From: Melioribacter sp.
GTDB taxonomy: Bacteria > Bacteroidota > Ignavibacteria > Ignavibacteriales > Melioribacteraceae
Reading direction: 5' to 3'
Assembly (NCBI GenBank): GCA_023250955.1
Contig: JAHEZQ010000010.1
Coordinates: forward strand, 1-64,000
Length of the DNA: 64,000 nt
How positions within the stretch are numbered: position 1 is the stretch's first letter; each line of letters starts with the position of its first letter. Of this stretch, positions 1 to 64,000 are shown in pieces. Under the pieces are notes generated by a model. It did no database searches, had not been told where the DNA came from, and worked only from the letters and a program-made list of their open reading frames with translations. Made by a program: the position numbers and the translations under genes.

Positions 1-299
1 TAATTATGCCAACACTTATGGCGCTTGTTCAGTATGAATCTTTCGGGTATGCGGCATTAGTAGCGGCGGTAATAATTGTTGTACAGAATATTATCGGAAA
101 TATTATTGAACCCAAAATTTTTGGCGACCGTCTGGGTCTTAACCCGCTTGTAATTTTACTTTCACTTTTGGTTTGGGGCTACATTTGGGGAATAGTAGGT
201 ATGTTTCTAGCCGTTCCTTTAACTGCTATTGCAAAAATTATTTTGTCAAACTCATCATCAAAAAATTTAAGATTTATTACCAATTTGATGAGTAATTAA
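1..299 (+). CDS. AI-2E family transporter, C-terminal part
   Basis: This is the end of a membrane permease of the AI-2E/YdiK-PerM family, cut by the window edge: the frame is open upstream of the first visible ATG at 6, so the true start lies outside. About 98 residues remain. They show hydrophobic segments (roughly residues 15-33 and 47-72) separated by the family's conserved loop with NIIEPKIFGDRLGLNP, and the closing AVPLTAIAKI stretch. Family members export small molecules or ions; the substrate cannot be told from the sequence. The family call is firm, the function is not. Confidence 0.85.
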   Translation, partial: IMPTLMALVQYESFGYAALVAAVIIVVQNIIGNIIEPKIFGDRLGLNPLVILLSLLVWGYIWGIVGMFLAVPLTAIAKIILSNSSSKNLRFITNLMSN

Positions 300-301
300 T
301 T

Positions 302-340
302 GTAAGCAGTTAAAATCCCTTCTTTTTTGCTAATGCTTAC
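302..340 (+). terminator. Possible weak hairpin after the permease
   Basis: gtaagca at 302-308 is matched by tgcttac at 334-340 with a 25-base spacer that contains a run of T. It directly follows the permease stop and lies about 75 bases before the RNase P RNA. The short stem and long loop make termination uncertain. Confidence 0.25.
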
Positions 341-416
341 TCATCTCTTTTTTATTATATTTATCACAAGTGAAAAAATAAATTATTATTAAATAAAAGA
401 AGTAGAAGAACAGTTA

Positions 417-803
417 ATGATTCGTGTTGAGCAGTTGTCTCCGGCCAAAGCCGGAGGAGGAAAGTCCGAACTCCGCAGAACGAAGTGCCGGGTAACTCCC
501 GGGATACTGATTTTTTCGGTATACGGAAAGTGCCACAGAAAAAATACCGTCCGGCATTAGCCGGATAAGGGTGAAAAGGCAGGGTAAGAGCCTACCGCTT
601 CAATAGTAATATTGAAGGCAGGGCAAACCCCACTTGGTGCAAGGTCAAGCAGAAGGTCTTCCGAGTATATTCTCGGGACAAGGTTGTTCGCCTTGAATTC
701 CTTCGGGTAGACCGCTGGATCCCGAAAGTAATTTCGGGACAAGATAAATAACTGCTATCCCGATTTATCGGGAAACAAAATTCGGCTTATAGACACGGAT
801 CAT
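417..803 (+). ncRNA. rnpB: RNase P RNA (bacterial class A)
   Basis: This is the catalytic RNA that trims the 5' ends of tRNA precursors together with the RnpA protein. The 5' conserved core GAGGAAAGTCCGAACTCC (near 456-473) and the 3' core TTCGGCTTATAGACA (781-795) are both visible, as is AGATAAATAACTGC (about 742-755). The ends are set by an 11-base P1 helix: 417-427 pairs with 793-803, with one T-G wobble. The length of about 387 bases is normal for class A. Several CCCGAAA/TTTCGGG-type stems near 700-775 are lineage-specific peripheral helices. A minus-strand open frame across 557-742 is a shadow of this structured RNA. Confidence 0.95.
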
Positions 804-831
804 TTGGTGTTCTCCTTCATGGAAGGACGCC

Positions 832-2562
832 ATGCAAACAAAAAGCTGGAAAGTGAAAGAGGCGGCAGATGATAAATCTGCTCTTGCTCTTTCAGATAGT
901 CTCAATGTCTCAAGTATAGTTGCCCATCTGTTGCTTCAACGCGGTATAACAAATTTCTACGAAGCCAAATCTTTTTTCCGCCCTTCGCTCGAATCTCTTC
1001 ACGATCCTTTTTTAATGAATGGAATGCAAGAAGCCACACAGCGGGTTATTCGAGCTCTAACTACAAATGAAAAAATTTGTGTTTATGGTGATTATGATGT
1101 TGACGGAACATGCTCGGCGGCACTGATGTATTTATTCTTAAAAGAGCTCGGCGCAAATGTTGAAACATATATTCCCAACCGCATCACAGAAGGTTACGGC
1201 GTTTCAATTACCAGCATAGATATTTTAAAAGAACGCGGAATAAATCTTCTTATCACAGTTGATTGCGGAATAACCGCGGTTGAAGAAATTGCACACGCAA
1301 AAAAACTTGGAATAGAAACAATCGTTTGCGATCATCATCAGCCAAAAGATATTTTACCGGATGCATATGCCGTTCTCGATCCAATTAAACCCGGGTGTAC
1401 TTATCCTTTCAAACATTTATCCGGTGCAGGAGTAGCATTTAAACTTGCAGTTGCTGTAGGTGAAAGGATTGGCAAGAAAGATATGGCATTAAAATATCTC
1501 GATCTTGTTGCTCTCGCAGGCGCAGCAGATATAGTTCCACTATTGGATGAGAATAGAATTTTAGTTAAAGAAGGGATTGATCTAATAAACACAAATCCGC
1601 GACCGGGAATATTAGCATTGATAAAAGGTGCAAGAATGGAACCTGGAAATTTAAGTGCGGGACAAATTGTTTTCACAATTGCACCGCGCATTAATGCCGT
1701 TGGAAGATTAGGCGATGCAATCCGCGCAGTAGAACTTTTTACAACCGATAATCCTAAAAAAGCTTTGGAGCTTGCACAAGTCCTGGAAGATGAAAACATA
1801 GAAAGACGCAAGATTGATGAAATGACTTTCTCTCATGCAATGCAGCTTGTTGATTCAGAGATAGATTTTGATGCTAACCTTGGAATTGTTTTACATTATG
1901 AAGATTGGCATCCAGGTGTAATTGGAATTGTTGCCTCACGTCTTGTTGAAAAATTTCACCGTCCTGCAGTAATGTTAACAACAATTGACGGCGTTGCAAA
2001 AGGATCAGCCAGAAGTGTTCCTGGATTTAATATTTATGAAGCATTACAGAATTGTGATGATCTGTTACTGCAATTTGGAGGACATGAAGCTGCAGCAGGA
2101 CTTGCTGTTGAAATTGATAAGCTTGATGAGTTCAAACAAAGATTTAATGCTGTGTTAAGACAAAGTATGACTTCGGAAAATATTATTCACGAAATTAATA
2201 TTGATGCTAAAATTTCTTTTTCCGAAATATCTCCTAAATTTCTTAGAGTACTTGATCAATTCGCTCCGTTTGGACCCGGTAATATGCGTCCGGTTTTTCT
2301 AAGTGAAAATGTTAGTCTTGTCTATGCGCCAAGAATTGTGGGATCGAATCACATAGTAACAAGTTTCAAACAAAATGGGAACGACAAAGTTTTTGATGCA
2401 ATTGGATTTAATCTTGGTGCATTTGCTACTCATATTGATAAAGAAAAAAATTTGGTTGATATTGTATATACTATAGAATCAATTCAAAAGGACGGAAAAA
2501 CTTATCCACAAATCCGTCTGAAAGATATTCACGTTAAAGAAAATATTGTTATAGAAAAATAG
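832..2562 (+). CDS. recJ: Single-stranded-DNA-specific exonuclease RecJ
   Basis: RecJ degrades single-stranded DNA 5' to 3' in recombination and mismatch or base-excision repair. The 576-residue protein has the DHH phosphoesterase signature in order: YGDYDVDG at about 85-92, VDCG with D144, DHH at 167-169, and SGAG near 197-200. Downstream come the DHHA1 domain, with FGGHEAAAG near residue 423, and a C-terminal OB-like domain. Length matches the family. The ATG at 832 is preceded by GGAAGGA (821-827), a good ribosome site lying in the tail of a small hairpin after rnpB. It is followed closely by the yebC-like gene and ruvC, forming a nucleic-acid maintenance block. Confidence 0.96.
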   Translation: MQTKSWKVKEAADDKSALALSDSLNVSSIVAHLLLQRGITNFYEAKSFFRPSLESLHDPFLMNGMQEATQRVIRALTTNEKICVYGDYDVDGTCSAALMYLFLKELGANVETYIPNRITEGYGVSITSIDILKERGINLLITVDCGITAVEEIAHAKKLGIETIVCDHHQPKDILPDAYAVLDPIKPGCTYPFKHLSGAGVAFKLAVAVGERIGKKDMALKYLDLVALAGAADIVPLLDENRILVKEGIDLINTNPRPGILALIKGARMEPGNLSAGQIVFTIAPRINAVGRLGDAIRAVELFTTDNPKKALELAQVLEDENIERRKIDEMTFSHAMQLVDSEIDFDANLGIVLHYEDWHPGVIGIVASRLVEKFHRPAVMLTTIDGVAKGSARSVPGFNIYEALQNCDDLLLQFGGHEAAAGLAVEIDKLDEFKQRFNAVLRQSMTSENIIHEINIDAKISFSEISPKFLRVLDQFAPFGPGNMRPVFLSENVSLVYAPRIVGSNHIVTSFKQNGNDKVFDAIGFNLGAFATHIDKEKNLVDIVYTIESIQKDGKTYPQIRLKDIHVKENIVIEK

Positions 2563-2587
2563 CAACTAATAATAGACGGATAATTTT

Positions 2588-3313
2588 ATGTCAGGCCATT
2601 CTAAGTGGGCAACAATTAGAAGAAAGAAGGGCGCTCTTGATGCAAAACGGGGGAAAATATTTACAAGATTAATTAGAGAAATTACTATTGCTGCAAGACA
2701 AGGCGGAGGTGACCCAGATGGAAATCCCAGATTACGTCTTGCGATAGATAATGCAAAAGCTGCAAACATGCCCGCTGATAACATTGAACGAGCAATTAAA
2801 AAAGCCACTGGCGAACTTGAAGGTTCGCAAATCTCAGAATTGATTTATGAAGGATACGGACCCGGTGGCGTAGCTATTCTTGTTGAAGTTGCAACGGATA
2901 ATAAAAACAGAACTGTTGCAGAGATCCGTCATATTTTTAGCAGAGGAAACGGTAATATGGGCGAAACGGGATCTGTTGCCTGGATGTTTGAGCGAAAGGG
3001 AATAATAACAGTTAAGCGCGAAAATAAATCCGAAGACGAAATGATGGAAATAATTCTTGATGCTGGTGCAGATGATCTTAGCACTGAAGAAGAATTTTTT
3101 GAAGTAACAACAACTCTTGAAAATTTTGAGCATGTAAGAAAAACGTTAATTGATAAAAAACTGACCGTAGAAAATGCCTCACTGCATTGGACAGCAAAGA
3201 ATTTAACTTCCGTTAAAGGAGAGGACGCTGAAAAATTAATTAAGTTGATTGAAGCAATAGAAGAAAGCGATGATCTTCAAAATGTTTTTACTAATGCAGA
3301 TTTTATAGAATGA
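2588..3313 (+). CDS. YebC/PmpR family regulatory or translation factor
   Basis: This 241-residue protein belongs to the YebC family (TACO1 in mitochondria). Members have been described as DNA-binding regulators, for example of quorum sensing and of ruvC-linked genes, and more recently as ribosome-associated factors that relieve stalling on proline stretches. The diagnostic N-terminus MSGHSKWATIRRKKGALD is present, as are ARQGGGDPDGNPRLR and YEGYGPGGVA. It lies 25 bases after recJ and 4 bases before ruvC; the yebC-ruvC linkage is widespread in bacteria. Which of the proposed roles applies here cannot be decided from the sequence. Confidence 0.93.
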   Translation: MSGHSKWATIRRKKGALDAKRGKIFTRLIREITIAARQGGGDPDGNPRLRLAIDNAKAANMPADNIERAIKKATGELEGSQISELIYEGYGPGGVAILVEVATDNKNRTVAEIRHIFSRGNGNMGETGSVAWMFERKGIITVKRENKSEDEMMEIILDAGADDLSTEEEFFEVTTTLENFEHVRKTLIDKKLTVENASLHWTAKNLTSVKGEDAEKLIKLIEAIEESDDLQNVFTNADFIE

Positions 3314-3317
3314 ATAA

Positions 3318-3854
3318 ATGAGAATACTCGGCGTTGACCCCGGCACAATATTTACTGGTTACGGAATAATAGATTTTGAAAGTAACGAACTGAAATATGT
3401 CTCAGCAGGAATTATTAAAATTCCCACCACAAAAGAAATGTCACCACGGCTTCTGATAATTTATAATGAATTAGACAATATGATTAAACAATTCCACCCG
3501 GACGAGTTTGCTCTCGAAACTGCATTTTATGGAAAAAATGTTCAGTCGGCACTCAAAATCGGCTATGCACGCGGGGTTTCTATGCTGGCGGCAGCTCATA
3601 ACGATGTTCCAATGAAAGAATACTCCCCGAGAGAAATTAAAAAATCGGTTGTGGGAAACGGGGCTGCATCAAAAGAACAAGTGCAGTACATGATTAAGAA
3701 GCTTCTTGCACTCCGTAAGACAAAAATGAAATTTGATGAAAGCGATGCGCTTGCTGTTGCCATCTGTCATGCGTTCAAAGTAAATTCATTTTCAAAGAAA
3801 AGTAAAAACTGGAAAGAATTTATTTTAGAAAATCCGGATAGAGTTATTGGATGA
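3318..3854 (+). CDS. ruvC: Crossover junction endodeoxyribonuclease RuvC
   Basis: RuvC is the Holliday-junction resolvase that cuts the junction held by RuvAB. All four acidic active-site residues of the RNase H-like fold are visible: D7 in GVDPGT, E67 in ALETAFYGKN, and D140 and D143 in FDESDALAVAICHA. At 178 residues it has the family's usual length. It starts 4 bases after the yebC-like gene, so the two are almost certainly cotranscribed, and ruvA follows about 0.85 kb later. No ruvB is seen in the window. Confidence 0.96.
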   Translation: MRILGVDPGTIFTGYGIIDFESNELKYVSAGIIKIPTTKEMSPRLLIIYNELDNMIKQFHPDEFALETAFYGKNVQSALKIGYARGVSMLAAAHNDVPMKEYSPREIKKSVVGNGAASKEQVQYMIKKLLALRKTKMKFDESDALAVAICHAFKVNSFSKKSKNWKEFILENPDRVIG

Positions 3855-3945
3855 TAAAATTTTTTCTTGCTGTTAAGATAAACTTGTCCGAAGTTGCGTT
3901 GGGAAAATTCCTCTAAATTAACACTAACTAAATATCGAGGAAGGA

Positions 3946-4650
3946 ATGAAACGATCAAGGTTATTACTCTTATTAACAGCAATTCTTACCACGAATATTT
4001 CTCTTTTAGCACAAAACGATTCGGTGAGCTACAAAAATCAATTGCAGTTTAATTTGATTAACGGATATTCTCTTTCTTATGTGAATTTATTTTGCTCTTC
4101 ATCAGGAATAAGATATAAAATTGATTTTGGCATGCATGGTTCTTTTCAGAATTGGGACCATAATCAAAGTTCATCTATTAATGACTTAAATACCCCGACC
4201 AACCAACAACAGACGTTTAAAGAGAATCAAGAAAATGTCACTCAAAATTTTAACGTTTCAGTTAATTATTTGTGGATTTCTAATATTGCCAAGGAAGTAA
4301 ATTTATATTTGGGCGGTGGTCCTTTAATTACTTTTTATAGAAATCATACTGAAAATAACAGCGAAGAAGTTCCTTCCACCCAGAACAGTTATAATAAATC
4401 GTTTTATGAAACCACATCTTCATCCTTTGGTTTAGGTATACAGGGAGTTATTGGTGTGGAATGTAATTTAACAGAAAAAATTTCTTTGCTTGCAGAATTT
4501 AATTTAAATGGTACTTATAGTTGGGATCACTGGAAATTTGAAGACGAGAGTGAAACTACCAATCTAAGTAGAGTTGAAAATAGCGAAGACGGTCATTCGT
4601 GGAATTATGAATTAAATAATATTAAGGTTGGAATTGCATATCGTTTCTAA
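3946..4650 (+). CDS. Predicted outer-membrane beta-barrel protein
   Basis: A 234-residue exported protein of unknown function. Residues 1-22 form a signal peptide ending LLAQ. The rest is a series of alternating hydrophobic and polar strands rich in N, S, Y and F, with a middle glycine-rich strand (YLGGGPLITFYRN) and a C-terminus ending in aromatic F (GIAYRF), a common last strand of outer-membrane barrels. It sits between ruvC and ruvA on the same strand but has no functional link to them. I see no specific family motif; a small porin or adhesin-like barrel is the best description. Confidence 0.6.
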   Translation: MKRSRLLLLLTAILTTNISLLAQNDSVSYKNQLQFNLINGYSLSYVNLFCSSSGIRYKIDFGMHGSFQNWDHNQSSSINDLNTPTNQQQTFKENQENVTQNFNVSVNYLWISNIAKEVNLYLGGGPLITFYRNHTENNSEEVPSTQNSYNKSFYETTSSSFGLGIQGVIGVECNLTEKISLLAEFNLNGTYSWDHWKFEDESETTNLSRVENSEDGHSWNYELNNIKVGIAYRF

Positions 4651-4700
4651 GTTTTGTCATTAATTCAAAGTAAACTTTGTTCTAACTCAATAATTAATAT

Positions 4701-5288
4701 ATGATTGGATACTTACACGGGAAAATAATTTCTAAGAAACCGACGAAACTCTTGGTTGATGTTAACGGCGTTGGGTATCTTGTTAATATTTCAATCAGCA
4801 CTTTTGAAAAAATAGCCGACAAAGAAGAAGTTTCTCTCTACACTTATTTAAGCGTCCGGGAATCCGCAATGGATCTTTACGGATTCTACACTCTCGCAGA
4901 AAAAGAAATGTTTGAATTATTAATTAGCGTAAGCGGGATTGGACCAAAATCTGCACAAAGCATTTTATCCGGAATACAGATAGAAGATTTGAAAGAAGCG
5001 TTAAGAACTGGAAATATATCTAGATTGATTTCAATTCCCGGTATAGGTAGAAAAACAGCTGAAAGATTATTGGTTGAATTGAGAGATAAAGCGGATTCAG
5101 TTGCTGACAGTAGTGAAGATTTTAAGACGGGCGTTTCAACAATCCGCTACGATGCTATAACAGCTTTGGTTAATCTTGGCTACAATCAGAAAGTAGCCGA
5201 AAGAGCAGTAAGAGCAATTATTGATCGTAATTCGAATATCTCAATTGAAGATTTAATAAAAGAAACTTTGGTGAGTTTAAACAGCTAA
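4701..5288 (+). CDS. ruvA: Holliday junction DNA helicase subunit RuvA
   Basis: RuvA binds four-way junctions and loads the RuvB motor for branch migration. The 195-residue protein shows the N-terminal OB fold (MIGYLHGKI, VNGVGYLVNIS), two helix-hairpin-helix motifs (SVSGIGPKSAQSIL near residues 77-90 and SIPGIGRKTAERLL near 112-125) and the C-terminal RuvB-contacting domain (ALVNLGYNQKVAERAV). Length and domain order are typical. It ends just before a strong bidirectional terminator. Confidence 0.96.
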   Translation: MIGYLHGKIISKKPTKLLVDVNGVGYLVNISISTFEKIADKEEVSLYTYLSVRESAMDLYGFYTLAEKEMFELLISVSGIGPKSAQSILSGIQIEDLKEALRTGNISRLISIPGIGRKTAERLLVELRDKADSVADSSEDFKTGVSTIRYDAITALVNLGYNQKVAERAVRAIIDRNSNISIEDLIKETLVSLNS

Positions 5289-5291
5289 GTA

Positions 5292-5322
5292 GAAACCCGA
5301 TTCCTTCAAGGAATCGGGTTTC
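5292..5322. terminator. Bidirectional rho-independent terminator
   Basis: A 15-base perfect inverted repeat (5292-5306 with 5308-5322, built on GAAACCCGATTCC) lies between the converging ends of ruvA and the M56 protease gene. A-rich and T-rich flanks allow it to work on both strands. Confidence 0.85.
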
Positions 5323-5333
5323 TTAATGTTGAA

Positions 5334-7454
5334 CTAATCATTAATTCTAAATTTTTCATCGCCAATATCTTTCCCGAAATATTTTTTGTATAACTCAAGA
5401 TATTTTTTATGAAGTTCCGGCGGAATATTTTTTCCATTTACTTTCATTTCATCTTTTGAAAGATTAAAATCATCAAGATCATCTCCCGGTTTTAGCAAAT
5501 TATCTTTTACCAATTCATCTTTAGTCTCATTAACAAATTCTTTCAGAACCTTTATCTTCTCTTTAAGTTTTCCCATGTTTGCATTAAGCTCTTCCATGTT
5601 CTTCTTAAAAGCTTCGCTGTTCGGACCGCTCTTTTTCATTTCTTCGTTAAATTTTTCCGTATCAAATTTTAAGTTTTTCATATTTTCTTTCAGCTCTTTC
5701 ATGGATTCCTTAAATGCTTCGTTATCAAATTTAAAATCCTTCATCTTTTCTTTCAATTCCTTCATAGACTCTTTAAATGTTTCATTGTCAAATTTTAAGC
5801 TGTCCATTCCTTCAAAATGCATTGGCGGAATTGTTATAGACGGAATATCAATCTTTGGAATATGAATAGGAGGAATCTTAAATGAATGCATTGCAAAATT
5901 CTCGCGAAGATTTTTTTGTAACTCTTTCATAAGGGTTTTATTTATTGTTGAATCAAGATCAATTGGTGGAATAGGCGGAATGTCAAAATCGAAATCAAAG
6001 TTGTGATTATAACTGTAATTACCCTTAAATTTTTTCATCTTCTCCTTAAACTGTTTCATTTCCGCTTTGTATTTATTCATGCTGCCGTGGAATTCTTCCA
6101 TTGCCGAATCATATTCATTAAGCCGCTCTGTTATTTTATTTTCATATTTATTCAGATCATTTTCGGGTACCTTCTCTCCATCAATATATAATTCCTCTAG
6201 CTTTCCATTATTTAACTTTGCTTTAATTTTTTTCCCTTCACCATTAACATCGTCATAAAATTTTAGAGTACGTTTTCCTTTCTTGAGCGATGTCGTGTCG
6301 GGAATAGAGCCGAGATCACTAACCGGACTCTTGAAAGAGGAATTATCACTTAATGATGTAACTGGATTAATAAAAGAAACTGTCGTTAATCCGCGTGGAT
6401 TCTCTTTTGCCGAGGCGGAAGAATAAATTGATACTGCCGTCATTACTAAAAGTAAAACGGCGAATGCGGCGAACTTAACGCCATACGAAGTGTTCTTATT
6501 TTTTGTTGTCATTCTATTTATTCTCCTAAATAATTGATTTTTCTTCCCGATCGCTGCAAGAGCCAGTTCATTTTCTTCAGAGCAAATTTGTTGCAAGTTG
6601 TACAGAGCTTTGAAATAAACCAAAGAGCCGCCGCATAATTTTAACGTTAGATCATCGCAGCAATTTTCTCTTTCGCCGTCGATTGTTGATGCAACCCACC
6701 ATACAACAGGATGGTAAAAGAAAATTGTCTCGATCAATGTTTGAATTAGATTAAGTATAAAGTCGTAACGTTTTATATGAGCGAGTTCATGAATAATTAT
6801 TGCTTCAACTTGATCTTGCGGTAAACCGGTTAACATTCCCAGCGGAAGCAAAATCACCGGCTTTAAATATCCCATTGCAACAGGCACTTTTACTTTTGTT
6901 GATTCATATATTTCAACTAACTGTTTAATGCCAATGCTACTTGAAAGCTCTTTTAATCTGAAAACCCAAAAATCATCTAATGATTTTAGTCCTACAGTTC
7001 TCAACCGTTGCACATAAAGTACACCTCCGATAAAACGCATCGAGAAAAGAATAAATCCCAACAGCCAGAGAGTAACAATTACAGAAACATTCTGTGAAAA
7101 ATAATATTCAATTACTTTTACAAAACTTATGGTTGTGTTGGATACTTCCGCGCCCGAAACATTTGTTAATAATTGTGATGAAACTGTATTACTAGGACTA
7201 ACACTTAAATCCGGATATGCAGAATTTGCTGATGGATCATAAACTTGAATAAAAGTTGCCAAGGAAAAGAGGAAGATTAAAACTAAAGCAGCGAAGGATA
7301 AATTATAACGAAGCTGTGCACTTTTTTTGCCGGTTATTAATAAAACACCGCTAAGTAAAATGGCAATCATAGCTCCTTGCCATAATGAGTGAAAGATTGT
7401 CCAGCCGATTGCCTTTATTAATTCTTCGGGTATGAAGTTATAAATAAAGTTCAT
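5334..7454 (-). CDS. M56 family (BlaR1/MecR1-like) membrane metalloprotease with coiled-coil C-terminus
   Basis: In BlaR1-type systems this integral membrane zinc protease senses an outside signal and then causes loss of its partner BlaI repressor. The 706-residue protein has about five hydrophobic segments (near residues 14-40, 51-71, 122-144, 236-258 and 326-346) and the gluzincin motif HELAH at 222-226 with a following ENCCDD (263-268) that suits the third zinc ligand region. After about residue 350 there is no penicillin-binding domain. Instead there is a low-complexity tail with a Pro/Ile segment and repeated charged heptads (for example FKESMKELKEKMKDFKFD), ending in KNIPPELHKKY. The start overlaps the blaI-like stop by four bases, so the two are one operon. 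Confidence 0.85.
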   Translation of the reverse strand: MNFIYNFIPEELIKAIGWTIFHSLWQGAMIAILLSGVLLITGKKSAQLRYNLSFAALVLIFLFSLATFIQVYDPSANSAYPDLSVSPSNTVSSQLLTNVSGAEVSNTTISFVKVIEYYFSQNVSVIVTLWLLGFILFSMRFIGGVLYVQRLRTVGLKSLDDFWVFRLKELSSSIGIKQLVEIYESTKVKVPVAMGYLKPVILLPLGMLTGLPQDQVEAIIIHELAHIKRYDFILNLIQTLIETIFFYHPVVWWVASTIDGERENCCDDLTLKLCGGSLVYFKALYNLQQICSEENELALAAIGKKNQLFRRINRMTTKNKNTSYGVKFAAFAVLLLVMTAVSIYSSASAKENPRGLTTVSFINPVTSLSDNSSFKSPVSDLGSIPDTTSLKKGKRTLKFYDDVNGEGKKIKAKLNNGKLEELYIDGEKVPENDLNKYENKITERLNEYDSAMEEFHGSMNKYKAEMKQFKEKMKKFKGNYSYNHNFDFDFDIPPIPPIDLDSTINKTLMKELQKNLRENFAMHSFKIPPIHIPKIDIPSITIPPMHFEGMDSLKFDNETFKESMKELKEKMKDFKFDNEAFKESMKELKENMKNLKFDTEKFNEEMKKSGPNSEAFKKNMEELNANMGKLKEKIKVLKEFVNETKDELVKDNLLKPGDDLDDFNLSKDEMKVNGKNIPPELHKKYLELYKKYFGKDIGDEKFRIND

Positions 7455-7840
7455 CTCTGATCCCTTTCAATTTGATTTAACAACTCTTTTATTTTTTTCA
7501 ATTCTTCTTTTGATGGTTGAGAATTTCCAAGCGCTTGCATTACAAGATTAGTCGCCGAACCGCTGAATGCAGTTTCTAAAAGTTTATCAAGTAAAACTTT
7601 TTGAATGTCGTTTTGTTTTATTAGTGCTTTATAAACATGACTTCTTTCATTTTCATCTCGTTCAACTAAATTTTTCTCAAACATTATCTGAAGCATTTTT
7701 AAAGTTGTAGTGTAGCCGGTTTCTTTTTTCTCGTTTAACTTTTCATTAACAGCTTTAACTGTTGAAGCTCCGTTCTGCCATAAGATTTGTAGAATTTCTA
7801 ATTCGGAATCTGTTGGTTTTGGTGTTTGTTTCTTTGCCAT
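7451..7840 (-). CDS. BlaI/MecI/CopY family transcriptional repressor
   Basis: A 129-residue winged-helix repressor. The N-terminal two thirds show the family's helix-turn-helix (PTDSELEILQILWQNG, then TGYTTTLKMLQIM with the recognition helix). The C-terminal helices (EELKKIKELLNQIE) form the dimerisation part that M56 partners target. It precedes and overlaps the M56 protease gene, the standard arrangement. It probably represses its own operon through the palindrome at 7884-7899, 44 bases upstream of its start. Confidence 0.9.
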   Translation of the reverse strand: MAKKQTPKPTDSELEILQILWQNGASTVKAVNEKLNEKKETGYTTTLKMLQIMFEKNLVERDENERSHVYKALIKQNDIQKVLLDKLLETAFSGSATNLVMQALGNSQPSKEELKKIKELLNQIERDQR

Positions 7841-7883
7841 TATTAAACCTTTTGTTTTCTCAATCCTTGAGACGACTGATTCA

Positions 7884-7899
7884 TACGAAAAGTTTCGTA
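7884..7899. promoter_or_regulatory. Candidate BlaI-type operator
   Basis: TACGAAA at 7884-7890 is matched by TTTCGTA at 7893-7899 with a two-base centre. Known BlaI/MecI operators are short TAC...GTA palindromes of similar size. It lies between the repressor gene and divergent thrC, so it could affect either promoter; the repressor operon is the likelier target. Confidence 0.5.
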
Positions 7900-8005
7900 G
7901 TAAAGCTAAAAAAAGTTTGATGCTGTTAAAAACGCGGGATTTGCTTTACAAATAGCGATTCTGGACTTATTTTATGATTAATTATAAAGAAGAAAAGGAA
8001 ATAGC

Positions 8006-9172
8006 ATGAGTCACTTTACACATCTTGAATGCGGTTATTGCGGAAAAATTTACGATAAAAATAAATTATGGAATCTTTGTCCTGAGTGCAGCAAACCGCT
8101 GTTGGCGCGTTATGATTTGGAATCTGCACGCAAAAATTTTACCAAAGATAAATTAAAAAAAAGAGAATCAACACTTTGGCGGTATCATGAAATGCTGCCG
8201 GTTTTAGAAACAAAATTTCGTTTATCTCTAGGCGAAGGATTTACTCCGTTAATCCGCGCATCACGTTTGGGAAATGAAGTTGGAATGAAAAATCTTTTTA
8301 TAAAAGATGAAGGAATGAATCCAACAACATCATTCAAAGCGCGCGGATTGTGTTTGGCAATTTCGAAAGCAAACGAACTTGGTGTGAAAGAAGTTTCGAT
8401 TCCATCTGCAGGAAATGCCGCCGGTGCAATGAGCGCTTACGCCGCTCTAGCGGGAATGAAATCTTTTGTGTTCATGCCGAAAGATGTTCCTCAACCGTTT
8501 ATAGCAGAGTGCAAGGCTTTTGGCGCCGAAGTTACTTTAGTTGACGGATTAATAACCGATTGCGGAAAACTTGCTGCAGAAGGAGTAAAAAAATTCGGAA
8601 GGTTTGATGTATCCACTTTGAAAGAACCATATAGAATTGAAGGAAAAAAAACAATGGGTTATGAAGTTGCAGAACAAATGAACTGGAAAGTGCCTGACGT
8701 AATAATTTATCCAACCGGAGGTGGAACAGGATTAATCGGAATGTGGAAAGCATTTGATGAAATGGAAAAATTAGGGTGGATCGGTTCAAAACGTCCGAGA
8801 ATGGTTTCGGTTCAATCAACCGGATGTGCACCGATGGTAAAAGCGTTTAATGATGGAAAAGAATTTGCAGAGATGTGGACTGGCGCAAAAACAATTGCTG
8901 ATGGTTTACGTGTTCCGGCAGCAGTCGGAGATTTTTTAATCTTGCGTGCAATTAGAGAAAGTAACGGCACGGCAGTAGCTGTGAGCGACGAAGAAATTTT
9001 TGAAAGCACAAATATGATTGGAAAAACTGAAGGAATTTTCGCCGCTCCCGAAGGAGGCGCAACTTTAGCGGCATTGAAAAGTTTATTAAACTCCGGCTGG
9101 ATTAAGAAAGATGAATCGATTGTATTGTTTAATACCGGAAGCGGGCATAAGTATTATAATCTTTGGAAATAA
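8006..9172 (+). CDS. thrC: Threonine synthase
   Basis: It makes threonine from O-phosphohomoserine using pyridoxal phosphate. The 388-residue protein carries the PLP lysine K111 in TTSFKARG, the phosphate-binding loops SAGNAAGAMSAYA and YPTGGGTGLIGM, and the substrate-loop signature near AAPEGGAT. An N-terminal zinc ribbon (C9-x2-C12 and C25-x2-C28) identifies the longer thrC class found in many bacteria and archaea. The gene stands alone, divergent from the repressor operon; no other threonine genes are adjacent. Confidence 0.92.
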   Translation: MSHFTHLECGYCGKIYDKNKLWNLCPECSKPLLARYDLESARKNFTKDKLKKRESTLWRYHEMLPVLETKFRLSLGEGFTPLIRASRLGNEVGMKNLFIKDEGMNPTTSFKARGLCLAISKANELGVKEVSIPSAGNAAGAMSAYAALAGMKSFVFMPKDVPQPFIAECKAFGAEVTLVDGLITDCGKLAAEGVKKFGRFDVSTLKEPYRIEGKKTMGYEVAEQMNWKVPDVIIYPTGGGTGLIGMWKAFDEMEKLGWIGSKRPRMVSVQSTGCAPMVKAFNDGKEFAEMWTGAKTIADGLRVPAAVGDFLILRAIRESNGTAVAVSDEEIFESTNMIGKTEGIFAAPEGGATLAALKSLLNSGWIKKDESIVLFNTGSGHKYYNLWK

Positions 9173-9306
9173 TGGCAATATGTAGAGGACAAAACGAAGA
9201 GCGCAGAGGGAAATTTATATTTGCACGCTAAATTTAACACACTATCTACCGCATTCATCATCCACTACCTTCCTTCTGTATTCTGTCACCTTTTTTCCGC
9301 ATTTTA

Positions 9307-9337
9307 AGAACAACCTTTTTCCCCGACACAAAGTCTA
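9307..9337 (+). promoter_or_regulatory. Candidate ECF-sigma-dependent promoter
   Basis: AACCTTTTT (9312-9320) resembles the -35 element of ECF promoters; AACC and the downstream GTC are separated by 17 bases, with GTCTAA at 9333-9338 as the -10 element. It lies 24 bases before the ECF sigma gene at 9361, as expected for autoregulation. Assignment is by resemblance only. Confidence 0.5.
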
Positions 9338-9360
9338 ACTAACCGGAAGCCAAATAAAGA

Positions 9361-9942
9361 ATGAGCTTGACGGACAATCAATTAATAATTAACGCACAGC
9401 AGGGTGATATGTCTTCCTTTGAGGAGTTGGTATATCGTTATGACAGGCATGTTCTAAACATTGCAAAATCGTTTAGGAATAATGATGACGATGCTAAAGA
9501 CATCTACCAGGAAGTTTTTATGCGCGTTTACCGCGGGCTCAAAAATTTTCAGTTCAAGAGTGAATTCTCGACATGGCTTTTTAGAGTTACAACCAATGTC
9601 TGTATTACTCATCAATCTAGAAAAAAAGATCACGATTCGATCAACAAAGAAATTTACAGTGACGATGATAGCTCTATAATTTTAGCGGACACACTTACAG
9701 ACAATAAATCTACAGACGAATTAGCGGTTGGAGGAGACATTTCTAAATATATCAGTAAAGCGCTTGATGAACTTCCACCTCAGCAGAAAATGGTTTTTAC
9801 ACTTAAATATTTTGAAGAATATAAGATCCGTGAAATTGCAGAAATGATGCAATGCTCAGAAGGGGCCGTGAAGAAATATCTTTTTACCGCTACGCACAAG
9901 ATGAGAGACAGATTGAAAAATATTATGAGAGAAGAAAGATGA
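9361..9942 (+). CDS. ECF-family RNA polymerase sigma factor
   Basis: A 193-residue alternative sigma factor. Region 2 is seen at about residues 12-85 (FEELVYRYDRHVLNIA, DIYQEVFMRVYRGL, FSTWLFRVTTNV) and region 4 at about 130-185 (LDELPPQQKMVFTLKY, REIAEMMQCSEGAVKKYL, a helix-turn-helix). A Ser/Asp-rich linker joins them. Its stop overlaps the next gene's ATG (ATGA), and an ECF-like promoter precedes it, so it probably activates its own operon: this sigma, its likely anti-sigma and two DUF4097 proteins. Confidence 0.93.
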   Translation: MSLTDNQLIINAQQGDMSSFEELVYRYDRHVLNIAKSFRNNDDDAKDIYQEVFMRVYRGLKNFQFKSEFSTWLFRVTTNVCITHQSRKKDHDSINKEIYSDDDSSIILADTLTDNKSTDELAVGGDISKYISKALDELPPQQKMVFTLKYFEEYKIREIAEMMQCSEGAVKKYLFTATHKMRDRLKNIMREER

Positions 9943-10868
9943 ACAAAGAAAAATTTATAGAACTCGTTTATTTGTATTTGATGAATGAACTTCAAGCTCA
10001 CGAAAAAGATGAACTTGAAAACGCAATAATGCAAGATGATGAATTGAAGAACGAGTTTGAAAACATCAAAGAAACATTTAATGTAATTCAGAGCAGCAAG
10101 CCGACTGAAGCCGATGGACGTTTACTTATAAACGCACGCCAATCATTAATGCGAAAAATAAGACAAGCATCTGAAGAGAAATCTTCTGTCTCGCAGTTGA
10201 TAGAAAAAATTAAATATTACTTCTATCATAATTATGGTTTAGCATTAGGCGGAGCGGTTACTTTAGTGGTGAGCATTGGAATTGCTTATCTGATGTTCAT
10301 AAAGACGGCACAAAACACAGCCGTATTGGATAAGCCGATAGAACTTAACACTTCTCAAGAAAATGCATCTAATAATAAACTAAATACAGAAGCTCCATCG
10401 AATAACTCTAGTTCAACAATTGATAAAAGAAACATCAGTCCGCAAAATTTACGTGAAGCATTAATTAATGCATTACTCAGTGGATCAAATGACGGAATAC
10501 GTATTAGAAGCATTAGTACAATTTCAGATCAAACTAAACAAGAATCGTTTAGGCCGGATCCTCAAATTAAAGATGCTTTAATTACTGCAATGAGGAGTGA
10601 TAGTAATCCCGCAGTACGAAAAGAAGCATTGATGGTATTACAACATTACTCATATGATAATCAAATACGTGACGCATTTCTATATGTAATGTCAAAAGAT
10701 AAAAATTCAGGAATGCGAGTTGCGGCAATAAACGCTTTAGCAGATTGGAATAAAGAACAAAGAATAATAGACGAAATTTTAAAACAAGCATTGGCAAAAC
10801 AAGCACAGACAAACAACAATACTTTTGTAAAAATCCGTGCGGCTTCTATTCTTAAGGAGGTAGAATAA
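9939..10868 (+). CDS. Probable anti-sigma factor with one membrane segment and HEAT-like repeats
   Basis: A 309-residue protein read from the ATG that overlaps the sigma stop; an upstream in-frame start at 9852 lies inside the sigma gene and is not needed. The N-terminal ~90 residues are an acidic helical domain (YLMNELQAHEKDELE) like the anti-sigma domains of this family. One transmembrane segment follows at about residues 98-120, then an N/S-rich linker, then residues ~175-305 form alpha-helical repeats with alternating LLNALRS-like and VRKEALMVL-like helices, as in HEAT repeats. Inferred role: hold the ECF sigma at the inner membrane and sense the periplasm through the repeats. The pairing is from gene order only. 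Confidence 0.65.
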   Translation: MNKEKFIELVYLYLMNELQAHEKDELENAIMQDDELKNEFENIKETFNVIQSSKPTEADGRLLINARQSLMRKIRQASEEKSSVSQLIEKIKYYFYHNYGLALGGAVTLVVSIGIAYLMFIKTAQNTAVLDKPIELNTSQENASNNKLNTEAPSNNSSSTIDKRNISPQNLREALINALLSGSNDGIRIRSISTISDQTKQESFRPDPQIKDALITAMRSDSNPAVRKEALMVLQHYSYDNQIRDAFLYVMSKDKNSGMRVAAINALADWNKEQRIIDEILKQALAKQAQTNNNTFVKIRAASILKEVE

Positions 10869-10869
10869 A

Positions 10870-12024
10870 ATGAAACGTGTAAAATTATTAAATGCGATTT
10901 TGATATTGTTCTTGCTGATATCAAACACTTTAAGTGCAACCGATTTTGGGGAAGGAAAAACTAAATCCTTCAAGGTATCATCAGGCGGATCGTTGAACGT
11001 AGAGTTGCAAGTCGGCAATATAAATATCCAAACTTGGGATAAAGATGAAGTCCTGGTTAAAGTTGAAGGATTAAGCGATGATGCTTTCAAGAATCTGGAA
11101 ACCAATCTTAAAGGGAATGAACTAACCGTAAAATACGAGAACAATGAAGACGAAACTGAAGAAGAAGTAACATTCACAATTACGGTTCCTTCGAAATTTA
11201 ATCTTGATCTCAAAACAATGGGCGGAAATATTTCCTTAAAGAATAATATTAATGGAAATGTATCAATTGATACTTACGGCGGGGAAATCAGCGCAAAGAA
11301 TATTAACGGTACAACTAAGATTGAAACAAAAGGCGGCGACATTAGACTTGATGAAATAAACGGCGATTGCAACGTTAATACTTACGGAGGAGATATTTCA
11401 ATCAGTTTGATCAATGATAAAAATGCAAAAGTCTCAACAAACGGCGGCGATATTAATATTAAGAAATCTTCCGGAGGAGTTAGTGTAAAAACGTACGGAG
11501 GAGATATTACAGTTGGTGAATTAGGCGGCGACTCGGAATTGATTACTTATGGAGGAGAAGTATCGGTGGAAACAGCGAAAGGCAATATTGTGATGGATAC
11601 ATACGGCGGCAATTTGGAATTAAAAAGTGTAACCGGTAAAGTGTCTGGGAAAACAAACGGCGGCGACATTAATTTCAAAAAAGTTGATGGAAGTGTAAAT
11701 CTAAAAACTATGTCCGGCATGATTGCTATAGAACTTAATCCTTCTCCCAATAGTGAAAGCAAAATTTCTACAAATTCCGGCTCAATTGAATTAACTCTGC
11801 CGGCATCTGCAAAAGCAACAGTAGAAGCACGCATTCATGTTCAAGGCTGGTGGAAAAGCGCAAAGGACAATTATAAAATTTATTCTGATTTTGATTCGCA
11901 ATCATATACAACAGATGAAAGCGCACATGATATTGTCGGAGTTTATAATGTTAATGGCGGCGGATCAAAAATAATTCTTAAATCCATTAATGATGAAATT
12001 AAAATTAAAAAAGCAGCTAAATAA
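10870..12024 (+). CDS. Secreted DUF4097 beta-repeat protein
   Basis: A 384-residue exported protein. Residues 1-23 form a signal peptide. The body consists of short strands with the recurring motif TYGGDI / TNGGDINF every 15-20 residues, as expected for a right-handed beta-helix (DUF4097/DUF4098). No catalytic residues are apparent. It begins one base after the anti-sigma stop, with GGAGGT just upstream, so it belongs to the ECF operon. DUF4097 proteins are often found with ECF sigma or PspC genes and are thought to act in envelope-stress sensing; this link is inferred from context. Confidence 0.8.
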   Translation: MKRVKLLNAILILFLLISNTLSATDFGEGKTKSFKVSSGGSLNVELQVGNINIQTWDKDEVLVKVEGLSDDAFKNLETNLKGNELTVKYENNEDETEEEVTFTITVPSKFNLDLKTMGGNISLKNNINGNVSIDTYGGEISAKNINGTTKIETKGGDIRLDEINGDCNVNTYGGDISISLINDKNAKVSTNGGDINIKKSSGGVSVKTYGGDITVGELGGDSELITYGGEVSVETAKGNIVMDTYGGNLELKSVTGKVSGKTNGGDINFKKVDGSVNLKTMSGMIAIELNPSPNSESKISTNSGSIELTLPASAKATVEARIHVQGWWKSAKDNYKIYSDFDSQSYTTDESAHDIVGVYNVNGGGSKIILKSINDEIKIKKAAK

Positions 12025-12034
12025 AGGAGCTAAG

Positions 12035-13246
12035 ATGAAAAAGTTTACACAAATTATTTTCCTTTGTCTTTTCGGATTAGTATTCATTGCGGCAACTCCG
12101 TCAAGCAGTTGTATGCTGAATATCGGACGCTATTATTGCCCAGATGAAAATTCATCACGAGATAACAGAGAAGTTAAAAAAGAATTTGAAGTTAAACCCG
12201 GCGGTAAAGTTACCATTGACTTAAAAACCGGCGCCGATATTGAAATTAAAGGATGGGAGAAAAATCTTTTAACTGCAAACGCTACAATTGAAGATGATAA
12301 AGAAAATCCAATTGAAATGGAATTCAATCAAAGCGGGAATAACGTTGAAATAACATCAAATTATTCACACCGCAATAATCATAATAGCTCAAGCGCAAAA
12401 CTTGTTTTACAGGTTCCAAAGAAATTTAATGTTGAGTTCAATACAATGGGCGGCGATGTAAGCATCATTTTTGTTGAAGGTAATATTGAAGGAAAAACAA
12501 TGGGTGGAGAATTAGAACTTCTAAATCTTAAAGGTGTGTTGGACGTTGTAACTATGGGAGGAGAAATCACTTTGAAGGATTCAGAAGTTGACGGAAAAGT
12601 AAAAACAATGGGCGGTGAGATTTTGGTTGAAAATGTTAAAGGAGATGTTAATGCGTCTTCAATGGGCGGAAAAGTCAGACAAATAAATGTAGAGGGCAAA
12701 GGAAAGTCTATCGGTAACGAAGTAAATATATCTACGATGGGTGGCGAAATCGAAATTGATAAAGCACCTAACGGCGCAAAATTAAAAACCATGGGCGGAG
12801 ATATTAAAGTAAATAAAGCCGGAAAATTTTTAGATGCTGAAACTATGGGTGGTGAGATTGAAGCAGAAGTTGACGGTTGGATCAAAGCGACAACTATGGG
12901 CGGAGATGTTGATATTAAAATGGTCGGTGACCCAAATGACGGGAAGAGAGATGTTACTGTTAAATCAATGGGCGGTGATATTACTCTGGTTGTGCCTGCA
13001 GGGTTATCAATGGATATTAATATTGAAGTTATATATGCTAAAGGCAGAAAAGTAAAATCAGATGATGAATTTAATAAGCTAAAAATTGTAAGTGATTTTC
13101 CAGTAACAGAGGAAAGAAGTAAAGAATGGGATACATCTAAAGGATCACCTAGAAAAACTCTTTTAGGAACGGGTTCTGTTAACGGCGGGAAAAATAAGGT
13201 TAAGATTACTACTTATAACGGCAATGTATATTTGAAGAAAGGATAA
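12035..13246 (+). CDS. Second secreted DUF4097 beta-repeat protein
   Basis: A paralogue of the preceding gene, 403 residues from the ATG at 12035, chosen because GGAG lies seven bases upstream; an earlier in-frame ATG at 11990 falls inside the previous gene. A signal peptide occupies residues ~1-24; the following PSSSC is a poor lipobox, so lipidation is doubtful. The body repeats TMGGEI or TMGGDI about ten times, consistent with a beta-helix. It ends at a terminator and shares the operon with the sigma, anti-sigma and first DUF4097 gene. Confidence 0.8.
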   Translation: MKKFTQIIFLCLFGLVFIAATPSSSCMLNIGRYYCPDENSSRDNREVKKEFEVKPGGKVTIDLKTGADIEIKGWEKNLLTANATIEDDKENPIEMEFNQSGNNVEITSNYSHRNNHNSSSAKLVLQVPKKFNVEFNTMGGDVSIIFVEGNIEGKTMGGELELLNLKGVLDVVTMGGEITLKDSEVDGKVKTMGGEILVENVKGDVNASSMGGKVRQINVEGKGKSIGNEVNISTMGGEIEIDKAPNGAKLKTMGGDIKVNKAGKFLDAETMGGEIEAEVDGWIKATTMGGDVDIKMVGDPNDGKRDVTVKSMGGDITLVVPAGLSMDINIEVIYAKGRKVKSDDEFNKLKIVSDFPVTEERSKEWDTSKGSPRKTLLGTGSVNGGKNKVKITTYNGNVYLKKG

Positions 13247-13268
13247 TAAATTATTTTCGATGCATATA

Positions 13269-13302
13269 AAACCCGGTTTCTTAAATGGAATCGGGTTTTT
13301 TT
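13269..13302. terminator. Rho-independent terminator between convergent ECF operons
   Basis: A stem of about 12 pairs (13269-13280 with 13287-13298, core AAACCCG/CGGGTTT) is followed by a run of T. It ends the DUF4097 operon and may also act on the opposing anti-sigma transcript. Confidence 0.8.
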
Positions 13303-13305
13303 ATT

Positions 13306-13542
13306 CTACTCTTTCAATCCAAGACATTCCATCAATCTACTATGAGCTTCCTCGGAAAGGTTAACGTTGTATTTTTTGTAGAACTCAATTGTTGTCTCAA
13401 CGGATTTGAAGTAATGACTGCAATTCCCGCATTCATCAAGATGTTTTTTTATCATAAGACAATTCGGGGAATCGAGCTGTTCGCCGAGATTATCGCAAAT
13501 GTGCATCATTACATCTTTACAAGTTGGTTTGTTCTCATTCAT
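13306..13542 (-). CDS. Small zinc-finger anti-sigma factor (ZAS type)
   Basis: A 78-residue soluble protein carrying the H-x3-C-x2-C signature of zinc-binding anti-sigma factors: H34, C38 and C41 in KKHLDECGNC, with further cysteines C8, C16 and C28 that may complete metal binding. There is no membrane segment, so it is a cytoplasmic, possibly redox-responsive, anti-sigma as in RsrA-type proteins. Its start overlaps the sigma stop by eight bases, indicating a translationally coupled pair. Confidence 0.8.
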   Translation of the reverse strand: MNENKPTCKDVMMHICDNLGEQLDSPNCLMIKKHLDECGNCSHYFKSVETTIEFYKKYNVNLSEEAHSRLMECLGLKE

Positions 13543-14098
13543 AATTAAACATACCGTTTAATTCATTCCTTAAAAAAGATCTTGCTCTATGCAGTCTCGA
13601 TTTTACAGCCGGCACGGAAAGTTCTACCATCTTTGCCGTCTCTTCGGTTGAAAACCCTGCAACATCTCTAAGCATAAAAACAATTCTATATTCTGCAGGA
13701 AGTTTTTCTATTGCTTTATCAAGATGTTCCTTCAGCTCATTGTTTTCCGTTACTTTATCCGGAGTTACTTTCCAATCGGCAATACTTTTTTCGTCAATGT
13801 CTGCTTCCTCATCTTCAAATGATGCGAAAGCGTATTTGCTATCAGACCGCGCAAGCATTAAACAATGGTTGCTAACAACTCTGTAAAGCCATGTAGATAA
13901 TTTAGATTGTCCGCTGAACTGATTTAAATTTTTCACCATGCTTAAAAATGTTTCCTGCATAGTGTGCTCAGCTTTATCCTTATTTCTGCAAATCTTGAAA
14001 GAAAAATTATATACAGTCTGTTCGTAAATCTTAACAAGCTCTGCTAAAGATTTTCCGTCTCCGAGCTGCGCTTGCTTAATTAGTTTTAATTCATCCAT
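13535..14098 (-). CDS. ECF-family RNA polymerase sigma factor (second)
   Basis: A 187-residue sigma factor. Region 2 includes TVYNFSFKICRNKDKAEHTMQETFLSM and SKLSTWLYRVVSNHCL, and region 4 includes KLPAEYRIVFMLRDVAGFSTEETAKM followed by the SVPAVKSRLHRAR recognition helix, near residues 125-180. It is followed by its probable zinc anti-sigma. It converges on the other ECF operon and lies 37 bases downstream of the glycosylase gene on the same strand, so it could be cotranscribed with it or have its own promoter in the gap. Confidence 0.93.
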   Translation of the reverse strand: MDELKLIKQAQLGDGKSLAELVKIYEQTVYNFSFKICRNKDKAEHTMQETFLSMVKNLNQFSGQSKLSTWLYRVVSNHCLMLARSDSKYAFASFEDEEADIDEKSIADWKVTPDKVTENNELKEHLDKAIEKLPAEYRIVFMLRDVAGFSTEETAKMVELSVPAVKSRLHRARSFLRNELNGMFNYE

Positions 14099-14135
14099 TT
14101 ATTTGATGTCATTATTTGAATAAGGATTCCGGTTA

Positions 14136-14765
14136 TTAATCACACTGAATCAAATTATTGTCTAAACTTTTCCAAAGATAACGGCTTACTACTGAACAAT
14201 ATGGATCCCAGTTGTACTTTTTTGCTATTGATCTAATCTTCTTTTCATCCGGCAATTTTTTCAATCGGTAATTTAACATTACTGCTTTTCGAATTCCAAG
14301 ATCGGAAAATGGGAGAATGTTTAACCGTCCCAATGTGAAAATCAAAAACATGTGTGATGTCCAAATTCCAATTCCTTTTACTTTTGTCAATTCCACAATA
14401 ATTTCATCATCAGACATTTTGAAAAGTTTATTTAAGTGAATTTCCTTTGTAGTTATTTTCTGTGAAAGGTCCTTAACATATTTAACTTTTGCGTTTGATA
14501 ATCCAACAGAACGTAATGTTATATCACTTGTGTCAAGTATTTGTTCGGGCAAAGGATTATTGTTAAATAAATCCATAAATCGAGAAGCTATCTTATCGGC
14601 AGCGAAAGTTGATAATTGTTGCCCGATGATAGCATCTAGTAATGAATTGAAGTATTGCTTGTGGGGCGTTAAATTGATAATACCGATGTTTTTTATTATT
14701 GTTGATAGCGTATAATCATGTTGGGAAAGGTGTTTTATTGCTCGTTTAATTTCTGCATTTTGCAT
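14136..14765 (-). CDS. DNA-3-methyladenine glycosylase II (AlkA/HhH-GPD family)
   Basis: A base-excision repair glycosylase of 209 residues that would remove alkylated purines. The helix-hairpin-helix is LTKVKGIGIWTSHMF (about 126-140) and the catalytic aspartate is D155 in LPFSDLGIRKAV. The leading IIGQQLST motif (about 47-53) is typical of the family. There is no N-terminal Ada-like domain and no iron-sulfur Cys cluster, so it is the short AlkA type rather than Nth. It is divergent from the sensor gene at 14795. Confidence 0.88.
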   Translation of the reverse strand: MQNAEIKRAIKHLSQHDYTLSTIIKNIGIINLTPHKQYFNSLLDAIIGQQLSTFAADKIASRFMDLFNNNPLPEQILDTSDITLRSVGLSNAKVKYVKDLSQKITTKEIHLNKLFKMSDDEIIVELTKVKGIGIWTSHMFLIFTLGRLNILPFSDLGIRKAVMLNYRLKKLPDEKKIRSIAKKYNWDPYCSVVSRYLWKSLDNNLIQCD

Positions 14766-14794
14766 TAAAGATTACCTCAATATTTATCGGTGAT

Positions 14795-17086
14795 ATGGAA
14801 AATCAATTATTAATAACTTTAAGCCGGAACAAATTACTTAAAAATGCAGACATTTCTAAGATTGACCTAAGAAATGTTAGAGGTCAACTAATTACTATTG
14901 GCGAAGGTGAAATTTTGTACCGTGAAGGAGATTTTGCAGAGATTATTTATTTAGTTATAAGCGGTGAGATAAATGTTATTAAAAAACGATTATTGGGAAA
15001 AACCAAGTCATATATATTTTCGGAAAATGATTTCTTCGGTCATGAAGAATTTTTTGAAGAAACGTCACGTACATCAACGGCAGTTGCTCTAAGAGATTCT
15101 TACATAATTTCATTAACGCGTGAAGAAGTTGATTTATTAATAAAGCAAGACGACGAAATTTTAATAAACCTTAGAGAACCAATTGCTGAAATTGATGAAG
15201 AGGAACTATCGGTCAGAATAGGAAATATTGAACCCGAACAAATTCCCGAAATAGAAGAACCGGCATGGGCACCGCCTCTTAAAGATAATTTTATTCCTAT
15301 CGAAGAACCGGAACCTTTTGAAAAACAACAGACCGAACAGACATCTAAATTAGAAGCGGATAATTCTATCATACAACATGATGATAAAATTCCGGAAGAA
15401 GAATCAACACCGAAGGTTTTATTCTTTGATGAGAATGCGGCTTTGAATGAAGACGGAATTCCAAAAGCTGAATTTGAATTGCCTGATCTTCCATTGAGAA
15501 CCGAAGAGACGCGGAAATCCAACGAAGATTTGAACGATGCTTTATTCCGGATTCTCAGCGGTACTCATGAGACTCATTATGAACCAGAAAAGAAAGAAGA
15601 AACTTCACCCGTCGAAGAAACCGATGATGATTTTCTTTCATCTCTTGTTGTTGATGAAAAACCAGAAGCAAAAACGAAAACTTTTGATGAAGAAGTATTA
15701 CAAACTGAAGATTTTTCCCAAGATAAAATAGAACCAGAAAAAGAATTAGAAAAAGCCGAGGATGATTTTGATTTTCCCCCAAGAGTAATTAGTAATGCAA
15801 CAAAGGATGATTTTATAGAAGCCGAACGATTAATTGAAGCAAACACAAAATCAACTCAGCAAAATCCCGAACAACCGGTTAAAACAAGCCATGAAATTCA
15901 CATTGAAGAAACAATGAATACTGATGAACTTCAAATGATTATTAAAGCTGCTGAACTGGTTAACTCAAATATTCGTATTGATGAGGTATTAAAAAATATT
16001 GTTGATGTTGCGACTGATTTGACCAATGCAGACCGGGGCACACTTTATTTGGTTGATAAAGAAAAGAACGAACTCTGGTCGTTAATTACAATGGGCGATG
16101 AGATGCGCGAAATCCGCCTTAAGATTGGAGAAGGGCTTGCCGGATATGTTGCTAAGAGTGGCGAGACTATTAACATAAAAGATGTTCAAAAAGATTCCAG
16201 GTTTAGAAACGACACAGACCGCGCAAGCGGCTATACAACTAGAAATATGATCTGCTTCCCTATAAAAAATAATAAAGGTGTAATCACAGGCGTTCTTCAG
16301 TTATTAAACAGTGCAAAAGGCGAGTTTAATAAACGTGATGAAGAATTTTTAAATGCTCTTTCAATTCATTCTGCAATCGCTTTGCAAAATGCTGAACTCG
16401 TGGAGAAATTATTACAATCAGAAAGAGTTCAATCTCTCGGTAAGATGGCTAACTTTTTAATTCAAGATATTAAAAAACCGATTCTTGTAAGTAAAAGATA
16501 TGCAGAACATTTACGCAGCAAACAACTGCCCGCTGATGTAACACAAATAGTTGATATGCTGCTTGAACAACTTGGACAAGTTGCAGATTTAGTTCAAACA
16601 ACTTCCAACTATTCGGACGGCAAGACAATACTACGCACTATTAACGTCAGTTTGAATAACACACTGGCAGATTATGCTTCGAGAATGGAACAAAGTATTG
16701 AAAACCGGAATTGTACAATTGTAACTGAACCTGATAAAGACGTAACTGTTAAACTTGATCAGAAAGAATTTTTTCAATGTTACACCCACATAGTTAAAAA
16801 TGCTTGCGAAGCCATGCCTGATGGCGGCATTGTGCATATATCTACTAAGCGCGACGGCAAAAAAGTGAAAATATTTTTTAAGGATTCTGGACTCGGCATA
16901 CCCGAAGGCTTCAAAGAAAAAATATTTGAACCGTTTATGACGCATGGGAAAAAAGAAGGGACAGGACTAGGACTTTCGATCACAAGAAAAGTAGTAGAGG
17001 CACACAACGGAACTATTGATGTCGAAAGTTCGATCGGCAACGGCGCTTCATTTATTATAACATTACCAACTGCCTCTTCAATCTAA
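14795..17086 (+). CDS. Sensor kinase-like protein: cNMP-binding, GAF and HATPase domains, phospho-His missing
   Basis: A 763-residue cytoplasmic protein. Residues ~15-130 form a CRP-like cyclic nucleotide-binding domain (EILYREGDFAEIIYLVISGE). Residues ~135-375 are a long acidic, low-complexity linker. A GAF domain lies at ~385-540 (ADRGTLYLVDKEKNELWS, GEGLAGYVAKSGE). Then come a dimerisation helix and a HATPase_c domain with N box HIVKNACEAMP, G1 DSGLGIPEG (near 697) and G2 GTGLGLSI (near 722). In the H-box the usual His is Gln557 (FLIQDIKKPI, codon CAA), so ordinary autophosphorylation is not expected. No response regulator is adjacent. Confidence 0.88.
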   Translation: MENQLLITLSRNKLLKNADISKIDLRNVRGQLITIGEGEILYREGDFAEIIYLVISGEINVIKKRLLGKTKSYIFSENDFFGHEEFFEETSRTSTAVALRDSYIISLTREEVDLLIKQDDEILINLREPIAEIDEEELSVRIGNIEPEQIPEIEEPAWAPPLKDNFIPIEEPEPFEKQQTEQTSKLEADNSIIQHDDKIPEEESTPKVLFFDENAALNEDGIPKAEFELPDLPLRTEETRKSNEDLNDALFRILSGTHETHYEPEKKEETSPVEETDDDFLSSLVVDEKPEAKTKTFDEEVLQTEDFSQDKIEPEKELEKAEDDFDFPPRVISNATKDDFIEAERLIEANTKSTQQNPEQPVKTSHEIHIEETMNTDELQMIIKAAELVNSNIRIDEVLKNIVDVATDLTNADRGTLYLVDKEKNELWSLITMGDEMREIRLKIGEGLAGYVAKSGETINIKDVQKDSRFRNDTDRASGYTTRNMICFPIKNNKGVITGVLQLLNSAKGEFNKRDEEFLNALSIHSAIALQNAELVEKLLQSERVQSLGKMANFLIQDIKKPILVSKRYAEHLRSKQLPADVTQIVDMLLEQLGQVADLVQTTSNYSDGKTILRTINVSLNNTLADYASRMEQSIENRNCTIVTEPDKDVTVKLDQKEFFQCYTHIVKNACEAMPDGGIVHISTKRDGKKVKIFFKDSGLGIPEGFKEKIFEPFMTHGKKEGTGLGLSITRKVVEAHNGTIDVESSIGNGASFIITLPTASSI

Positions 17087-17137
17087 TCCGCCTTTGCAGG
17101 AAATAAAACAGTCAAGAATTTTGAATGACGAATATCA

Positions 17138-18046
17138 ATGAACTACAATCTTATTACTATTCTAGGTCCTACGGCAGTTGGTAAAACTTATCTTGCAGCA
17201 CAATTAGCAAACCATTTTAATGGAGAAATTATTTCTGCCGATTCCAGACAAGTTTATAGGAGAATGGATATTGGTACAGGAAAAGATATTAGTGATTACA
17301 ATGTTGATGGAAAAACTATCCCGTATCATTTAATAGACGTAATCGAACCAAAAGAAGAATTCAATCTCTTCCTTTTTAATAAGTATTTTTATGAAACATT
17401 TAACAATTTAACTTTATGCGGAAAAACACCCTTCCTTGTCGGCGGGACAGGATTATACTTACATTCTATTTTAAGAGGATATGAATTAAACAAAGTTGAT
17501 TTTAATGAAACGCGATATAAAGAACTTGATGAATATGAAATAACAGATCTTAGTGAAAAACTGAAAAAGATTAATCCGTCATTACATAACACAACCGATC
17601 TACTTATTAAAGAAAGAATAATCCGTGCAATTATGATTACCGAAAAAGAGAATGATAAAGAGTTATTAAAAAAATCTGATATTAATTCTCTTACAATAGG
17701 AATATGGCTTGAAAGAGAAGAGATAAAGAAAAAAATAACAGCACGACTTAAGCATCGTTCGCAAAATGGAATGATTGAAGAAGTTAAAAAATTAATTAAT
17801 GAAGGAATATCATTCGAACGGCTTAATCTATTTGGACTTGAATATAAATTTATCGGGAAGTATTTAAACGGAGAATTAAGTTATAACGATATGCATCAAA
17901 AATTGAATAGCGCAATTCATAGCTTTGCTAAACGACAAATGACATGGTTTAGGAAAATGGAAAAGGAAGGAATAGTTATACATTGGATAAATGGAGCGAA
18001 TTACGAAGAGGCCCGTCAGATTATTTCTACAAATTATTCCGTATAA
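17138..18046 (+). CDS. miaA: tRNA dimethylallyltransferase MiaA
   Basis: It transfers an isopentenyl group from DMAPP to A37 of tRNAs that read codons starting with U. The 302-residue protein has the P-loop GPTAVGKT (residues ~9-16), the SADSRQVYRRMDIGTGK substrate motif, PYHLIDV and PFLVGGTGLY, followed by the helical insert and the C-terminal FAKRQMTWFRK tRNA-binding motif. Length is normal. It is followed nine bases later by a glycosyltransferase on the same strand. Confidence 0.96.
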   Translation: MNYNLITILGPTAVGKTYLAAQLANHFNGEIISADSRQVYRRMDIGTGKDISDYNVDGKTIPYHLIDVIEPKEEFNLFLFNKYFYETFNNLTLCGKTPFLVGGTGLYLHSILRGYELNKVDFNETRYKELDEYEITDLSEKLKKINPSLHNTTDLLIKERIIRAIMITEKENDKELLKKSDINSLTIGIWLEREEIKKKITARLKHRSQNGMIEEVKKLINEGISFERLNLFGLEYKFIGKYLNGELSYNDMHQKLNSAIHSFAKRQMTWFRKMEKEGIVIHWINGANYEEARQIISTNYSV

Positions 18047-18055
18047 TTTTACAAA

Positions 18056-19351
18056 ATGACAACACCAATCACAGTTTCGAATTATTTAGATAAATACGGA
18101 TTAAATAACTGGTCGCTTGAATTATTATCCGATAAAAAATTTAGCAACATTGTTGTTATACCCGCAATTCAAGAAAGTGAAAAGATAAAGCCGTTACTAG
18201 CGTCATTATTAGAGAATGATAAAAAATATTTGAACAGAAGTCTGTTTGTATTTGTTATTAATAATCTGAAAAGTTCTAATAACGAAATAAAAACAGACAA
18301 CAGGAAAAGTTTAGAATATCTAAGAGATATTATTTTTGAGAAGAGTGACTATGGAATAAATATTGGTTTAGTGGATGCATCAAGCAGTGGATTAGAGCTG
18401 CCGGAAAAAGACGGCGGTGTTGGTCTGGCAAGAAAAATAGGAATGGACCTTGCACTCACACAATTTGATTATTCTAATTCCGATATAAATATTTTGATCT
18501 GCCTTGATGCAGACTGCACAGTTTCAAATAATTATCTCGCTTCTATTATCCAATCATTCAATCAGTCAAACATCCACGCCGCTTATGTGGAGTATGAACA
18601 TATTTTGCTGAAGAACAAACAAAACCAGCTTGCTATAATCTGCTACGAAATTTTTCTCCGTTATTATGTGCTTGGGTTACATTATGCAGACTCGCCATTT
18701 GCTTTCCCAACAATCGGCTCAACCATGATTTGCGATTATGAAAGTTATATTAAGATTGGCGGAATGAACAAAAAGAAAGCAGCAGAAGATTTTTATTTTA
18801 TGGAAAAGCTGGCAAAGATTACCGAAATAAAAAAGATTAGTGACGCAAGAGTTTATCCTTCAAGCCGCGGTTCATGGCGCGTACCTTTTGGAACAGGGCA
18901 AAGGGTAAATAGGTTTTCTGCCGGTACTCATAACGAATATCTATTGTATGATCCAAAGTCGTTCTATATTTTAAAATCATGGTTGAAAATTTATAACTCA
19001 AAAGAAATTCTTGATGCCGGACTCTACCTAAAATCTGCTGAGGCAATCCATAAATCTCTTTATGATTATCTTGTTCAAAATTCTTTTGAAGATAGCTGGA
19101 ATAAGATTCTAAAAAATTCTAAATCCGATGAGCAAAATCAAAAACAAAAACAAATTTGGTTCGATGGATTCCGTACATTGAAATTAATTCACTATTTAAG
19201 AGATTACGGATTTCCGCCGGTAAATATGTTTGAAGCGCTGGATCAATATTTTGAACTTACGAATTACAATTTACAATTTAAGAGAAAAGAGATAATTCCT
19301 TCGATCGAAGAACAAGTTGATTACCTGAATCTGTTAAGGAGACTCTCTTAA
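18056..19351 (+). CDS. Family 2-like glycosyltransferase
   Basis: A 431-residue soluble protein with a GT-A type fold. The N-terminal half has a nucleotide-sugar binding pattern (VVIPAIQESEKIKPLLASLL, GVGLARKIGMDLA) and a metal-binding DxD-like motif in CLDADCTV (residues ~142-149), followed by acceptor-side features (GSTMICDYESYIKIGGM, KKAAEDFYFMEKL) usual for GT2 enzymes. No transmembrane segment is seen. The substrate is unknown; proximity to miaA and prfA gives no hint. Confidence 0.75.
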   Translation: MTTPITVSNYLDKYGLNNWSLELLSDKKFSNIVVIPAIQESEKIKPLLASLLENDKKYLNRSLFVFVINNLKSSNNEIKTDNRKSLEYLRDIIFEKSDYGINIGLVDASSSGLELPEKDGGVGLARKIGMDLALTQFDYSNSDINILICLDADCTVSNNYLASIIQSFNQSNIHAAYVEYEHILLKNKQNQLAIICYEIFLRYYVLGLHYADSPFAFPTIGSTMICDYESYIKIGGMNKKKAAEDFYFMEKLAKITEIKKISDARVYPSSRGSWRVPFGTGQRVNRFSAGTHNEYLLYDPKSFYILKSWLKIYNSKEILDAGLYLKSAEAIHKSLYDYLVQNSFEDSWNKILKNSKSDEQNQKQKQIWFDGFRTLKLIHYLRDYGFPPVNMFEALDQYFELTNYNLQFKRKEIIPSIEEQVDYLNLLRRLS

Positions 19352-19453
19352 AGCATTCGATTTACAGCTTTGTGTGTATCTTAGAATCTCACTCTAAACT
19401 TGATTATATTTTGCCCGCATTTTTTCCCGACCGAGTTGGGATCAAGAGGAATA

Positions 19454-20524
19454 ATGGAAATCTACGAAAAGCTGAAATCTATAAAAGAGAAGTATGATAA
19501 GATCAACGAGGATTTATCAGATCCGCGCAATCTTTCCGATCAATCCAAGCTTATATCACTCAGCAGAGAAAGAAGCAGTCTTATTGATCTCGTTGAAGCT
19601 TTCAACGAATATGACGGGTTGGTTAAAAATATAAATGGTAATCAAGAAATTATTGACAGCGGTGATGATAAAGAGCTTACAGAAATGGCACAGGGCGAAC
19701 TTAGCGAGTTAAGAATGAAACGCGATGCGATGGAAGAGCGAATAAAATTTCTTTTAGTACCGAAAGATCCCGACGATGATAAAGATGTAATTATGGAAAT
19801 TCGAGCGGGCACCGGTGGCGATGAAGCAGGATTATTTGCCGCAGATCTATATAGAATGTATTCCCGTTATGCAGAAGTCCGCGGATGGAAAAAAGAAATA
19901 ATTGATTCGAGCGATACAGGTATCGGCGGAATCAAAGAAATAATTTTTAGTTTAACCGGCTCAAGTGTTTTTGCAGATTTGAAGTTCGAAAGCGGCGTTC
20001 ACCGTGTACAGCGCGTTCCGGCAACCGAAGCAAATGGAAGAGTTCACACATCTGCAGCATCAGTGGTTGTTCTTCCCGAAGTTGAAGATGTGGAAGTGAA
20101 TGTTGACCCTGGCGATCTTCGTATTGATGTTTATAGAAGCGGAGGCGCAGGTGGACAGAACGTTAATAAAGTTGAAACAGCAATTCGCATAACGCATATT
20201 CCAACAGGACTTGTAGTTCAATGCCAGGATGAACGTTCGCAATTGAAGAACAGACAGAAAGCAATGAAAGTTTTGAAAGCAAGATTGTACGATATGAAAT
20301 TATCGGAACAGAATAGTGAAATTGCTGCCGCAAGGAAGTTAATTGTAAAACGCGGTGACCGAAGCGATAAAATTAGAACTTACAACTTTCCTCAAAATAG
20401 AGTAACCGATCACAGGATTGGATTAACTCTCTATAATCTTTCGGAAATCATTGAAGGCGATCTGCATGAACTTGTAGAAAAATTAAAACTTGCAGACCGC
20501 GCCGAGAAACTTCAAGCAAGTTAA
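19454..20524 (+). CDS. prfA: Peptide chain release factor 1
   Basis: RF1 ends translation at UAA and UAG. From the ATG at 19454 (AGAGGA just upstream) the protein is 356 residues, the family length; an earlier in-frame start at 19400 adds a hydrophobic tail that does not match the family. The codon-recognition PAT motif that marks RF1 rather than RF2 is in RVPATEANGRVHTSA, and the catalytic GGQ is in SGGAGGQNVNKVE. No prmC methylase follows. A TATATTTTGCCCGCA element at 19405 resembles the tRNA-Lys promoter. Confidence 0.96.
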   Translation: MEIYEKLKSIKEKYDKINEDLSDPRNLSDQSKLISLSRERSSLIDLVEAFNEYDGLVKNINGNQEIIDSGDDKELTEMAQGELSELRMKRDAMEERIKFLLVPKDPDDDKDVIMEIRAGTGGDEAGLFAADLYRMYSRYAEVRGWKKEIIDSSDTGIGGIKEIIFSLTGSSVFADLKFESGVHRVQRVPATEANGRVHTSAASVVVLPEVEDVEVNVDPGDLRIDVYRSGGAGGQNVNKVETAIRITHIPTGLVVQCQDERSQLKNRQKAMKVLKARLYDMKLSEQNSEIAAARKLIVKRGDRSDKIRTYNFPQNRVTDHRIGLTLYNLSEIIEGDLHELVEKLKLADRAEKLQAS

Positions 20525-20528
20525 GGTT

Positions 20529-20969
20529 TTAGTTCTTAACAAAATCCCATAGAACGTTTACAATTTTCCATTCACCGTTCCATTTGGCAAGATGAATGTA
20601 GTCGAAAAAACCTTTAGCAACAGTTCGAACGCTTGCGTTATTACCAGTGATATCAAGTATTTTAAATTCAAAAATCCTTTGATCTTGTGGAATTGACTTG
20701 CCACCTCCGGCTCTTGTAATATTAATTAATGTAAGAGCACTCATTTGATCTAAACGTTGTCTTCCTGATTGAGGATCGGTTCTAACAATTCTTTTAGCAA
20801 GTTCGGGAAGTAATGCCTTTTCCATACGTTCTGCATTACCTTCGTAAAATCCAATGATGTAATTCATAGCAGTTGTTTTTATTGCTAAAGAATCTTCTTT
20901 AGTTTGTGAATAAGAATTAGAAATAAAAAGCATTGTGAAGAGAAAAATAATGCAAATTGTTTTTTTCAT
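20529..20969 (-). CDS. Secreted NTF2-like (lumazine-binding-type) protein
   Basis: A 146-residue exported protein. A signal peptide ends SYSQ at about residue 22. The remainder matches the NTF2-like fold seen in the putative lumazine-binding family: helices in AMNYIIGFYEGNAERMEKALLPELAKRI, then strands ending in FFDYIHLAKWNGEWKIVNVLW. Such proteins bind small ligands or have no known activity. It lies at the tail of the minus-strand glycan locus, 53 bases after the asparaginase-type gene, and may simply be read through. Confidence 0.65.
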   Translation of the reverse strand: MKKTICIIFLFTMLFISNSYSQTKEDSLAIKTTAMNYIIGFYEGNAERMEKALLPELAKRIVRTDPQSGRQRLDQMSALTLINITRAGGGKSIPQDQRIFEFKILDITGNNASVRTVAKGFFDYIHLAKWNGEWKIVNVLWDFVKN

Positions 20970-21022
20970 AACAACACTCGATTTGTTTGTAATTGTTTAG
21001 ACGAAGAAGAAATAAAATGGTT

Positions 21023-21985
21023 TTACTTCATTAAATAATCACTTGTAATCGCCTTGTTTTCATTAGGTGTTGTGAAGCAGTAAGTGAATCCGCCTTTTAA
21101 GGAGTATGCACCTACATCGCCGCTTTTTGAAATTGCTAAGTAACTAATATTGATATCGGAAAAATCTTTCAATGATTTATATAGACGGTTAATAGCAAAC
21201 TCACATGCTTTCTGCGGGGATAATCCTTCGCGCATTTTTTCAACAACCAAAAAACTACCTACTGTTCTCATCACATATTCACCATTACCGGTTGAAACAG
21301 CCCCGCCAATTTCATTATCGGCAAATAAAGCCGCGCCGATAATCGGTGAATCACCAACTCTTCCGTGCAATTTAAAGGCTAATCCGCTCGTAGAAACTCC
21401 GCCGCTAAGATTATTCATTTTGTCAATTGCCAACATACCAATCGTATCATGATTATCTTTTTTAACTTGACTCTCTTTCCATTTCAGCCAAGCATTTTTT
21501 GCATTTTCCGATAAAAGATTTTCTTCCTTAAATCCGTTTTGAAGTGCGAACTTTTTAGCGCCGTCACCTGCAAGCATAACATGTTTTGTTTTTTCCATAA
21601 CTAATCGTGCTACAGAAATCGGATGCATAATGTCTTCGATAAATGCTACTGAACCGGCATTTCCTTTCCAATCCATTATTGAAGCATCAAGAGTAACTTT
21701 GCCGTCTGCATCCGGCAATCCGCCGTAGCCGACCGAAGAATCATTCGGATCGGCCTCAGTAACCTTAATTCCTTCTTCAACAGCATCTAAAGAATTTTTT
21801 CCTTGTAGCAACACTTCCATCGCTCTTGCATTCGATTTCAAATTTGGTGACCACGTGGAAACAACTATTGGGCTATTGGATAATTCTGAACGGGGGAAAA
21901 TATTTGAAGGAGATATTTGATTTAACAATAAACCGCTACCGGCAATAGCACCGGTTTTTACAAAATCACGGCGTGTGATCTTCAT
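21023..21985 (-). CDS. Exported N4-(beta-N-acetylglucosaminyl)-L-asparaginase / isoaspartyl peptidase family protein
   Basis: An Ntn-hydrolase that would cleave the GlcNAc-Asn bond of glycoasparagine or related amide bonds. From the ATG at 21985 (chosen for its GGAG site and because it begins a twin-arginine signal, TRRDFVK) it has 320 residues. Autocleavage should occur before T181 in the DTIGMLAID motif, giving alpha and beta chains; GRVGDSPIIGAALFAD and STGNGEYVM follow as in the family. Export by the Tat route fits a protein that folds and cuts itself before transport. The start overlaps the preceding cytidylyltransferase gene by 20 bases. Confidence 0.85.
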   Translation of the reverse strand: MKITRRDFVKTGAIAGSGLLLNQISPSNIFPRSELSNSPIVVSTWSPNLKSNARAMEVLLQGKNSLDAVEEGIKVTEADPNDSSVGYGGLPDADGKVTLDASIMDWKGNAGSVAFIEDIMHPISVARLVMEKTKHVMLAGDGAKKFALQNGFKEENLLSENAKNAWLKWKESQVKKDNHDTIGMLAIDKMNNLSGGVSTSGLAFKLHGRVGDSPIIGAALFADNEIGGAVSTGNGEYVMRTVGSFLVVEKMREGLSPQKACEFAINRLYKSLKDFSDINISYLAISKSGDVGAYSLKGGFTYCFTTPNENKAITSDYLMK

Positions 21986-22751
21986 GTTTATCTCCAAGTT
22001 TTTTTTGTTTGACATTCTGATTTATGGAAATCAGATCCGGTCTTTCTTCAAATAATTTTAAGACGTCATTAAAGAGGAATATTTTTTTAGTACTGTACAA
22101 CGCTTTATAAATTTCTTCTACCAATTTAAAATCTTCTTCTGTGTCAACTGTCCATCTGTGAAATGAATAATCTTTGGGATTCGGATAATTTTTTATTCTG
22201 AATAATTTTGAATGTTCATAAATAAACGGCGTTACATGTTCACGCTCGTATTCTTTTGATGCATGATAAAATGCTTTTCGGAGTGAGTTAAAAGAAAATA
22301 TTTCAACATCAAGTCCGCGCGGAAAAGTCCGGTGAATTGTATTACTCAAATAATCAAAATACTTAAGTTCATTTAATTTGTTAAACGTCTCTATCATGTG
22401 ATCAATTATTTCCGGATCAATCAAAGGGCAATCCGCTGTAATCCGTATTATCGTATTTGCGCGGAATATTTTTGCAGCTTCAAAGTAGCGTGCTAATACA
22501 TCATTAGAACTTCCGCGGTAACAAGGGATTGTATTCAGTTTACAATACGCTTCAACTTGATCATCATCCGTTTCGGTTGTTGTAGCAACAACAATCTTGT
22601 TGATATATTTTGAATAGGAAAGCCGGTTGACAACGTGTTTAAGCATCGGCTGGTCAATCAGGTTCTTAAATATTTTTCCCCGCAAACGGGTAGAACCGAA
22701 TCTCGCTTGTACAATTGCTACTACGCTAAGACTTTCTTTTTTATCGTTCAA
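21966..22751 (-). CDS. SpsF-like cytidylyltransferase (probable CMP-nonulosonate synthetase)
   Basis: A 261-residue nucleotidyltransferase of the CMP-NeuAc synthetase/SpsF family: AIVQARFGSTRLRGKI is the CTP-binding motif, followed by DVLARYFEAAK and RITADCPLIDPEII. It directly follows the PseI synthase and overlaps it by 11 bases, so it probably activates pseudaminic acid-type sugar as CMP-sugar, the PseF step. It is SpsF-like rather than a classical PseF, so the exact nonulosonate is not certain. The only usable start in frame is TTG at 22751, preceded by GGGG. Confidence 0.8.
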   Translation of the reverse strand: MNDKKESLSVVAIVQARFGSTRLRGKIFKNLIDQPMLKHVVNRLSYSKYINKIVVATTTETDDDQVEAYCKLNTIPCYRGSSNDVLARYFEAAKIFRANTIIRITADCPLIDPEIIDHMIETFNKLNELKYFDYLSNTIHRTFPRGLDVEIFSFNSLRKAFYHASKEYEREHVTPFIYEHSKLFRIKNYPNPKDYSFHRWTVDTEEDFKLVEEIYKALYSTKKIFLFNDVLKLFEERPDLISINQNVKQKKLGDKHEDHTP

Positions 22752-23790
22752 TTAAACCCCAAGTTAATGGCGTTCCTTTTTCAATATCAGCAAAAGCCTT
22801 TTTACCAAGAATATCTTTTAAATGTTTAGGCGAAAGTCCGTTAGAAGGGCGGATAGACCGGATATTATTTTCTGTAAATATCTCGCCGGCGGCAATATCA
22901 GTTACTGCAAAAAGAGAACGGGCAAACGTCCTGCTTTTTTTTATTTTATCCGACAACTCAAAATTTATATGACCCAGAGCTTTTTCTACCTGTCTTATCT
23001 CATCAACCATCGTTTTGAATTCCTCGGGCTCTAAAGAAAATGAAGAATCCGGTCCGCCGATTTTCTTATCTATTATAAAATGTTTTTCGATTATTCTTGC
23101 ACCCATTGCTGCTGCCGCAATCGGAACAGTTGTGCTTAATGTATGATCCGATAAACCGCCAACCACATTAAACCTTGATGCAAGAAGAGGAATCATTTTC
23201 AAATTTACATCCTCGATCTGCGCTGGATATTCGGATGTACATTTTAATAAAGCGATTTGATCGTTTCCTACACGGCGACACGCTTCGACAGCGTCTCTAA
23301 TTTCTTCTTCCGTTGCTATTCCGGTTGAAATGATAATCGGTTTTCCTTTTGATGCGGTGTATTCAATCAAAGGAATATCAACAATTTCAAATGAAGCAAT
23401 TTTATAAGCGGGTACGTTCATATTCTCAAGAAAATCTACTGAGCTTTTATCGAACGGAGTTGAGAAAAAGATAAGTCCGAGTTCTTCTGCAAGTTGTTTT
23501 AGCTTTGGCTGCCATTCCCAAGGTGTATATGCAGTTTGGTAAAGTTGATATAAAGTAGCGCCGTCCCAAATTGTACCTTGTTGAATCTTGAAATAATCTT
23601 TATCACTGTCTATAGTAAGAGTGTCAGCAGTGTATGTCTGAACCTTAACTGCATCAGCACCGCAAGCTTTAATGGATTTAATGGATTGAACGGCAAGGTC
23701 ATAACTCTGATTATGATTAGCGGAGAGTTCAGCAACAATAAATACTTTGTTTTCTTCTGCTGTATTGAAATTTCCGATTTTGAAATTCAT
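22741..23790 (-). CDS. pseI: Pseudaminic acid synthase PseI
   Basis: It condenses phosphoenolpyruvate with 2,4-diacetamido-2,4,6-trideoxy-L-altrose. The 349-residue protein has the NeuB barrel (VAELSANHNQSYDLAVQSI, GADAVKVQTYTADTL, FSTPFDKSSVDFLE, LLKCTSEYPA, GLSDHTL) and a C-terminal antifreeze-like SAF domain from about residue 285. The YFKIQQGTIWDGATLY segment is typical of PseI rather than NeuB. It follows the PseG-PseH fusion with a four-base overlap. Confidence 0.92.
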   Translation of the reverse strand: MNFKIGNFNTAEENKVFIVAELSANHNQSYDLAVQSIKSIKACGADAVKVQTYTADTLTIDSDKDYFKIQQGTIWDGATLYQLYQTAYTPWEWQPKLKQLAEELGLIFFSTPFDKSSVDFLENMNVPAYKIASFEIVDIPLIEYTASKGKPIIISTGIATEEEIRDAVEACRRVGNDQIALLKCTSEYPAQIEDVNLKMIPLLASRFNVVGGLSDHTLSTTVPIAAAAMGARIIEKHFIIDKKIGGPDSSFSLEPEEFKTMVDEIRQVEKALGHINFELSDKIKKSRTFARSLFAVTDIAAGEIFTENNIRSIRPSNGLSPKHLKDILGKKAFADIEKGTPLTWGLIER

Positions 23791-25250
23791 TTTTTGTTTA
23801 GAATAAATTTTAAAAATCGTTTTTCATTAATTATTGATTCATCACTTTGTATAAAACCGGCAGACTTAAATCCATTTATCGAGGCGGTATTATCGGGAAG
23901 GATGTAAGCGGTGATAGTTGAAACACCCGTCTCTAAAAATATTTTTGTGCACGCCTCTTTCAAGATCTTCTTTGATAACCCTTTGCCTCTGAATTCTTTA
24001 GCTAAACTTATACTTACTACCGTAGTAGTGTTTTTAATTTCAAATCGTATTTGACCAATAAAATTAACATTCTTATCAAAAGCTAGCAGAAATATATAAT
24101 CTTCTTTCCTAACTTTCTCTGCAAACCATTTTGTATGATCATTCAACTTAATAGTGTTAGGGCTAATAGATTGACTTCTAACGACTGGATCATTGGATAA
24201 ATCGAATACTTTTTGAGAATCGGCGTCAACCGCATTCCGTAAATAGAAACCGTTTTTATTACAAACTTTATCTATTAGATAATTTGCTACGCGGACCGAT
24301 CCTTGCCCGTCTACATATTCCTTACCAATTCCACTTAATTCTTTACGGACGGTAATTGATTTTAAGGCTTGAACTTGTTCAACGATTTTTCCAATAGAGT
24401 TTACATCATAATGATAGATTGTGTTCAGTAAAAATTCTTTCCTTTTCCATTCATGAATATTGTTCTTTTGATTTTCTGCAACCGCAATAGCAATTGAGGG
24501 CGTGCCTGTAGCTGCAAGTTCGTATAGTGTTTGCCCGGCGGCAGTAATTGCAATATCTGAAGACAGCATCAGATCGCGCATAAGTGAAGCTGGCGGTGAA
24601 TAGAATAATTCTGTTGAGTTATCACTGAGGATTTCAATCTCATTTTTATTCATGAAACCGTTGCCGATTACAACATTCTTTTTTATGGAAGGAAAGTTTT
24701 CCTGAAGTGATTTTAATATTGTACCTGTTAGATTTTGAACGTCAGTTGCGCCGATTGTTATTAAAATTGAAGAAAGCTCACTCTTAAATTTTCTAGTTCC
24801 TGTTTTCCAAAATTCTTTTCTAAGAGGAATATATTTTGCTCCAAGCAGATATTCTTTCCCGGATTTTTTCTTATAAGGAAAAGTTTCAGCGTCTATAGTT
24901 CCATTCAAAATAATTCCGCCGGGGTAATCTAGACGTAAATTATCATCAATAAACAATGACACTTTGCCATGCTTTGAAATATTATCGTAAAAATCCTTTC
25001 CTGCCAGATATGAATCTACGATAGTAACATCACTGTTCTTTATTTCACTTATTAATTTTGTTGGATGTGCAGCCCAGTCAATAACTTTATGATTTGAACC
25101 TTGGAGGAGTGATTTTACATTATCATCGCCATTAATATAAAGTGTGGGATGAATAAATCTTTCTTCAAATGCTTGGTAGAGTGAAAGGCATCTAGTGATG
25201 TGTCCGTAACCGGTTTCTGAAAATCCTTCGGTAATGATGGAGATCTTCAT
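23787..25250 (-). CDS. Bifunctional PseG hydrolase - PseH acetyltransferase fusion
   Basis: A 487-residue fusion of two steps of pseudaminic acid synthesis. Residues 1-~330 match PseG (GYGHITRCLSLYQAF, then ITIGATDVQNLTGTIL and ITAAGQTLYELAATGTPSI), the UDP-sugar hydrolase of GT-B fold. Residues ~337-487 match a GNAT N-acetyltransferase (FYLRNAVDADSQKVF, ISLAKEFRGKGLSKKILKEA with the acetyl-CoA loop RGKGLS), the PseH role. The order is reversed from the pathway, where acetylation precedes hydrolysis. It overlaps its neighbours by four bases on both sides. The assignment rests on both domains and the gene context. Confidence 0.87.
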   Translation of the reverse strand: MKISIITEGFSETGYGHITRCLSLYQAFEERFIHPTLYINGDDNVKSLLQGSNHKVIDWAAHPTKLISEIKNSDVTIVDSYLAGKDFYDNISKHGKVSLFIDDNLRLDYPGGIILNGTIDAETFPYKKKSGKEYLLGAKYIPLRKEFWKTGTRKFKSELSSILITIGATDVQNLTGTILKSLQENFPSIKKNVVIGNGFMNKNEIEILSDNSTELFYSPPASLMRDLMLSSDIAITAAGQTLYELAATGTPSIAIAVAENQKNNIHEWKRKEFLLNTIYHYDVNSIGKIVEQVQALKSITVRKELSGIGKEYVDGQGSVRVANYLIDKVCNKNGFYLRNAVDADSQKVFDLSNDPVVRSQSISPNTIKLNDHTKWFAEKVRKEDYIFLLAFDKNVNFIGQIRFEIKNTTTVVSISLAKEFRGKGLSKKILKEACTKIFLETGVSTITAYILPDNTASINGFKSAGFIQSDESIINEKRFLKFILNKK

Positions 25251-26461
25251 TTTATCTTATCAAGTGTTTCGATAATGGTATTCGAAATATATTTTAGGTC
25301 ATCATCTGCTAGATTAGGGTACATCGGTATAGACAATTCTCGCTCGTAGAATTTTTCTGCGACGGGGAAATCATGAACATTGAATCCATAATTCTTTCGG
25401 TAAAATGGTTGAAGATGTACAGGAACATAATGAACCTGGCAATTGATGTTTTTCTCTCTCAATTTTAGAAAATAATTCTTCTTGGAAATCTTTATCTCAT
25501 TAAAATTTATCTGAAGAGGATAAAGGTGATATGCATGTTTTGCAAATCCGGAAACTTTTGGAACAATAAAACGATTATCATTTCCAAAAATCTTATCATA
25601 GTATTCGGCAATTTGTTTCCGTCTCTCGATATTTTTTTCTAATTTTTTTAGTTGACTTATTCCAAGCGCACATTGAAAATCGGTGATGCGGTAATTAAAT
25701 CCAGGCTCATGCATTTCATAATACCATGGTCCGTCATTCTTTTCTAGATCAGACTCATTTTTTGTCATTCCGTGAGTCCGCATAATTTTTATTTTTTTAT
25801 CTAGCGCTTCGTTGTTTGTTAAAACAGCTCCGCCTTCACCGGTTGTTATATGTTTTACAGGATGAAAACTAAGATTTACTGCGTCAGCATATTTTGGAGC
25901 GTATTGAATTTCATTTTTGTATTCAGCACCCAGTGAGTGGCAATAATCGTTAACAAGTTGAAATCCATATTTTTCTTGTAAAATTTTTAAGGCCCCCCAA
26001 TCGCATGGATGACCGGCATAATCAACAGCTACAACAGCTTTCACTTTTCTGTTTTGTGTTGAGTATTGTTTTAATTTCCATTCAAGTTCATTCGGATCAA
26101 GTGTGTATGAGGATTCATCTATGTCAACAAAATCAGGTGTGGCGCCAACATAAACTGCGCAATTTGCACTTGCTAAAAATGTAATGGGTGATGTGATTAC
26201 AACATCATCTTTTTTCCATCCCAATCCTAGTGCGATTAAATGAAGTCCGGCAGTTCCGTTTGAAACTACAGAAGCAAATTTTCCACCGAATTTATTATTC
26301 AGCTCTTGTTCGAACTTCTGAATTGTCGGTCCTTGAGTAAGCCAATCGGATTTGAGAGTTTCTACAACTGCTTGAATATCGGAATCATCAATTGATTGCC
26401 GTCCGTAAGAAAAGCTTTTTGTTATCGGCTGTTGGTTATCGGTTGTTGGTTTTTTTCTCAA
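25247..26461 (-). CDS. pseC: PseC aminotransferase (UDP-4-amino-4,6-dideoxy-N-acetyl-L-altrosamine)
   Basis: A PLP-dependent DegT/DnrJ/EryC1 family transaminase of 404 residues acting on the PseB product. The family N-terminus YGRQSIDDSDIQAVVETL is preceded by about 18 extra residues that come from a heptamer repeat (26421-26448). Other marks are SDWLTQGPTIQKFE, SNGTAGLHL, DYAGHPCDW and the PLP-lysine region SFHPVKHITTGEGG. The start is TTG at 26461, the only start codon before the conserved core; the expected ATG seems to have been lost to the repeat. Confidence 0.9.
   Translation of the reverse strand: MRKKPTTDNQQPITKSFSYGRQSIDDSDIQAVVETLKSDWLTQGPTIQKFEQELNNKFGGKFASVVSNGTAGLHLIALGLGWKKDDVVITSPITFLASANCAVYVGATPDFVDIDESSYTLDPNELEWKLKQYSTQNRKVKAVVAVDYAGHPCDWGALKILQEKYGFQLVNDYCHSLGAEYKNEIQYAPKYADAVNLSFHPVKHITTGEGGAVLTNNEALDKKIKIMRTHGMTKNESDLEKNDGPWYYEMHEPGFNYRITDFQCALGISQLKKLEKNIERRKQIAEYYDKIFGNDNRFIVPKVSGFAKHAYHLYPLQINFNEIKISKKNYFLKLREKNINCQVHYVPVHLQPFYRKNYGFNVHDFPVAEKFYERELSIPMYPNLADDDLKYISNTIIETLDKIK
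26421..26448. repeat. Heptamer repeat at the start of pseC
   Basis: Four seven-base units in an A-B-A-B pattern (GTTATCG, GCTGTTG, GTTATCG, GTTGTTG on the plus strand). They encode the TTDNQQPIT stretch ahead of the conserved pseC core. The unit length and look match STRR elements of cyanobacteria. Confidence 0.75.
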
Positions 26462-26512
26462 TTTTTATCCGTTGATCTAGCCTTAAAGGAAATAATGGAA
26501 GAATTTATTTTT

Positions 26513-27544
26513 CTAATCACTAATCACGTTTGTTTTAATAAGCTGCTTCAATTCATCAACACTTAAGAACCATTCATTTGTTCCGCTGTTATATTTGAAA
26601 CCATACTGACAAAATTTTCCCGGTTTTGAATTACTTGATGTTCTAAACGTTTCAGTATCCCATAATTTTAATTTCTCGTTATCGCCAAGCTGAACAGAGG
26701 GAAGGATAACAAAATATTTTTGAAACTCTATTGTATTGAGCGCATCTGCCTCTGTTATCATTTCTTCGTGTATTTTTTCTCCTGGGCGAATACCAACTTC
26801 TTCAGTCCTGCATTCCGGGGCAACTGCTTTTGCTAAGTCTAAAATTTTGAATGAAGGAATTTTTGGAACAAACAATTCTCCGCCCCACATTTTATCAAAA
26901 CATTGTAAAACAAAATCTACACCTTCTTGAAGCGTAATATTAAAACGTGTCATACGTGTATCAGTTATAGGCAAAACACCTGTTTTCTTTTTTTCAATGA
27001 AAAAAGGAATTACAGAGCCGCGACTTCCCATAACATTTCCATATCGGACAACGGAAAATTTTATATCGTGTTTACCTTTATAGTTATTCGCAGCAGTAAA
27101 AAGTTTATCCGATGTTAGTTTAGTTGCACCGTAAAGATTTATCGGCGCAGCGGCTTTATCGGTGCTGAGGGCTATGATTTTTTTAACACCGCTTTCAAAA
27201 CAAGCATCAATTACATTTTGTCCGCCGATGATATTTGTTTTAACTGCTTCGAAGGGATTGTATTCTGCTGCGGGAACTTGTTTAAGTGCGGCGGAATGAA
27301 CAACGATATCTACATCTTCCATTGCACGAGTTAATCTCTTTGCTTCGCGTACATCACCGATAAAATAACGCATTAGTACACTGTCTTTTCTAAAACGCGA
27401 ATCTTGCTGCATCTCGAATTGTTTTAGCTCATCTCGACTGTAAATGATAATTTTTTTTGGATTGTAGCGTTTAAGAACAGTTTCAATAAATTTTTTACCG
27501 AAAGAACCGGTTCCGCCGGTTATAAGTATAGTTTTGCCGTCCAT
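26513..27544 (-). CDS. pseB: PseB UDP-N-acetylglucosamine 4,6-dehydratase (inverting)
   Basis: First step of pseudaminic acid synthesis. This 343-residue short-chain dehydrogenase family enzyme has the nucleotide-binding TGGTGSFGKKF at residues ~10-20, RDELKQFEMQ, SAALKQVPAAEYNPFEA, STDKAAAPINLYGATKL with the catalytic Y-x3-K, RYGNVMGSRGSVIP and RPGEKIHEEMI. These are hallmark PseB/FlaA1 motifs. It precedes pseC on the same strand with a 51-base gap. Confidence 0.93.
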   Translation of the reverse strand: MDGKTILITGGTGSFGKKFIETVLKRYNPKKIIIYSRDELKQFEMQQDSRFRKDSVLMRYFIGDVREAKRLTRAMEDVDIVVHSAALKQVPAAEYNPFEAVKTNIIGGQNVIDACFESGVKKIIALSTDKAAAPINLYGATKLTSDKLFTAANNYKGKHDIKFSVVRYGNVMGSRGSVIPFFIEKKKTGVLPITDTRMTRFNITLQEGVDFVLQCFDKMWGGELFVPKIPSFKILDLAKAVAPECRTEEVGIRPGEKIHEEMITEADALNTIEFQKYFVILPSVQLGDNEKLKLWDTETFRTSSNSKPGKFCQYGFKYNSGTNEWFLSVDELKQLIKTNVISD

Positions 27545-27626
27545 AAATCCTCGTGTTTAACTAATGACAAATTTAGGAAAATTATCATTCTGTTTGCTGT
27601 GAAAATATTTAACAATATCAGGTTAA

Positions 27627-29024
27627 TTATAAAGAAAGAGAGTCATTAGAAAGAGATCGGTTGTTAAATCTTTCATCTATATTATTTTCTTTATAAAACC
27701 GACCAAGAAATGGGATGTATTTCTCGTAAAGCTTATGAAGTTTTTCCATTTTATAATTTTCGAAGACCCAAAGATGCTTTTTGAACTTCCACAATTTTGA
27801 ATAAACAGCTCGGTTATAAAATGGCCCCGCTATTCTTATTAAAACATAAACTAACCAATGCCAGAAGTGAAAATTATATCGTGATTGGTGATTGGTGATT
27901 AGTGATTGGTTGATAGTATTTTGAAAATAGTTCGCTGCACGAATGTGATTCATTCCGTCACCGAAACCAATAATATCTTCAATTAATTTCTTACGTGTTA
28001 AATCTTTTTCAGTACTATAAGAACCTTCTATTTTTCCGGTTGAATAAAACTCATCAATTAACTTTTGAAATGAATTATAATCCTGAACAATTGTAGAACC
28101 TTTATAAAGCGGATCGCGGTTGAACTCTACTTCCGGATTAATAAAAATTGTCTGCTTATCCATCAACCAACTTTCAAGCGCTGTTGTAGATTCGAAGCAT
28201 GTCCAAATGTCTGAAACACTAATTAGATCATGAATAGATTCTTCTTCACATAAGTAAACCACATTATTGTAATGAGCCAGTTCACTCATTTCATTTTTTA
28301 CTGGCTCGGTTCTTTCGGGCGCGTTTTCTTGTGGGTGCTGTTTTAAAATAAATAATGTTGAAGGGTTTTTGATAATCGCTTGTTCTAAAATGTCTCTTAC
28401 TTTTTTCCGCTGATCTTCTATCCAGATTAATTTACTCTCATCACCTTTTGCCCACATAAGCAATTCATCTCGTCCGCGTTTGTGATCCAACTTGCCAAAC
28501 GCCCATCCTGCATAACCAATTACTTTTTTAAATTGAGTGCCGCTATACTTGCGGAGGAATTCTTCTTTCTTCATGAATTCATAAATAGTATAGCGGTCGA
28601 ATCCGACTCCGCCGGTTACTACAATTTTATCTTTTACCTCCGGAACCTCTTTTCTCAAGAATTCCGCTGTACGTTCACTCCAACAGCAAACAAAATCTTG
28701 ATAAAATTTTTTATCTCGGTTAAATCCCCAGTAATCAAAACTGCCATCAGTTCTAAAATTTCCTTCAGAGATAAGCGCAAACAACGGAATGTTTTGTTTA
28801 TGTGCAATCTTTGAAATTTGGAAATAGAGATTACTTCCGATAGTGTTTGCTTGTAAAATTATATCCGGTTTAATGCGGTAGATTTGATGAATATCTATAT
28901 TAAGTGCATGATGAAATTCGCAGTTCAAAAATCTTTCTGCAAAGTATCTGATAGGCAACATCATTTCAACGTCGCGCCCGACAGCAAAATCCGTAAAGCA
29001 AAGTACTTTTATTTTTTTATTCAT
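27627..29024 (-). CDS. Surface carbohydrate biosynthesis protein (GT-B type, CDP-glycerol transferase-like)
   Basis: A 465-residue cytoplasmic protein resembling surface carbohydrate biosynthesis proteins related to CDP-glycerol glycerophosphotransferases. Relevant segments are VVTGGVGFDRYTIYEF, FILKQHPQENAPE and SDIWTCFESTTALESWLM, which fit the nucleotide-binding C-terminal half of a GT-B enzyme. Residues ~372-382 (ITNHQSRYN) come from a heptamer repeat inserted in frame between the GT core and a C-terminal hydrophobic and basic tail. It probably transfers a sugar or phospho-group in the glycan pathway; the substrate is unknown. Confidence 0.7.
   Translation of the reverse strand: MNKKIKVLCFTDFAVGRDVEMMLPIRYFAERFLNCEFHHALNIDIHQIYRIKPDIILQANTIGSNLYFQISKIAHKQNIPLFALISEGNFRTDGSFDYWGFNRDKKFYQDFVCCWSERTAEFLRKEVPEVKDKIVVTGGVGFDRYTIYEFMKKEEFLRKYSGTQFKKVIGYAGWAFGKLDHKRGRDELLMWAKGDESKLIWIEDQRKKVRDILEQAIIKNPSTLFILKQHPQENAPERTEPVKNEMSELAHYNNVVYLCEEESIHDLISVSDIWTCFESTTALESWLMDKQTIFINPEVEFNRDPLYKGSTIVQDYNSFQKLIDEFYSTGKIEGSYSTEKDLTRKKLIEDIIGFGDGMNHIRAANYFQNTINQSLITNHQSRYNFHFWHWLVYVLIRIAGPFYNRAVYSKLWKFKKHLWVFENYKMEKLHKLYEKYIPFLGRFYKENNIDERFNNRSLSNDSLSL
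27881..27908. repeat. Heptamer tandem repeat inside a glycan gene
   Basis: Four consecutive seven-base units (GTGATTG, GTGATTG, GTGATTA, GTGATTG), followed by a degenerate fifth (GTTGATA to 27915). They are read in frame as part of the surface carbohydrate protein. A near-identical repeat lies at 35262. Confidence 0.85.
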
Positions 29025-29035
29025 TTTAATTGTTA

Positions 29036-29109
29036 TGTCATTCTGAAGGAGTCTGGCAGTTGCCGGACGACTGAAGAATCGGAGACTCTTCGCTTTGCTC
29101 AGAGTGACA
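29036..29109. repeat. Intergenic inverted-repeat element (GTCATTCTGA type)
   Basis: TGTCATTCTGA at 29036-29046 is matched by TCAGAGTGACA at 29099-29109. Inside are a second matched pair (GAGTCT 29049-29054 with AGACTC 29083-29088) and a small GGCA/TGCC hairpin. It fills the gap between two minus-strand genes and resembles the dispersed GTCATTCTGAGCG family found between genes in many bacteria. It would fold into a long hairpin in the glycan transcript. Confidence 0.7.
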
Positions 29110-29111
29110 AC

Positions 29112-30410
29112 TTAATGTTTCGTTATTTGATCCAGATAATCAGCTAACTTCTTAGTTAAATTTCTATTTGAGTATTGGGAAATATCTGTTTTATTGGGTG
29201 GTAAATTGTTTTGTCTAAATTTATCGTATAAATCTTTTACAGTTCTAATCGTTTTTTCAAGATCATTAAAATCACAAGTATAACCGGCATTAACACCTTG
29301 AACAATCTTTGAAGCATCGCTTGCTTCCGGACCAACAACGAGTATCGGTCTGCGCGAAGCAAGATATTCAAAAAGTTTTCCCGGAAGTCTACCATTAACA
29401 TTCGGCATATCATTTAGAATAAGTAATAATATTTGCGAATGGTACATGCGCTCGAGAGTTTCTTTTCTTGATATATGTTCAGATATCTTAAGATTGTCCG
29501 TCAATCCAAGTGATTTGATTTCATCAATGATAGCATGACCGACAAATCCAACCAACTCTAACTCAAGATCTTTTGCAAATTGTTTATTCTCATTTGCAAT
29601 AATAGAAAGCGCTTGCCATAATGTTTTCGCATTACGATCCGGGCCTAAACTTCCGAAATGACTTAATGTAAATTTTTTTGAAAGAGGTAAAGTAATATTT
29701 GGAAAGTCATCTTCATCGTATCCCCAAACAAGAACTCCAACATCTTTAGCTCCGATTGATTCAAGATCTTTTTTCCAGGTGTCGCTGCAGATAGTAATTT
29801 TATCTGCCCAGCGAAATACAAGTTGTTCTTTTGCAGCATGAATTTTTTTCGATATAGGATTTAACATTAGCTGGGGAAAGTAGTCCACTTGTGTCCAAGG
29901 ATCTTGAAAATCAGCGTGCCAGGGTATTCCCAAATTTTTCTTTACTCCGTATGCGATCATGTGAGTTGATTGCGGTGGACCGTTTGTAAATAAAACAGCA
30001 ACAGGATTTTCTTTTAAATACTTTGATAAAAATTTAACAGATGGACGAATCCAAAATTTTTTAGCATCAGGAATGAAAATATTTCCACGTATCCAAATGC
30101 CAAGTTTATGACCAAGACTAGGTTTTTCTTCTTCAAGAAAAACATTGTGTATGCGCTCTTCTTTTTTCTTGCCAGTGATGAACTTAAATAAATTATACGG
30201 TTCCCATATTTTTGTTCTTAAAACTTTGACACCGCTGGGTATATCCTTAAAATTTCCTTCATCCAACACAGGGTATTCCGGATTCTCAGCCGTACAAATA
30301 ATCGGTTCCCATCCCAACTCGCGTAGATATTTTGCAAACTTCAAACAGCGGTGAACAGCAATTCCCCCTGCAGGCGGCCAATAGTATGATATGATTAAAA
30401 CTTTTTTCAT
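29112..30410 (-). CDS. Glycosyltransferase, GT4 family
   Basis: A 432-residue GT-B enzyme. The N-terminal half has ISYYWPPAGGIAVHRCLKFA, FTNGPPQSTHM and WHADFQDPWTQVDYFP, the acceptor side. The C-terminal half has LSHFGSLGPDRNAKTLWQAL, ISRKETLERMYHSQILLLIL and GKLFEYLASRRPILVVGPE, the nucleotide-sugar E-x7-E region (KLFEYLASRRPIL). Its start overlaps the flippase stop by four bases. The sugar is unknown. Confidence 0.85.
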   Translation of the reverse strand: MKKVLIISYYWPPAGGIAVHRCLKFAKYLRELGWEPIICTAENPEYPVLDEGNFKDIPSGVKVLRTKIWEPYNLFKFITGKKKEERIHNVFLEEEKPSLGHKLGIWIRGNIFIPDAKKFWIRPSVKFLSKYLKENPVAVLFTNGPPQSTHMIAYGVKKNLGIPWHADFQDPWTQVDYFPQLMLNPISKKIHAAKEQLVFRWADKITICSDTWKKDLESIGAKDVGVLVWGYDEDDFPNITLPLSKKFTLSHFGSLGPDRNAKTLWQALSIIANENKQFAKDLELELVGFVGHAIIDEIKSLGLTDNLKISEHISRKETLERMYHSQILLLILNDMPNVNGRLPGKLFEYLASRRPILVVGPEASDASKIVQGVNAGYTCDFNDLEKTIRTVKDLYDKFRQNNLPPNKTDISQYSNRNLTKKLADYLDQITKH

Positions 30411-31927
30411 CGTTGGATTATATTCTCCGAATCTTCAGGCGCTTTATCAGATCCGCGAATTATTCCCTTTATAAAATCTATTAATTTCGCCGGACTTAAA
30501 AGTATATCCAATTCCCGCTTTTCATAAAAGTGGAAGAAGAAAAGGATAAATGGAAATGAAAGAGTGATCATAATTTTTATTAAGAAAGCTAATATGGAAT
30601 TCATCGAAGGCAAAAAATAGATAAAGGATGAAAGAACAGCTCCGGTGAGAAGCATGATGAATAATTTTGAATGTTCGTAAGGGATCTTGAAATATTTATT
30701 TGAGAACATTTGGGTTACAAAATAAAAAATTGTGAAAGAGATCAGCGTATTAATCGCGGCCGCGAGAATCCCATATTTCGGGATAAAGATAAAATTTAAA
30801 ATAATATTAAAAATTGCAGAGCTGATTGTTATCCACGCAACATGTTTTGTGTTTTTTGTTAGGAACATTCCCAGCGATGCGGTCAGCCGCATTCCGCTTA
30901 GGGCATATGAAAGAAGAATGATCGGGATTATTAAATAAGCAGAATGATATTCGCTTTGTGGTGCAAATATTCTAACAATTTCTTTGCTGAATAATGAAAG
31001 AAGAATAAATCCCCAGACAAAAAAGAAAGTTGAGTAAGTCATTAATTTTTGGAAGAAGCGTTTATCATCAGGCATACCGTAATATTTATATGCTAATGGC
31101 AACAATCCTAAACTGAACGGCAGAATTATAAACATATTAAGCACGCCGGCTACACGATATCCCAACCCGTAAATAGCAACTGATTTTGAACCGAGCAGAA
31201 ATTTTATAATAAATCTGTCGCTTTGATTTAGAAGCATAAATCCCAACGAACTGAATATTAGCGGAAAACCGAATTTTAAAGCAGTTTTAAATATTTTATT
31301 ATCGAAATCAAGTTTCATTTTTGGAATTACTTTTACTACGAGAACAATAATGGTAAATATTTCAGCAATAAGAGCGGCAAATAAAATCCCTTCAATTCCG
31401 GAATTAATCCAAGCAACGAAATAAATTGTTAGAACAGTCATCAATAAAGTTTTAAAGACACTAATAACTGAGTAATAAACAGCTTCTTCATCCGCGCGCA
31501 CCTTAGCAAGGAATAAATTATTCATTACACGGAGAAGTACTATGTAAGAAATTAAACGAATGTATACGGATTTGAATTGAGAATGCTCAAAGAAAGAAGA
31601 GTAATTGGAAATTATTAGCTCGGTAATCAAAACAAGGGCAGCGCAAACAATAAACACAAATGAAGATAAAGTAAAAAGCGAAGATTCTTTTTGATCTTTG
31701 TATTCGTTGCTGTTGTTAAGAAAAATAATCGAACTTGCTTGACCAAGAATCGCAACTTCGGTTAGAATTTGTATTGCATTATCAATCAGATCCCAGTTAC
31801 CGAAATCAGTTAGAATTAATTTTGCCGTAAAGAGGGGCAGAAGAATTACACCGACAACTTTCGGCGCAATGTTGCTTAGACTATATACAAAAGTATCTCG
31901 GACAGTACTTTTTAGCCGCTCAAGCAT
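30407..31927 (-). CDS. Oligosaccharide flippase (Wzx/MOP superfamily)
   Basis: A 506-residue membrane protein with about 14 hydrophobic segments spread over its length, typical of Wzx and PST exporters that flip lipid-linked sugar repeats across the inner membrane. The N-terminal signature NIAPKVVGVILLPLFTAKL and FGNWDLIDNAIQIL matches the polysaccharide biosynthesis protein family. It is adjacent to the YfhO gene with no gap and overlaps the GT4 gene by four bases, so it is part of the same transcript. It should move the finished unit of this locus. Confidence 0.85.
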   Translation of the reverse strand: MLERLKSTVRDTFVYSLSNIAPKVVGVILLPLFTAKLILTDFGNWDLIDNAIQILTEVAILGQASSIIFLNNSNEYKDQKESSLFTLSSFVFIVCAALVLITELIISNYSSFFEHSQFKSVYIRLISYIVLLRVMNNLFLAKVRADEEAVYYSVISVFKTLLMTVLTIYFVAWINSGIEGILFAALIAEIFTIIVLVVKVIPKMKLDFDNKIFKTALKFGFPLIFSSLGFMLLNQSDRFIIKFLLGSKSVAIYGLGYRVAGVLNMFIILPFSLGLLPLAYKYYGMPDDKRFFQKLMTYSTFFFVWGFILLSLFSKEIVRIFAPQSEYHSAYLIIPIILLSYALSGMRLTASLGMFLTKNTKHVAWITISSAIFNIILNFIFIPKYGILAAAINTLISFTIFYFVTQMFSNKYFKIPYEHSKLFIMLLTGAVLSSFIYFLPSMNSILAFLIKIMITLSFPFILFFFHFYEKRELDILLSPAKLIDFIKGIIRGSDKAPEDSENIIQR

Positions 31928-34462
31928 TTATGAATTTTCCTGAGTGTTCTTTTTTCTATTTAAATAGAAAACAAAACCGAGTCCGCCAAACATTAGTACA
32001 TTAAGAATAAGTGAAAGGTATTTTCCCAACACAAAATTTTTGGGTTCATAGACAAATTCAACTTTATGTTCTCCCTTCGGGACAACAATTCCCATAAATC
32101 CGTGATTAGTTTTGTGAATGATTGTTTCAGCTTTATCAACAAAAGCTTTCCAGCCAGGTAAATAAGTAGTGCCGAAAAACAAAAAACAATTTCCTTGGGA
32201 TTTTGTTTCTGCAATAATCCGTTCATCCTTGTATTCGGAGATATTTGCAATGTTTGTAGAATCTCCTTTATCAAATTTGAAGTCAAGAGAGTTAACAAAG
32301 GCAAGCTTCTTAGGATTAAATGAATTTTCTTTTATTGCATTCAAAATTTCTACAGAGGGTTTTTGCGCAACACTATCAACAAAGTAAACACGGGGCAGCC
32401 ACATGTTATTTCGATTAACAAATGTTGTTGAATCTGGTGACATTGCAATTTGTGTGAAGTATTCGAAGGGGAATGGTTTATCGGTTATAACGTATTTTAC
32501 GCCAAGCATTCTCCATAATGTAAAATTAGCGGGTGTTACTGCTTCTATAATATCTTGATAGCTGCGTGGCTTTACAGCGGAGTAGCCGGTTAAATCTTCT
32601 TGATGAAAATAGACATTATAGTTTGCATTGTTACCAGCGGTGCCCATCCCTTCGCGTTTCATGTTCAAAATTCTAAATGGATTTTTCTCATTTTGTTTTT
32701 TAATTACAGAGATATAATCCGGCTCACGAAACAATTCTTTTATTTGTTCGGCATCAACATAACTCGCACCACGATTTCCAATTCTGAAAAGATCAAACAA
32801 AATCATAACTGCTAAGCCAAAAACAAACAACTCTTTATTTAGTTTAGAAGTTATATAAGCGTAGCTTATACCGGCAGCAAGAGCAAGTAGAGCAAATGCA
32901 ATCATCAAATCGGCTTTAAACATATCTGCCATATATTCTGTTAGAGCTGTAAACATTTGAGATTGTTGCGACTGACCGATTAATGCTGCATGATCATTAA
33001 CGCGTTGAGTAAACCAACTTCCTAAACTTCCACCCAGAATAATTGATAGCACAAATAATCCCGCAAAAGATATTGCAGAATTTCTTAAAACTTTTTCGAT
33101 CTTAGGATTTTTTTCTTCACGAAGAGAAATTATTTTCATTATGCCAAGACCGGCCAGAATAGGAAAGGTGATTTGAAGAACTGTAAGGATCATTGAAGGA
33201 GCGCGGAAGTTGTTGAATGCAGGGAAGTAGTGATACATTAAATTATAGATCACGGGAAAATTATTTCCGAATGAGATAAGTAAAAAAAGCACAACAATTA
33301 TTCCCCAAAATTGAATAACCGGTTCTTTCCAACGGACGAGGAGAGTAAAAAGTCCTAACGCAAAGATTATTACACCCATATACATCGGCACGTCTACACT
33401 TCTCATCTGTCCGAAATATGTATTCACGGGTACATCTTGATTTTGAGAAAGAGTTCCATTGTAAGTTGAATTTCCAAAGCCGTAATAGGAAGGAACGATA
33501 AACGTTAAAACTTCACCCGGTGAAAACGAATAACTTGTTGCATATTCATATGACTCACTTTGTATTGGTGAACCCGGATTTTGTTCTTCCGTCAAACTTT
33601 TTGTTCCGCGTGTTGAGTAAGGTTTGTATTCATAAAGTTGAGAATAAGTATCGAATGACATAAGAAAAGCAATTAGGGCGGCGGCAGCAACAACGCCGAG
33701 AGATTTTAATAATTGCCTCTGTAAAAATTTATCTTTTATAACAAACGAACGAACGAAAAAATAGATAAAATAAATCATCGTAGTAAACGCAAAGTAAAAT
33801 ACGATTTGAACATGGGCGCCCAGAACGAGAATGTGCAATCCGAAAACAAAAAGAAAAAGATCTAACAATTTAATTTCTTTCTGAAACTTGAAGAGCATCA
33901 TCAAAATAAATGGGAAAACGGCAAGGCTCATCAGTTTTGAAATGTGACCTATGTAAAAGAATAGGAGTATCCCGGTACTAAATATTGTCGCAGTAGCGAC
34001 AAGAAAACTTACACTTCTGCTTGCGCCGAACCTCCTCATAAACATAAATGAAGTAAATGCCAGAATAACAAAACTGAAAGTATAGATCGCATTGTAGTCG
34101 CGGAAGAAAGACGAATAAACTTTTGTTGTGTATGAATATACCGAAGCTGTTAGATCAAACCATCGCAGCGACATTGATGTGGCAACTGCGGGCATCCCGC
34201 AAAATATGTATGGATTCCAGAGAGAGAATCCATCGCGGTCTTTTGTAGCGTATTCTCTCAAACTCTTAACCTGAACAAGATCACCTGAATACGTAGTTTT
34301 ATTTCCGAACATTACAGGTGAGAAGAATATTAAGATTAAGAGCAAGATCAAGAGTAGTAATGCGGGTGTTTGATATTTCTTAGGTATGTACTTATCAAAC
34401 GAAAATCCGTTCTCACTCGATTTAGTTTGTGTCGGTGTAATTTTTTTTTGCTGCTTAGACAT
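31928..34462 (-). CDS. YfhO family integral membrane protein
   Basis: An 844-residue protein with around a dozen membrane segments in residues ~35-590 and a C-terminal soluble region (~600-800). The early FSPVMFGNKTTYSGDLVQ and the FWGIIVVLFLLISFGNNFPVIYNLMYHYFPAFNNFRAPSM region (here split across two loops) match the YfhO family, a GT-C type group that in Gram-positives supports glycosylation of lipoteichoic acid. In this locus it may transfer a sugar from a lipid carrier on the periplasmic side. The role is inferred. Confidence 0.8.
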   Translation of the reverse strand: MSKQQKKITPTQTKSSENGFSFDKYIPKKYQTPALLLLILLLILIFFSPVMFGNKTTYSGDLVQVKSLREYATKDRDGFSLWNPYIFCGMPAVATSMSLRWFDLTASVYSYTTKVYSSFFRDYNAIYTFSFVILAFTSFMFMRRFGASRSVSFLVATATIFSTGILLFFYIGHISKLMSLAVFPFILMMLFKFQKEIKLLDLFLFVFGLHILVLGAHVQIVFYFAFTTMIYFIYFFVRSFVIKDKFLQRQLLKSLGVVAAAALIAFLMSFDTYSQLYEYKPYSTRGTKSLTEEQNPGSPIQSESYEYATSYSFSPGEVLTFIVPSYYGFGNSTYNGTLSQNQDVPVNTYFGQMRSVDVPMYMGVIIFALGLFTLLVRWKEPVIQFWGIIVVLFLLISFGNNFPVIYNLMYHYFPAFNNFRAPSMILTVLQITFPILAGLGIMKIISLREEKNPKIEKVLRNSAISFAGLFVLSIILGGSLGSWFTQRVNDHAALIGQSQQSQMFTALTEYMADMFKADLMIAFALLALAAGISYAYITSKLNKELFVFGLAVMILFDLFRIGNRGASYVDAEQIKELFREPDYISVIKKQNEKNPFRILNMKREGMGTAGNNANYNVYFHQEDLTGYSAVKPRSYQDIIEAVTPANFTLWRMLGVKYVITDKPFPFEYFTQIAMSPDSTTFVNRNNMWLPRVYFVDSVAQKPSVEILNAIKENSFNPKKLAFVNSLDFKFDKGDSTNIANISEYKDERIIAETKSQGNCFLFFGTTYLPGWKAFVDKAETIIHKTNHGFMGIVVPKGEHKVEFVYEPKNFVLGKYLSLILNVLMFGGLGFVFYLNRKKNTQENS

Positions 34463-34480
34463 TTATTCTCCAATAGTTTT

Positions 34481-34555
34481 CTTCGCGATCTTTGCGAATA
34501 CTCTGCGATCTTTGCGTTTAAGGCTTTTAACGCAGAGAACACAAAGCACGCAAAG
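34481..34555. repeat. Intergenic repeat built on CTTTGCG / CGCAAAG
   Basis: Two direct copies about 20 bases apart (34481-34496 and 34501-34516, both ending GCGATCTTTGCG) are followed by inverted copies (CGCAGAGAACACAAAG and CGCAAAG, 34531-34555). The centre pairs as GCGTTTAA with TTAACGC. Similar AACGCAAAG repeats are scattered between genes in other bacteria. It fills the gap before the GT4 gene. Confidence 0.65.
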
Positions 34556-34556
34556 T

Positions 34557-35846
34557 TTATTTTAAAATTGTTCGAGCATAATTTTCCCAACTCATATTTA
34601 CTGCTTGTTCTGCAACATGTTCACGGGGAATCGGTTTTTCTAAATACAATTTCATCACTTCATACATAGATTCAATATTTTCCGGTTCAGCAAGATAGCC
34701 GTTGTAACCATGTCTTATAGTTTCGGGAAAGTGACCAACTCTTGTTGCAACACTTGGCAATTTAAAATTATATGCGATTGATTCTACTCCAGAAGGTGTG
34801 GCAACAAGATAAAATAAAACATTACAGTCCGCCACTTGAAAATATTTGTGCACCTCTTCATTCCCAACATAACGGTTTATAACCACAGCCTGATTATGAA
34901 TGCCAAGCTCGTCAATTAAATTAAGGGGACGATAGTTACTTTCATCATCACTTTTTCGGAGAAGTAATTTCTTTATTACTCTGAAAAGACTCTTTTTAAT
35001 TTTTGTTGATAATTTATTTGTATCAAGCGTATTCCAAAAAGATTCGCCCACAATCAAAAGAGAAACATCATCACGTTCTTTAGCTAATTTGGCAAATGAA
35101 CGAATCACATTATGCAAACCTTTGTATTTGCGTATAAATCCGAAGAATAAAAAAACATGCTTGCGCAAGCCGAGTTCTTCTTTAACTTTTTCCTTGTCGA
35201 AAGAAGAATCCGGTGTAAACATGTCATAAACAGGATGGTAAAGCTTGATGATTTGTTGCTGGTGATTAGTGATTAGTGATTGGAGATCTTCACTATTCGT
35301 TCTGCGATCGTCGTTAGTTAGAACAAAATGTTTTGTTGGGAATATTTTTTGCAACTCGTCTAATGTTTTTAGAGAGTGCACTATAAACGTGTGTGGTTTA
35401 GAAAGTGCATACCGAATCATTCCATTATCAATTGTGCTGCCTTCCTTTTGTGCAACTACATGAAGATCAAAAATGATTTCGCATTTGCAAACTTGCTTTA
35501 GTTTATTTACAATCCATCCCATCGGCAATCCTTGAATTGCAATCGCCCACTGAAATATTGTTATATCGGGATTTATAATACCTATTACATTAACAGTTTC
35601 TTCCCAGGAGAAGGGATTATTATAGTTAGTAATGTATTCAACTTTTATTTTGGTCTCTTCAAGGAGATTTTTTTTGCTTGAACGGTCAATGAAGTCACGC
35701 GGAATAATTGAAGGATATTGTTGTGTCCATGAAACAATGTAAACTTCGGCACCTTGTTTCTCTAATGCTTTTGCAAGAGAAGAAGTATAATTTGCAATTC
35801 CGCCTTTAAATTGCGGACCAGGACCAAAGACAACAACTTTTTTCAT
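34557..35846 (-). CDS. Glycosyltransferase, GT4 family
   Basis: A 429-residue GT-B enzyme. GPGPQFKGGIANYTSSLAKALEKQGAEV is the N-terminal acceptor region (first 30 residues). FLFFGFIRKYKGLHNVIRSFAKL and LLIVGES mark the C-terminal nucleotide-sugar domain, with YFQVADCNVLFYLVATPSGVESIAYNFKLPSVATRVG carrying the E-x7-E-like site. Residues ~188-195 (SLITNHQQ) come from a heptamer repeat. It lies inside the minus-strand glycan operon. Confidence 0.83.
   Translation of the reverse strand: MKKVVVFGPGPQFKGGIANYTSSLAKALEKQGAEVYIVSWTQQYPSIIPRDFIDRSSKKNLLEETKIKVEYITNYNNPFSWEETVNVIGIINPDITIFQWAIAIQGLPMGWIVNKLKQVCKCEIIFDLHVVAQKEGSTIDNGMIRYALSKPHTFIVHSLKTLDELQKIFPTKHFVLTNDDRRTNSEDLQSLITNHQQQIIKLYHPVYDMFTPDSSFDKEKVKEELGLRKHVFLFFGFIRKYKGLHNVIRSFAKLAKERDDVSLLIVGESFWNTLDTNKLSTKIKKSLFRVIKKLLLRKSDDESNYRPLNLIDELGIHNQAVVINRYVGNEEVHKYFQVADCNVLFYLVATPSGVESIAYNFKLPSVATRVGHFPETIRHGYNGYLAEPENIESMYEVMKLYLEKPIPREHVAEQAVNMSWENYARTILK
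35262..35282. repeat. Heptamer tandem repeat inside a GT4 gene
   Basis: Three consecutive seven-base units (GTGATTA, GTGATTA, GTGATTG). The reading frame and encoded residues (ITNHQ) match those of the repeat at 27881, 7.4 kb away. Confidence 0.8.
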
Positions 35847-35897
35847 TTATGAATTACAATTTTGGATTTACGATTTAACAATAGTTCGTTTTCCGGT

Positions 35898-36953
35898 TTA
35901 CTTTTCACGTCTTACGTTTTCTATCGCAACATCGAAAACTCGTTTCATCCCTTCTTCCAAAGAAATTTTTGGTTCCCATCCTAATTTCTCCTTAACAAAA
36001 TTCATATCGCAATAACGCGAATGAACCCCCATTGGTTTATCCACAAGAGGTTTAATTGTTGGATTGTAATCGGCAAACTTGCAGAAAACTTTTATTAGAT
36101 CAATGAAAGTTGTTAACTTACCTGAGCCTATATTAATTGCAGTACCATCATGAATTTTATCCATTGCAAGGAACATACAATCCATCACATCATCAATATG
36201 AACAAAATCTCTTCCCTGCTGTCCGGTTCCCCAAACAACAAAGGGATTTTCTTTTTTGGCTGCGCGCGCCGCAATTGCCGGAACAGGATAAGTTAAATCC
36301 TGATCTTCACCATAACCGCTGAACGGGCGAATGCAAACGATAGAGATTCCATAATTACGAGCAGCAATCTTTGCTAAAAACTCACCGGTCATTTTTGTCC
36401 AGCCATAAGTTAGATCCGGCATACCGAGAACAAATCCATCTATATTAATATCGGCTTCTTTCAAAGCAACAGCATCACTTTCAGTTTGCATGTTAATAGG
36501 ATAAGCGGCGGATGAGCTTGGATACATTACGCGTTCCGGTTTTGCTTTTGCAATCCAGTTAAAAAATTCTGCATCAATAGAAAGATCAAGAGCTACCGCC
36601 ATTGGGTCGCCCTCAATTTTTGCTCTACCGCCAACAATAGCTGCAAAATGAAACGCATCGCCAAAGCGATCTATCTTTAAACCGTATTCTCTTTCCAGCC
36701 ACTTAGGGTCTTGTAAAAGGTTATTCAAGAATTTTCTAAAATCCATTTTCCAGTAGAAAAGCCGTTCATCCTTACCAAAAATTTCTATGTCTTTAATTTT
36801 TTTTGTTGCCTTATCTTGAAGCCAGGTTGAAGGATGTGTGCCGACAGATAAATCATCAACCATAATCACACAATCATTTGTGCGTTTTAATAATTGTTTG
36901 ACGGTATTTCTTCCAACAAATCCGCATGCACCGGAGACTAAATGATATTTCAT
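35898..36953 (-). CDS. NAD-dependent sugar epimerase/dehydratase
   Basis: A 351-residue extended short-chain dehydrogenase with the Rossmann motif GACGFVGRNT at residues ~8-17 and the catalytic Y-x3-K in TYGWTKMTGE. It also has RPFSGYGEDQD, GTGQQGRDFVHIDDVMDCMF and NIGSGKLTTF, common to GDP-mannose and UDP-glucose epimerase or dehydratase families. It should make a nucleotide sugar used by the transferases of this locus. The precise sugar cannot be given. Confidence 0.85.
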   Translation of the reverse strand: MKYHLVSGACGFVGRNTVKQLLKRTNDCVIMVDDLSVGTHPSTWLQDKATKKIKDIEIFGKDERLFYWKMDFRKFLNNLLQDPKWLEREYGLKIDRFGDAFHFAAIVGGRAKIEGDPMAVALDLSIDAEFFNWIAKAKPERVMYPSSSAAYPINMQTESDAVALKEADINIDGFVLGMPDLTYGWTKMTGEFLAKIAARNYGISIVCIRPFSGYGEDQDLTYPVPAIAARAAKKENPFVVWGTGQQGRDFVHIDDVMDCMFLAMDKIHDGTAINIGSGKLTTFIDLIKVFCKFADYNPTIKPLVDKPMGVHSRYCDMNFVKEKLGWEPKISLEEGMKRVFDVAIENVRREK

Positions 36954-37058
36954 GTGAATAAATTCCTAATGTTGGTCTAAAAATAAGAATTTTTAATTAG
37001 AATGCAGGGGGCGGAATATTGAAGCAATCCACAGAAAAAAGTAAACTTTAAATACTGA

Positions 37059-38192
37059 TTACTTTTGTTCTTTAATCACGTATTCTTTTTCATCTTGAAA
37101 ATTATGAACTAAAATTTCCCCCAATAAACCGATTGCAAAGAATTGTACACCAACAATGATCAACAAAATTCCCAGAAAGAAGACTGGTCTGTTAGCAATG
37201 GGGGAATGTGGTTTAATAAAAAACCATTCGTATGCCAAAACAAGATTAACAACAAATCCGATTAGAGCGATAAAAAATCCGACAAAACCGAAAAGATGCA
37301 TCGGACGTTTAATATAACGAGTAGTGAAGATAACCGTGATTAAATCAACAAAGCCCTTAAAGAATCTTGTTATACCGAATTTTGTTTTACCGTAGCGGCG
37401 GGGATGATGTTTAACAATAATTTCCGCGACGGAAAATCCTTTCCAGTTAGCAAGAACAGGAATATAGCGATGAAGTTCACCATACACACGAATATTCTGA
37501 ACGACTTGTTTGCGGTAGGCTTTTAGTCCGCAGTTAAAATCGTGAATTTTAACTTTTGTGAATAACCGTGTTATGTAATTAAAAAATTTTGAAGATAATT
37601 TTTTTATTATAGGATCATATCTTTTTTTCTTCCAGCCTGAAACAAGATCATAACCCTCTTCAAGTTTTTTTAAGAGATTCGGAATTTCAGCGGGATCGTC
37701 TTGAAGATCAGCATCCATTGTAATAACCGCATCGCCTGAAACATGATTGAATGCAACTTGAAGTGCGGCAGATTTTCCATAATTAGTCCGGAAACTGTAA
37801 TAATGAATTTTATTATCAGTCCTGATAAGTTCTTTAATCACGCTTAAAGATTTATCAGAACTGCCGTCATCAACAAAAATTATTTCGTAATCGGAGGAAA
37901 TTCCCCGGAGTGTTTTTTTTATTTCGTTGTAAAGTGGTCTAAGAGATTCTTCTTCATTTAAAAACGGTACAACAACAGAAATTTTCTTAAAACTAAAATT
38001 TTGAACTTGCTGCTGAGGTTGGTTCGGTTCACCGGAAGAAGGACGGAATTTTTTTCTGTTATTATAATATCTTCTATAAGGTTTCTTAGTTGGATTTTGC
38101 TTTTGTGATTGTTGTGCCGGTTGATTTTGCGCTGAAGTTATTTCAGCTTTAGGCTGTTGTACCTGTGGTTCCGGTTTATTCTGATTATCCAA
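37059..38192 (-). CDS. Polyprenyl-phosphate glycosyltransferase (GT2, DPM1/GtrB-like)
   Basis: A 377-residue enzyme. The GT2 catalytic domain runs from about residue 70 (ISVVVPFLNEEESL) with DDGSSDKS, the metal site VITMDADLQDDPAEIP and CGLKAYRKQVV. Two C-terminal membrane segments (about 295-320 and 330-355) fit dolichol- or undecaprenyl-phosphate sugar synthases. Residues 1-68 are an unusual Q/N/P and basic low-complexity tail (RRYYNNRKKFRPSS). The start is TTG at 38192, the only one before the core. It is the first gene of the minus-strand glycan operon. Confidence 0.83.
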   Translation of the reverse strand: MDNQNKPEPQVQQPKAEITSAQNQPAQQSQKQNPTKKPYRRYYNNRKKFRPSSGEPNQPQQQVQNFSFKKISVVVPFLNEEESLRPLYNEIKKTLRGISSDYEIIFVDDGSSDKSLSVIKELIRTDNKIHYYSFRTNYGKSAALQVAFNHVSGDAVITMDADLQDDPAEIPNLLKKLEEGYDLVSGWKKKRYDPIIKKLSSKFFNYITRLFTKVKIHDFNCGLKAYRKQVVQNIRVYGELHRYIPVLANWKGFSVAEIIVKHHPRRYGKTKFGITRFFKGFVDLITVIFTTRYIKRPMHLFGFVGFFIALIGFVVNLVLAYEWFFIKPHSPIANRPVFFLGILLIIVGVQFFAIGLLGEILVHNFQDEKEYVIKEQK

Positions 38193-38357
38193 GACCTATC
38201 CGTTTATTTTTGAAATCGTTGATGTTCGTGATTATTCTTTTCAAAGTTAAAATAAGAAGTTGCTAAAATCAATTTGGCAAAAGAACTGCCTAATTTTAAC
38301 CAAATTTGACACTGCTAAGAACAATCTTTAGATTTCCTCCAATAAGAAAGCAGTTTT

Positions 38358-38699
38358 ATGGGTGGAATAATATTCTGGGGAATTATTAGATCGGCGATTT
38401 TAATTCCTGTACTTTGGATATTATATGGTTTGATGGAATATAAATATTGGTGGTGGTTCGGAATACTTTCTGTGTATGGAGTGATTATCCACCCTGCTCT
38501 AATAAAATATAATATATTTCTACAAGAGAACGACGAGTTAATTAATAATACGCTTTGTTCATCATGTAAACATTTTGATAAAACTGCTGTTTTGTGTCTA
38601 AAGTTTGATAAACATCCAACTTTAAATAGTCTTCCATGTGAAGGAATAGACTGGGAGCCAATGGATTCTAAAAATGAAACGACAGAAATACATACATAA
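38358..38699 (+). CDS. Small membrane protein with C-terminal cysteine motif
   Basis: A 113-residue protein of unknown function. Two hydrophobic segments (about residues 5-25 and 28-48, the second rich in Trp and Tyr) are followed by a soluble tail with SSCKHFDKTAVLCLKF and a later PCEG, giving four spaced cysteines (LCSSC...VLC...PC) that could bind metal or an iron-sulfur centre. A longer minus-strand frame covers the same DNA but has no such pattern and no ribosome site. The next gene overlaps it by 26 bases. Confidence 0.5.
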   Translation: MGGIIFWGIIRSAILIPVLWILYGLMEYKYWWWFGILSVYGVIIHPALIKYNIFLQENDELINNTLCSSCKHFDKTAVLCLKFDKHPTLNSLPCEGIDWEPMDSKNETTEIHT

Positions 38700-38916
38700 T
38701 AAAGAGAGATCAATTAAGAGTAAAACGATATTTTGCGCTGAATGCGGAGAAGAACTAGATATGTTTGGTATCTCCGGTTCTGAAATTGATTTAGAAAAAA
38801 TTAAAGAACGTCATAAACACTGTAAAGAAAAAGGGAAGTTTAAAGGGGATAAATGCGCAATGCTCTTTATAGCGGACGAAACTGAACCCACATCAACTCG
38901 GGATGAAGACGAGTAA
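38674..38916 (+). CDS. Small cysteine-containing zinc-ribbon-like protein
   Basis: An 80-residue basic then acidic protein of unknown function with CAECGEELD near residues 21-29 and later HKHCKEKG and DKCAML, together a possible four-cysteine metal site. Its start lies within the previous gene (26-base overlap, different frame), suggesting coupled translation. The last 15 residues are acidic. No close family is recognised, and the start is not certain. Confidence 0.4.
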   Translation: MKRQKYIHNKERSIKSKTIFCAECGEELDMFGISGSEIDLEKIKERHKHCKEKGKFKGDKCAMLFIADETEPTSTRDEDE

Positions 38917-39156
38917 ATTATTAGCATACCTCCAGCAAAAATTCTTTTATTAACTTTTATTTATATGTTGATAATTATTCCGGATATAAATAAGTTCATC
39001 GGGAAATAATTCTTATATAGTAAAAAGGAAAGTTTATTGAAATTTGTAATAAAGAATAATTCCGGTTGTCTAGCCACACCATTCAATCTCACCTTGCAAT
39101 TAATTTATTAAATGAGAAAAAGAATATAGAAAACTAATTAGAAGGAGTATCTCATT

Positions 39157-40707
39157 ATGGGTAGTCAATTATGGCAGCGGAAACCTGTCGAACACTTTGA
39201 ATTAGAAATGAAAGAGAGCAAGCTAAAACGTGTTCTCGGAAAGTGGGGCTTAACTTCTCTTGGTGTGGGCGCAATAATCGGCGCAGGAATATTTGTAATG
39301 ACAGGAGTTGGTGCAAAAGAATATGCGGGTCCTGCATTAGCTCTTTCTTTTGTCGTTGCTGGCATAGGTTGCACATTTGCTGCATTGTGCTATGCTGAGT
39401 TTGCTTCATTTCTGCCTGTTGAAGGTTCTGCGTACGCATATTCTTATGCAACTGTAGGTGAATTATTCGCTTGGATTATCGGCTGGGATTTAATTCTTGA
39501 ATATGGTATGGGTGCTTCTGCCGTCGCTGTTGGTTGGTCCGGTTACCTCGCAAAGTTTTTACATCTCTTTAATATAAAATTTCCAATCTGGTTAATGAAT
39601 GATGTTTTTACAGGGAAGGAAATGATTGCGGAGGCAACACATAAAGGAACACTCGTAGATCTTTCAACGCGTTTTTCTGATGTAAGTTTTCCAACAATAT
39701 TCGGAATTGATTTTGCTGTTAATCTTCCGGCGTTGTTAATCATTTGGCTTCTTACATCAATTCTTGTTAGAGGAATTAAAAATGCATCAAATACAAACAA
39801 TGTAATGGTTGCAATCAAAGTTGTTGTTGTGTTGTTCATTATTATTTTAGGCGCTAACTATATAAACACTGCTAATTGGGATCCTTTTATTCCTGCACGC
39901 GGATTTTATACTGATTCATTTGGTACCCACGGTGCATTTGGTCTATTGGGTATAGTTTCCGGAGCGGCATATATTTTCTTTGCATATATAGGATTTGATA
40001 CAGTTTCAACACACGCAGGTGAAGCAAAGAATCCTCAAAAAGATGTTCCCTTTGGAATAATAACTTCTCTAATCGTTTGTACAATTCTTTACATTCTTGT
40101 AGCACTTGTACTTACCGGAATGGTTAATTATAAAGATATAGATATTACCGCGCCGATTGCAGCAGCGTTTGGTTCGCAAGGTTTGAACTATGCTGTTTTT
40201 ATTATTTCAATTGCCGCAATTGCCGGACTCACATCTGTTTGTATTGTAATGCTTCTTGGTCAATCGCGTGTATTTTATGCAATCTCAAAAGACGGATTAC
40301 TTCCAAAGAAAACATTTGGAGAAGTTCACCCGAAATTCCGTACTCCGTGGAAAGCAAATATATTGATAGGTTTAGTTGTGTCACTTGTTTCTGCTTTTAC
40401 TCCAATTGAAGGTATTTCTAAGATGGTTAATATTGGAACGCTGCTCGCATTTGTTTTAGTCTGTCTCGCTGTTTGGATTATGAGAAAAAAAGAACCAACA
40501 CGCCACCGCCCGTTTAAAGCACCGGTTATTTGGTTTGTTGCACCAATGGGAATTATTTTCAATCTGGGTATGATGTTAACTTTGGAATGGCAGAACTGGG
40601 TACGTCTTGCTGGTTGGCTTGTAATCGGCTTATTAATTTATTTCTTATACGGAAAGAAGCACAGCGTAATGGCTAAACGACTAGCTGAAGAAAACAATAA
40701 ACACTAA
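39157..40707 (+). CDS. APC family amino acid permease
   Basis: A 516-residue inner-membrane transporter with about 12 hydrophobic segments. The first segment carries the APC signature GVGAIIGAGIFVMTGVGA (residues ~37-54). Later come FAALCYAEFASFLPVEGSAY and FFAYIGFDTVSTHAGEAKNP, placing it in the cationic amino acid transporter (CAT/YfnA) group. AAGGAG stands eight bases before the ATG. The gene is alone between intergenic regions and ends at a strong terminator. Confidence 0.9.
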   Translation: MGSQLWQRKPVEHFELEMKESKLKRVLGKWGLTSLGVGAIIGAGIFVMTGVGAKEYAGPALALSFVVAGIGCTFAALCYAEFASFLPVEGSAYAYSYATVGELFAWIIGWDLILEYGMGASAVAVGWSGYLAKFLHLFNIKFPIWLMNDVFTGKEMIAEATHKGTLVDLSTRFSDVSFPTIFGIDFAVNLPALLIIWLLTSILVRGIKNASNTNNVMVAIKVVVVLFIIILGANYINTANWDPFIPARGFYTDSFGTHGAFGLLGIVSGAAYIFFAYIGFDTVSTHAGEAKNPQKDVPFGIITSLIVCTILYILVALVLTGMVNYKDIDITAPIAAAFGSQGLNYAVFIISIAAIAGLTSVCIVMLLGQSRVFYAISKDGLLPKKTFGEVHPKFRTPWKANILIGLVVSLVSAFTPIEGISKMVNIGTLLAFVLVCLAVWIMRKKEPTRHRPFKAPVIWFVAPMGIIFNLGMMLTLEWQNWVRLAGWLVIGLLIYFLYGKKHSVMAKRLAEENNKH

Positions 40708-40733
40708 AAATATTTTTTAGATAAATATTTCAT

Positions 40734-40776
40734 AAAAAGGACTTTCATTACAATAATGAAAGTCCTTTTTATTTTT
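40734..40776 (+). terminator. Rho-independent terminator after the permease
   Basis: A 17-base perfect inverted repeat (40734-40750 with 40754-40770, core AAGGACTTTCATT) is followed by a T-rich tail. Confidence 0.9.
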
Positions 40777-40822
40777 CTCTTCACAAGTCTTATAATCTCT
40801 CACAATAAAAAACCACATTAGT

Positions 40823-40853
40823 TTTGCTGACAGATGATTTTTATTTATTTTTG
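40823..40853 (+). promoter_or_regulatory. Bacteroidota-type promoter of tRNA-Lys
   Basis: TTTG at 40823-40826, a spacer of exactly 19 bases, then TATTTTTG at 40846-40853, matching the Bacteroidota consensus TTTG-N19-TAnnTTTG. The mature tRNA begins five bases later. Read directly from the sequence; the consensus is established for Bacteroides and its relatives. Confidence 0.7.
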
Positions 40854-40857
40854 CCCC

Positions 40858-40930
40858 GCACCCTTAGCTCAGTTGGTAGAGCATATGACTCTTAATCATC
40901 AGGTCGCGGGTTCGAGTCCCGCAGGGTGCA
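40858..40930 (+). tRNA. tRNA-Lys (anticodon CTT)
   Basis: A complete cloverleaf of 73 bases. The acceptor stem is GCACCCT with AGGGTGC, the D arm GCTC...GAGC, the anticodon loop CTCTTAA with anticodon CTT, and the T arm GCGGG-TTCGAGT-CCCGC, followed by discriminator A. The end CCA is not encoded. One anticodon-stem pair (T27-C43) is weak. It is followed by a terminator hairpin. Confidence 0.95.
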
Positions 40931-40933
40931 CTA

Positions 40934-40964
40934 AAAACTCCAACAGAAGTTGGAGTTTTGTTTT
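40934..40964 (+). terminator. Rho-independent terminator after tRNA-Lys
   Basis: AAAACTCCAAC (40934-40944) pairs with GTTGGAGTTTT (40949-40959) around a four-base loop, followed by GTTTT. Confidence 0.85.
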
Positions 40965-41092
40965 ACTCTTAAAATACAACACTCTTCCTTAATCAAATCA
41001 GACTTTCAGACCAGTTGACTTTTAATATACATTTAACGAGGTTTCATCGAGTTAAGTTTTCCCAGGCTTAATCAAAATATTTAGAGGGCCAC

Positions 41093-43516
41093 ATGAAACA
41101 TTTAGTTACATTCCTTCTAATCATTCTCTTAATGTCCGGTTGTAAAAAAGACGACAGTAACCCCGTCTCATCAAATCCTAACGGAAATAGCGGAAATATA
41201 AAAATTGGCGATGTTGTTGATCTTACTACACAAACAATTAATTTGAATGGCGGCACAGTCACAGTTACCAAACCAGGCGACCCGCTTAATGGATTAACTG
41301 TAACTATTCAACCAAATTCGTTTACACAAGCACAAACAATAAAAATCTCATCAGCTCCAATTTCCAGTCATCAATTAGGTCAATACTTTAATCCGCTTAC
41401 TTCAATGATAAAGATTACATATCAAGGTGGTTATGCAGATAAAACGATGAGAATAAAAATTCCAATAACTCTTCCAGCAGGAAAGTTTGCAATGGGTTTT
41501 TTCTACAACGAGCAAACAGGAAAGTTAGAAGGAATTCCAATCGAAGAATTAGCAAGCGATCATATCACAGTTGCAACAAAATATTTTGCTTCTAACACAA
41601 ATCAATCTTTGGGTAAAAAAACAAATTTAGATATAGTTGGAGATCTTGTTATTGGAATGATTGATGAATCAGTACTAGCCGGTCAAACAAATATTGATAC
41701 AGGTTTTAAACCGGGAGTTGACGATTGGGAATTTATTAATTATGGATCTTATTTGGCGCCCAATGGGATTTGTGCTGGAATGACATTAACTGCAATGTGG
41801 TACTATTTAGAAAGAAAGAATACCGATGGAGCGTTGTTCCATAAGTACGATACATTTAATGATAAGACACAACCTGGAAAACTTTGGCAAGATAATCCTA
41901 AGGGCTACCGCTTCGCATCTGCAATTCAATCTGATTTAAATTGGGATGCCCGTGAAACAGAAAGATTATTTCAGGAAGGAGATCCAGTTCTAACTTGGAA
42001 GGCGTTTGCACTTTCAATGCTGTTAACTAAAGAACCACAATATGTTTGTTTAAGATCAACAACTCATATAGGACATGCTGTTGTTGCATATCAAATGAAT
42101 TATCAAACGGGCGATTTAATAGTTTCAGATCCGAATTATCCATCGGGTTACCAAACAAGCGGGACTACGATAAACAGAACAATTAAATTCAGCGGTAATA
42201 AATTTAATCCTTTCCCAGCTTCACTTAAAGCAGATGCGAACGCTACAGTTTTTGATACCGTTTACTATTATGGAAAAGCGACAATGATTGATTGGGATAA
42301 ATTTAGATCCAGGTGGACTGAAGTAACATCAGGTACAATTGGTAACGACAAATTTCCGACATATAAATTGTATGTAGAAAGAGTTGGAGGAGATGAATTA
42401 GTTGATAATTATGTTCTCAACTCAGATACATTGACAGTTCTCTGTAGATCAACCAATAGCGCTGAATTTTTAACGGGAACAGATCGGCTGCAGCTTTTTT
42501 ATATTTTCGATCAAAATGGAAATCAATTAATAAAAGCTGGCGGCGCTGCAAAAGGAATTGCAAAACTAAAATTAGGTTCAGGGACAACTAAACTTGGGTT
42601 TTATATTTGTGGAGCTAAAAATAGTATTGCCGAAAATTATGTAGACTTTAAATGGATTAATGTAAACCGCCTTGGAATGACGATTGATCCAAATCCATTA
42701 AACGGCGATATAAATAAAGAATATACATTCACGGCAAATGTGCAAGGCACTCCTCCGGCTACCGCAAACAAATATGTCTGGAATTTTGGAGACGGAACTC
42801 AAGATGTTACTGTAACCGGTAACAATACTACAAAACATACATATACAACGTCTGGTACTTTTACTGTATCACTGAAATTGTATGACAATACAACTAATAA
42901 TGTGGTTCTTACAGCAGCGTCAACTGTAAATATGTTATCAAGTTTTGCTTATGAAGTTATGACTACCCAAACAGTGCAAATAGTTTTAACGGGAGTAGTC
43001 GTTTATGACAAATACTATCCTAACAGTACAATAAATTATTACTATCAAAATCCAATTATAAATAAAAATTATGGACGGAACAGCCAAACAATTAGCTGGT
43101 CCGGCCTTTCGTTTTCAATAAATTATACTTATAAGTTTCCTCCATTTGAAGGTTATACAGGACAAGATACTTTAACTGCAACGGGAACTATAAATGGTTC
43201 AATTTCTCAAGACGGAAAAAATGTTAGCAATATTACTGCTCACGAAAAAGTAACGCATAAGTTAAATCAGGCATATACGGATTTAACAATTGTCATTCAT
43301 GATATACCGTTTGTAGTAAAAACAACAACAAGCAGTGCTTCTGGTGTAAGTTATATGGAATATTGGTATTCTTCCTCTTCACCCGCTCAAGGAAATGTTG
43401 CGTCGCTTCAGTTGATAGAAAAAAGGGAAATTGATACAAATATATACACCGAAGTAATGAATACGGCATCGTACAATATGGCTTATATTTATGTTTCTTT
43501 ATTGAAGAAGTTGTGA
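41093..43516 (+). CDS. Lipoprotein with papain-like domain and PKD domain
   Basis: An 807-residue lipoprotein: signal with lipobox LMSGC at residues 14-18, then an N/S/G-rich linker. Residues ~200-350 look like a papain- or C39-type cysteine peptidase: C227 in GICAGM, H328 in HIGHAVVAYQ and D346 (with N348) in VSDPNYP have the order Cys-His-Asp/Asn. A PKD domain follows at ~550-615 (VWNFGDGTQD, HTYTTSGTFTVSLKLYD). The last ~190 residues are beta-rich and unfamiliar. If active, it would be a surface or periplasmic peptidase; the triad is an inference from spacing. Confidence 0.65.
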   Translation: MKHLVTFLLIILLMSGCKKDDSNPVSSNPNGNSGNIKIGDVVDLTTQTINLNGGTVTVTKPGDPLNGLTVTIQPNSFTQAQTIKISSAPISSHQLGQYFNPLTSMIKITYQGGYADKTMRIKIPITLPAGKFAMGFFYNEQTGKLEGIPIEELASDHITVATKYFASNTNQSLGKKTNLDIVGDLVIGMIDESVLAGQTNIDTGFKPGVDDWEFINYGSYLAPNGICAGMTLTAMWYYLERKNTDGALFHKYDTFNDKTQPGKLWQDNPKGYRFASAIQSDLNWDARETERLFQEGDPVLTWKAFALSMLLTKEPQYVCLRSTTHIGHAVVAYQMNYQTGDLIVSDPNYPSGYQTSGTTINRTIKFSGNKFNPFPASLKADANATVFDTVYYYGKATMIDWDKFRSRWTEVTSGTIGNDKFPTYKLYVERVGGDELVDNYVLNSDTLTVLCRSTNSAEFLTGTDRLQLFYIFDQNGNQLIKAGGAAKGIAKLKLGSGTTKLGFYICGAKNSIAENYVDFKWINVNRLGMTIDPNPLNGDINKEYTFTANVQGTPPATANKYVWNFGDGTQDVTVTGNNTTKHTYTTSGTFTVSLKLYDNTTNNVVLTAASTVNMLSSFAYEVMTTQTVQIVLTGVVVYDKYYPNSTINYYYQNPIINKNYGRNSQTISWSGLSFSINYTYKFPPFEGYTGQDTLTATGTINGSISQDGKNVSNITAHEKVTHKLNQAYTDLTIVIHDIPFVVKTTTSSASGVSYMEYWYSSSSPAQGNVASLQLIEKREIDTNIYTEVMNTASYNMAYIYVSLLKKL

Positions 43517-43662
43517 AATAAATCTATTGCGAAAAATTTTCTACCTCAATTATTTTTATCAGCAAACATCGAAGATTTAAACTTCTGCACTTAAATTTTT
43601 GTCAAGTATTTGTTATAATTCATCTCGGAATTGATTCATTAATTTAAGTCGCGGAGACTATA

Positions 43663-44499
43663 ATGTATTCTAAAAAACTTGCCAGAAAGATTGTGATTTC
43701 TATTTCAATTTTTTTATTTGTTATTGTCAACGGCTGCAGCAGTGTAAAAGAAACGGCAAGCAGTTGGAGAAATAATGAAATAAAAATTGATGGAGATATT
43801 TCAGATTGGCAAAATTCTTTGGTGAGCATCCCAGATAAAAAATTAGCTGTAGGTTTTAAAAACGATGATAAGTTCCTATACATTAGTTTAATTACGGATG
43901 ATAGAGTAAAAGTAATGCAAATGCTGCGGGGTGGATTTATAACGTGGTTTATTCCTAACGGGAGGAGCGATAAAACCTTTGGAGTTAAATTTCCTTTAGC
44001 CAATAAAGATTTGTTGAGCGAAGAGTTAAATAATATGAATAGGGAAACTTTCCAGCAGGAGAATCGGGGAAATATGGAAAAACAATTATCACGGTTATTA
44101 ATTCAACAAAAAGAATTTGAAGTTATTAACAAGGATAAATTTCCATTGAGTCTTATGTATCTAGAGAACAAAGAAGGAATAAAGGTAAAACTCGGTTATA
44201 CTGAAAATAATTTTGTGTATGAATTACAGGTTCCATTAATCTCAGGCGAAAATTATACTTACACTATAAAAGCAGCGCCAGGAGAAAAAGTAAATATCCG
44301 TTTTGAAACTGAGCAATTTGATTCAGAAAATATACGTAATGCAATAAAAGAGCGCGGTACTATGCAAAGAGGCGAAGGAGATATTCCAAGTGCACAGAGA
44401 GAAGGAAGCGGAAGAATGCGTCAAGGAATGCCCGGATTTCAGAAACTAGATCCGATCAACTATTCATTTGATGTAATACTTCAACAGTCACCGAAATAA
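43663..44499 (+). CDS. Lipoprotein with CBM9-like domain
   Basis: A 278-residue lipoprotein with a signal peptide ending VNGC at about residue 25. The start IKIDGDISDWQNSLVSI resembles the first strands of CBM9-type or DOMON-like sugar-binding domains, and KNDDKFLYISLITDDR continues this pattern. A Glu/Arg-rich tail (about 225-262) has several charged and Q residues. No enzyme motif is seen. It is alone between the PKD lipoprotein and the propeller gene, in the same direction. Confidence 0.55.
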   Translation: MYSKKLARKIVISISIFLFVIVNGCSSVKETASSWRNNEIKIDGDISDWQNSLVSIPDKKLAVGFKNDDKFLYISLITDDRVKVMQMLRGGFITWFIPNGRSDKTFGVKFPLANKDLLSEELNNMNRETFQQENRGNMEKQLSRLLIQQKEFEVINKDKFPLSLMYLENKEGIKVKLGYTENNFVYELQVPLISGENYTYTIKAAPGEKVNIRFETEQFDSENIRNAIKERGTMQRGEGDIPSAQREGSGRMRQGMPGFQKLDPINYSFDVILQQSPK

Positions 44500-44773
44500 A
44501 TTGGAATGAAGCATATGAATTTTAGATAGTCAATTTAGTTGCACACGATCACATTCAACTGTTGATATACTTTTTTTCTTTAAGTAAGTTGAATATGGTA
44601 TTTAAGTCTATTGTTATGCATCTACAATTTTATTTTTACTTCAATATTTTTTTTGCAAACCCAAAATATTTGCTATTCTCTTTTTTGATTAATTCTCGCA
44701 TTAACCTAAAATAAATTTATGCTGCTCTTAATATCCAACGGTATCGTCAATTATATAATATAGAAGGTGAATC

Positions 44774-46105
44774 ATGAATGCATTATTAAAATATTTCTTT
44801 TTGTTATTTACTGTATCTAACATTCTAGCTCAAACGCCAAAATGGACAACGTACGACTACAACACTTCAAATTATTCTTTAACTTCTGTCTACTGTTTAG
44901 CTACAGATGCTTCAGGCAATGTTTGGATAGGCACAAATCAGTCAATAGTTAAATTCAATCAACTAAGTACATGGAATGTTTATAACTCGTCCAATTCCGG
45001 AATGCCGAATGATCGAGTTGTAGATATTGCGATTACGGGAACGAATTCAATTTGGATTTGTACCTACGGAAACGGGCTATTGAATTATAACGGAAGTATC
45101 TGGCAGCAATATCTACCTTCCAACAGCGGTATACTAAGCAACTATACATATTGTGTCGGATTTGATTCTCCCGGAAATGTATGGACAGGAATCTATTCAG
45201 CTAACGCACAAAATGCCGGTGTAGTAAAATGGACCGGAGGAAGCAATTGGACGCCTTATACTTTTACAGATACTTATAATTACAAGAACGTTGAAGCGAT
45301 TGCGAAAGATAATGCCGGGAATATTTGGTGCGGTACAACAATCGGTTTGTATAAATTTAATCCCACAAACTCAACCTGGACAGTTTATACAAAAGAAAAC
45401 ACAAGTGGCGGTTTGGGAGGAAATTGGGTTAGAGTAATTGTACCCGATGCAGTTGGAAATATTTGGCTGGGTACTATGGATTTAATTAGCGGTTCTTATG
45501 TTGGAGCTGGTTTAATAAAATTTAATCCTACGTCAAATCTATGGTCAAATTATACAAACACGGATCCTAACAGTAAAGTTGTTAGCGCAATAGCTTTTAG
45601 AAACACTGACATATGGGTAGGAACTGGATTCTGCGGTCAATATAACGGAAATGGTCTTTATAAATTTAATCCAACAAACTCAACTTGGACGAATTACTAT
45701 GTTGACAGCAATACTTTTCCAGGGAATTGTGTGAATGATCTTGTGGTTGACAATAACAATAACCTATGGATTGCCGGCAACAATATTTTAACAAAAGTAG
45801 ATTTCAATCCGACTGCGGTTGATGATTATCTTGAAACAATTCCAACGCAATTTACTTTGAATGCCTATCCCAATCCTTTTAATCCAACAACTAAAATTGA
45901 ATTTGCAATTCCTATGCAAGGAAAATATACTATCAAAATTTACAACACGTTAGGACAAGAACTTAGCAAGTTGGTAGATCATGAATTAGTTGCCGGTATT
46001 CACAGTGTAACATTTGATGCTAGCGGCTTTGCTTCCGGAATTTATGTCTGCAAACTAAACGGAGATAATGTTAATCTCAGTAAGAAAATTGTTTTGATGA
46101 AATAA
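44774..46105 (+). CDS. Secreted two-component-regulator propeller protein with T9SS sorting domain
   Basis: A 443-residue secreted protein. After a signal peptide ending ILAQ come about seven propeller blades, each with the core of a two-component regulator propeller repeat (GNVWIGTNQSIVKFN, GNIWCGTTIGLYKFN, NNLWIAGNNIL). The last ~80 residues are a type IX secretion sorting domain: YPNPFNPTTKIEFAIP, TIKIYNTLGQELSKL, AGIHSVTFDASGFASGIYVCKL and KKIVLMK. The protein is therefore exported across the outer membrane by the T9SS. The function of the propeller is unknown. Confidence 0.88.
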   Translation: MNALLKYFFLLFTVSNILAQTPKWTTYDYNTSNYSLTSVYCLATDASGNVWIGTNQSIVKFNQLSTWNVYNSSNSGMPNDRVVDIAITGTNSIWICTYGNGLLNYNGSIWQQYLPSNSGILSNYTYCVGFDSPGNVWTGIYSANAQNAGVVKWTGGSNWTPYTFTDTYNYKNVEAIAKDNAGNIWCGTTIGLYKFNPTNSTWTVYTKENTSGGLGGNWVRVIVPDAVGNIWLGTMDLISGSYVGAGLIKFNPTSNLWSNYTNTDPNSKVVSAIAFRNTDIWVGTGFCGQYNGNGLYKFNPTNSTWTNYYVDSNTFPGNCVNDLVVDNNNNLWIAGNNILTKVDFNPTAVDDYLETIPTQFTLNAYPNPFNPTTKIEFAIPMQGKYTIKIYNTLGQELSKLVDHELVAGIHSVTFDASGFASGIYVCKLNGDNVNLSKKIVLMK

Positions 46106-46123
46106 ATTTTATTTTTCCATTAA

Positions 46124-46148
46124 ATCCCCTCTTTAATAAGGAGGGGAT
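46124..46148. terminator. Hairpin between convergent genes
   Basis: ATCCCCTC (46124-46131) pairs perfectly with GAGGGGAT (46141-46148) around a nine-base loop, between the ends of the propeller gene and the aldo/keto reductase gene. The tail is only partly T-rich, so termination strength is uncertain. Confidence 0.5.
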
Positions 46149-46158
46149 ATTGGAAATA

Positions 46159-47037
46159 TTACGCCACATCAAATCCTTTTGATGCCACCCAAATCTTAAA
46201 CCATTCTTCTCGTGTTAATTTTATTTCTGAACCTTTTAGAGCAGATTTTATCCGATCGATCTTCCCGCTTCCCAACACAACATTAAAATTTACGGGGTGA
46301 ACCAACAGCCAAGCAATTGCTACCGCGTCAATTCCAACTTGATATTTATACGCGATCTCATTCAAAACAGTTCTAACACGATTTGCCTGCTCGCTGTTTT
46401 CCCAAAACATTCTTCCTCCGGCGAATGGAGACCAAACCATGGGTGGGACTTCTTTCTCTTGTAGAAAATCAATGTTCCCGTTATCAAAATGTTCAGTATT
46501 TAAAACTGAAACCTCAATTTGATTTGTAACAAGAGGAAAATCTAAACGTGACTGTAAGAGTGAGTATTGATGTGGCAGAAAGTTTGATACGCCAAAATGT
46601 AAAACTTTTCCTGATTGCTTAAGATCAATAAACGCTTCTGCAGTTTCATCAGCATTCATCAATGGATCGGGGCGGTGGATAAGAAGTAGGTCAATATAAT
46701 CCGTTGATAAATTTCTAAGTGAGTTCTCGGCAGATTTTATTATATGCACTTTTGATGTGTCGTAACAATGTAATTGATGTTCCGGAAATTTTTGCGAAAT
46801 TAATTTTATTCCACACTTTGTAACTATCTGCATTTTATTTCGTAATGAATGATTTTCTTTCAACACATTTCCGAATAAAGCTTCACATTCATAACCGCCA
46901 TAAATATCGGCATGATCAAATGTTGTAATTCCTAATTCAAGAGATTGGCTAATTAAAGTGCTGAGTTGTTGAACAGAATAATTCCACTCACGTGCGCGCC
47001 AAAAACCGAGAGAAATTCTTGATAGGTTAAATTCCAT
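46159..47037 (-). CDS. Aldo/keto reductase
   Basis: A 292-residue NADPH-dependent oxidoreductase. The catalytic tetrad is visible: D41, Y46 (FDHADIYGG), K74 (IVTKCGIK) and H121 (LLLIHRPDPL). VLGSGKIDRIKSAL near the C-terminus is the NADP-binding part. Overall it looks like the YdhF-type group. The natural substrate cannot be predicted. It is divergent from the Memo-family gene. Confidence 0.9.
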   Translation of the reverse strand: MEFNLSRISLGFWRAREWNYSVQQLSTLISQSLELGITTFDHADIYGGYECEALFGNVLKENHSLRNKMQIVTKCGIKLISQKFPEHQLHCYDTSKVHIIKSAENSLRNLSTDYIDLLLIHRPDPLMNADETAEAFIDLKQSGKVLHFGVSNFLPHQYSLLQSRLDFPLVTNQIEVSVLNTEHFDNGNIDFLQEKEVPPMVWSPFAGGRMFWENSEQANRVRTVLNEIAYKYQVGIDAVAIAWLLVHPVNFNVVLGSGKIDRIKSALKGSEIKLTREEWFKIWVASKGFDVA

Positions 47038-47114
47038 ATTTACTCCAAAGAAATCTATTTGCTGATATATAATATAGTATTTAGATTGAATTAGTAATAA
47101 AAGGATATTTAAAA

Positions 47115-48185
47115 ATGAAACCGAAGATTAACTTTTTATTATTTGTTATAATTCTACACTCTTTGTTTTACTCTTTGCATTCCCAATCCATTCGTCCGAT
47201 CCGAGATAATATTGGTTTTTGTTGGAACGCTGAAGAGATGAACCAGTTTATGAATTATTTATCAAATGAAGACCACACCAAGCCAGCTAATCAATCCCAA
47301 AATCTTTTCGCTGCGATTTCTGTTCACGATGATTATCTCTATGCGGGAAAAGTTTATTATCCACTTTATAAAAATATAAAAACAAAAGAAGTTGTAATCT
47401 TTGGTGTAACACACGGAACAGTGCGCAAAGAAATGGGCTCTCTATCTAATGTTATTATTCTAGATGAATTTGATAAATGGCGAGGACCATACAAGGACAT
47501 TGAAATTTCCTCATTAAGAGAAATTATTAAATCAGAACTTCCGAAAGAAGATTTTATTGTAAGCAACAAAGCACACGAGATAGAGCATTCAATTGAGGCG
47601 ATAGTTCCTTTCCTTCAATATTATAATCGGGATATTAAAATTACGCCTATCATGATAACACAAATGTCTTATGAAAAAATGGAAGATATAACCGATCGTC
47701 TTTCAAGAATTATTCTAAATTATATTAAAGGGAAAAATCTTGTACCAGGTAAGGATATTTTCTTTTTAACTTCAAATGATGCAAATCATTATGGAGAAGA
47801 CTTTAATAACTCGCCTTACGGATTGGATGCATCAGCACACAAAACCGCGACGGAAAATGATATGAAAATAGTTTTGAAAGATTTAGTCTTAGAAGTAACA
47901 GAAGATAAAATAAAAAATACCGCCAACGATCTTTGGCCAGATCCCAAGAATAAAAAAATAGTTCCTTTGTGGTGCGGAAGATATCCAATTGTATTTGGTT
48001 TGCAGACAATTCTTAAAGTCGCAAATGGCCTAGATAATAAAAAAATATACGGAACATTGTTTAAATACTCGGATACGTTCACAGAAAAAGTGCTGCCGGT
48101 AAAAAATACAAGCATGGGTTTAACAGCAGTTTTTTCATATAAGCATTGGTGTGCATGGTTTACAGAAGGATTTTATTTGGAATGA
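47115..48185 (+). CDS. AmmeMemoRadiSam system protein B / Memo family, secreted
   Basis: A 356-residue protein whose core resembles the Memo family: ISVHDDYLYAGKVYYPL (in place of the usual PHAGYxYSG), VVIFGVTHG, HEIEHSIEAIVPFLQYY and ITPIMI. Family members are related to class III dioxygenases and often sit with an AMMECR1 domain protein and a radical SAM enzyme. Here the last two are absent. An N-terminal signal peptide (to about residue 24) places it outside the cytoplasm, which is unusual. Its stop overlaps an ATG that probably once began the next gene. Confidence 0.8.
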   Translation: MKPKINFLLFVIILHSLFYSLHSQSIRPIRDNIGFCWNAEEMNQFMNYLSNEDHTKPANQSQNLFAAISVHDDYLYAGKVYYPLYKNIKTKEVVIFGVTHGTVRKEMGSLSNVIILDEFDKWRGPYKDIEISSLREIIKSELPKEDFIVSNKAHEIEHSIEAIVPFLQYYNRDIKITPIMITQMSYEKMEDITDRLSRIILNYIKGKNLVPGKDIFFLTSNDANHYGEDFNNSPYGLDASAHKTATENDMKIVLKDLVLEVTEDKIKNTANDLWPDPKNKKIVPLWCGRYPIVFGLQTILKVANGLDNKKIYGTLFKYSDTFTEKVLPVKNTSMGLTAVFSYKHWCAWFTEGFYLE

Positions 48186-48193
48186 AACGAAAA

Positions 48194-48214
48194 AGTGAAA
48201 GGTGAAAGGTGAAA
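48194..48214. repeat. Heptamer tandem repeat across a translation start
   Basis: Three seven-base units (AGTGAAA, GGTGAAA, GGTGAAA). They contain an in-frame TGA that closes the ATG frame at 48182; the current start GTG (48209) lies in the last unit. Removing these 21 bases restores an ATG-led frame overlapping the upstream stop. Confidence 0.8.
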
Positions 48215-49681
48215 AGAAAAATCATTTATTCTGTCAGCATGCTAATAATTGTCTACCTATTGCTTCTTATCCCTTTTGAAAAAAACGAGTCTCCAAAAGT
48301 TGCAGCTAATAAACAATTCGTATGGAACAGAGACTCTCTTTGGCTTTCTCTCGAATCTTTCTATGTTAATGCGAAGAAAAAAGATTGTGCTCAACTCAAT
48401 AATGAAATAAAAAAATCATTTCTGTATTTGAATGCGGTATTGGACTCAATCGAAAGAGTTTCTCTGATGGCAACTGATTCAAAATTTTTAAGGATTGAAA
48501 ACGGAATATTTTATACTGCCGCGTTAGTCGGTGCTTGCCAAGAACATCTTTCCGATTTTATAAACCTTTTTTCCCGAATAAGAAATGCAGTTAAAGAACA
48601 ATCAATCAAATGGAATTTGAATGATATAGCTACGCGGCAAACAATATACAAATTAATTTACGGTGGACGCGCTGCTGTTGAAGAACTTCTTCTTCAAGCA
48701 GATAAAAATAAAATACTCTCTTTGATAATTGGTAAAGAGGAAATCTCTTCCACGCCAACAACAGTTATCAACGGATTGGTAATTCATAGCGGAGATATTT
48801 TAGTATCACGCGGCGGCGCACCTACCTCGGCATTAATAGCGCGAGGAAATGATTATCCCGGAAATTTTTCCCACGTTGCCTTGGTTTATGTTGATGAAAA
48901 AACCGGTAAGACTTATATAATTGAATCTCATATTGAAAAGGGTGTTGCTATTGCTTCAATTGATGATTATTTAAAAGATAAAAAACTTCGTATCATGGTT
49001 TTGCGTTTGAGAGCTGATAATTCCAAGATGCTTCAAGATAAAATGCTTACACATAAAGCCGCAAAGTTTGCATTTGAACGAGTGTCCGCTCAACATATCG
49101 CATACGATTTTGAAATGAATTTTGATGACAGCACAAAATTGTTCTGTTCTGAAGTCGCTTCATCTGCATATAAAAAGTTCGGCATAAATCTGTGGATGGG
49201 TCTATCAACCATTTCATCTAAAGGTATTGCAAAATGGCTTGCCGGATTTGGAGTTAAAAATTTTGTCACTCAAGAACCATCTGATTTAGAATACGATCCC
49301 CAGTTAACAGTAGTAGCCGAGTGGCGCGATCCCAATACTTTATTTAAAGATCATATTGATAATGCAATAATTGAAGCGCTTCTTGAACAAGCCGAAGCAG
49401 GAAAAGAGCTTAGTTATGATTGGTATCTTCTTCCAATTGTCAGAACAGTAAAATTATATAGTACAATCCTAAATCTATTTGATAAAGTCGGACCGGTTCC
49501 GGAAGGAATGAGTCCTGAATCCGCACTCAGACATAAAAAGCTGGTTGCTATGCATGAAGAAATAAAAAATGAAGTTGAGATTAAAATTAAGAGATTCATT
49601 GAACAAATGAATTATAATCCCCCATATTGGAAATTGGTTTCATTTGTCAGAGAAACAATAAAAGAGAAAAAGATTTTCTAG
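48209..49681 (+). CDS. YiiX-like permuted NlpC/P60 family cysteine hydrolase
   Basis: A 490-residue membrane-anchored or exported hydrolase. A hydrophobic segment lies near residues 5-22. Residues ~195-330 match the circularly permuted papain-like YiiX/YebB fold: GDILVSRGG, then H222 in FSHVALVYV, and C313 in LFCSEVASSAYKKFG. Family members are thought to act on peptide or lipid bonds in the envelope; the substrate here is unknown. The start is GTG inside a heptamer repeat. Confidence 0.78.
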   Translation: MKRKIIYSVSMLIIVYLLLLIPFEKNESPKVAANKQFVWNRDSLWLSLESFYVNAKKKDCAQLNNEIKKSFLYLNAVLDSIERVSLMATDSKFLRIENGIFYTAALVGACQEHLSDFINLFSRIRNAVKEQSIKWNLNDIATRQTIYKLIYGGRAAVEELLLQADKNKILSLIIGKEEISSTPTTVINGLVIHSGDILVSRGGAPTSALIARGNDYPGNFSHVALVYVDEKTGKTYIIESHIEKGVAIASIDDYLKDKKLRIMVLRLRADNSKMLQDKMLTHKAAKFAFERVSAQHIAYDFEMNFDDSTKLFCSEVASSAYKKFGINLWMGLSTISSKGIAKWLAGFGVKNFVTQEPSDLEYDPQLTVVAEWRDPNTLFKDHIDNAIIEALLEQAEAGKELSYDWYLLPIVRTVKLYSTILNLFDKVGPVPEGMSPESALRHKKLVAMHEEIKNEVEIKIKRFIEQMNYNPPYWKLVSFVRETIKEKKIF

Positions 49682-49683
49682 TG

Positions 49684-50328
49684 ATGCCCCTTATGAAAAG
49701 TAAATCAAAAAACCCATGGTTACAAATACCAGCTGAAGATTACGAAAGACACATGTCCGCGTCAAACGTAGCACAGCTACAAATGCTTAATAAAATATTT
49801 GCAGATGTCGTGAATGAATATCAACCTAAATCTATTGCTATTCTGGGCTGCACAACGGGAAATGGTTTTGAACACTTGAATAATAAAAATATTGAACGGG
49901 TTGTCGGAGTAGATATTAATCCCGATTACATTTCAATCAGTAAAAGACGATTTGAAACTAAATTACCGCAACTTGAACTTGTCTGTACAGATTTGAATGA
50001 GTTTGAATTTTCTAACTCATCATTTGATCTAATACACGCAGCTTTAGTTTTTGAATATGTTGAAGTGGAATTGCTGCTTGCAAAAATATCACGCTGGCTT
50101 AGACCAAACGGAATATTATCCGTTGTCTTACAATTACCAAACGATACATTGGCGCCGGTTTCGGAAACGCCGTACCATTCGTTGAAATTGTTAAATACTG
50201 TAATGAAATTAATTGAGCCAGAGGTGTTTAGAAAAAGAGCAATAAAGCATAAATTGAAAGAAGCGAAGAATTATAAAATAATATTGCAGAGCGGGAAAAG
50301 TTTTTTTGTTTTACTATTACAAAAATAA
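49684..50328 (+). CDS. Class I SAM-dependent methyltransferase
   Basis: A 214-residue cytoplasmic methyltransferase read from the ATG at 49684, two bases after the preceding stop; the frame is open further upstream, but that stretch lies inside the previous gene. The SAM-binding motif is SIAILGCTTGNGFEHL, the acidic end of strand 2 is VVGVDINPDY, and FSNSSFDLIHAALVFEYVE is motif II/III. The substrate is unknown. It is in an operon with the Memo-family and YiiX-like genes. Confidence 0.83.
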   Translation: MPLMKSKSKNPWLQIPAEDYERHMSASNVAQLQMLNKIFADVVNEYQPKSIAILGCTTGNGFEHLNNKNIERVVGVDINPDYISISKRRFETKLPQLELVCTDLNEFEFSNSSFDLIHAALVFEYVEVELLLAKISRWLRPNGILSVVLQLPNDTLAPVSETPYHSLKLLNTVMKLIEPEVFRKRAIKHKLKEAKNYKIILQSGKSFFVLLLQK

Positions 50329-50353
50329 AAGCCGGCTAATGCCGGCTTTTTTA
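50327..50353 (+). terminator. Rho-independent terminator
   Basis: AAAAGCCGGC (50327-50336) pairs with GCCGGCTTTT (50341-50350) around TAAT, with a T tail, at the end of the methyltransferase gene. Confidence 0.88.
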
Positions 50354-50382
50354 ATATTCTTTGTTGCTAACAGAAAAAAAAT

Positions 50383-51642
50383 CTATGATTGAACTTCTTT
50401 TTTCTCATCAACTGTAACTTGTTTTTTCTTTCCTTTCATAAAGGAAGCTATAAATAGCGCTATGATTACAACGCCGCTAATAATGTAGATCCAATTCATC
50501 TTTGAAGCTGGTGCAACTTTTTCTTTCCATGTAGCAATTCGTTTTTCAACGGAATCTTTGTTTGCTTCAGTCATCAAATTATTCTCGATGAGTACAGGAA
50601 CCCAAACAGGCTGAACAGTTTTGAAGTAAACGCTATCGGTAAAAGCGAAAAAAGTATTTTCTGATTCGGTTTTACTTTTAACACCGTAATTTTTTATTTC
50701 ATCATCAACAAAAGAAGTTACACTGTTGACAAATTGATCTCCGCCTCTAAAAGGTAACAACGCAAGTTTATAATCTCTGAAGAGTTTATTAACCTGTCCC
50801 CACATTTCATCATTGATGCGTATATTCCAGTCAGTAAACATTGCATCAATATTTGCAACTTGTGCTGCTTTATCACGACGGTTCAAATAAACTTCCGCAA
50901 GTTTAGGTCCTACTTGTCGCCATACCTTATTAAAATCCTTGTATTGTTCTTTCATTTTAGAAAGATCTTCTGCCTTCATTTGTGTTACTTTCATGAATTG
51001 AACGTTATCGCTGATTGTGCGTTCTATATTATAGAATAGATTTCCATTATCAACTTTTTTATAAATTGCCTGTTTCTCTGCTTCATTAAGCGTTCCGGGC
51101 GTCTTAACAAATTCTTGAAGTAAACTATCTACTATACCACGGACAAGTTCATCACGTTGTTCAATATTCGATCTCAATTGTGAAACTAATTTCGTGAGCG
51201 ATGCAATCGTTGCTGCATCTTTAGCAGTTCTAATATTTAATTGTTTAATCTGCGAAATCAAACCTTCATTCTGCTGGCTTAGTTCAGAAACTTTATCTTT
51301 CAACGACCCAACTTCGGTTGTGAGTTGTACAATTTGGGTGAAATCACTTTTGCGGACTTCAAGTGCGCGTCCGATTTTCAAAAATTCTTCATCGTAATTT
51401 ATTTGCAAAGATTTTTCGATAAGAGTTTTTGAATCTGCAAATTCTACTCTTAGCTTTTCAATATTTTCACCGATAATATTACATTCATCTAAAGAAGCGG
51501 CATTCTTGATTGCACTTTCATATTGCTTGAATCGCGAATCAAAGTTATTAACCTTCTCACGGTCCGATTGAGCAAATATGTTTTGATTTAGAACAAAGGC
51601 AGTAAGCAAAAAAATCAAAAAGAAAAATCTATTTGTCTTCAT
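50383..51642 (-). CDS. Exported coiled-coil protein with C-terminal membrane anchor
   Basis: A 419-residue protein of unknown function. A signal peptide ends NIFAQ at ~25. Residues ~100-165 form a heptad coiled coil (LTTEVGSLKDKVSELSQQNEGL). A helical domain rich in basic and acidic residues follows, with one membrane segment near residues 391-409 (NWIYIISGVVIIALFIASF) and a short Lys-rich cytoplasmic tail. It resembles an envelope scaffold more than an enzyme. The lipoprotein at 51647 ends four bases upstream on the same strand, so the two are probably cotranscribed. Confidence 0.55.
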   Translation of the reverse strand: MKTNRFFFLIFLLTAFVLNQNIFAQSDREKVNNFDSRFKQYESAIKNAASLDECNIIGENIEKLRVEFADSKTLIEKSLQINYDEEFLKIGRALEVRKSDFTQIVQLTTEVGSLKDKVSELSQQNEGLISQIKQLNIRTAKDAATIASLTKLVSQLRSNIEQRDELVRGIVDSLLQEFVKTPGTLNEAEKQAIYKKVDNGNLFYNIERTISDNVQFMKVTQMKAEDLSKMKEQYKDFNKVWRQVGPKLAEVYLNRRDKAAQVANIDAMFTDWNIRINDEMWGQVNKLFRDYKLALLPFRGGDQFVNSVTSFVDDEIKNYGVKSKTESENTFFAFTDSVYFKTVQPVWVPVLIENNLMTEANKDSVEKRIATWKEKVAPASKMNWIYIISGVVIIALFIASFMKGKKKQVTVDEKKEVQS

Positions 51643-51646
51643 TTTA

Positions 51647-52090
51647 TTACCTCACTATGCCTTCGTTGTTTAATAAATATTTATTTGAGTTATCAAGCAA
51701 TTCTATATTGGGGGATTTTTGATTGAACACGGGGGAAGCCAACCCCGTTTCTGTAATTAGGATTTTATTCTCAAGATCCATTCCGTTTTCTTCCGGTTCA
51801 AACACGTATACATTTTTAAAATCTTTTCCTGTGATATAATAAAAACCGACTTTGTCTCGTATGAGTCTAATTTCTTTTCCGGAAAAATTTGTTGAATCCT
51901 TAAACTCCTCATAAAAAAGTGCTTTAACTTTTAATGTGAAGGAATATCTCTGCTCTTCAACAAATCCTTTGTTGTCAACTTTCAAAACATTTTCGATCGG
52001 CCATGAATAATCTGCAGGTTTAAGCGTTAACGATGAACATGCAGAAATGATTATTAATAATAGAACTGATAAATATTTCTGTAACCTCAT
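51647..52090 (-). CDS. Small lipoprotein
   Basis: A 147-residue lipoprotein with a lipobox (IISAC) near residue 17, beginning at the ATG at 52090 because GAAGAGG stands 8 bases before it; the frame also has a TTG start at 52105, which is less likely. The mature part is beta-rich with no recognised domain, including YSFTLKVKALFYEEF and EIRLIRDKVGFYYITGKDF. Its partner, the coiled-coil protein, follows four bases later. Confidence 0.6.
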   Translation of the reverse strand: MRLQKYLSVLLLIIISACSSLTLKPADYSWPIENVLKVDNKGFVEEQRYSFTLKVKALFYEEFKDSTNFSGKEIRLIRDKVGFYYITGKDFKNVYVFEPEENGMDLENKILITETGLASPVFNQKSPNIELLDNSNKYLLNNEGIVR

Positions 52091-52222
52091 ACAATGCCTC
52101 TTCAATAAATTAACCGATGAAAGTTAGCGATTTTGGTTATTATTTGTAAGAGGTTAAACCCTTAAATAGAGAAGAATTTAGATTATTCATAGATGAGCAT
52201 CAACAATAAGTTTATCCGTAGC

Positions 52223-52251
52223 TTGACAATTAATTTACCCGAATCTATTTT
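52223..52251 (+). promoter_or_regulatory. Possible promoter before the esterase-family gene
   Basis: TTGACA (52223-52228), then 17 bases, then TATTTT (52246-52251). The downstream TATTTTCG also nearly fits TAnnTTTG. It is 53 bases before the ATG at 52305. Confidence 0.4.
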
Positions 52252-52304
52252 CGAACAATTGCGAAGCCATTCGTAATAATAACTGCAATAAAAATGGGGG
52301 CTTT

Positions 52305-53648
52305 ATGAGTAGAATAATATTTCTTCCAATTATTTTCTTCTCCCTTATTAGTATCTGTTTCCCACAAACTTCGGAATCACTTTTAAGATCATCTTCTGCA
52401 ATAAAAAGCATTGATCCTAACGATGAAGATTTTACCGATCTTCTTCCCTTGAAGAAAAAGATTGATGAAGCACAAATTGTTGTATTAGGGGAAATATCAC
52501 ACGACGATGGCGCAACTATACAAGCAAAATCGCGGTTAGTGAAATTTTTACATAAAGAAATGGGCTTCGGTGTTCTTGCATGGGAAGCTGGATTTATTGA
52601 TTGTTATTATATGAACAGTGCGCTTAAATCAGAAATGCCGCTTAAAGATGCAAAAAAATATTTGATGAGCGGCGGATGGGAGGAGAGCGAATATGTAGAT
52701 CCCGTTTTTGATTACGCAAGGAAAAGTTGGAAAACAGATAGACCACTTATTATGGCTGGGTTTGATTTGGGAAAACCACCGAACGCAGCAAAAAATTACT
52801 TAGGGATTTTTGATTCGATATTTATAAAGGCGCCATGGCTCAAACCAGCCGATTCCGTTTATTCTAGAATAGACACATGCGCAAAAGGTATCGGCTGTAG
52901 TTTAAGAAATGAACTTGCAACAAAATTCTCTAAGAAAGGTGAACAGACTGTAAAATTCTTTATTTATACGTTAACGGACTCACTTACAGCGGGAAGAAAA
53001 TCTTCCGAAACTTTTTCTGCTGAAGAAAAAATTAGATACGTCTACTTTTTACGCTCTTTCTATTTTGATTTAGAGTTGAACAATTTAATTTATCAAGGTG
53101 ATGAATCGTATCAGGTAATACGGGATAAATTTATGGCTGATAGGATTCTTTGGTTGATTGAAAGGTTATTCCCCAACAAAAAAATTATTATCTGGGCTAC
53201 AACAATTCATTTTAAGAGAAATTCTTTTTTACAAACGCAACTAGATAGTGATTTATCGTTCTTAAATAAAAGCGCTGTATTCTTAAGAGCGGGAGATTAT
53301 TTGGATTATTATTTCGGTAGAAGAATGTATACAGTTGCATTCACAACATTTCAAGGTGAAAAGGGAATGATTTTTCCTGAAGGTCATCCTAAAAAGAAAG
53401 GTTATGAATACACTGATAAAATAAATGAGCCTGACGCCGGAAGTTATGAAGCAATTGCTCACGAAACCGAAAAAGAATTTTTATTTACGGATTTAAGATC
53501 GCTAAGAAAAAACAATTGGCTAACAAAAGAGAATTTTGCTTATCCGTTCGGCTATAGAAAAAACAAAGCTCGTTGGGGTGATCATATTGATGCATTTTTC
53601 TTTATAGATAAAATGTTTCCCGATAAAATACTTCCTATTGATAAGTGA
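52305..53648 (+). CDS. Erythromycin esterase family protein, exported
   Basis: A 447-residue protein of the EreA/EreB-ChaN superfamily. After a signal peptide ending CFPQ come VVLGEISHDDG, with E63 and H66 as candidates for the family's catalytic Glu and His, and FGVLAWEAGF. IIIWATTIHFKRN matches the later active-site strand. The family includes macrolide hydrolases and many proteins of unknown function. Being exported and lacking close resemblance to clinical Ere enzymes, it should not be read as a resistance gene. Confidence 0.72.
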   Translation: MSRIIFLPIIFFSLISICFPQTSESLLRSSSAIKSIDPNDEDFTDLLPLKKKIDEAQIVVLGEISHDDGATIQAKSRLVKFLHKEMGFGVLAWEAGFIDCYYMNSALKSEMPLKDAKKYLMSGGWEESEYVDPVFDYARKSWKTDRPLIMAGFDLGKPPNAAKNYLGIFDSIFIKAPWLKPADSVYSRIDTCAKGIGCSLRNELATKFSKKGEQTVKFFIYTLTDSLTAGRKSSETFSAEEKIRYVYFLRSFYFDLELNNLIYQGDESYQVIRDKFMADRILWLIERLFPNKKIIIWATTIHFKRNSFLQTQLDSDLSFLNKSAVFLRAGDYLDYYFGRRMYTVAFTTFQGEKGMIFPEGHPKKKGYEYTDKINEPDAGSYEAIAHETEKEFLFTDLRSLRKNNWLTKENFAYPFGYRKNKARWGDHIDAFFFIDKMFPDKILPIDK

Positions 53649-53661
53649 TAGACTTGATAAT

Positions 53662-53694
53662 AAAAAAGCCGGCGAAGATGCCGGCTTCTTTATT
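53662..53694. terminator. Bidirectional terminator
   Basis: AAAAAAGCCGGC (53662-53673) pairs with GCCGGCTTCTTT (53680-53691) around GAAGAT, between convergent stops. Confidence 0.88.
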
Positions 53695-54470
53695 TATTTC
53701 TTTTCTGGATTTTTTAACTTTTTCAATTGTCCATTAGCAAAGCGATTATTTGGATCCAACTGAACAGCTTTTTCGAAATTACTAATTGCTTTTTCATTGT
53801 CTCCCCGCTTCAAGTAAAGATCACCTAAAAATGTGAACGAGGGAGAAGATTCCGGAAAGAGTTCGCAATTTTTTAATACTATTGCTAAGGCATCATCAGC
53901 ATTTCCCTCATCAGAAACTTTTGATGAGAACGAGAGAAGCGTGTGATCGCGGAAATCATAAGTGTAGCCTCCAAAATATTTTTTTCTTAAATCATTATAT
54001 CTGTTAAATGCAGCTTCAAGTCCGCCGCGTTTATATGTTCTAAATAAAATATCTTCAAGCATATCAATATGCGAAGCTCCTCTGTGACAAGTAACGCAGG
54101 CAACTTCACCGATATCAGATTCAATCTCTCTGGATTTTTTCAGAAGGTCTGAATTTATATCATTCACCATAGTGATCATCGTCCTGGCAACTTGTTTTTC
54201 TTTCTTAACATCTGAGGAATAATCCATTGGTCCAAAATCTGCAGCTTTAGAATCATCATGGCAAAAATTACATTTAACTCCTAAGGCGGCGGTGAAACCC
54301 TGCATTATTTTTTTTAATTCTTCTCCCTCAATATTAGGAGAAAGAACTTTTAGATTTTTTGGTTTCTGATCTTTTGAAAATTGGGCTTTGCTAACTGTTA
54401 CTCCAAAGAGTACAATAGCAAGAATTACTATTTGAATAAAATATTTTGAATTTATTTTGGCTAGAAACAT
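53694..54470 (-). CDS. Diheme c-type cytochrome with TPR repeats, exported
   Basis: A 258-residue exported protein with a signal peptide (to about residue 30). Two heme-binding CxxCH motifs lie at C67-C70-H71 (KCNFCHDD) and C125-C128-H129 (ACVTCHRG). They are set in a context like the photosynthetic reaction centre cytochrome c subunit family, which is common in Ignavibacteria and acidobacteria without photosynthesis. Residues ~200-250 hold two TPR-like helices (SPSFTFLGDLYLKRGDNEKA). A periplasmic electron carrier is likely; the partner is not in the window. Confidence 0.8.
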   Translation of the reverse strand: MFLAKINSKYFIQIVILAIVLFGVTVSKAQFSKDQKPKNLKVLSPNIEGEELKKIMQGFTAALGVKCNFCHDDSKAADFGPMDYSSDVKKEKQVARTMITMVNDINSDLLKKSREIESDIGEVACVTCHRGASHIDMLEDILFRTYKRGGLEAAFNRYNDLRKKYFGGYTYDFRDHTLLSFSSKVSDEGNADDALAIVLKNCELFPESSPSFTFLGDLYLKRGDNEKAISNFEKAVQLDPNNRFANGQLKKLKNPEKK

Positions 54471-54566
54471 TAATTACTCCGATATTTTGGTGCGGTAAGT
54501 TAAAATTTTATTTGAAGAGTTCAAGTATTATTTTAATATCTATTTATTAAAAATTGTTAATATAAA

Positions 54567-55766
54567 ATGAATCCATGGAGAGGATTAAAAAATATTCCGC
54601 ATAGTGTATGGATGCTTGCGTTAGCTACTTTAATTAACAGGAGCGGAACTATGGTGCTGCCATTTCTTGTCATTTATATGACAAGGAAGATTGGAGTAAG
54701 TATAGCCCTGGCCGGATTGGTTCTTTCTTTTTACGGTGCGGGTGCATTAGTTACGGCTCCATTTGTAGGTAGGTTGTCGGACAAATTCGGCTCGTTGAAG
54801 GTAATGAAGATTTCACTTATTGCGACTGGTTTTCTGTTAATATTGTATTCATTCATAACTAATTTTATCGTCATTCTTGGTGTTACATTAATATGGGCTG
54901 TAATAAGTGAAGCTTTCCGTCCCGCAAATCTTTCGCTGATCTCCGATGAAACAGAATCAGGGCAACGTAAAACAGCCTTCGCATTAAATCGGTTAGCAAT
55001 TAATTTAGGAATGAGCATAGGACCTGTTATAGGAGGATTTCTTGCGGGAGTAAATTTTTCCTTACTATTTTATGTAAATGGTACAATGTCAATATTAGCA
55101 GGAATATTTTTAATAGTATCTAATATTGAAACGAAAAAACGTGCCCTTAATAAAAAAGATGATTCAAAAAAAATAGATTCAGTAAAAAAATCGGGTTCAA
55201 TATTTAAAAACAAAACATTTTTATTCTTTATGTTTGCGCTAATTCCCGTCGAATTAGTTTTTTTTCAGTTTCTCGGCGGACTTCCTTTATATATTATGCA
55301 AAACTTAAAAATTCCGGCATCAACATTTGGAATTTTAATGGCCGTAAATACTGTTCTTATAATTATTGTTGAAGTACCTCTAAACAATGCAATGTCAAAT
55401 TGGGATGATCGTAAATCTTTAGCTCTTGGTGCACTCTTGTGCGCAATTGGCTACGGTGCAATGATCTTTTCGCAAAACATTATGTTTATTACATTAACTA
55501 TAGTCGTTTGGACATTTGGAGAAATGATTTTTTTCCCGTCAAGCGCTTCTTATACCGCAATTCTTTCCCCGGAAAATAGACGCGGAGAATATATGGGCTA
55601 TTTTCAAATGACATTTAGTTTTTCGTTAATGATCGGCCCGTGGCTTGGAGCTCTAACTCTTGATCATTTCGGTCATATAATTCTTTGGAGCGGAGCTTTT
55701 GTTTTAGGACTAATATCAACATTATTATTCCTATTTCTAAGCAAAAAAACAATAAGTCCTCATTAA
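54567..55766 (+). CDS. MFS transporter
   Basis: A 399-residue major facilitator protein with 12 hydrophobic segments. The A-motif loop is GRLSDKFGSLKVMK between segments 2 and 3. The cytoplasmic linker (about 190-220) is lysine-rich (KKDDSKKIDSVKKSG). NRLAINLGMSIGPVIGGFLAG in segment 5 is typical of drug or sugar efflux proteins. The substrate is unknown. It is divergent from the cytochrome gene. Confidence 0.88.
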   Translation: MNPWRGLKNIPHSVWMLALATLINRSGTMVLPFLVIYMTRKIGVSIALAGLVLSFYGAGALVTAPFVGRLSDKFGSLKVMKISLIATGFLLILYSFITNFIVILGVTLIWAVISEAFRPANLSLISDETESGQRKTAFALNRLAINLGMSIGPVIGGFLAGVNFSLLFYVNGTMSILAGIFLIVSNIETKKRALNKKDDSKKIDSVKKSGSIFKNKTFLFFMFALIPVELVFFQFLGGLPLYIMQNLKIPASTFGILMAVNTVLIIIVEVPLNNAMSNWDDRKSLALGALLCAIGYGAMIFSQNIMFITLTIVVWTFGEMIFFPSSASYTAILSPENRRGEYMGYFQMTFSFSLMIGPWLGALTLDHFGHIILWSGAFVLGLISTLLFLFLSKKTISPH

Positions 55767-55786
55767 TTATTTCTCATCAGACATCT

Positions 55787-55815
55787 TTGACTGGTTAAAA
55801 AAACTTTTTTAATAT
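55787..55815 (+). promoter_or_regulatory. Probable promoter before the DUF1579 gene
   Basis: TTGACT (55787-55792), 17 bases, TAATAT (55810-55815). It is 70 bases before the ATG at 55885. Confidence 0.45.
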
Positions 55816-55884
55816 CTTTCCAACTTTATTAGTAACTCTTATATTCACATCAACAATCCATACACAATAAGAAAGGGCAGTACA

Positions 55885-56466
55885 ATGAAGTTCAAAACAT
55901 TTTTTGGTACAATGTTATTAGCAGTAATTCTCTTTTCATCTTCTGTTAATTTCGCACAGCAAGGCGATCAAGCAGAGATGATGAAAAAGTGGCAGGAGTA
56001 TATGACTCCCGGACCAGTTCATCAGCAATTTGCAAAGATGACCGGTAACTGGAAAGCAACAGTTACACAATATATGGACGGTCAAGAATCAAAATCAGAA
56101 GGAACTGCAACATACGAAATGGCTCTTGGCGGAAGATATTTGCATTCTTCCTTCAAAGGAAATATGATGGGAATGCCGTTCGAAGGTATGGGTCTTGATG
56201 CATACGATAACGGTACAAAAGAATACATCAGTCTGTGGGTTGATAATTTTGGAACCGGAGTTATGGTTATGAAAGGAAAGATGGATGATAAAACAAAAGC
56301 GGTAACTTATTGGGGTTCGATGTATGACCCTTCTGTAGGGAAAGATCAAAAAATGAAATCAGTAGTCAACAATATTGATAATGATCATCAGCAAATGCTG
56401 ATGTATATGATCCAAGACGGGAAAGAAATAAAAAACATGCAAATTGATTACACAAGAGTAAAATAA
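55885..56466 (+). CDS. Secreted DUF1579 family protein
   Basis: A 193-residue exported protein. A signal peptide ends NFAQ. The body shows the DUF1579 pattern: HQQFAKMTGNWKATVTQYMDG, GTATYEMALGGRYLHSSFKG and KEYISLWVDNFGTGVMVMKG, a lipocalin-like beta-barrel. Functions are not established. A strong terminator follows, and AAAGGGCAG lies near the start. Confidence 0.8.
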   Translation: MKFKTFFGTMLLAVILFSSSVNFAQQGDQAEMMKKWQEYMTPGPVHQQFAKMTGNWKATVTQYMDGQESKSEGTATYEMALGGRYLHSSFKGNMMGMPFEGMGLDAYDNGTKEYISLWVDNFGTGVMVMKGKMDDKTKAVTYWGSMYDPSVGKDQKMKSVVNNIDNDHQQMLMYMIQDGKEIKNMQIDYTRVK

Positions 56467-56488
56467 AAAATAAACTTTTATCAAGATC

Positions 56489-56527
56489 AACCCCGAATCA
56501 TAAAAAATGATTTCGGGGTTTTTTTAT
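56489..56527. terminator. Rho-independent terminator
   Basis: AACCCCGAAATCA-type stem: AACCCCGAATCA near 56489-56500 pairs with TGATTTCGGGGTT at 56508-56520, with a T tail to 56527. It lies between convergent genes. Confidence 0.85.
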
Positions 56528-56529
56528 TC

Positions 56530-57537
56530 TCAATCAAAATGCAGATTGATAAACGGTAACACTTTTGCCAACCCGTTGTTATTCTTTGCAATATTTAACA
56601 AACCGATTTGCACGCCGTTCAATTCATCCGCAACATTAAATAAACCAATTACTAATCCGGTTTGTGTTCCTCTGATTTTATTATAACAAGAAATAGAAAT
56701 TCCTTTTAAATCATCAACATCTGTCCATCCGAGCGAAACATTAAATCCGTTTATTTTTGAAGTCTCAACTTTATATCCAACAAGATTTAATCCTGTAATT
56801 CCTTCTTTACTAACTAGTGCAATAAGAGCAGAATTTATACCGGTCAGTTCTCCTTCTGCAACAACTGCGAGACCACCAAAATTAATTCCTTTTAACTCGC
56901 CTTTGGATACAACGGCTAAACCGCCAAAGTTTAAACCGAGCATATCATTTTCAGAAACAACCGCCAGTCCACCGAAATTCAATCCATTCATTTCTCCTTT
57001 AGTGACTACCGCCAAACCGCCAAAATTTATTCCAAATAAATTGCCTTCGGATACAACAGCAAGTCCTCCGAAATTGATTCCCCAAAGATTTCCCCTTGCA
57101 ACAGTTGCTAATCCTCCAACATTAATTCCACGTAGATCTCCACCAGATACAATAGCCAATCCACCGATATTAATTCCCGATAATTCTTGTTCAGCAACTA
57201 CTGCCGCAAGACCAAATGAGATTCCTTGGATTGTTTCTGCAAATGGTGCAAGGCCTAATGCAATTCCTCTTATCGAAGAACCGGGACTTCTTTCCGGCTT
57301 CCAAAGAGTAATATTAATGCCGTTAATTTCCTTTATCCCGCAGTCTGAAAAATTAAACCGCAGACCATTCCAAATAGGAGAATTACCAAAACTAATTCCT
57401 GAGTTGTGAGATCCTAAATCTAAACTCGAGGATGAACACTCAATTTCAGTAGAGTCTTTTGTGTTAAAAAATTCATGCTGGGAAAACAAAGGCGAGCAGT
57501 TTAGTAAAACAAATAAAATTAGAAAAAGTCGTTTCAT
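56530..57537 (-). CDS. LA_2272-type surface repeat protein
   Basis: A 335-residue exported protein with a signal peptide ending LFSQ at ~20. From about residue 90 to 300 it contains about a dozen tandem repeats of 16 residues built on GINFGGLAVVSEGNL, degrading toward the C-terminus. The pattern matches the LA_2272 family of surface repeat proteins. The repeats probably form a beta-solenoid. No other domain is seen. At the DNA level the 48-base units are similar but not identical. Confidence 0.82.
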   Translation of the reverse strand: MKRLFLILFVLLNCSPLFSQHEFFNTKDSTEIECSSSSLDLGSHNSGISFGNSPIWNGLRFNFSDCGIKEINGINITLWKPERSPGSSIRGIALGLAPFAETIQGISFGLAAVVAEQELSGINIGGLAIVSGGDLRGINVGGLATVARGNLWGINFGGLAVVSEGNLFGINFGGLAVVTKGEMNGLNFGGLAVVSENDMLGLNFGGLAVVSKGELKGINFGGLAVVAEGELTGINSALIALVSKEGITGLNLVGYKVETSKINGFNVSLGWTDVDDLKGISISCYNKIRGTQTGLVIGLFNVADELNGVQIGLLNIAKNNNGLAKVLPFINLHFD

Positions 57538-57628
57538 AATCTTAATCCCAATTATTTCTTTATATATAGACGGATTTATATATACTAAGGTTACATTCGT
57601 TGAGGATTAAGAAAGAGATAATGGAAAT

Positions 57629-58054
57629 CTATTTCCTTTTTAAGAAACCATATTTTTTTAGATGTAGATAAGCCAGATATCCAACCGCACTTAATTGAAC
57701 AGCACCAAGAATAGATTTCAATGTTTTCATGCTCTGTAAATCCGCATACTTTTCTTGCAACGGATTTAAAATGTTCAACTGTAAATTATTTTGTATTTCA
57801 TCTGGTTGATTCATATTTCCAGCCAATCGCATACGTGTCTGAATCCAGATTGAAGATGAATCATTCAAGAAACGGGTATTAAGATGTAAATTGCTCAAGC
57901 CGTCAAAGTTAAATGAATATGGCGTTTGGTTATAAAAATAATTAGAAAATATTAGTGAGGGCTCATGGTTTTTTAATGAATCCGTTTTGCTTTGCGCAAA
58001 CAGCAAATTACAGATCATTAAAAATATTACAAGCTTATATGTGAATATCTTCAT
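57629..58054 (-). CDS. Small exported protein of unknown function
   Basis: A 141-residue protein from the ATG at 58054, chosen because it begins a clear signal peptide (MKIFTYKLVIFLMICNLLFAQ split at about residue 20); the frame runs back to 58138 into the preceding gene. The body is N/S-rich with a C-terminal hydrophobic stretch (LGAVQLSAVGYLAYLHL) ending in basic KKYGFLKRK, which could be a second membrane segment. It overlaps the acidic protein gene by 20 bases. No family recognised. Confidence 0.5.
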   Translation of the reverse strand: MKIFTYKLVIFLMICNLLFAQSKTDSLKNHEPSLIFSNYFYNQTPYSFNFDGLSNLHLNTRFLNDSSSIWIQTRMRLAGNMNQPDEIQNNLQLNILNPLQEKYADLQSMKTLKSILGAVQLSAVGYLAYLHLKKYGFLKRK

Positions 58055-58538
58055 CTTCATCAAACTCGTCTTCTTCAAAAAGATCATCGTCCAATTCAAC
58101 ATCCTCTTCGTTAATATTTTCGGGTTCGGAATCATCATCTAAATCATTCTCTCCTTTTGGAACAGCAGAATATAAAACTGGATCCGGCTGAGCATAATAT
58201 GTATCTCTCGATGAATAATTATCATCCATACGGTCCATTACTTGTCCTAATAACTCATCGCTTAAATCAGCTTTCATTTCTTTTGCTTCAACTTTTTTCT
58301 CTGCTTCAAATTTTTCCATTCCTTGATCTGTACTTTTCCACATTTCGGTTAGATCTTTTTTATCCAATTTATTAAGACAGTTATCAATTTCTTTTTCAAT
58401 AACTTTTATATCTTTTTGGTCCCATGTGCTTTCGGAGTAAAGTTGGGATTTTAGGTAATCCCAAAATGTTTGTCCTTTTTTTTCTGGGGAAGGACTTTTT
58501 TTGAGAGCATTAACTACATCATTAACAATTTTTTTCAT
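58035..58538 (-). CDS. Acidic helical protein of unknown function
   Basis: A 167-residue cytoplasmic protein from the ATG at 58538; the frame also has GTG at 58550 and TTG at 58565, the latter with GGTGG in front, so the start is unsettled. The first part is basic and helical (NDVVNALKKSPSPEKKG), the middle charged and helical (VIEKEIDNCLNKLDKKDL), and the last 45 residues extremely acidic (DDDLFEEDEFDEDED). No family is recognised. The next gene's start lies inside its end. Confidence 0.5.
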   Translation of the reverse strand: MKKIVNDVVNALKKSPSPEKKGQTFWDYLKSQLYSESTWDQKDIKVIEKEIDNCLNKLDKKDLTEMWKSTDQGMEKFEAEKKVEAKEMKADLSDELLGQVMDRMDDNYSSRDTYYAQPDPVLYSAVPKGENDLDDDSEPENINEEDVELDDDLFEEDEFDEDEDIHI

Positions 58539-58750
58539 TGAAGCTGCCACTGTCCCACCTTTCAAATATTACCACCAATAAATTAGCAAATAAAAATAAA
58601 AGTCAAATGGAGAATTTTCTACCAATTTTATTATACAAAAATTATTCTGCTCCCGAAAAAAATATATTTTTTTATATGAAGATAAAGGAAAAAATTCTTT
58701 TTATTTTATAACATACTCTAAATTATAAATCGTGGTTCGAAAAATAGAAC

Positions 58751-58822
58751 GCCCCTGTAGTTCAATGGATAGAACGCGAGCCTCCGAAGCTTGCGATGTG
58801 GGTTCGATTCCCGCCAGGGGTA
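58751..58822 (+). tRNA. tRNA-Arg (anticodon CCG)
   Basis: A 72-base cloverleaf: acceptor GCCCCTG with CAGGGGT (first pair a G-T wobble), D arm GTTC...GAAC, anticodon stem CGAGC with GCTTG, loop CTCCGAA giving anticodon CCG, and T arm with TTCGATT. The CCA end is not encoded. No good Bacteroidota-type promoter was found upstream. Confidence 0.94.
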
Positions 58823-58875
58823 CAATTCAGTGTAAAAGGTGAAACGTCTTATAATAAACATTAAATGAGGAAACT

Positions 58876-61131
58876 ATGAAACAGTTGAAATTATTTTTCT
58901 TTTTCGTTCTTACGATGTTATATGTACAACCTTTATCTGCACAAACCGAAGACAAATCTCTCTTATCGGTAGATAGAATTTTTAACAGCAGAGATTTTGC
59001 GGGTGAATTTGCGGGTCAAACTCGTTGGATTGATAACGGAAAATTTTATACAACATTGGAAGTATCTAAAGATGTATCCGGTGGAAGAGATATTGTTAAA
59101 TATGAAACAGAATCCGGCGAAAAAGAAATTATGGTTTCAGCCAAACTTTTAATTCCTGAAGGGGAAACAAAACCGTTGGGGATTAGTAATTATATCTGGT
59201 CTCCAAACAGAAATTCTTTAATGATCTATACAAACACTGCACGCGTTTGGAGGCAAAACACAAAAGGCGATTATTGGGTACTTGATCTTAAGACAAACAA
59301 ACTTCACAAACTCGGCGGTGATGCAAAACAATCAACGCTTATGTTTGCAAAATTTTCACCGGATGAGAAGAAAGTTGGTTATGTAAGAGAGCATAACGTT
59401 TATGTCGAAAATTTATCCGACGGTAAAATTATCCAACTAACTTTCGACGGCTCGACAACTATAATCAATGGAACATTTGATTGGGTATACGAGGAAGAGC
59501 TAGACCTTCGCGATGGTTTTCGATGGAGTCCGGATAGCAAATCAATTGCTTATTGGCAGCTTGATGCATCCGGAGTGAAAGATTTTCTTCTGATTAACGA
59601 TACTGATTCTCTGTATTCTTTTGTAAAACCTGTTCAGTATCCTAAGGTAGGAACGACGAACTCGGCATGTAAAATTGGTGTTGTAAGTGCCGATGGCAGC
59701 GAGACAGTTTGGATGAATGTCCCCGGCGATCCGCGCAACAATTATATAGCAAGAATGGATTGGGCTGCAAGCTCAAATGAAATTGTTCTTCAACATTTAA
59801 ATAGAAAGCAGAATCAGAATGATGTGATGCTCGGTAATTCTAAAACCGGAGAAGTAAAAACAATTCTTATAGAAACAGATGCCGCATGGATAGATATCAA
59901 TGATGATTTGAATTGGTTAAAAAGCGGAAAAGAATTTACCTGGGTTAGCGAACGCGACGGATGGCGGCATATCTATTTAATATCACGCGATGGAAAGAAA
60001 ACAAAATTACTAACTCCCGGAAATTATGATGTTATAGATGTTCAAAGTATTGATGAGGAAGACGGCTGGATTTATTTTATGGCATCTCCGGATAATGCAG
60101 CACAACGTTACTTGTACCGTATTTCGATGGATGGTAAGGGAAAATTGGAACGCATTACACCGAAAGAATTCAGCGGCAGCAACAGTTATCAAATCTCAGA
60201 TGGAGTTAATTATGCGATTCATTCGTATTCAAATTTTGATACTCCGTCAATTTCTAATCTGATAAGTTTGCCTGATCATAAAGTGATAAGAAAATTAGTT
60301 GAGAATAAACAACTAAAAGAAAAAATTACCGCACTTAAAAGATTACCAACAGAATTTTTTAAGATTGATATAGGCAACGGAGTTGTACTAGACGGATGGA
60401 TGATAAAACCGTATAATTTCGATCCATCAAAAAAATATCCAGTACTTTTCAGCGTTTACACAGAACCAGCCGGGCAAACAGTTGTTGACCGTTGGGGCAG
60501 CAGCGGATATTTATGGCATTTAATGTTTGCTCAAGAAGGTTATATAATTATGAGTGTTGATAACAGAGGAACTCCTGCACCACGCGGACGTGAATGGAGA
60601 AAAGCAATCTATAAAAAAATCGGGATTATAAATTCGGCTGATCAAGCAGATGCAGTTAAAGCATTATTACAAAAATATTCGTTTATGGATGCAGATCGAA
60701 TTGGTGTGTGGGGCTGGAGCGGCGGCGGTTCCGCAACATTAAATGCAATGTTCCGTTATCCTGATATTTATAAAACCGGAATGGCTGTTGCACCTGTTGG
60801 ACATGAAAAACTTTATGATACTATTTATCAAGAAAGATATATGGGATTGATAAGTGAAAATCCCGAAGTGTATGAGGAGGGTTCGCCTGTAAATGTTGCA
60901 AAAAACTTAAAAGGTAATTTATTAATGGTTCACGGAACCGGTGATGATAATGTTCATTATCAAGGAACTGAACTTGTCATAAATGAATTAGTAAAAAACA
61001 ATAAACCGTTTACTATGATGGCTTATCCAAATAGAACTCACGGCATTTACGAAGGACCTGGGACAACACTTCACTTGTACAATCTTTTGACAAGGTATTT
61101 ACATACTAATTTACCGGCGGGTGCAAAATAA
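58876..61131 (+). CDS. Dipeptidyl peptidase IV (S9B family), exported
   Basis: It removes X-Pro or X-Ala dipeptides from peptide N-termini in the periplasm. The 751-residue protein has a signal peptide ending LSAQ, an N-terminal beta-propeller (about 30-490; FDWVYEEELDLRDGFRWSPD contains the DPP4 Glu-Glu motif), and an alpha/beta hydrolase domain with catalytic S615 in GWSGGGS, D690 or D691 in GTGDDNVH and H722 in NRTHGIY. Length and order match the family. The gene is alone after tRNA-Arg. Confidence 0.94.
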   Translation: MKQLKLFFFFVLTMLYVQPLSAQTEDKSLLSVDRIFNSRDFAGEFAGQTRWIDNGKFYTTLEVSKDVSGGRDIVKYETESGEKEIMVSAKLLIPEGETKPLGISNYIWSPNRNSLMIYTNTARVWRQNTKGDYWVLDLKTNKLHKLGGDAKQSTLMFAKFSPDEKKVGYVREHNVYVENLSDGKIIQLTFDGSTTIINGTFDWVYEEELDLRDGFRWSPDSKSIAYWQLDASGVKDFLLINDTDSLYSFVKPVQYPKVGTTNSACKIGVVSADGSETVWMNVPGDPRNNYIARMDWAASSNEIVLQHLNRKQNQNDVMLGNSKTGEVKTILIETDAAWIDINDDLNWLKSGKEFTWVSERDGWRHIYLISRDGKKTKLLTPGNYDVIDVQSIDEEDGWIYFMASPDNAAQRYLYRISMDGKGKLERITPKEFSGSNSYQISDGVNYAIHSYSNFDTPSISNLISLPDHKVIRKLVENKQLKEKITALKRLPTEFFKIDIGNGVVLDGWMIKPYNFDPSKKYPVLFSVYTEPAGQTVVDRWGSSGYLWHLMFAQEGYIIMSVDNRGTPAPRGREWRKAIYKKIGIINSADQADAVKALLQKYSFMDADRIGVWGWSGGGSATLNAMFRYPDIYKTGMAVAPVGHEKLYDTIYQERYMGLISENPEVYEEGSPVNVAKNLKGNLLMVHGTGDDNVHYQGTELVINELVKNNKPFTMMAYPNRTHGIYEGPGTTLHLYNLLTRYLHTNLPAGAK

Positions 61132-61255
61132 TTTCTTCTAGCGAGTTGTTTTCTCTTCTACAGAGGGAACAACTCCTATTTTATTTTTTTTGCAAATTCC
61201 TTCCAAGTTTACCAATTTACGCTGAGTCATTTCTTGATAAATCTGGAGCCGTAAC

Positions 61256-64000
61256 ATGCGCACAAAACTCCTTTCCTTATTTTTCTTTTATACGATTATC
61301 CTTACCGCACAAATCAAAATTGGATTCTTAAATATTAACAATGCCATTGAAAAAAACACAGAAATAAAAGCAGCTTACGATTTTATAAAAAATCAAAAAG
61401 ACTTTTCAATCGAACCAATCAACTTAAATGATATTGTTAGTTCTCAATTAACAATTCTCGATTCTAAATTCTCAATTATATGGATTCACCGTCCTGACTC
61501 TACACAACTAACGAAAGAAGAAACAAATCCGAAGTTTATAATTGCACTGCAAAATTATGTTAGAACTGGTGGTAAACTTTTCTTAACGCTTAATGCAATG
61601 AAATATTTGAATGCACTAGGATTTGAATCCGAACAGCCGACAGTAAAATACGTAGAGGTAACTGATGACGGTTACGGAAGAAGACTTGGTTTGCACTCGT
61701 ACCGTTCACATCCAATATTTGATGGACTAAACGGCGGTGCATACATTTTCAATCCAACAAAGGATTTGAGAACAAGACAAATCGGATTTTTCGAAAATTC
61801 TATTCCACAACAAGGGAAAGTTATTGCTGTTGATTGGGCATACATCACTTTGAAAGAAGATGCAAAGCTTATAGTTGAACACGATGTAAATAAAGGTAAA
61901 GTTTTATCGGTAGGCGCGTACACTTACTTTAGTTTGGAAAATAATAACCGCGCTCATCTTGAATTGTTTACAAAAAATTGTCTGAACTATCTTGCTGGAA
62001 ATTTAAAATACCCATCTGGGAAACAATTCTATTGGAATTATTCTCCCGGCGAAGTTTATGAATTTACCAGCAATAAAAGTCCGATAGACATCAGCACCTC
62101 TAAAAAATGGCAAACGAATTCTGAATCAATAAAGATTACAAAGGAAAAGGGATCGGATAATTTTTGGAATGTTGCCGGACGAAAAATTTTAGTGATTGGA
62201 AAAGAAAAATCCGGAATTGATGAAATTTGGGCACACCCGTTTATGGCTCTACGGGATTATGAAGTTGGAATTGTTTTGAACGAAAAAGATTCGGTTCTTT
62301 GGCTTAAAGATTTTCAGCCTATGATCGAGGTAAAGCCTGAATCATTTACGAGGACGTATAAAATAAAAGACTTAACTCTTCGTGAAATTATAGTAGCTTT
62401 TATCAACGAACCTAAAGCAGTGATGCACTATGAATACAAAGGAAAATCATCAGCAAAACTAATAATTAAATTCTACAGTAATTTCCGCTTCATGTGGCCG
62501 TATTCGGAAAAAACCACTGGAAGTATTGCATATTCAACACATAAAAATGGTAATTCTTTTTCAATCAGTGATAGGAATGAATTTTTCTTGCTTGCCGGAA
62601 CAAACAAAAAATTTTCTCAATCAGTTATCGGACAGTATTCGAATTTCGAAAAAGATGGATCTAAATTCAAAGGAATCAAAACCGACAAAATATTAGTTGG
62701 CGCTTTAGCGGAAATTAATTTGAATAAAGAAGATAATCTGGATTTCATAGTTCATGCTTCTATGGAAAGTCCACTAGCTTATGCAAACGCCTCAGCTGAA
62801 AAAATTTATAAAGACGCTTTAAGCTACACGCAAAAATTTTTAAGCAATTCATTAATGATAACAACACCGGATAAGGATTTTAACGAAGGATATAGATGGG
62901 CGTTAATAGGCACTGACAGATTTTTTGTTGATACTCCGGACTTAGGAAAATCTCTTGTTGCCGGTTATTCGACAACTGCGCGGGGATGGGACGGCGGACA
63001 TAAAATTAATGGGAGACCAGGATATGGGTGGTATTTTGGCCGTGACGGGTGCTGGAGCGGATTTGCACTTTTAGATTACGGCGATTTTGATAAAGTGAGA
63101 TCAATGCTTGAATTCTTTAACAAGTATCAAGATTTAAGCGGAAAAATATTTCACGAGTTAACAACATCCGGCGCGGTTCATTATGATGCTTCGGATTCAA
63201 CACCGTTATATATAATTCTTGCCGGAAAATATTTGCATCATACTGGTGATGTGGAATTCATCAAGAAGAATTGGACATATATAAAGAAGGCAATTGATTT
63301 TTGTTATTCAACTGATACCGATGGAGATCATTTAATCGAAAATACAAATGTCGGACATGGTTGGGTAGAAGGCGGTGGACTTTATACGGCGCACACAGAA
63401 GTTTATCTTGCCGCTTGCTGGGCAGAAACTCTTAGACAAGCAAGTTATATGGCAAAACAGATTGATCTAAAAACAGAAAGCAAAACTTATAGTGATGAAT
63501 ATAAAATTGTAAGAAAAATCATTGATAAAAATTTCTGGAACGAACAAGAAAACTTTTTAAGTTTTTCAAAACTCAAAGATGGAAAATTCAATTCAGAAAA
63601 GACCGTATTAGCAGCAGTACCTTTGTATTTTGAAACTGTTGATTCTGAAAAAGCAAAAAAAGTGGCGGATGCTTATGCAGAGAATTATTTTTCTTCTGAC
63701 TGGGGAGTGAGAATATTGCGTGAAGACAGTCCTATTTTCAATGCACGCGGATATCACACCGGTAGCGTTTGGCCTTTATTTACAGGCTGGGCAGCGCTTG
63801 CAGAATATAAAAATGAAAATTATGTGCAAGGCTTTTCACATATAATGAACAATTTGCTAGTTTATAAAAATTGGCAACTTGGATTTGTTGAAGAGGTGTT
63901 AAACGGTGCTGAATATAAACCGGGCGGAGTTTGTCCGCACCAATGCTGGAGCGAGACGATGGTATTGCAGCCGGCTATTGAAGGTATGCTTGGATTGGAG
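61256..64000 (+). CDS. Glucoamylase/debranching-type six-hairpin glycosidase, N-terminal part (cut by window end)
   Basis: Runs off the window with 915 codons read and no stop. A signal peptide ends LTAQ. Residues ~20-260 resemble a glutamine amidotransferase-like domain of the DUF4960 kind (VRTGGKLFLTLNAMKYL, RSHPIFDGL). Residues ~350-545 are beta-rich. From about 575 an (alpha/alpha)6 domain related to amylo-alpha-1,6-glucosidases and GH15/GH63 begins: GYGWYFGRDGCWSGFALLDY, LIENTNVGHGWVEGGG and ARGYHTGSVWPLFTGW. It likely hydrolyses an alpha-glucan outside the cytoplasm. The family subdivision is uncertain, and the C-terminus is missing. Confidence 0.78.
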   Translation, partial: MRTKLLSLFFFYTIILTAQIKIGFLNINNAIEKNTEIKAAYDFIKNQKDFSIEPINLNDIVSSQLTILDSKFSIIWIHRPDSTQLTKEETNPKFIIALQNYVRTGGKLFLTLNAMKYLNALGFESEQPTVKYVEVTDDGYGRRLGLHSYRSHPIFDGLNGGAYIFNPTKDLRTRQIGFFENSIPQQGKVIAVDWAYITLKEDAKLIVEHDVNKGKVLSVGAYTYFSLENNNRAHLELFTKNCLNYLAGNLKYPSGKQFYWNYSPGEVYEFTSNKSPIDISTSKKWQTNSESIKITKEKGSDNFWNVAGRKILVIGKEKSGIDEIWAHPFMALRDYEVGIVLNEKDSVLWLKDFQPMIEVKPESFTRTYKIKDLTLREIIVAFINEPKAVMHYEYKGKSSAKLIIKFYSNFRFMWPYSEKTTGSIAYSTHKNGNSFSISDRNEFFLLAGTNKKFSQSVIGQYSNFEKDGSKFKGIKTDKILVGALAEINLNKEDNLDFIVHASMESPLAYANASAEKIYKDALSYTQKFLSNSLMITTPDKDFNEGYRWALIGTDRFFVDTPDLGKSLVAGYSTTARGWDGGHKINGRPGYGWYFGRDGCWSGFALLDYGDFDKVRSMLEFFNKYQDLSGKIFHELTTSGAVHYDASDSTPLYIILAGKYLHHTGDVEFIKKNWTYIKKAIDFCYSTDTDGDHLIENTNVGHGWVEGGGLYTAHTEVYLAACWAETLRQASYMAKQIDLKTESKTYSDEYKIVRKIIDKNFWNEQENFLSFSKLKDGKFNSEKTVLAAVPLYFETVDSEKAKKVADAYAENYFSSDWGVRILREDSPIFNARGYHTGSVWPLFTGWAALAEYKNENYVQGFSHIMNNLLVYKNWQLGFVEEVLNGAEYKPGGVCPHQCWSETMVLQPAIEGMLGLE

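Follow-up and report, generated by a model that had tools for sequence, protein, structure and literature searches.

A heptamer array lies at the junction between a Memo-like gene and a Peptidase_C92 gene of Melioribacter sp. (genome G000, contig C17), within the 64,000-nucleotide stretch of DNA analysed here (the window). We consider it probable that this is an old array from a dispersed class of period-7 repeats that now serves the C92 gene as its translation initiation region. An earlier note on this DNA had read the same array as a recent change that moved a translation start, and as a possible switch. The array is a real feature but appears to have been misread as a fresh insertion; it is better described as a repeat absorbed into a translation start, and a switch is unlikely.

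A heptamer array supplies the C92 gene with its predicted Shine-Dalgarno site and start codon

The junction has the following features:

47115..48185, + strand: upstream gene, Memo-like protein (PF01875), 356 aa (profile match)
48182..48184, + strand: ATG overlapping the Memo stop codon, within the degenerate first unit (comparison with G008, G007 and G002)
48191..48214, + strand: heptamer array AAAGGTG / GTGAAAG, 3.4 copies (TRF, pattern match, G008/G007 alignment)
48200..48205, + strand: AGGTGA, Shine-Dalgarno-like, across the junction of two units and overlapping the TGA at 48203 (16S complement)
48209..48211, + strand: GTG in the last unit, 6 nt past the GG of the Shine-Dalgarno-like sequence, at which translation of C92 most likely starts (G008, G007, L048)
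48209..49681, + strand: downstream gene, Peptidase_C92 of YaeF/YiiX type (PF05708), 490 aa (profile match)

We confirmed the heptamer array at 48191-48214 using TRF (period 7, 3.4 copies; AAAGGTG / GTGAAAG), in a junction whose sequence from 48181 is AATGAAACGAAAAAGTGAAAGGTGAAAGGTGAAAAGAAAAATC. Matches to the pattern GTGAAARGTGAAARGTGAAA with up to 3 mismatches numbered three, overlapping and every one within the junction array, compared to 0.02 expected in shuffled sequence, indicating that the repeat is real, as the earlier note had claimed, and that chance does not explain it. Alignment with two other species of the genus (G008 and G007) revealed degenerate units upstream of 48191, extending as far as the Memo stop codon. 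As a period-7 tandem of about three copies or more, the junction array has the form of the dispersed heptanucleotide class described below. The downstream protein matches Peptidase_C92 (YaeF/YiiX; PF05708) with an E-value of 1.3e-14 (55 bits, against a cut-off of 27), and its N-terminus consists of KRK and a hydrophobic stretch. The Memo-family gene ends in a TGA (48183-48185) with which the ATG at 48182 overlaps. The frame opened by this ATG runs into a further TGA, made by the repeat, at 48203-48205; on both points the earlier reading holds. The GTG at 48209 opens the 490-aa frame and lies 27 nt from the ATG, hence in the same frame, and the accompanying arithmetic, by which removal of 21 nt joins the ATG to the gene, is correct.

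The AGGTGA sequence (48200-48205) is fully complementary to UCACCU, a 6 nt match to the anti-Shine-Dalgarno sequence, which we took from the 16S 3' end of G001 from the same genus (GGATCACCTCCTTT) because G000 gave the 5' part of its 16S only and G007 gave no 16S. The spacing from the GG of AGGTGA to the GTG is 6 nt, within the range of ~5-9 nt for a Shine-Dalgarno site. Computed pairing is -8.5 kcal/mol for the start at 48209 and -6.0 kcal/mol for the ATG at 48182. Of the window's 39 ATG-led frame starts, 87% pair more weakly than the start at 48209, as do 96% of 400 randomly chosen places. Shine-Dalgarno motifs are enriched before the 39 ATG-led frames (≥200 codons), with GAGG ahead of 8/39 compared to 0.9% of random 14-mers, suggesting that Shine-Dalgarno use by this bacterium is plausible. 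We propose that AGGTGA, formed where two units meet, would pair with the 16S anti-Shine-Dalgarno, that the GTG of the next unit, 6 nt on, would serve as start codon, and that the period of 7 happens to set the two at a workable spacing.

The position of the start codon is shared with relatives

The C92 protein was matched in 6 of the 57 genomes searched (G000 counted). Identity to the G000 protein is 89% in G008, 88% in G007 and 65% in G002; a homologue in a Stygiobacter locus (L048) is 59% identical. Four junctions are readable (G000, G008, G007 and G002); that of G006 is a 100-N gap. G008 and G007 have the same GTG start as G000, with a TGA two codons upstream. The open frame is 491 in all three genomes, and in G008 and G007 it begins one codon ahead of the shared GTG, after the same TGA. 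The array in these two genomes reads GTGAAAG-GTGAAA(C or A)-GTGAAAA-GAAAAAT. Counted by eye from the Memo stop codon onward, the units of G008 number five; G000 has the same five, the first two being degenerate and one base shorter. The spacer from the Memo stop codon to the GTG is 23 nt in G000, 24 nt in G008 and 45 nt in G007, the last including a 20-bp palindrome (CCTACCTGCCGGTAGGCGGG) after the second unit. In G002, the junction has AAATTA-type repeats followed by GATGAAAGGTGAAACGTGAAAAGTGAGTGGCGAGTTATGAAAAGG, and the array GTG may not be the start codon of this species, given an in-frame ATG 21 nt beyond it.

The gene in L048 starts at an ATG, with ATG-AAA-AGA-AAA-ATA aligning residue for residue with GTG-AAA-AGA-AAA-ATC in G000 (the proteins begin MKRKILYILGTLLFFYLILLIP and (V)KRKIIYSVSMLIIVYLLLLIP, respectively). 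The ATG of L048 is at the same residue as the GTG at 48209, indicating that, as judged from these alignments, 48209 is at the ancestral start position. The position of the ATG at 48182 is occupied by GTGA in G008; the corresponding frame is also closed in G007, and the ATG is absent from G002. We regard this ATG as probably not an ancestral start. A recent insertion that broke a gene led by an ATG and left it to start at a makeshift GTG, which is the reading of the earlier note, would fit the in-frame ATG at 48182 and the 21-nt difference that would connect it with the gene. However, this reading is highly improbable, since the array and its GTG are common to two further species, neither G008 nor G002 has an ATG start at the 48182 position, and the start homologue in L048 falls at 48209. 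We rejected a moved start on the homology of the starts in G008, G007 and L048. The array's presence in the junction appears to predate the separation of at least three, and probably four, species of this Ignavibacteriales genus, and translation of C92 most likely starts at the GTG inside the last unit, a proposal of the earlier note that the shared GTG in G008 and G007 bears out.

The predicted Shine-Dalgarno site is retained at four junctions

AAAGG-N6-GTG lies inside the array at all four readable same-genus junctions, and the computed pairing is -8.5 kcal/mol in G008, -8.9 kcal/mol in G007 and -11.1 kcal/mol in G002. Two units ahead of the start, the seventh base, which makes the GG, is G at 4/4 junctions, compared to G, C, A and C for the base just before the start. 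This is the pattern expected if the Shine-Dalgarno alone is retained, in a small sample of four junctions. In L048, the start has a pairing of -1.4 kcal/mol and thus lacks a Shine-Dalgarno, indicating that this element is not essential in the C92 gene family. An SD-less start in a relative is what might be seen if the array were a neutral leftover, a simple repeat with no role whose GTG is used in translation merely because it is present; many arrays of the class, moreover, are in places with no obvious role. We nonetheless consider a neutral leftover unlikely, because four species retain AAAGG-N6-GTG and yet vary in the base that precedes the start. From these sequence patterns, we infer that the Shine-Dalgarno is in use in the cell.

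We also considered a phase-variable or level-tuning switch, in which slippage would alter the number of units and thereby the amount of C92, through Shine-Dalgarno strength and distance from the Memo stop codon. The computed pairing does depend on unit count, being -3.9, -8.5 and -11.3 kcal/mol when one, two and three or more units precede the start unit, and hmw1A of Haemophilus influenzae is reported to be tuned by heptanucleotide repeats (PMC8262952). The hmw1A strains and constructs described there, however, carry 13-24 units, compared to about three at the junction, and the difference in copy number for which the earlier note had proposed comparing relatives was not seen: alignment of the G000, G008 and G007 junctions, with one genome per species, shows no change of a whole unit. 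In addition, the start codon is in the unit adjoining the gene, such that gain or loss of upstream units keeps the GTG at any count and on/off switching is not predicted. A frame-based on/off switch, one half of the suggestion made earlier, is not expected from this anatomy; the other half, an effect of unit number on C92 level, is possible. Overall, a switch appears improbable. Our preferred reading is that the junction element would be an old, short array from a dispersed period-7 repeat class, co-opted for initiating the translation of C92.

Period-7 arrays are dispersed in two genomes of the genus

The result on which we rely for this class is a local-score scan covering 845 kb from two species, with 445 kb of G000 (about one-seventh of that genome) and 400 kb of G007. 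At a score of ≥14, we observed 12 lag-7 arrays, compared to 1 in one shuffled set and 7 for the remaining lags between 4 and 21 combined; at ≥12, there were twenty lag-7 arrays and two in shuffled sequence, and at ≥11, 25 lag-7 arrays (11 in G000, 14 in G007). Period 7 is in excess over other periods in the scanned 845 kb, and the excess is weaker in two cruder scans. When 13/14 matches were required, the two genomes had 3 and 3 arrays at lag 7, 4 and 4 at lag 14, and 2 and 3 at lag 6. With 12/14 matches, lag 7 gave 13 and 15 arrays, compared to 5.3 and 3.7 in shuffled sequence; lag 12 was also raised (11 and 10, compared to 2.0 and 2.3), and G007 showed raised lags 6 and 9 too, as would be expected from codon-period repeats.

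At least thirteen of the 25 arrays lie inside ATG-led frames of ≥90 codons; the true number is higher, as three or more further arrays (117647; G007 1259970 and 1279185) are in genes truncated where a scanned piece ends. Unit families comprise GTGAAAN, GTGATTN, AATTGAG/AATTGCG, CTTACTA, ATTATGA, TACTAAG and AAATTCA. In both species, the hydrophobic part of an N-terminal signal-like sequence is array-encoded (MKINNVKIFFAALLTTYFLLLTSYSFPQ, C17 117609; G007 1349047). Two further heptamer arrays in the window score ≥14, at 27881-27910 and 35262-35287, both with GTGATT units (sites A and B). The arrays in genes of the window are:

19257..19280, + strand: site C, TTACAAT array in a 431-aa gene (18056-19351); units in the orthologous gene of G007 are TTGAGAA, with no indel
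26421..26451, - strand: GTTATCGGCTGTTG array of period 14/7, N-terminal in a 404-aa frame and read as TTDNQQPITK (TRF)
27881..27910, - strand: site A, GTGATTG array in a 465-aa gene (27627-29024), read as NQSLITNHQSRYNF (TRF; L167-L175)
35262..35287, - strand: site B, GTGATTA array in a 429-aa gene (34557-35846), read as QSLITNHQQQ (TRF; L187-L193)

The window also contains a 63-bp tandem repeat at 5660-5799 (2.2 copies, TRF score 182).

Repeat units differ between species at fixed sites

We compared arrays between contig C17 of G000 and contig C7 of G007, which are 80-89% identical in aligned blocks of >1 kb. The aligned blocks contain 17 array rows (8 from G000, 9 from G007), corresponding to 11 distinct sites once reciprocal rows, counted twice, are merged. 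An array is also found in the other species for 14/17 rows and 8/11 sites, at a background level of 1%; the array at G007 1267922 just misses. At 5 of the 11 sites, identity is 52-65% inside the array, compared to 74-89% in the flanks. Four of these five have different units in each species, and the fifth, in the Memo signal region, has a clear array in G007 only. The other six sites, including the junction, are 79-94% identical inside the array; array and flanks are equally conserved there, indicating that sharing at these sites reflects plain descent. With 25 arrays, sharing at 8/11 sites and differing units at four sites, the heptanucleotide class has many loci, shared sites and varying units.

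For 4 of 8 array pairs, the array is closer to an array elsewhere in its own genome than to its orthologue, with own-genome match scores of 14-19.5 in G000 and 11-26 in G007, compared to 6-7.5 for the orthologue; for the other 4/8, the orthologue is the best match. In a control with random heptamer arrays, applied to G000 only, two of four scores were above the 95% level and two were below it. The Memo signal-peptide region (window ~47115-47200) has a CAATTCT array in G007 (C7 1279185-1279222) and G008 (L046 1941-1978), and in G000 period 7 is not clear in this region.

Site A was matched in 10 of 12 genus genomes, with none found in G004 or G008. In each of the ten species aligned, the array is at the same place and no other lag from 3 to 12 does as well as lag 7; all ten genomes read through the array without a stop codon, with units that differ among species (in the whole-gene comparison, G006 aligned over 183 residues only). 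By eye, gene-sense units are of AATCACC/GATAACC type in G000, G010, G005, G011 and G001, and of CAATTCT/CAATTCG type in G007, G009, G006, G003 and G002, the last being mixed. A tree of the flanks pairs G000 with G007 despite their different unit types, and at least three type changes are needed when counted by hand. G000 and G010 are identical across 50 nt spanning the array though separated by the tree. The length between fixed anchors, matched in 5 of 10 species, is 48, 48, 48, 63 and 90 nt, and the difference between 48 and 90 nt corresponds to six units. At site B, lag 7 is best in 6/7 sequences, with a tie in G001. Site B units also differ between species, and G008 (L189) has 30 nt extra.

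Class arrays would arise and be rewritten through slippage-like or conversion-like copying in 7-nt steps, a process that we infer from these comparisons; such copying would make units change together while sites persist. As a broader and rather doubtful proposal, copying in a 7-nt register may rewrite arrays at fixed sites, conserved genes included, such that arrays within a genome share units while orthologues diverge, and the resulting sequences may have been taken up by genes as linkers, as signal peptides and, at the Memo-C92 junction, as an entire ribosome binding site with its start codon. What is unusual is the turnover of units within genes; heptamer repeats themselves are already known.

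Heptamer arrays beyond the two genomes

Among 80 named loci (537 kb), lag 7 had no clear lead that would indicate a general excess outside the genus: at a score of 12, there were 9 lag-7 arrays and 7 each at lags 14 and 21, and at a score of 14, 6 lag-7 arrays compared to 7 at lag 14, in a scan with multiples of 7 unfiltered and no shuffle. Loci L046 and L047 (probably G008 and G002) contributed 4/9 lag-7 arrays; without them, there were 5 at lag 7 and 6 each at lags 14 and 21. Three copies of GTGAAAN were found in 13 of 57 relatives, and three of GTGATTN in 17 of 296 genomes of the phylum, each pattern representing one unit family, so that these counts are not a measure of the whole class. 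The backward control also scores (G019, G012 and G028 in the GTGAAAN search; G222, G212 and others in the GTGATTN search), as pure GTGAAAA or GTGATTA arrays match the control too, and other period-7 arrays may do so.

Four genus genomes carry GTGATT arrays in what is apparently one shared gene (L177, L178, L179 and L184), with translations such as LITNHQSPITFKD. Long heptamer arrays (55-130 nt) are present near C92 genes in metagenome-assembled genomes of Bacteroidia, Chitinophagaceae and Thermoanaerobaculaceae (L065 4440-4541, L094 1032-1161, L087 4510-4564).

The 20-bp palindrome at the G007 junction belongs to a family near CCTGCCTACCGGCAGGCAGG that occurs in 12/12 genus genomes; among the matches listed, G011 has 46 sites and G000 one or two. 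A few of the palindromes lie within heptamer arrays, such as those at G007 C7 ~1280230, in the junction array, and G003 C148 14907-14926, a similar sequence at site A. An association between palindromes and heptamer arrays looked strong at first, with 3/15 palindrome sites having a flank heptamer score of ≥10, compared to 0.03% of random places, one of the three being the known junction. We rejected it, as 0 of 15 G011 sites examined (of 46) had such an array, even at a score of ≥6; one site is in both sets.

Comparison with known heptanucleotide repeats

Loci of the site A type, with period 7 and the same frame in ten species and with differing units, allow ordinary alignments to be used in asking why the period is seven and what rewrites heptanucleotide repeats. 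Among the literature matches listed, there was no paper on heptamers in Ignavibacteria, and no precedent for many unit families in one genus, frequent in-frame placement, unit replacement at orthologous sites, or an array holding both a Shine-Dalgarno and a start codon. Cyanobacterial STRR heptamers are short, tandem and genome-dispersed, as here, with different unit sequences.

Heptanucleotides are reportedly the commonest long simple repeats in most genomes rich in such repeats (PMC4679880, which retells the excess described by Mrazek 2007), and one idea is that 7 nt reflects the stretch interacting with DNA polymerase (PMC4679880; also cited in PMC4692102). The GGGAATC / GGGGA(C/T)T repeats of Xanthomonas and Nostoc resemble those described here in having heterogeneous 7-nt units at many dispersed loci, often near ORFs, and in occupying the same intergenic sites in two related Xanthomonas species, with length and sequence variation at the shared sites (PMC4692102). 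As described in that source, they have a strong non-coding bias and can form quadruplexes. By contrast, the genomes studied here each have many, mostly A+T-rich unit families, and 13/25 arrays are in frames. The tandem repeats of Borgs, archaeal extrachromosomal elements, are likewise reported to evolve fast and to occur within and between genes, with perfect amino-acid repeats in ORFs (PMC9879509); here, we observed few, imperfect 7-nt units in bacterial genomes.

Two known systems lie ahead of genes, as the junction array does. The hmw1A repeat of H. influenzae is a tandem 7-nt repeat before a gene, in a long promoter-region array for which an effect of copy number on expression was measured (PMC8262952), whereas the junction has three units, with a copy number that is constant across the three species compared. 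TAACTGA repeats of Beggiatoaceae, some Cyanobacteria and five Bacteroidetes share the period of 7, and in the BOGUAY genome they are mostly just upstream of start codons, where a post-transcriptional role has been suggested (PMC4679880). Kinship with these repeats was looked for and not found: two tandem copies (TAACTGATAACTGA) are present in 1 of 238 loci, outside the genus, in a search of loci only, and the junction unit is different. Unlike the TAACTGA repeats, the junction array itself contains the predicted Shine-Dalgarno and start codon, and the Memo-C92 junction illustrates how repeat DNA may turn into a working translation start.
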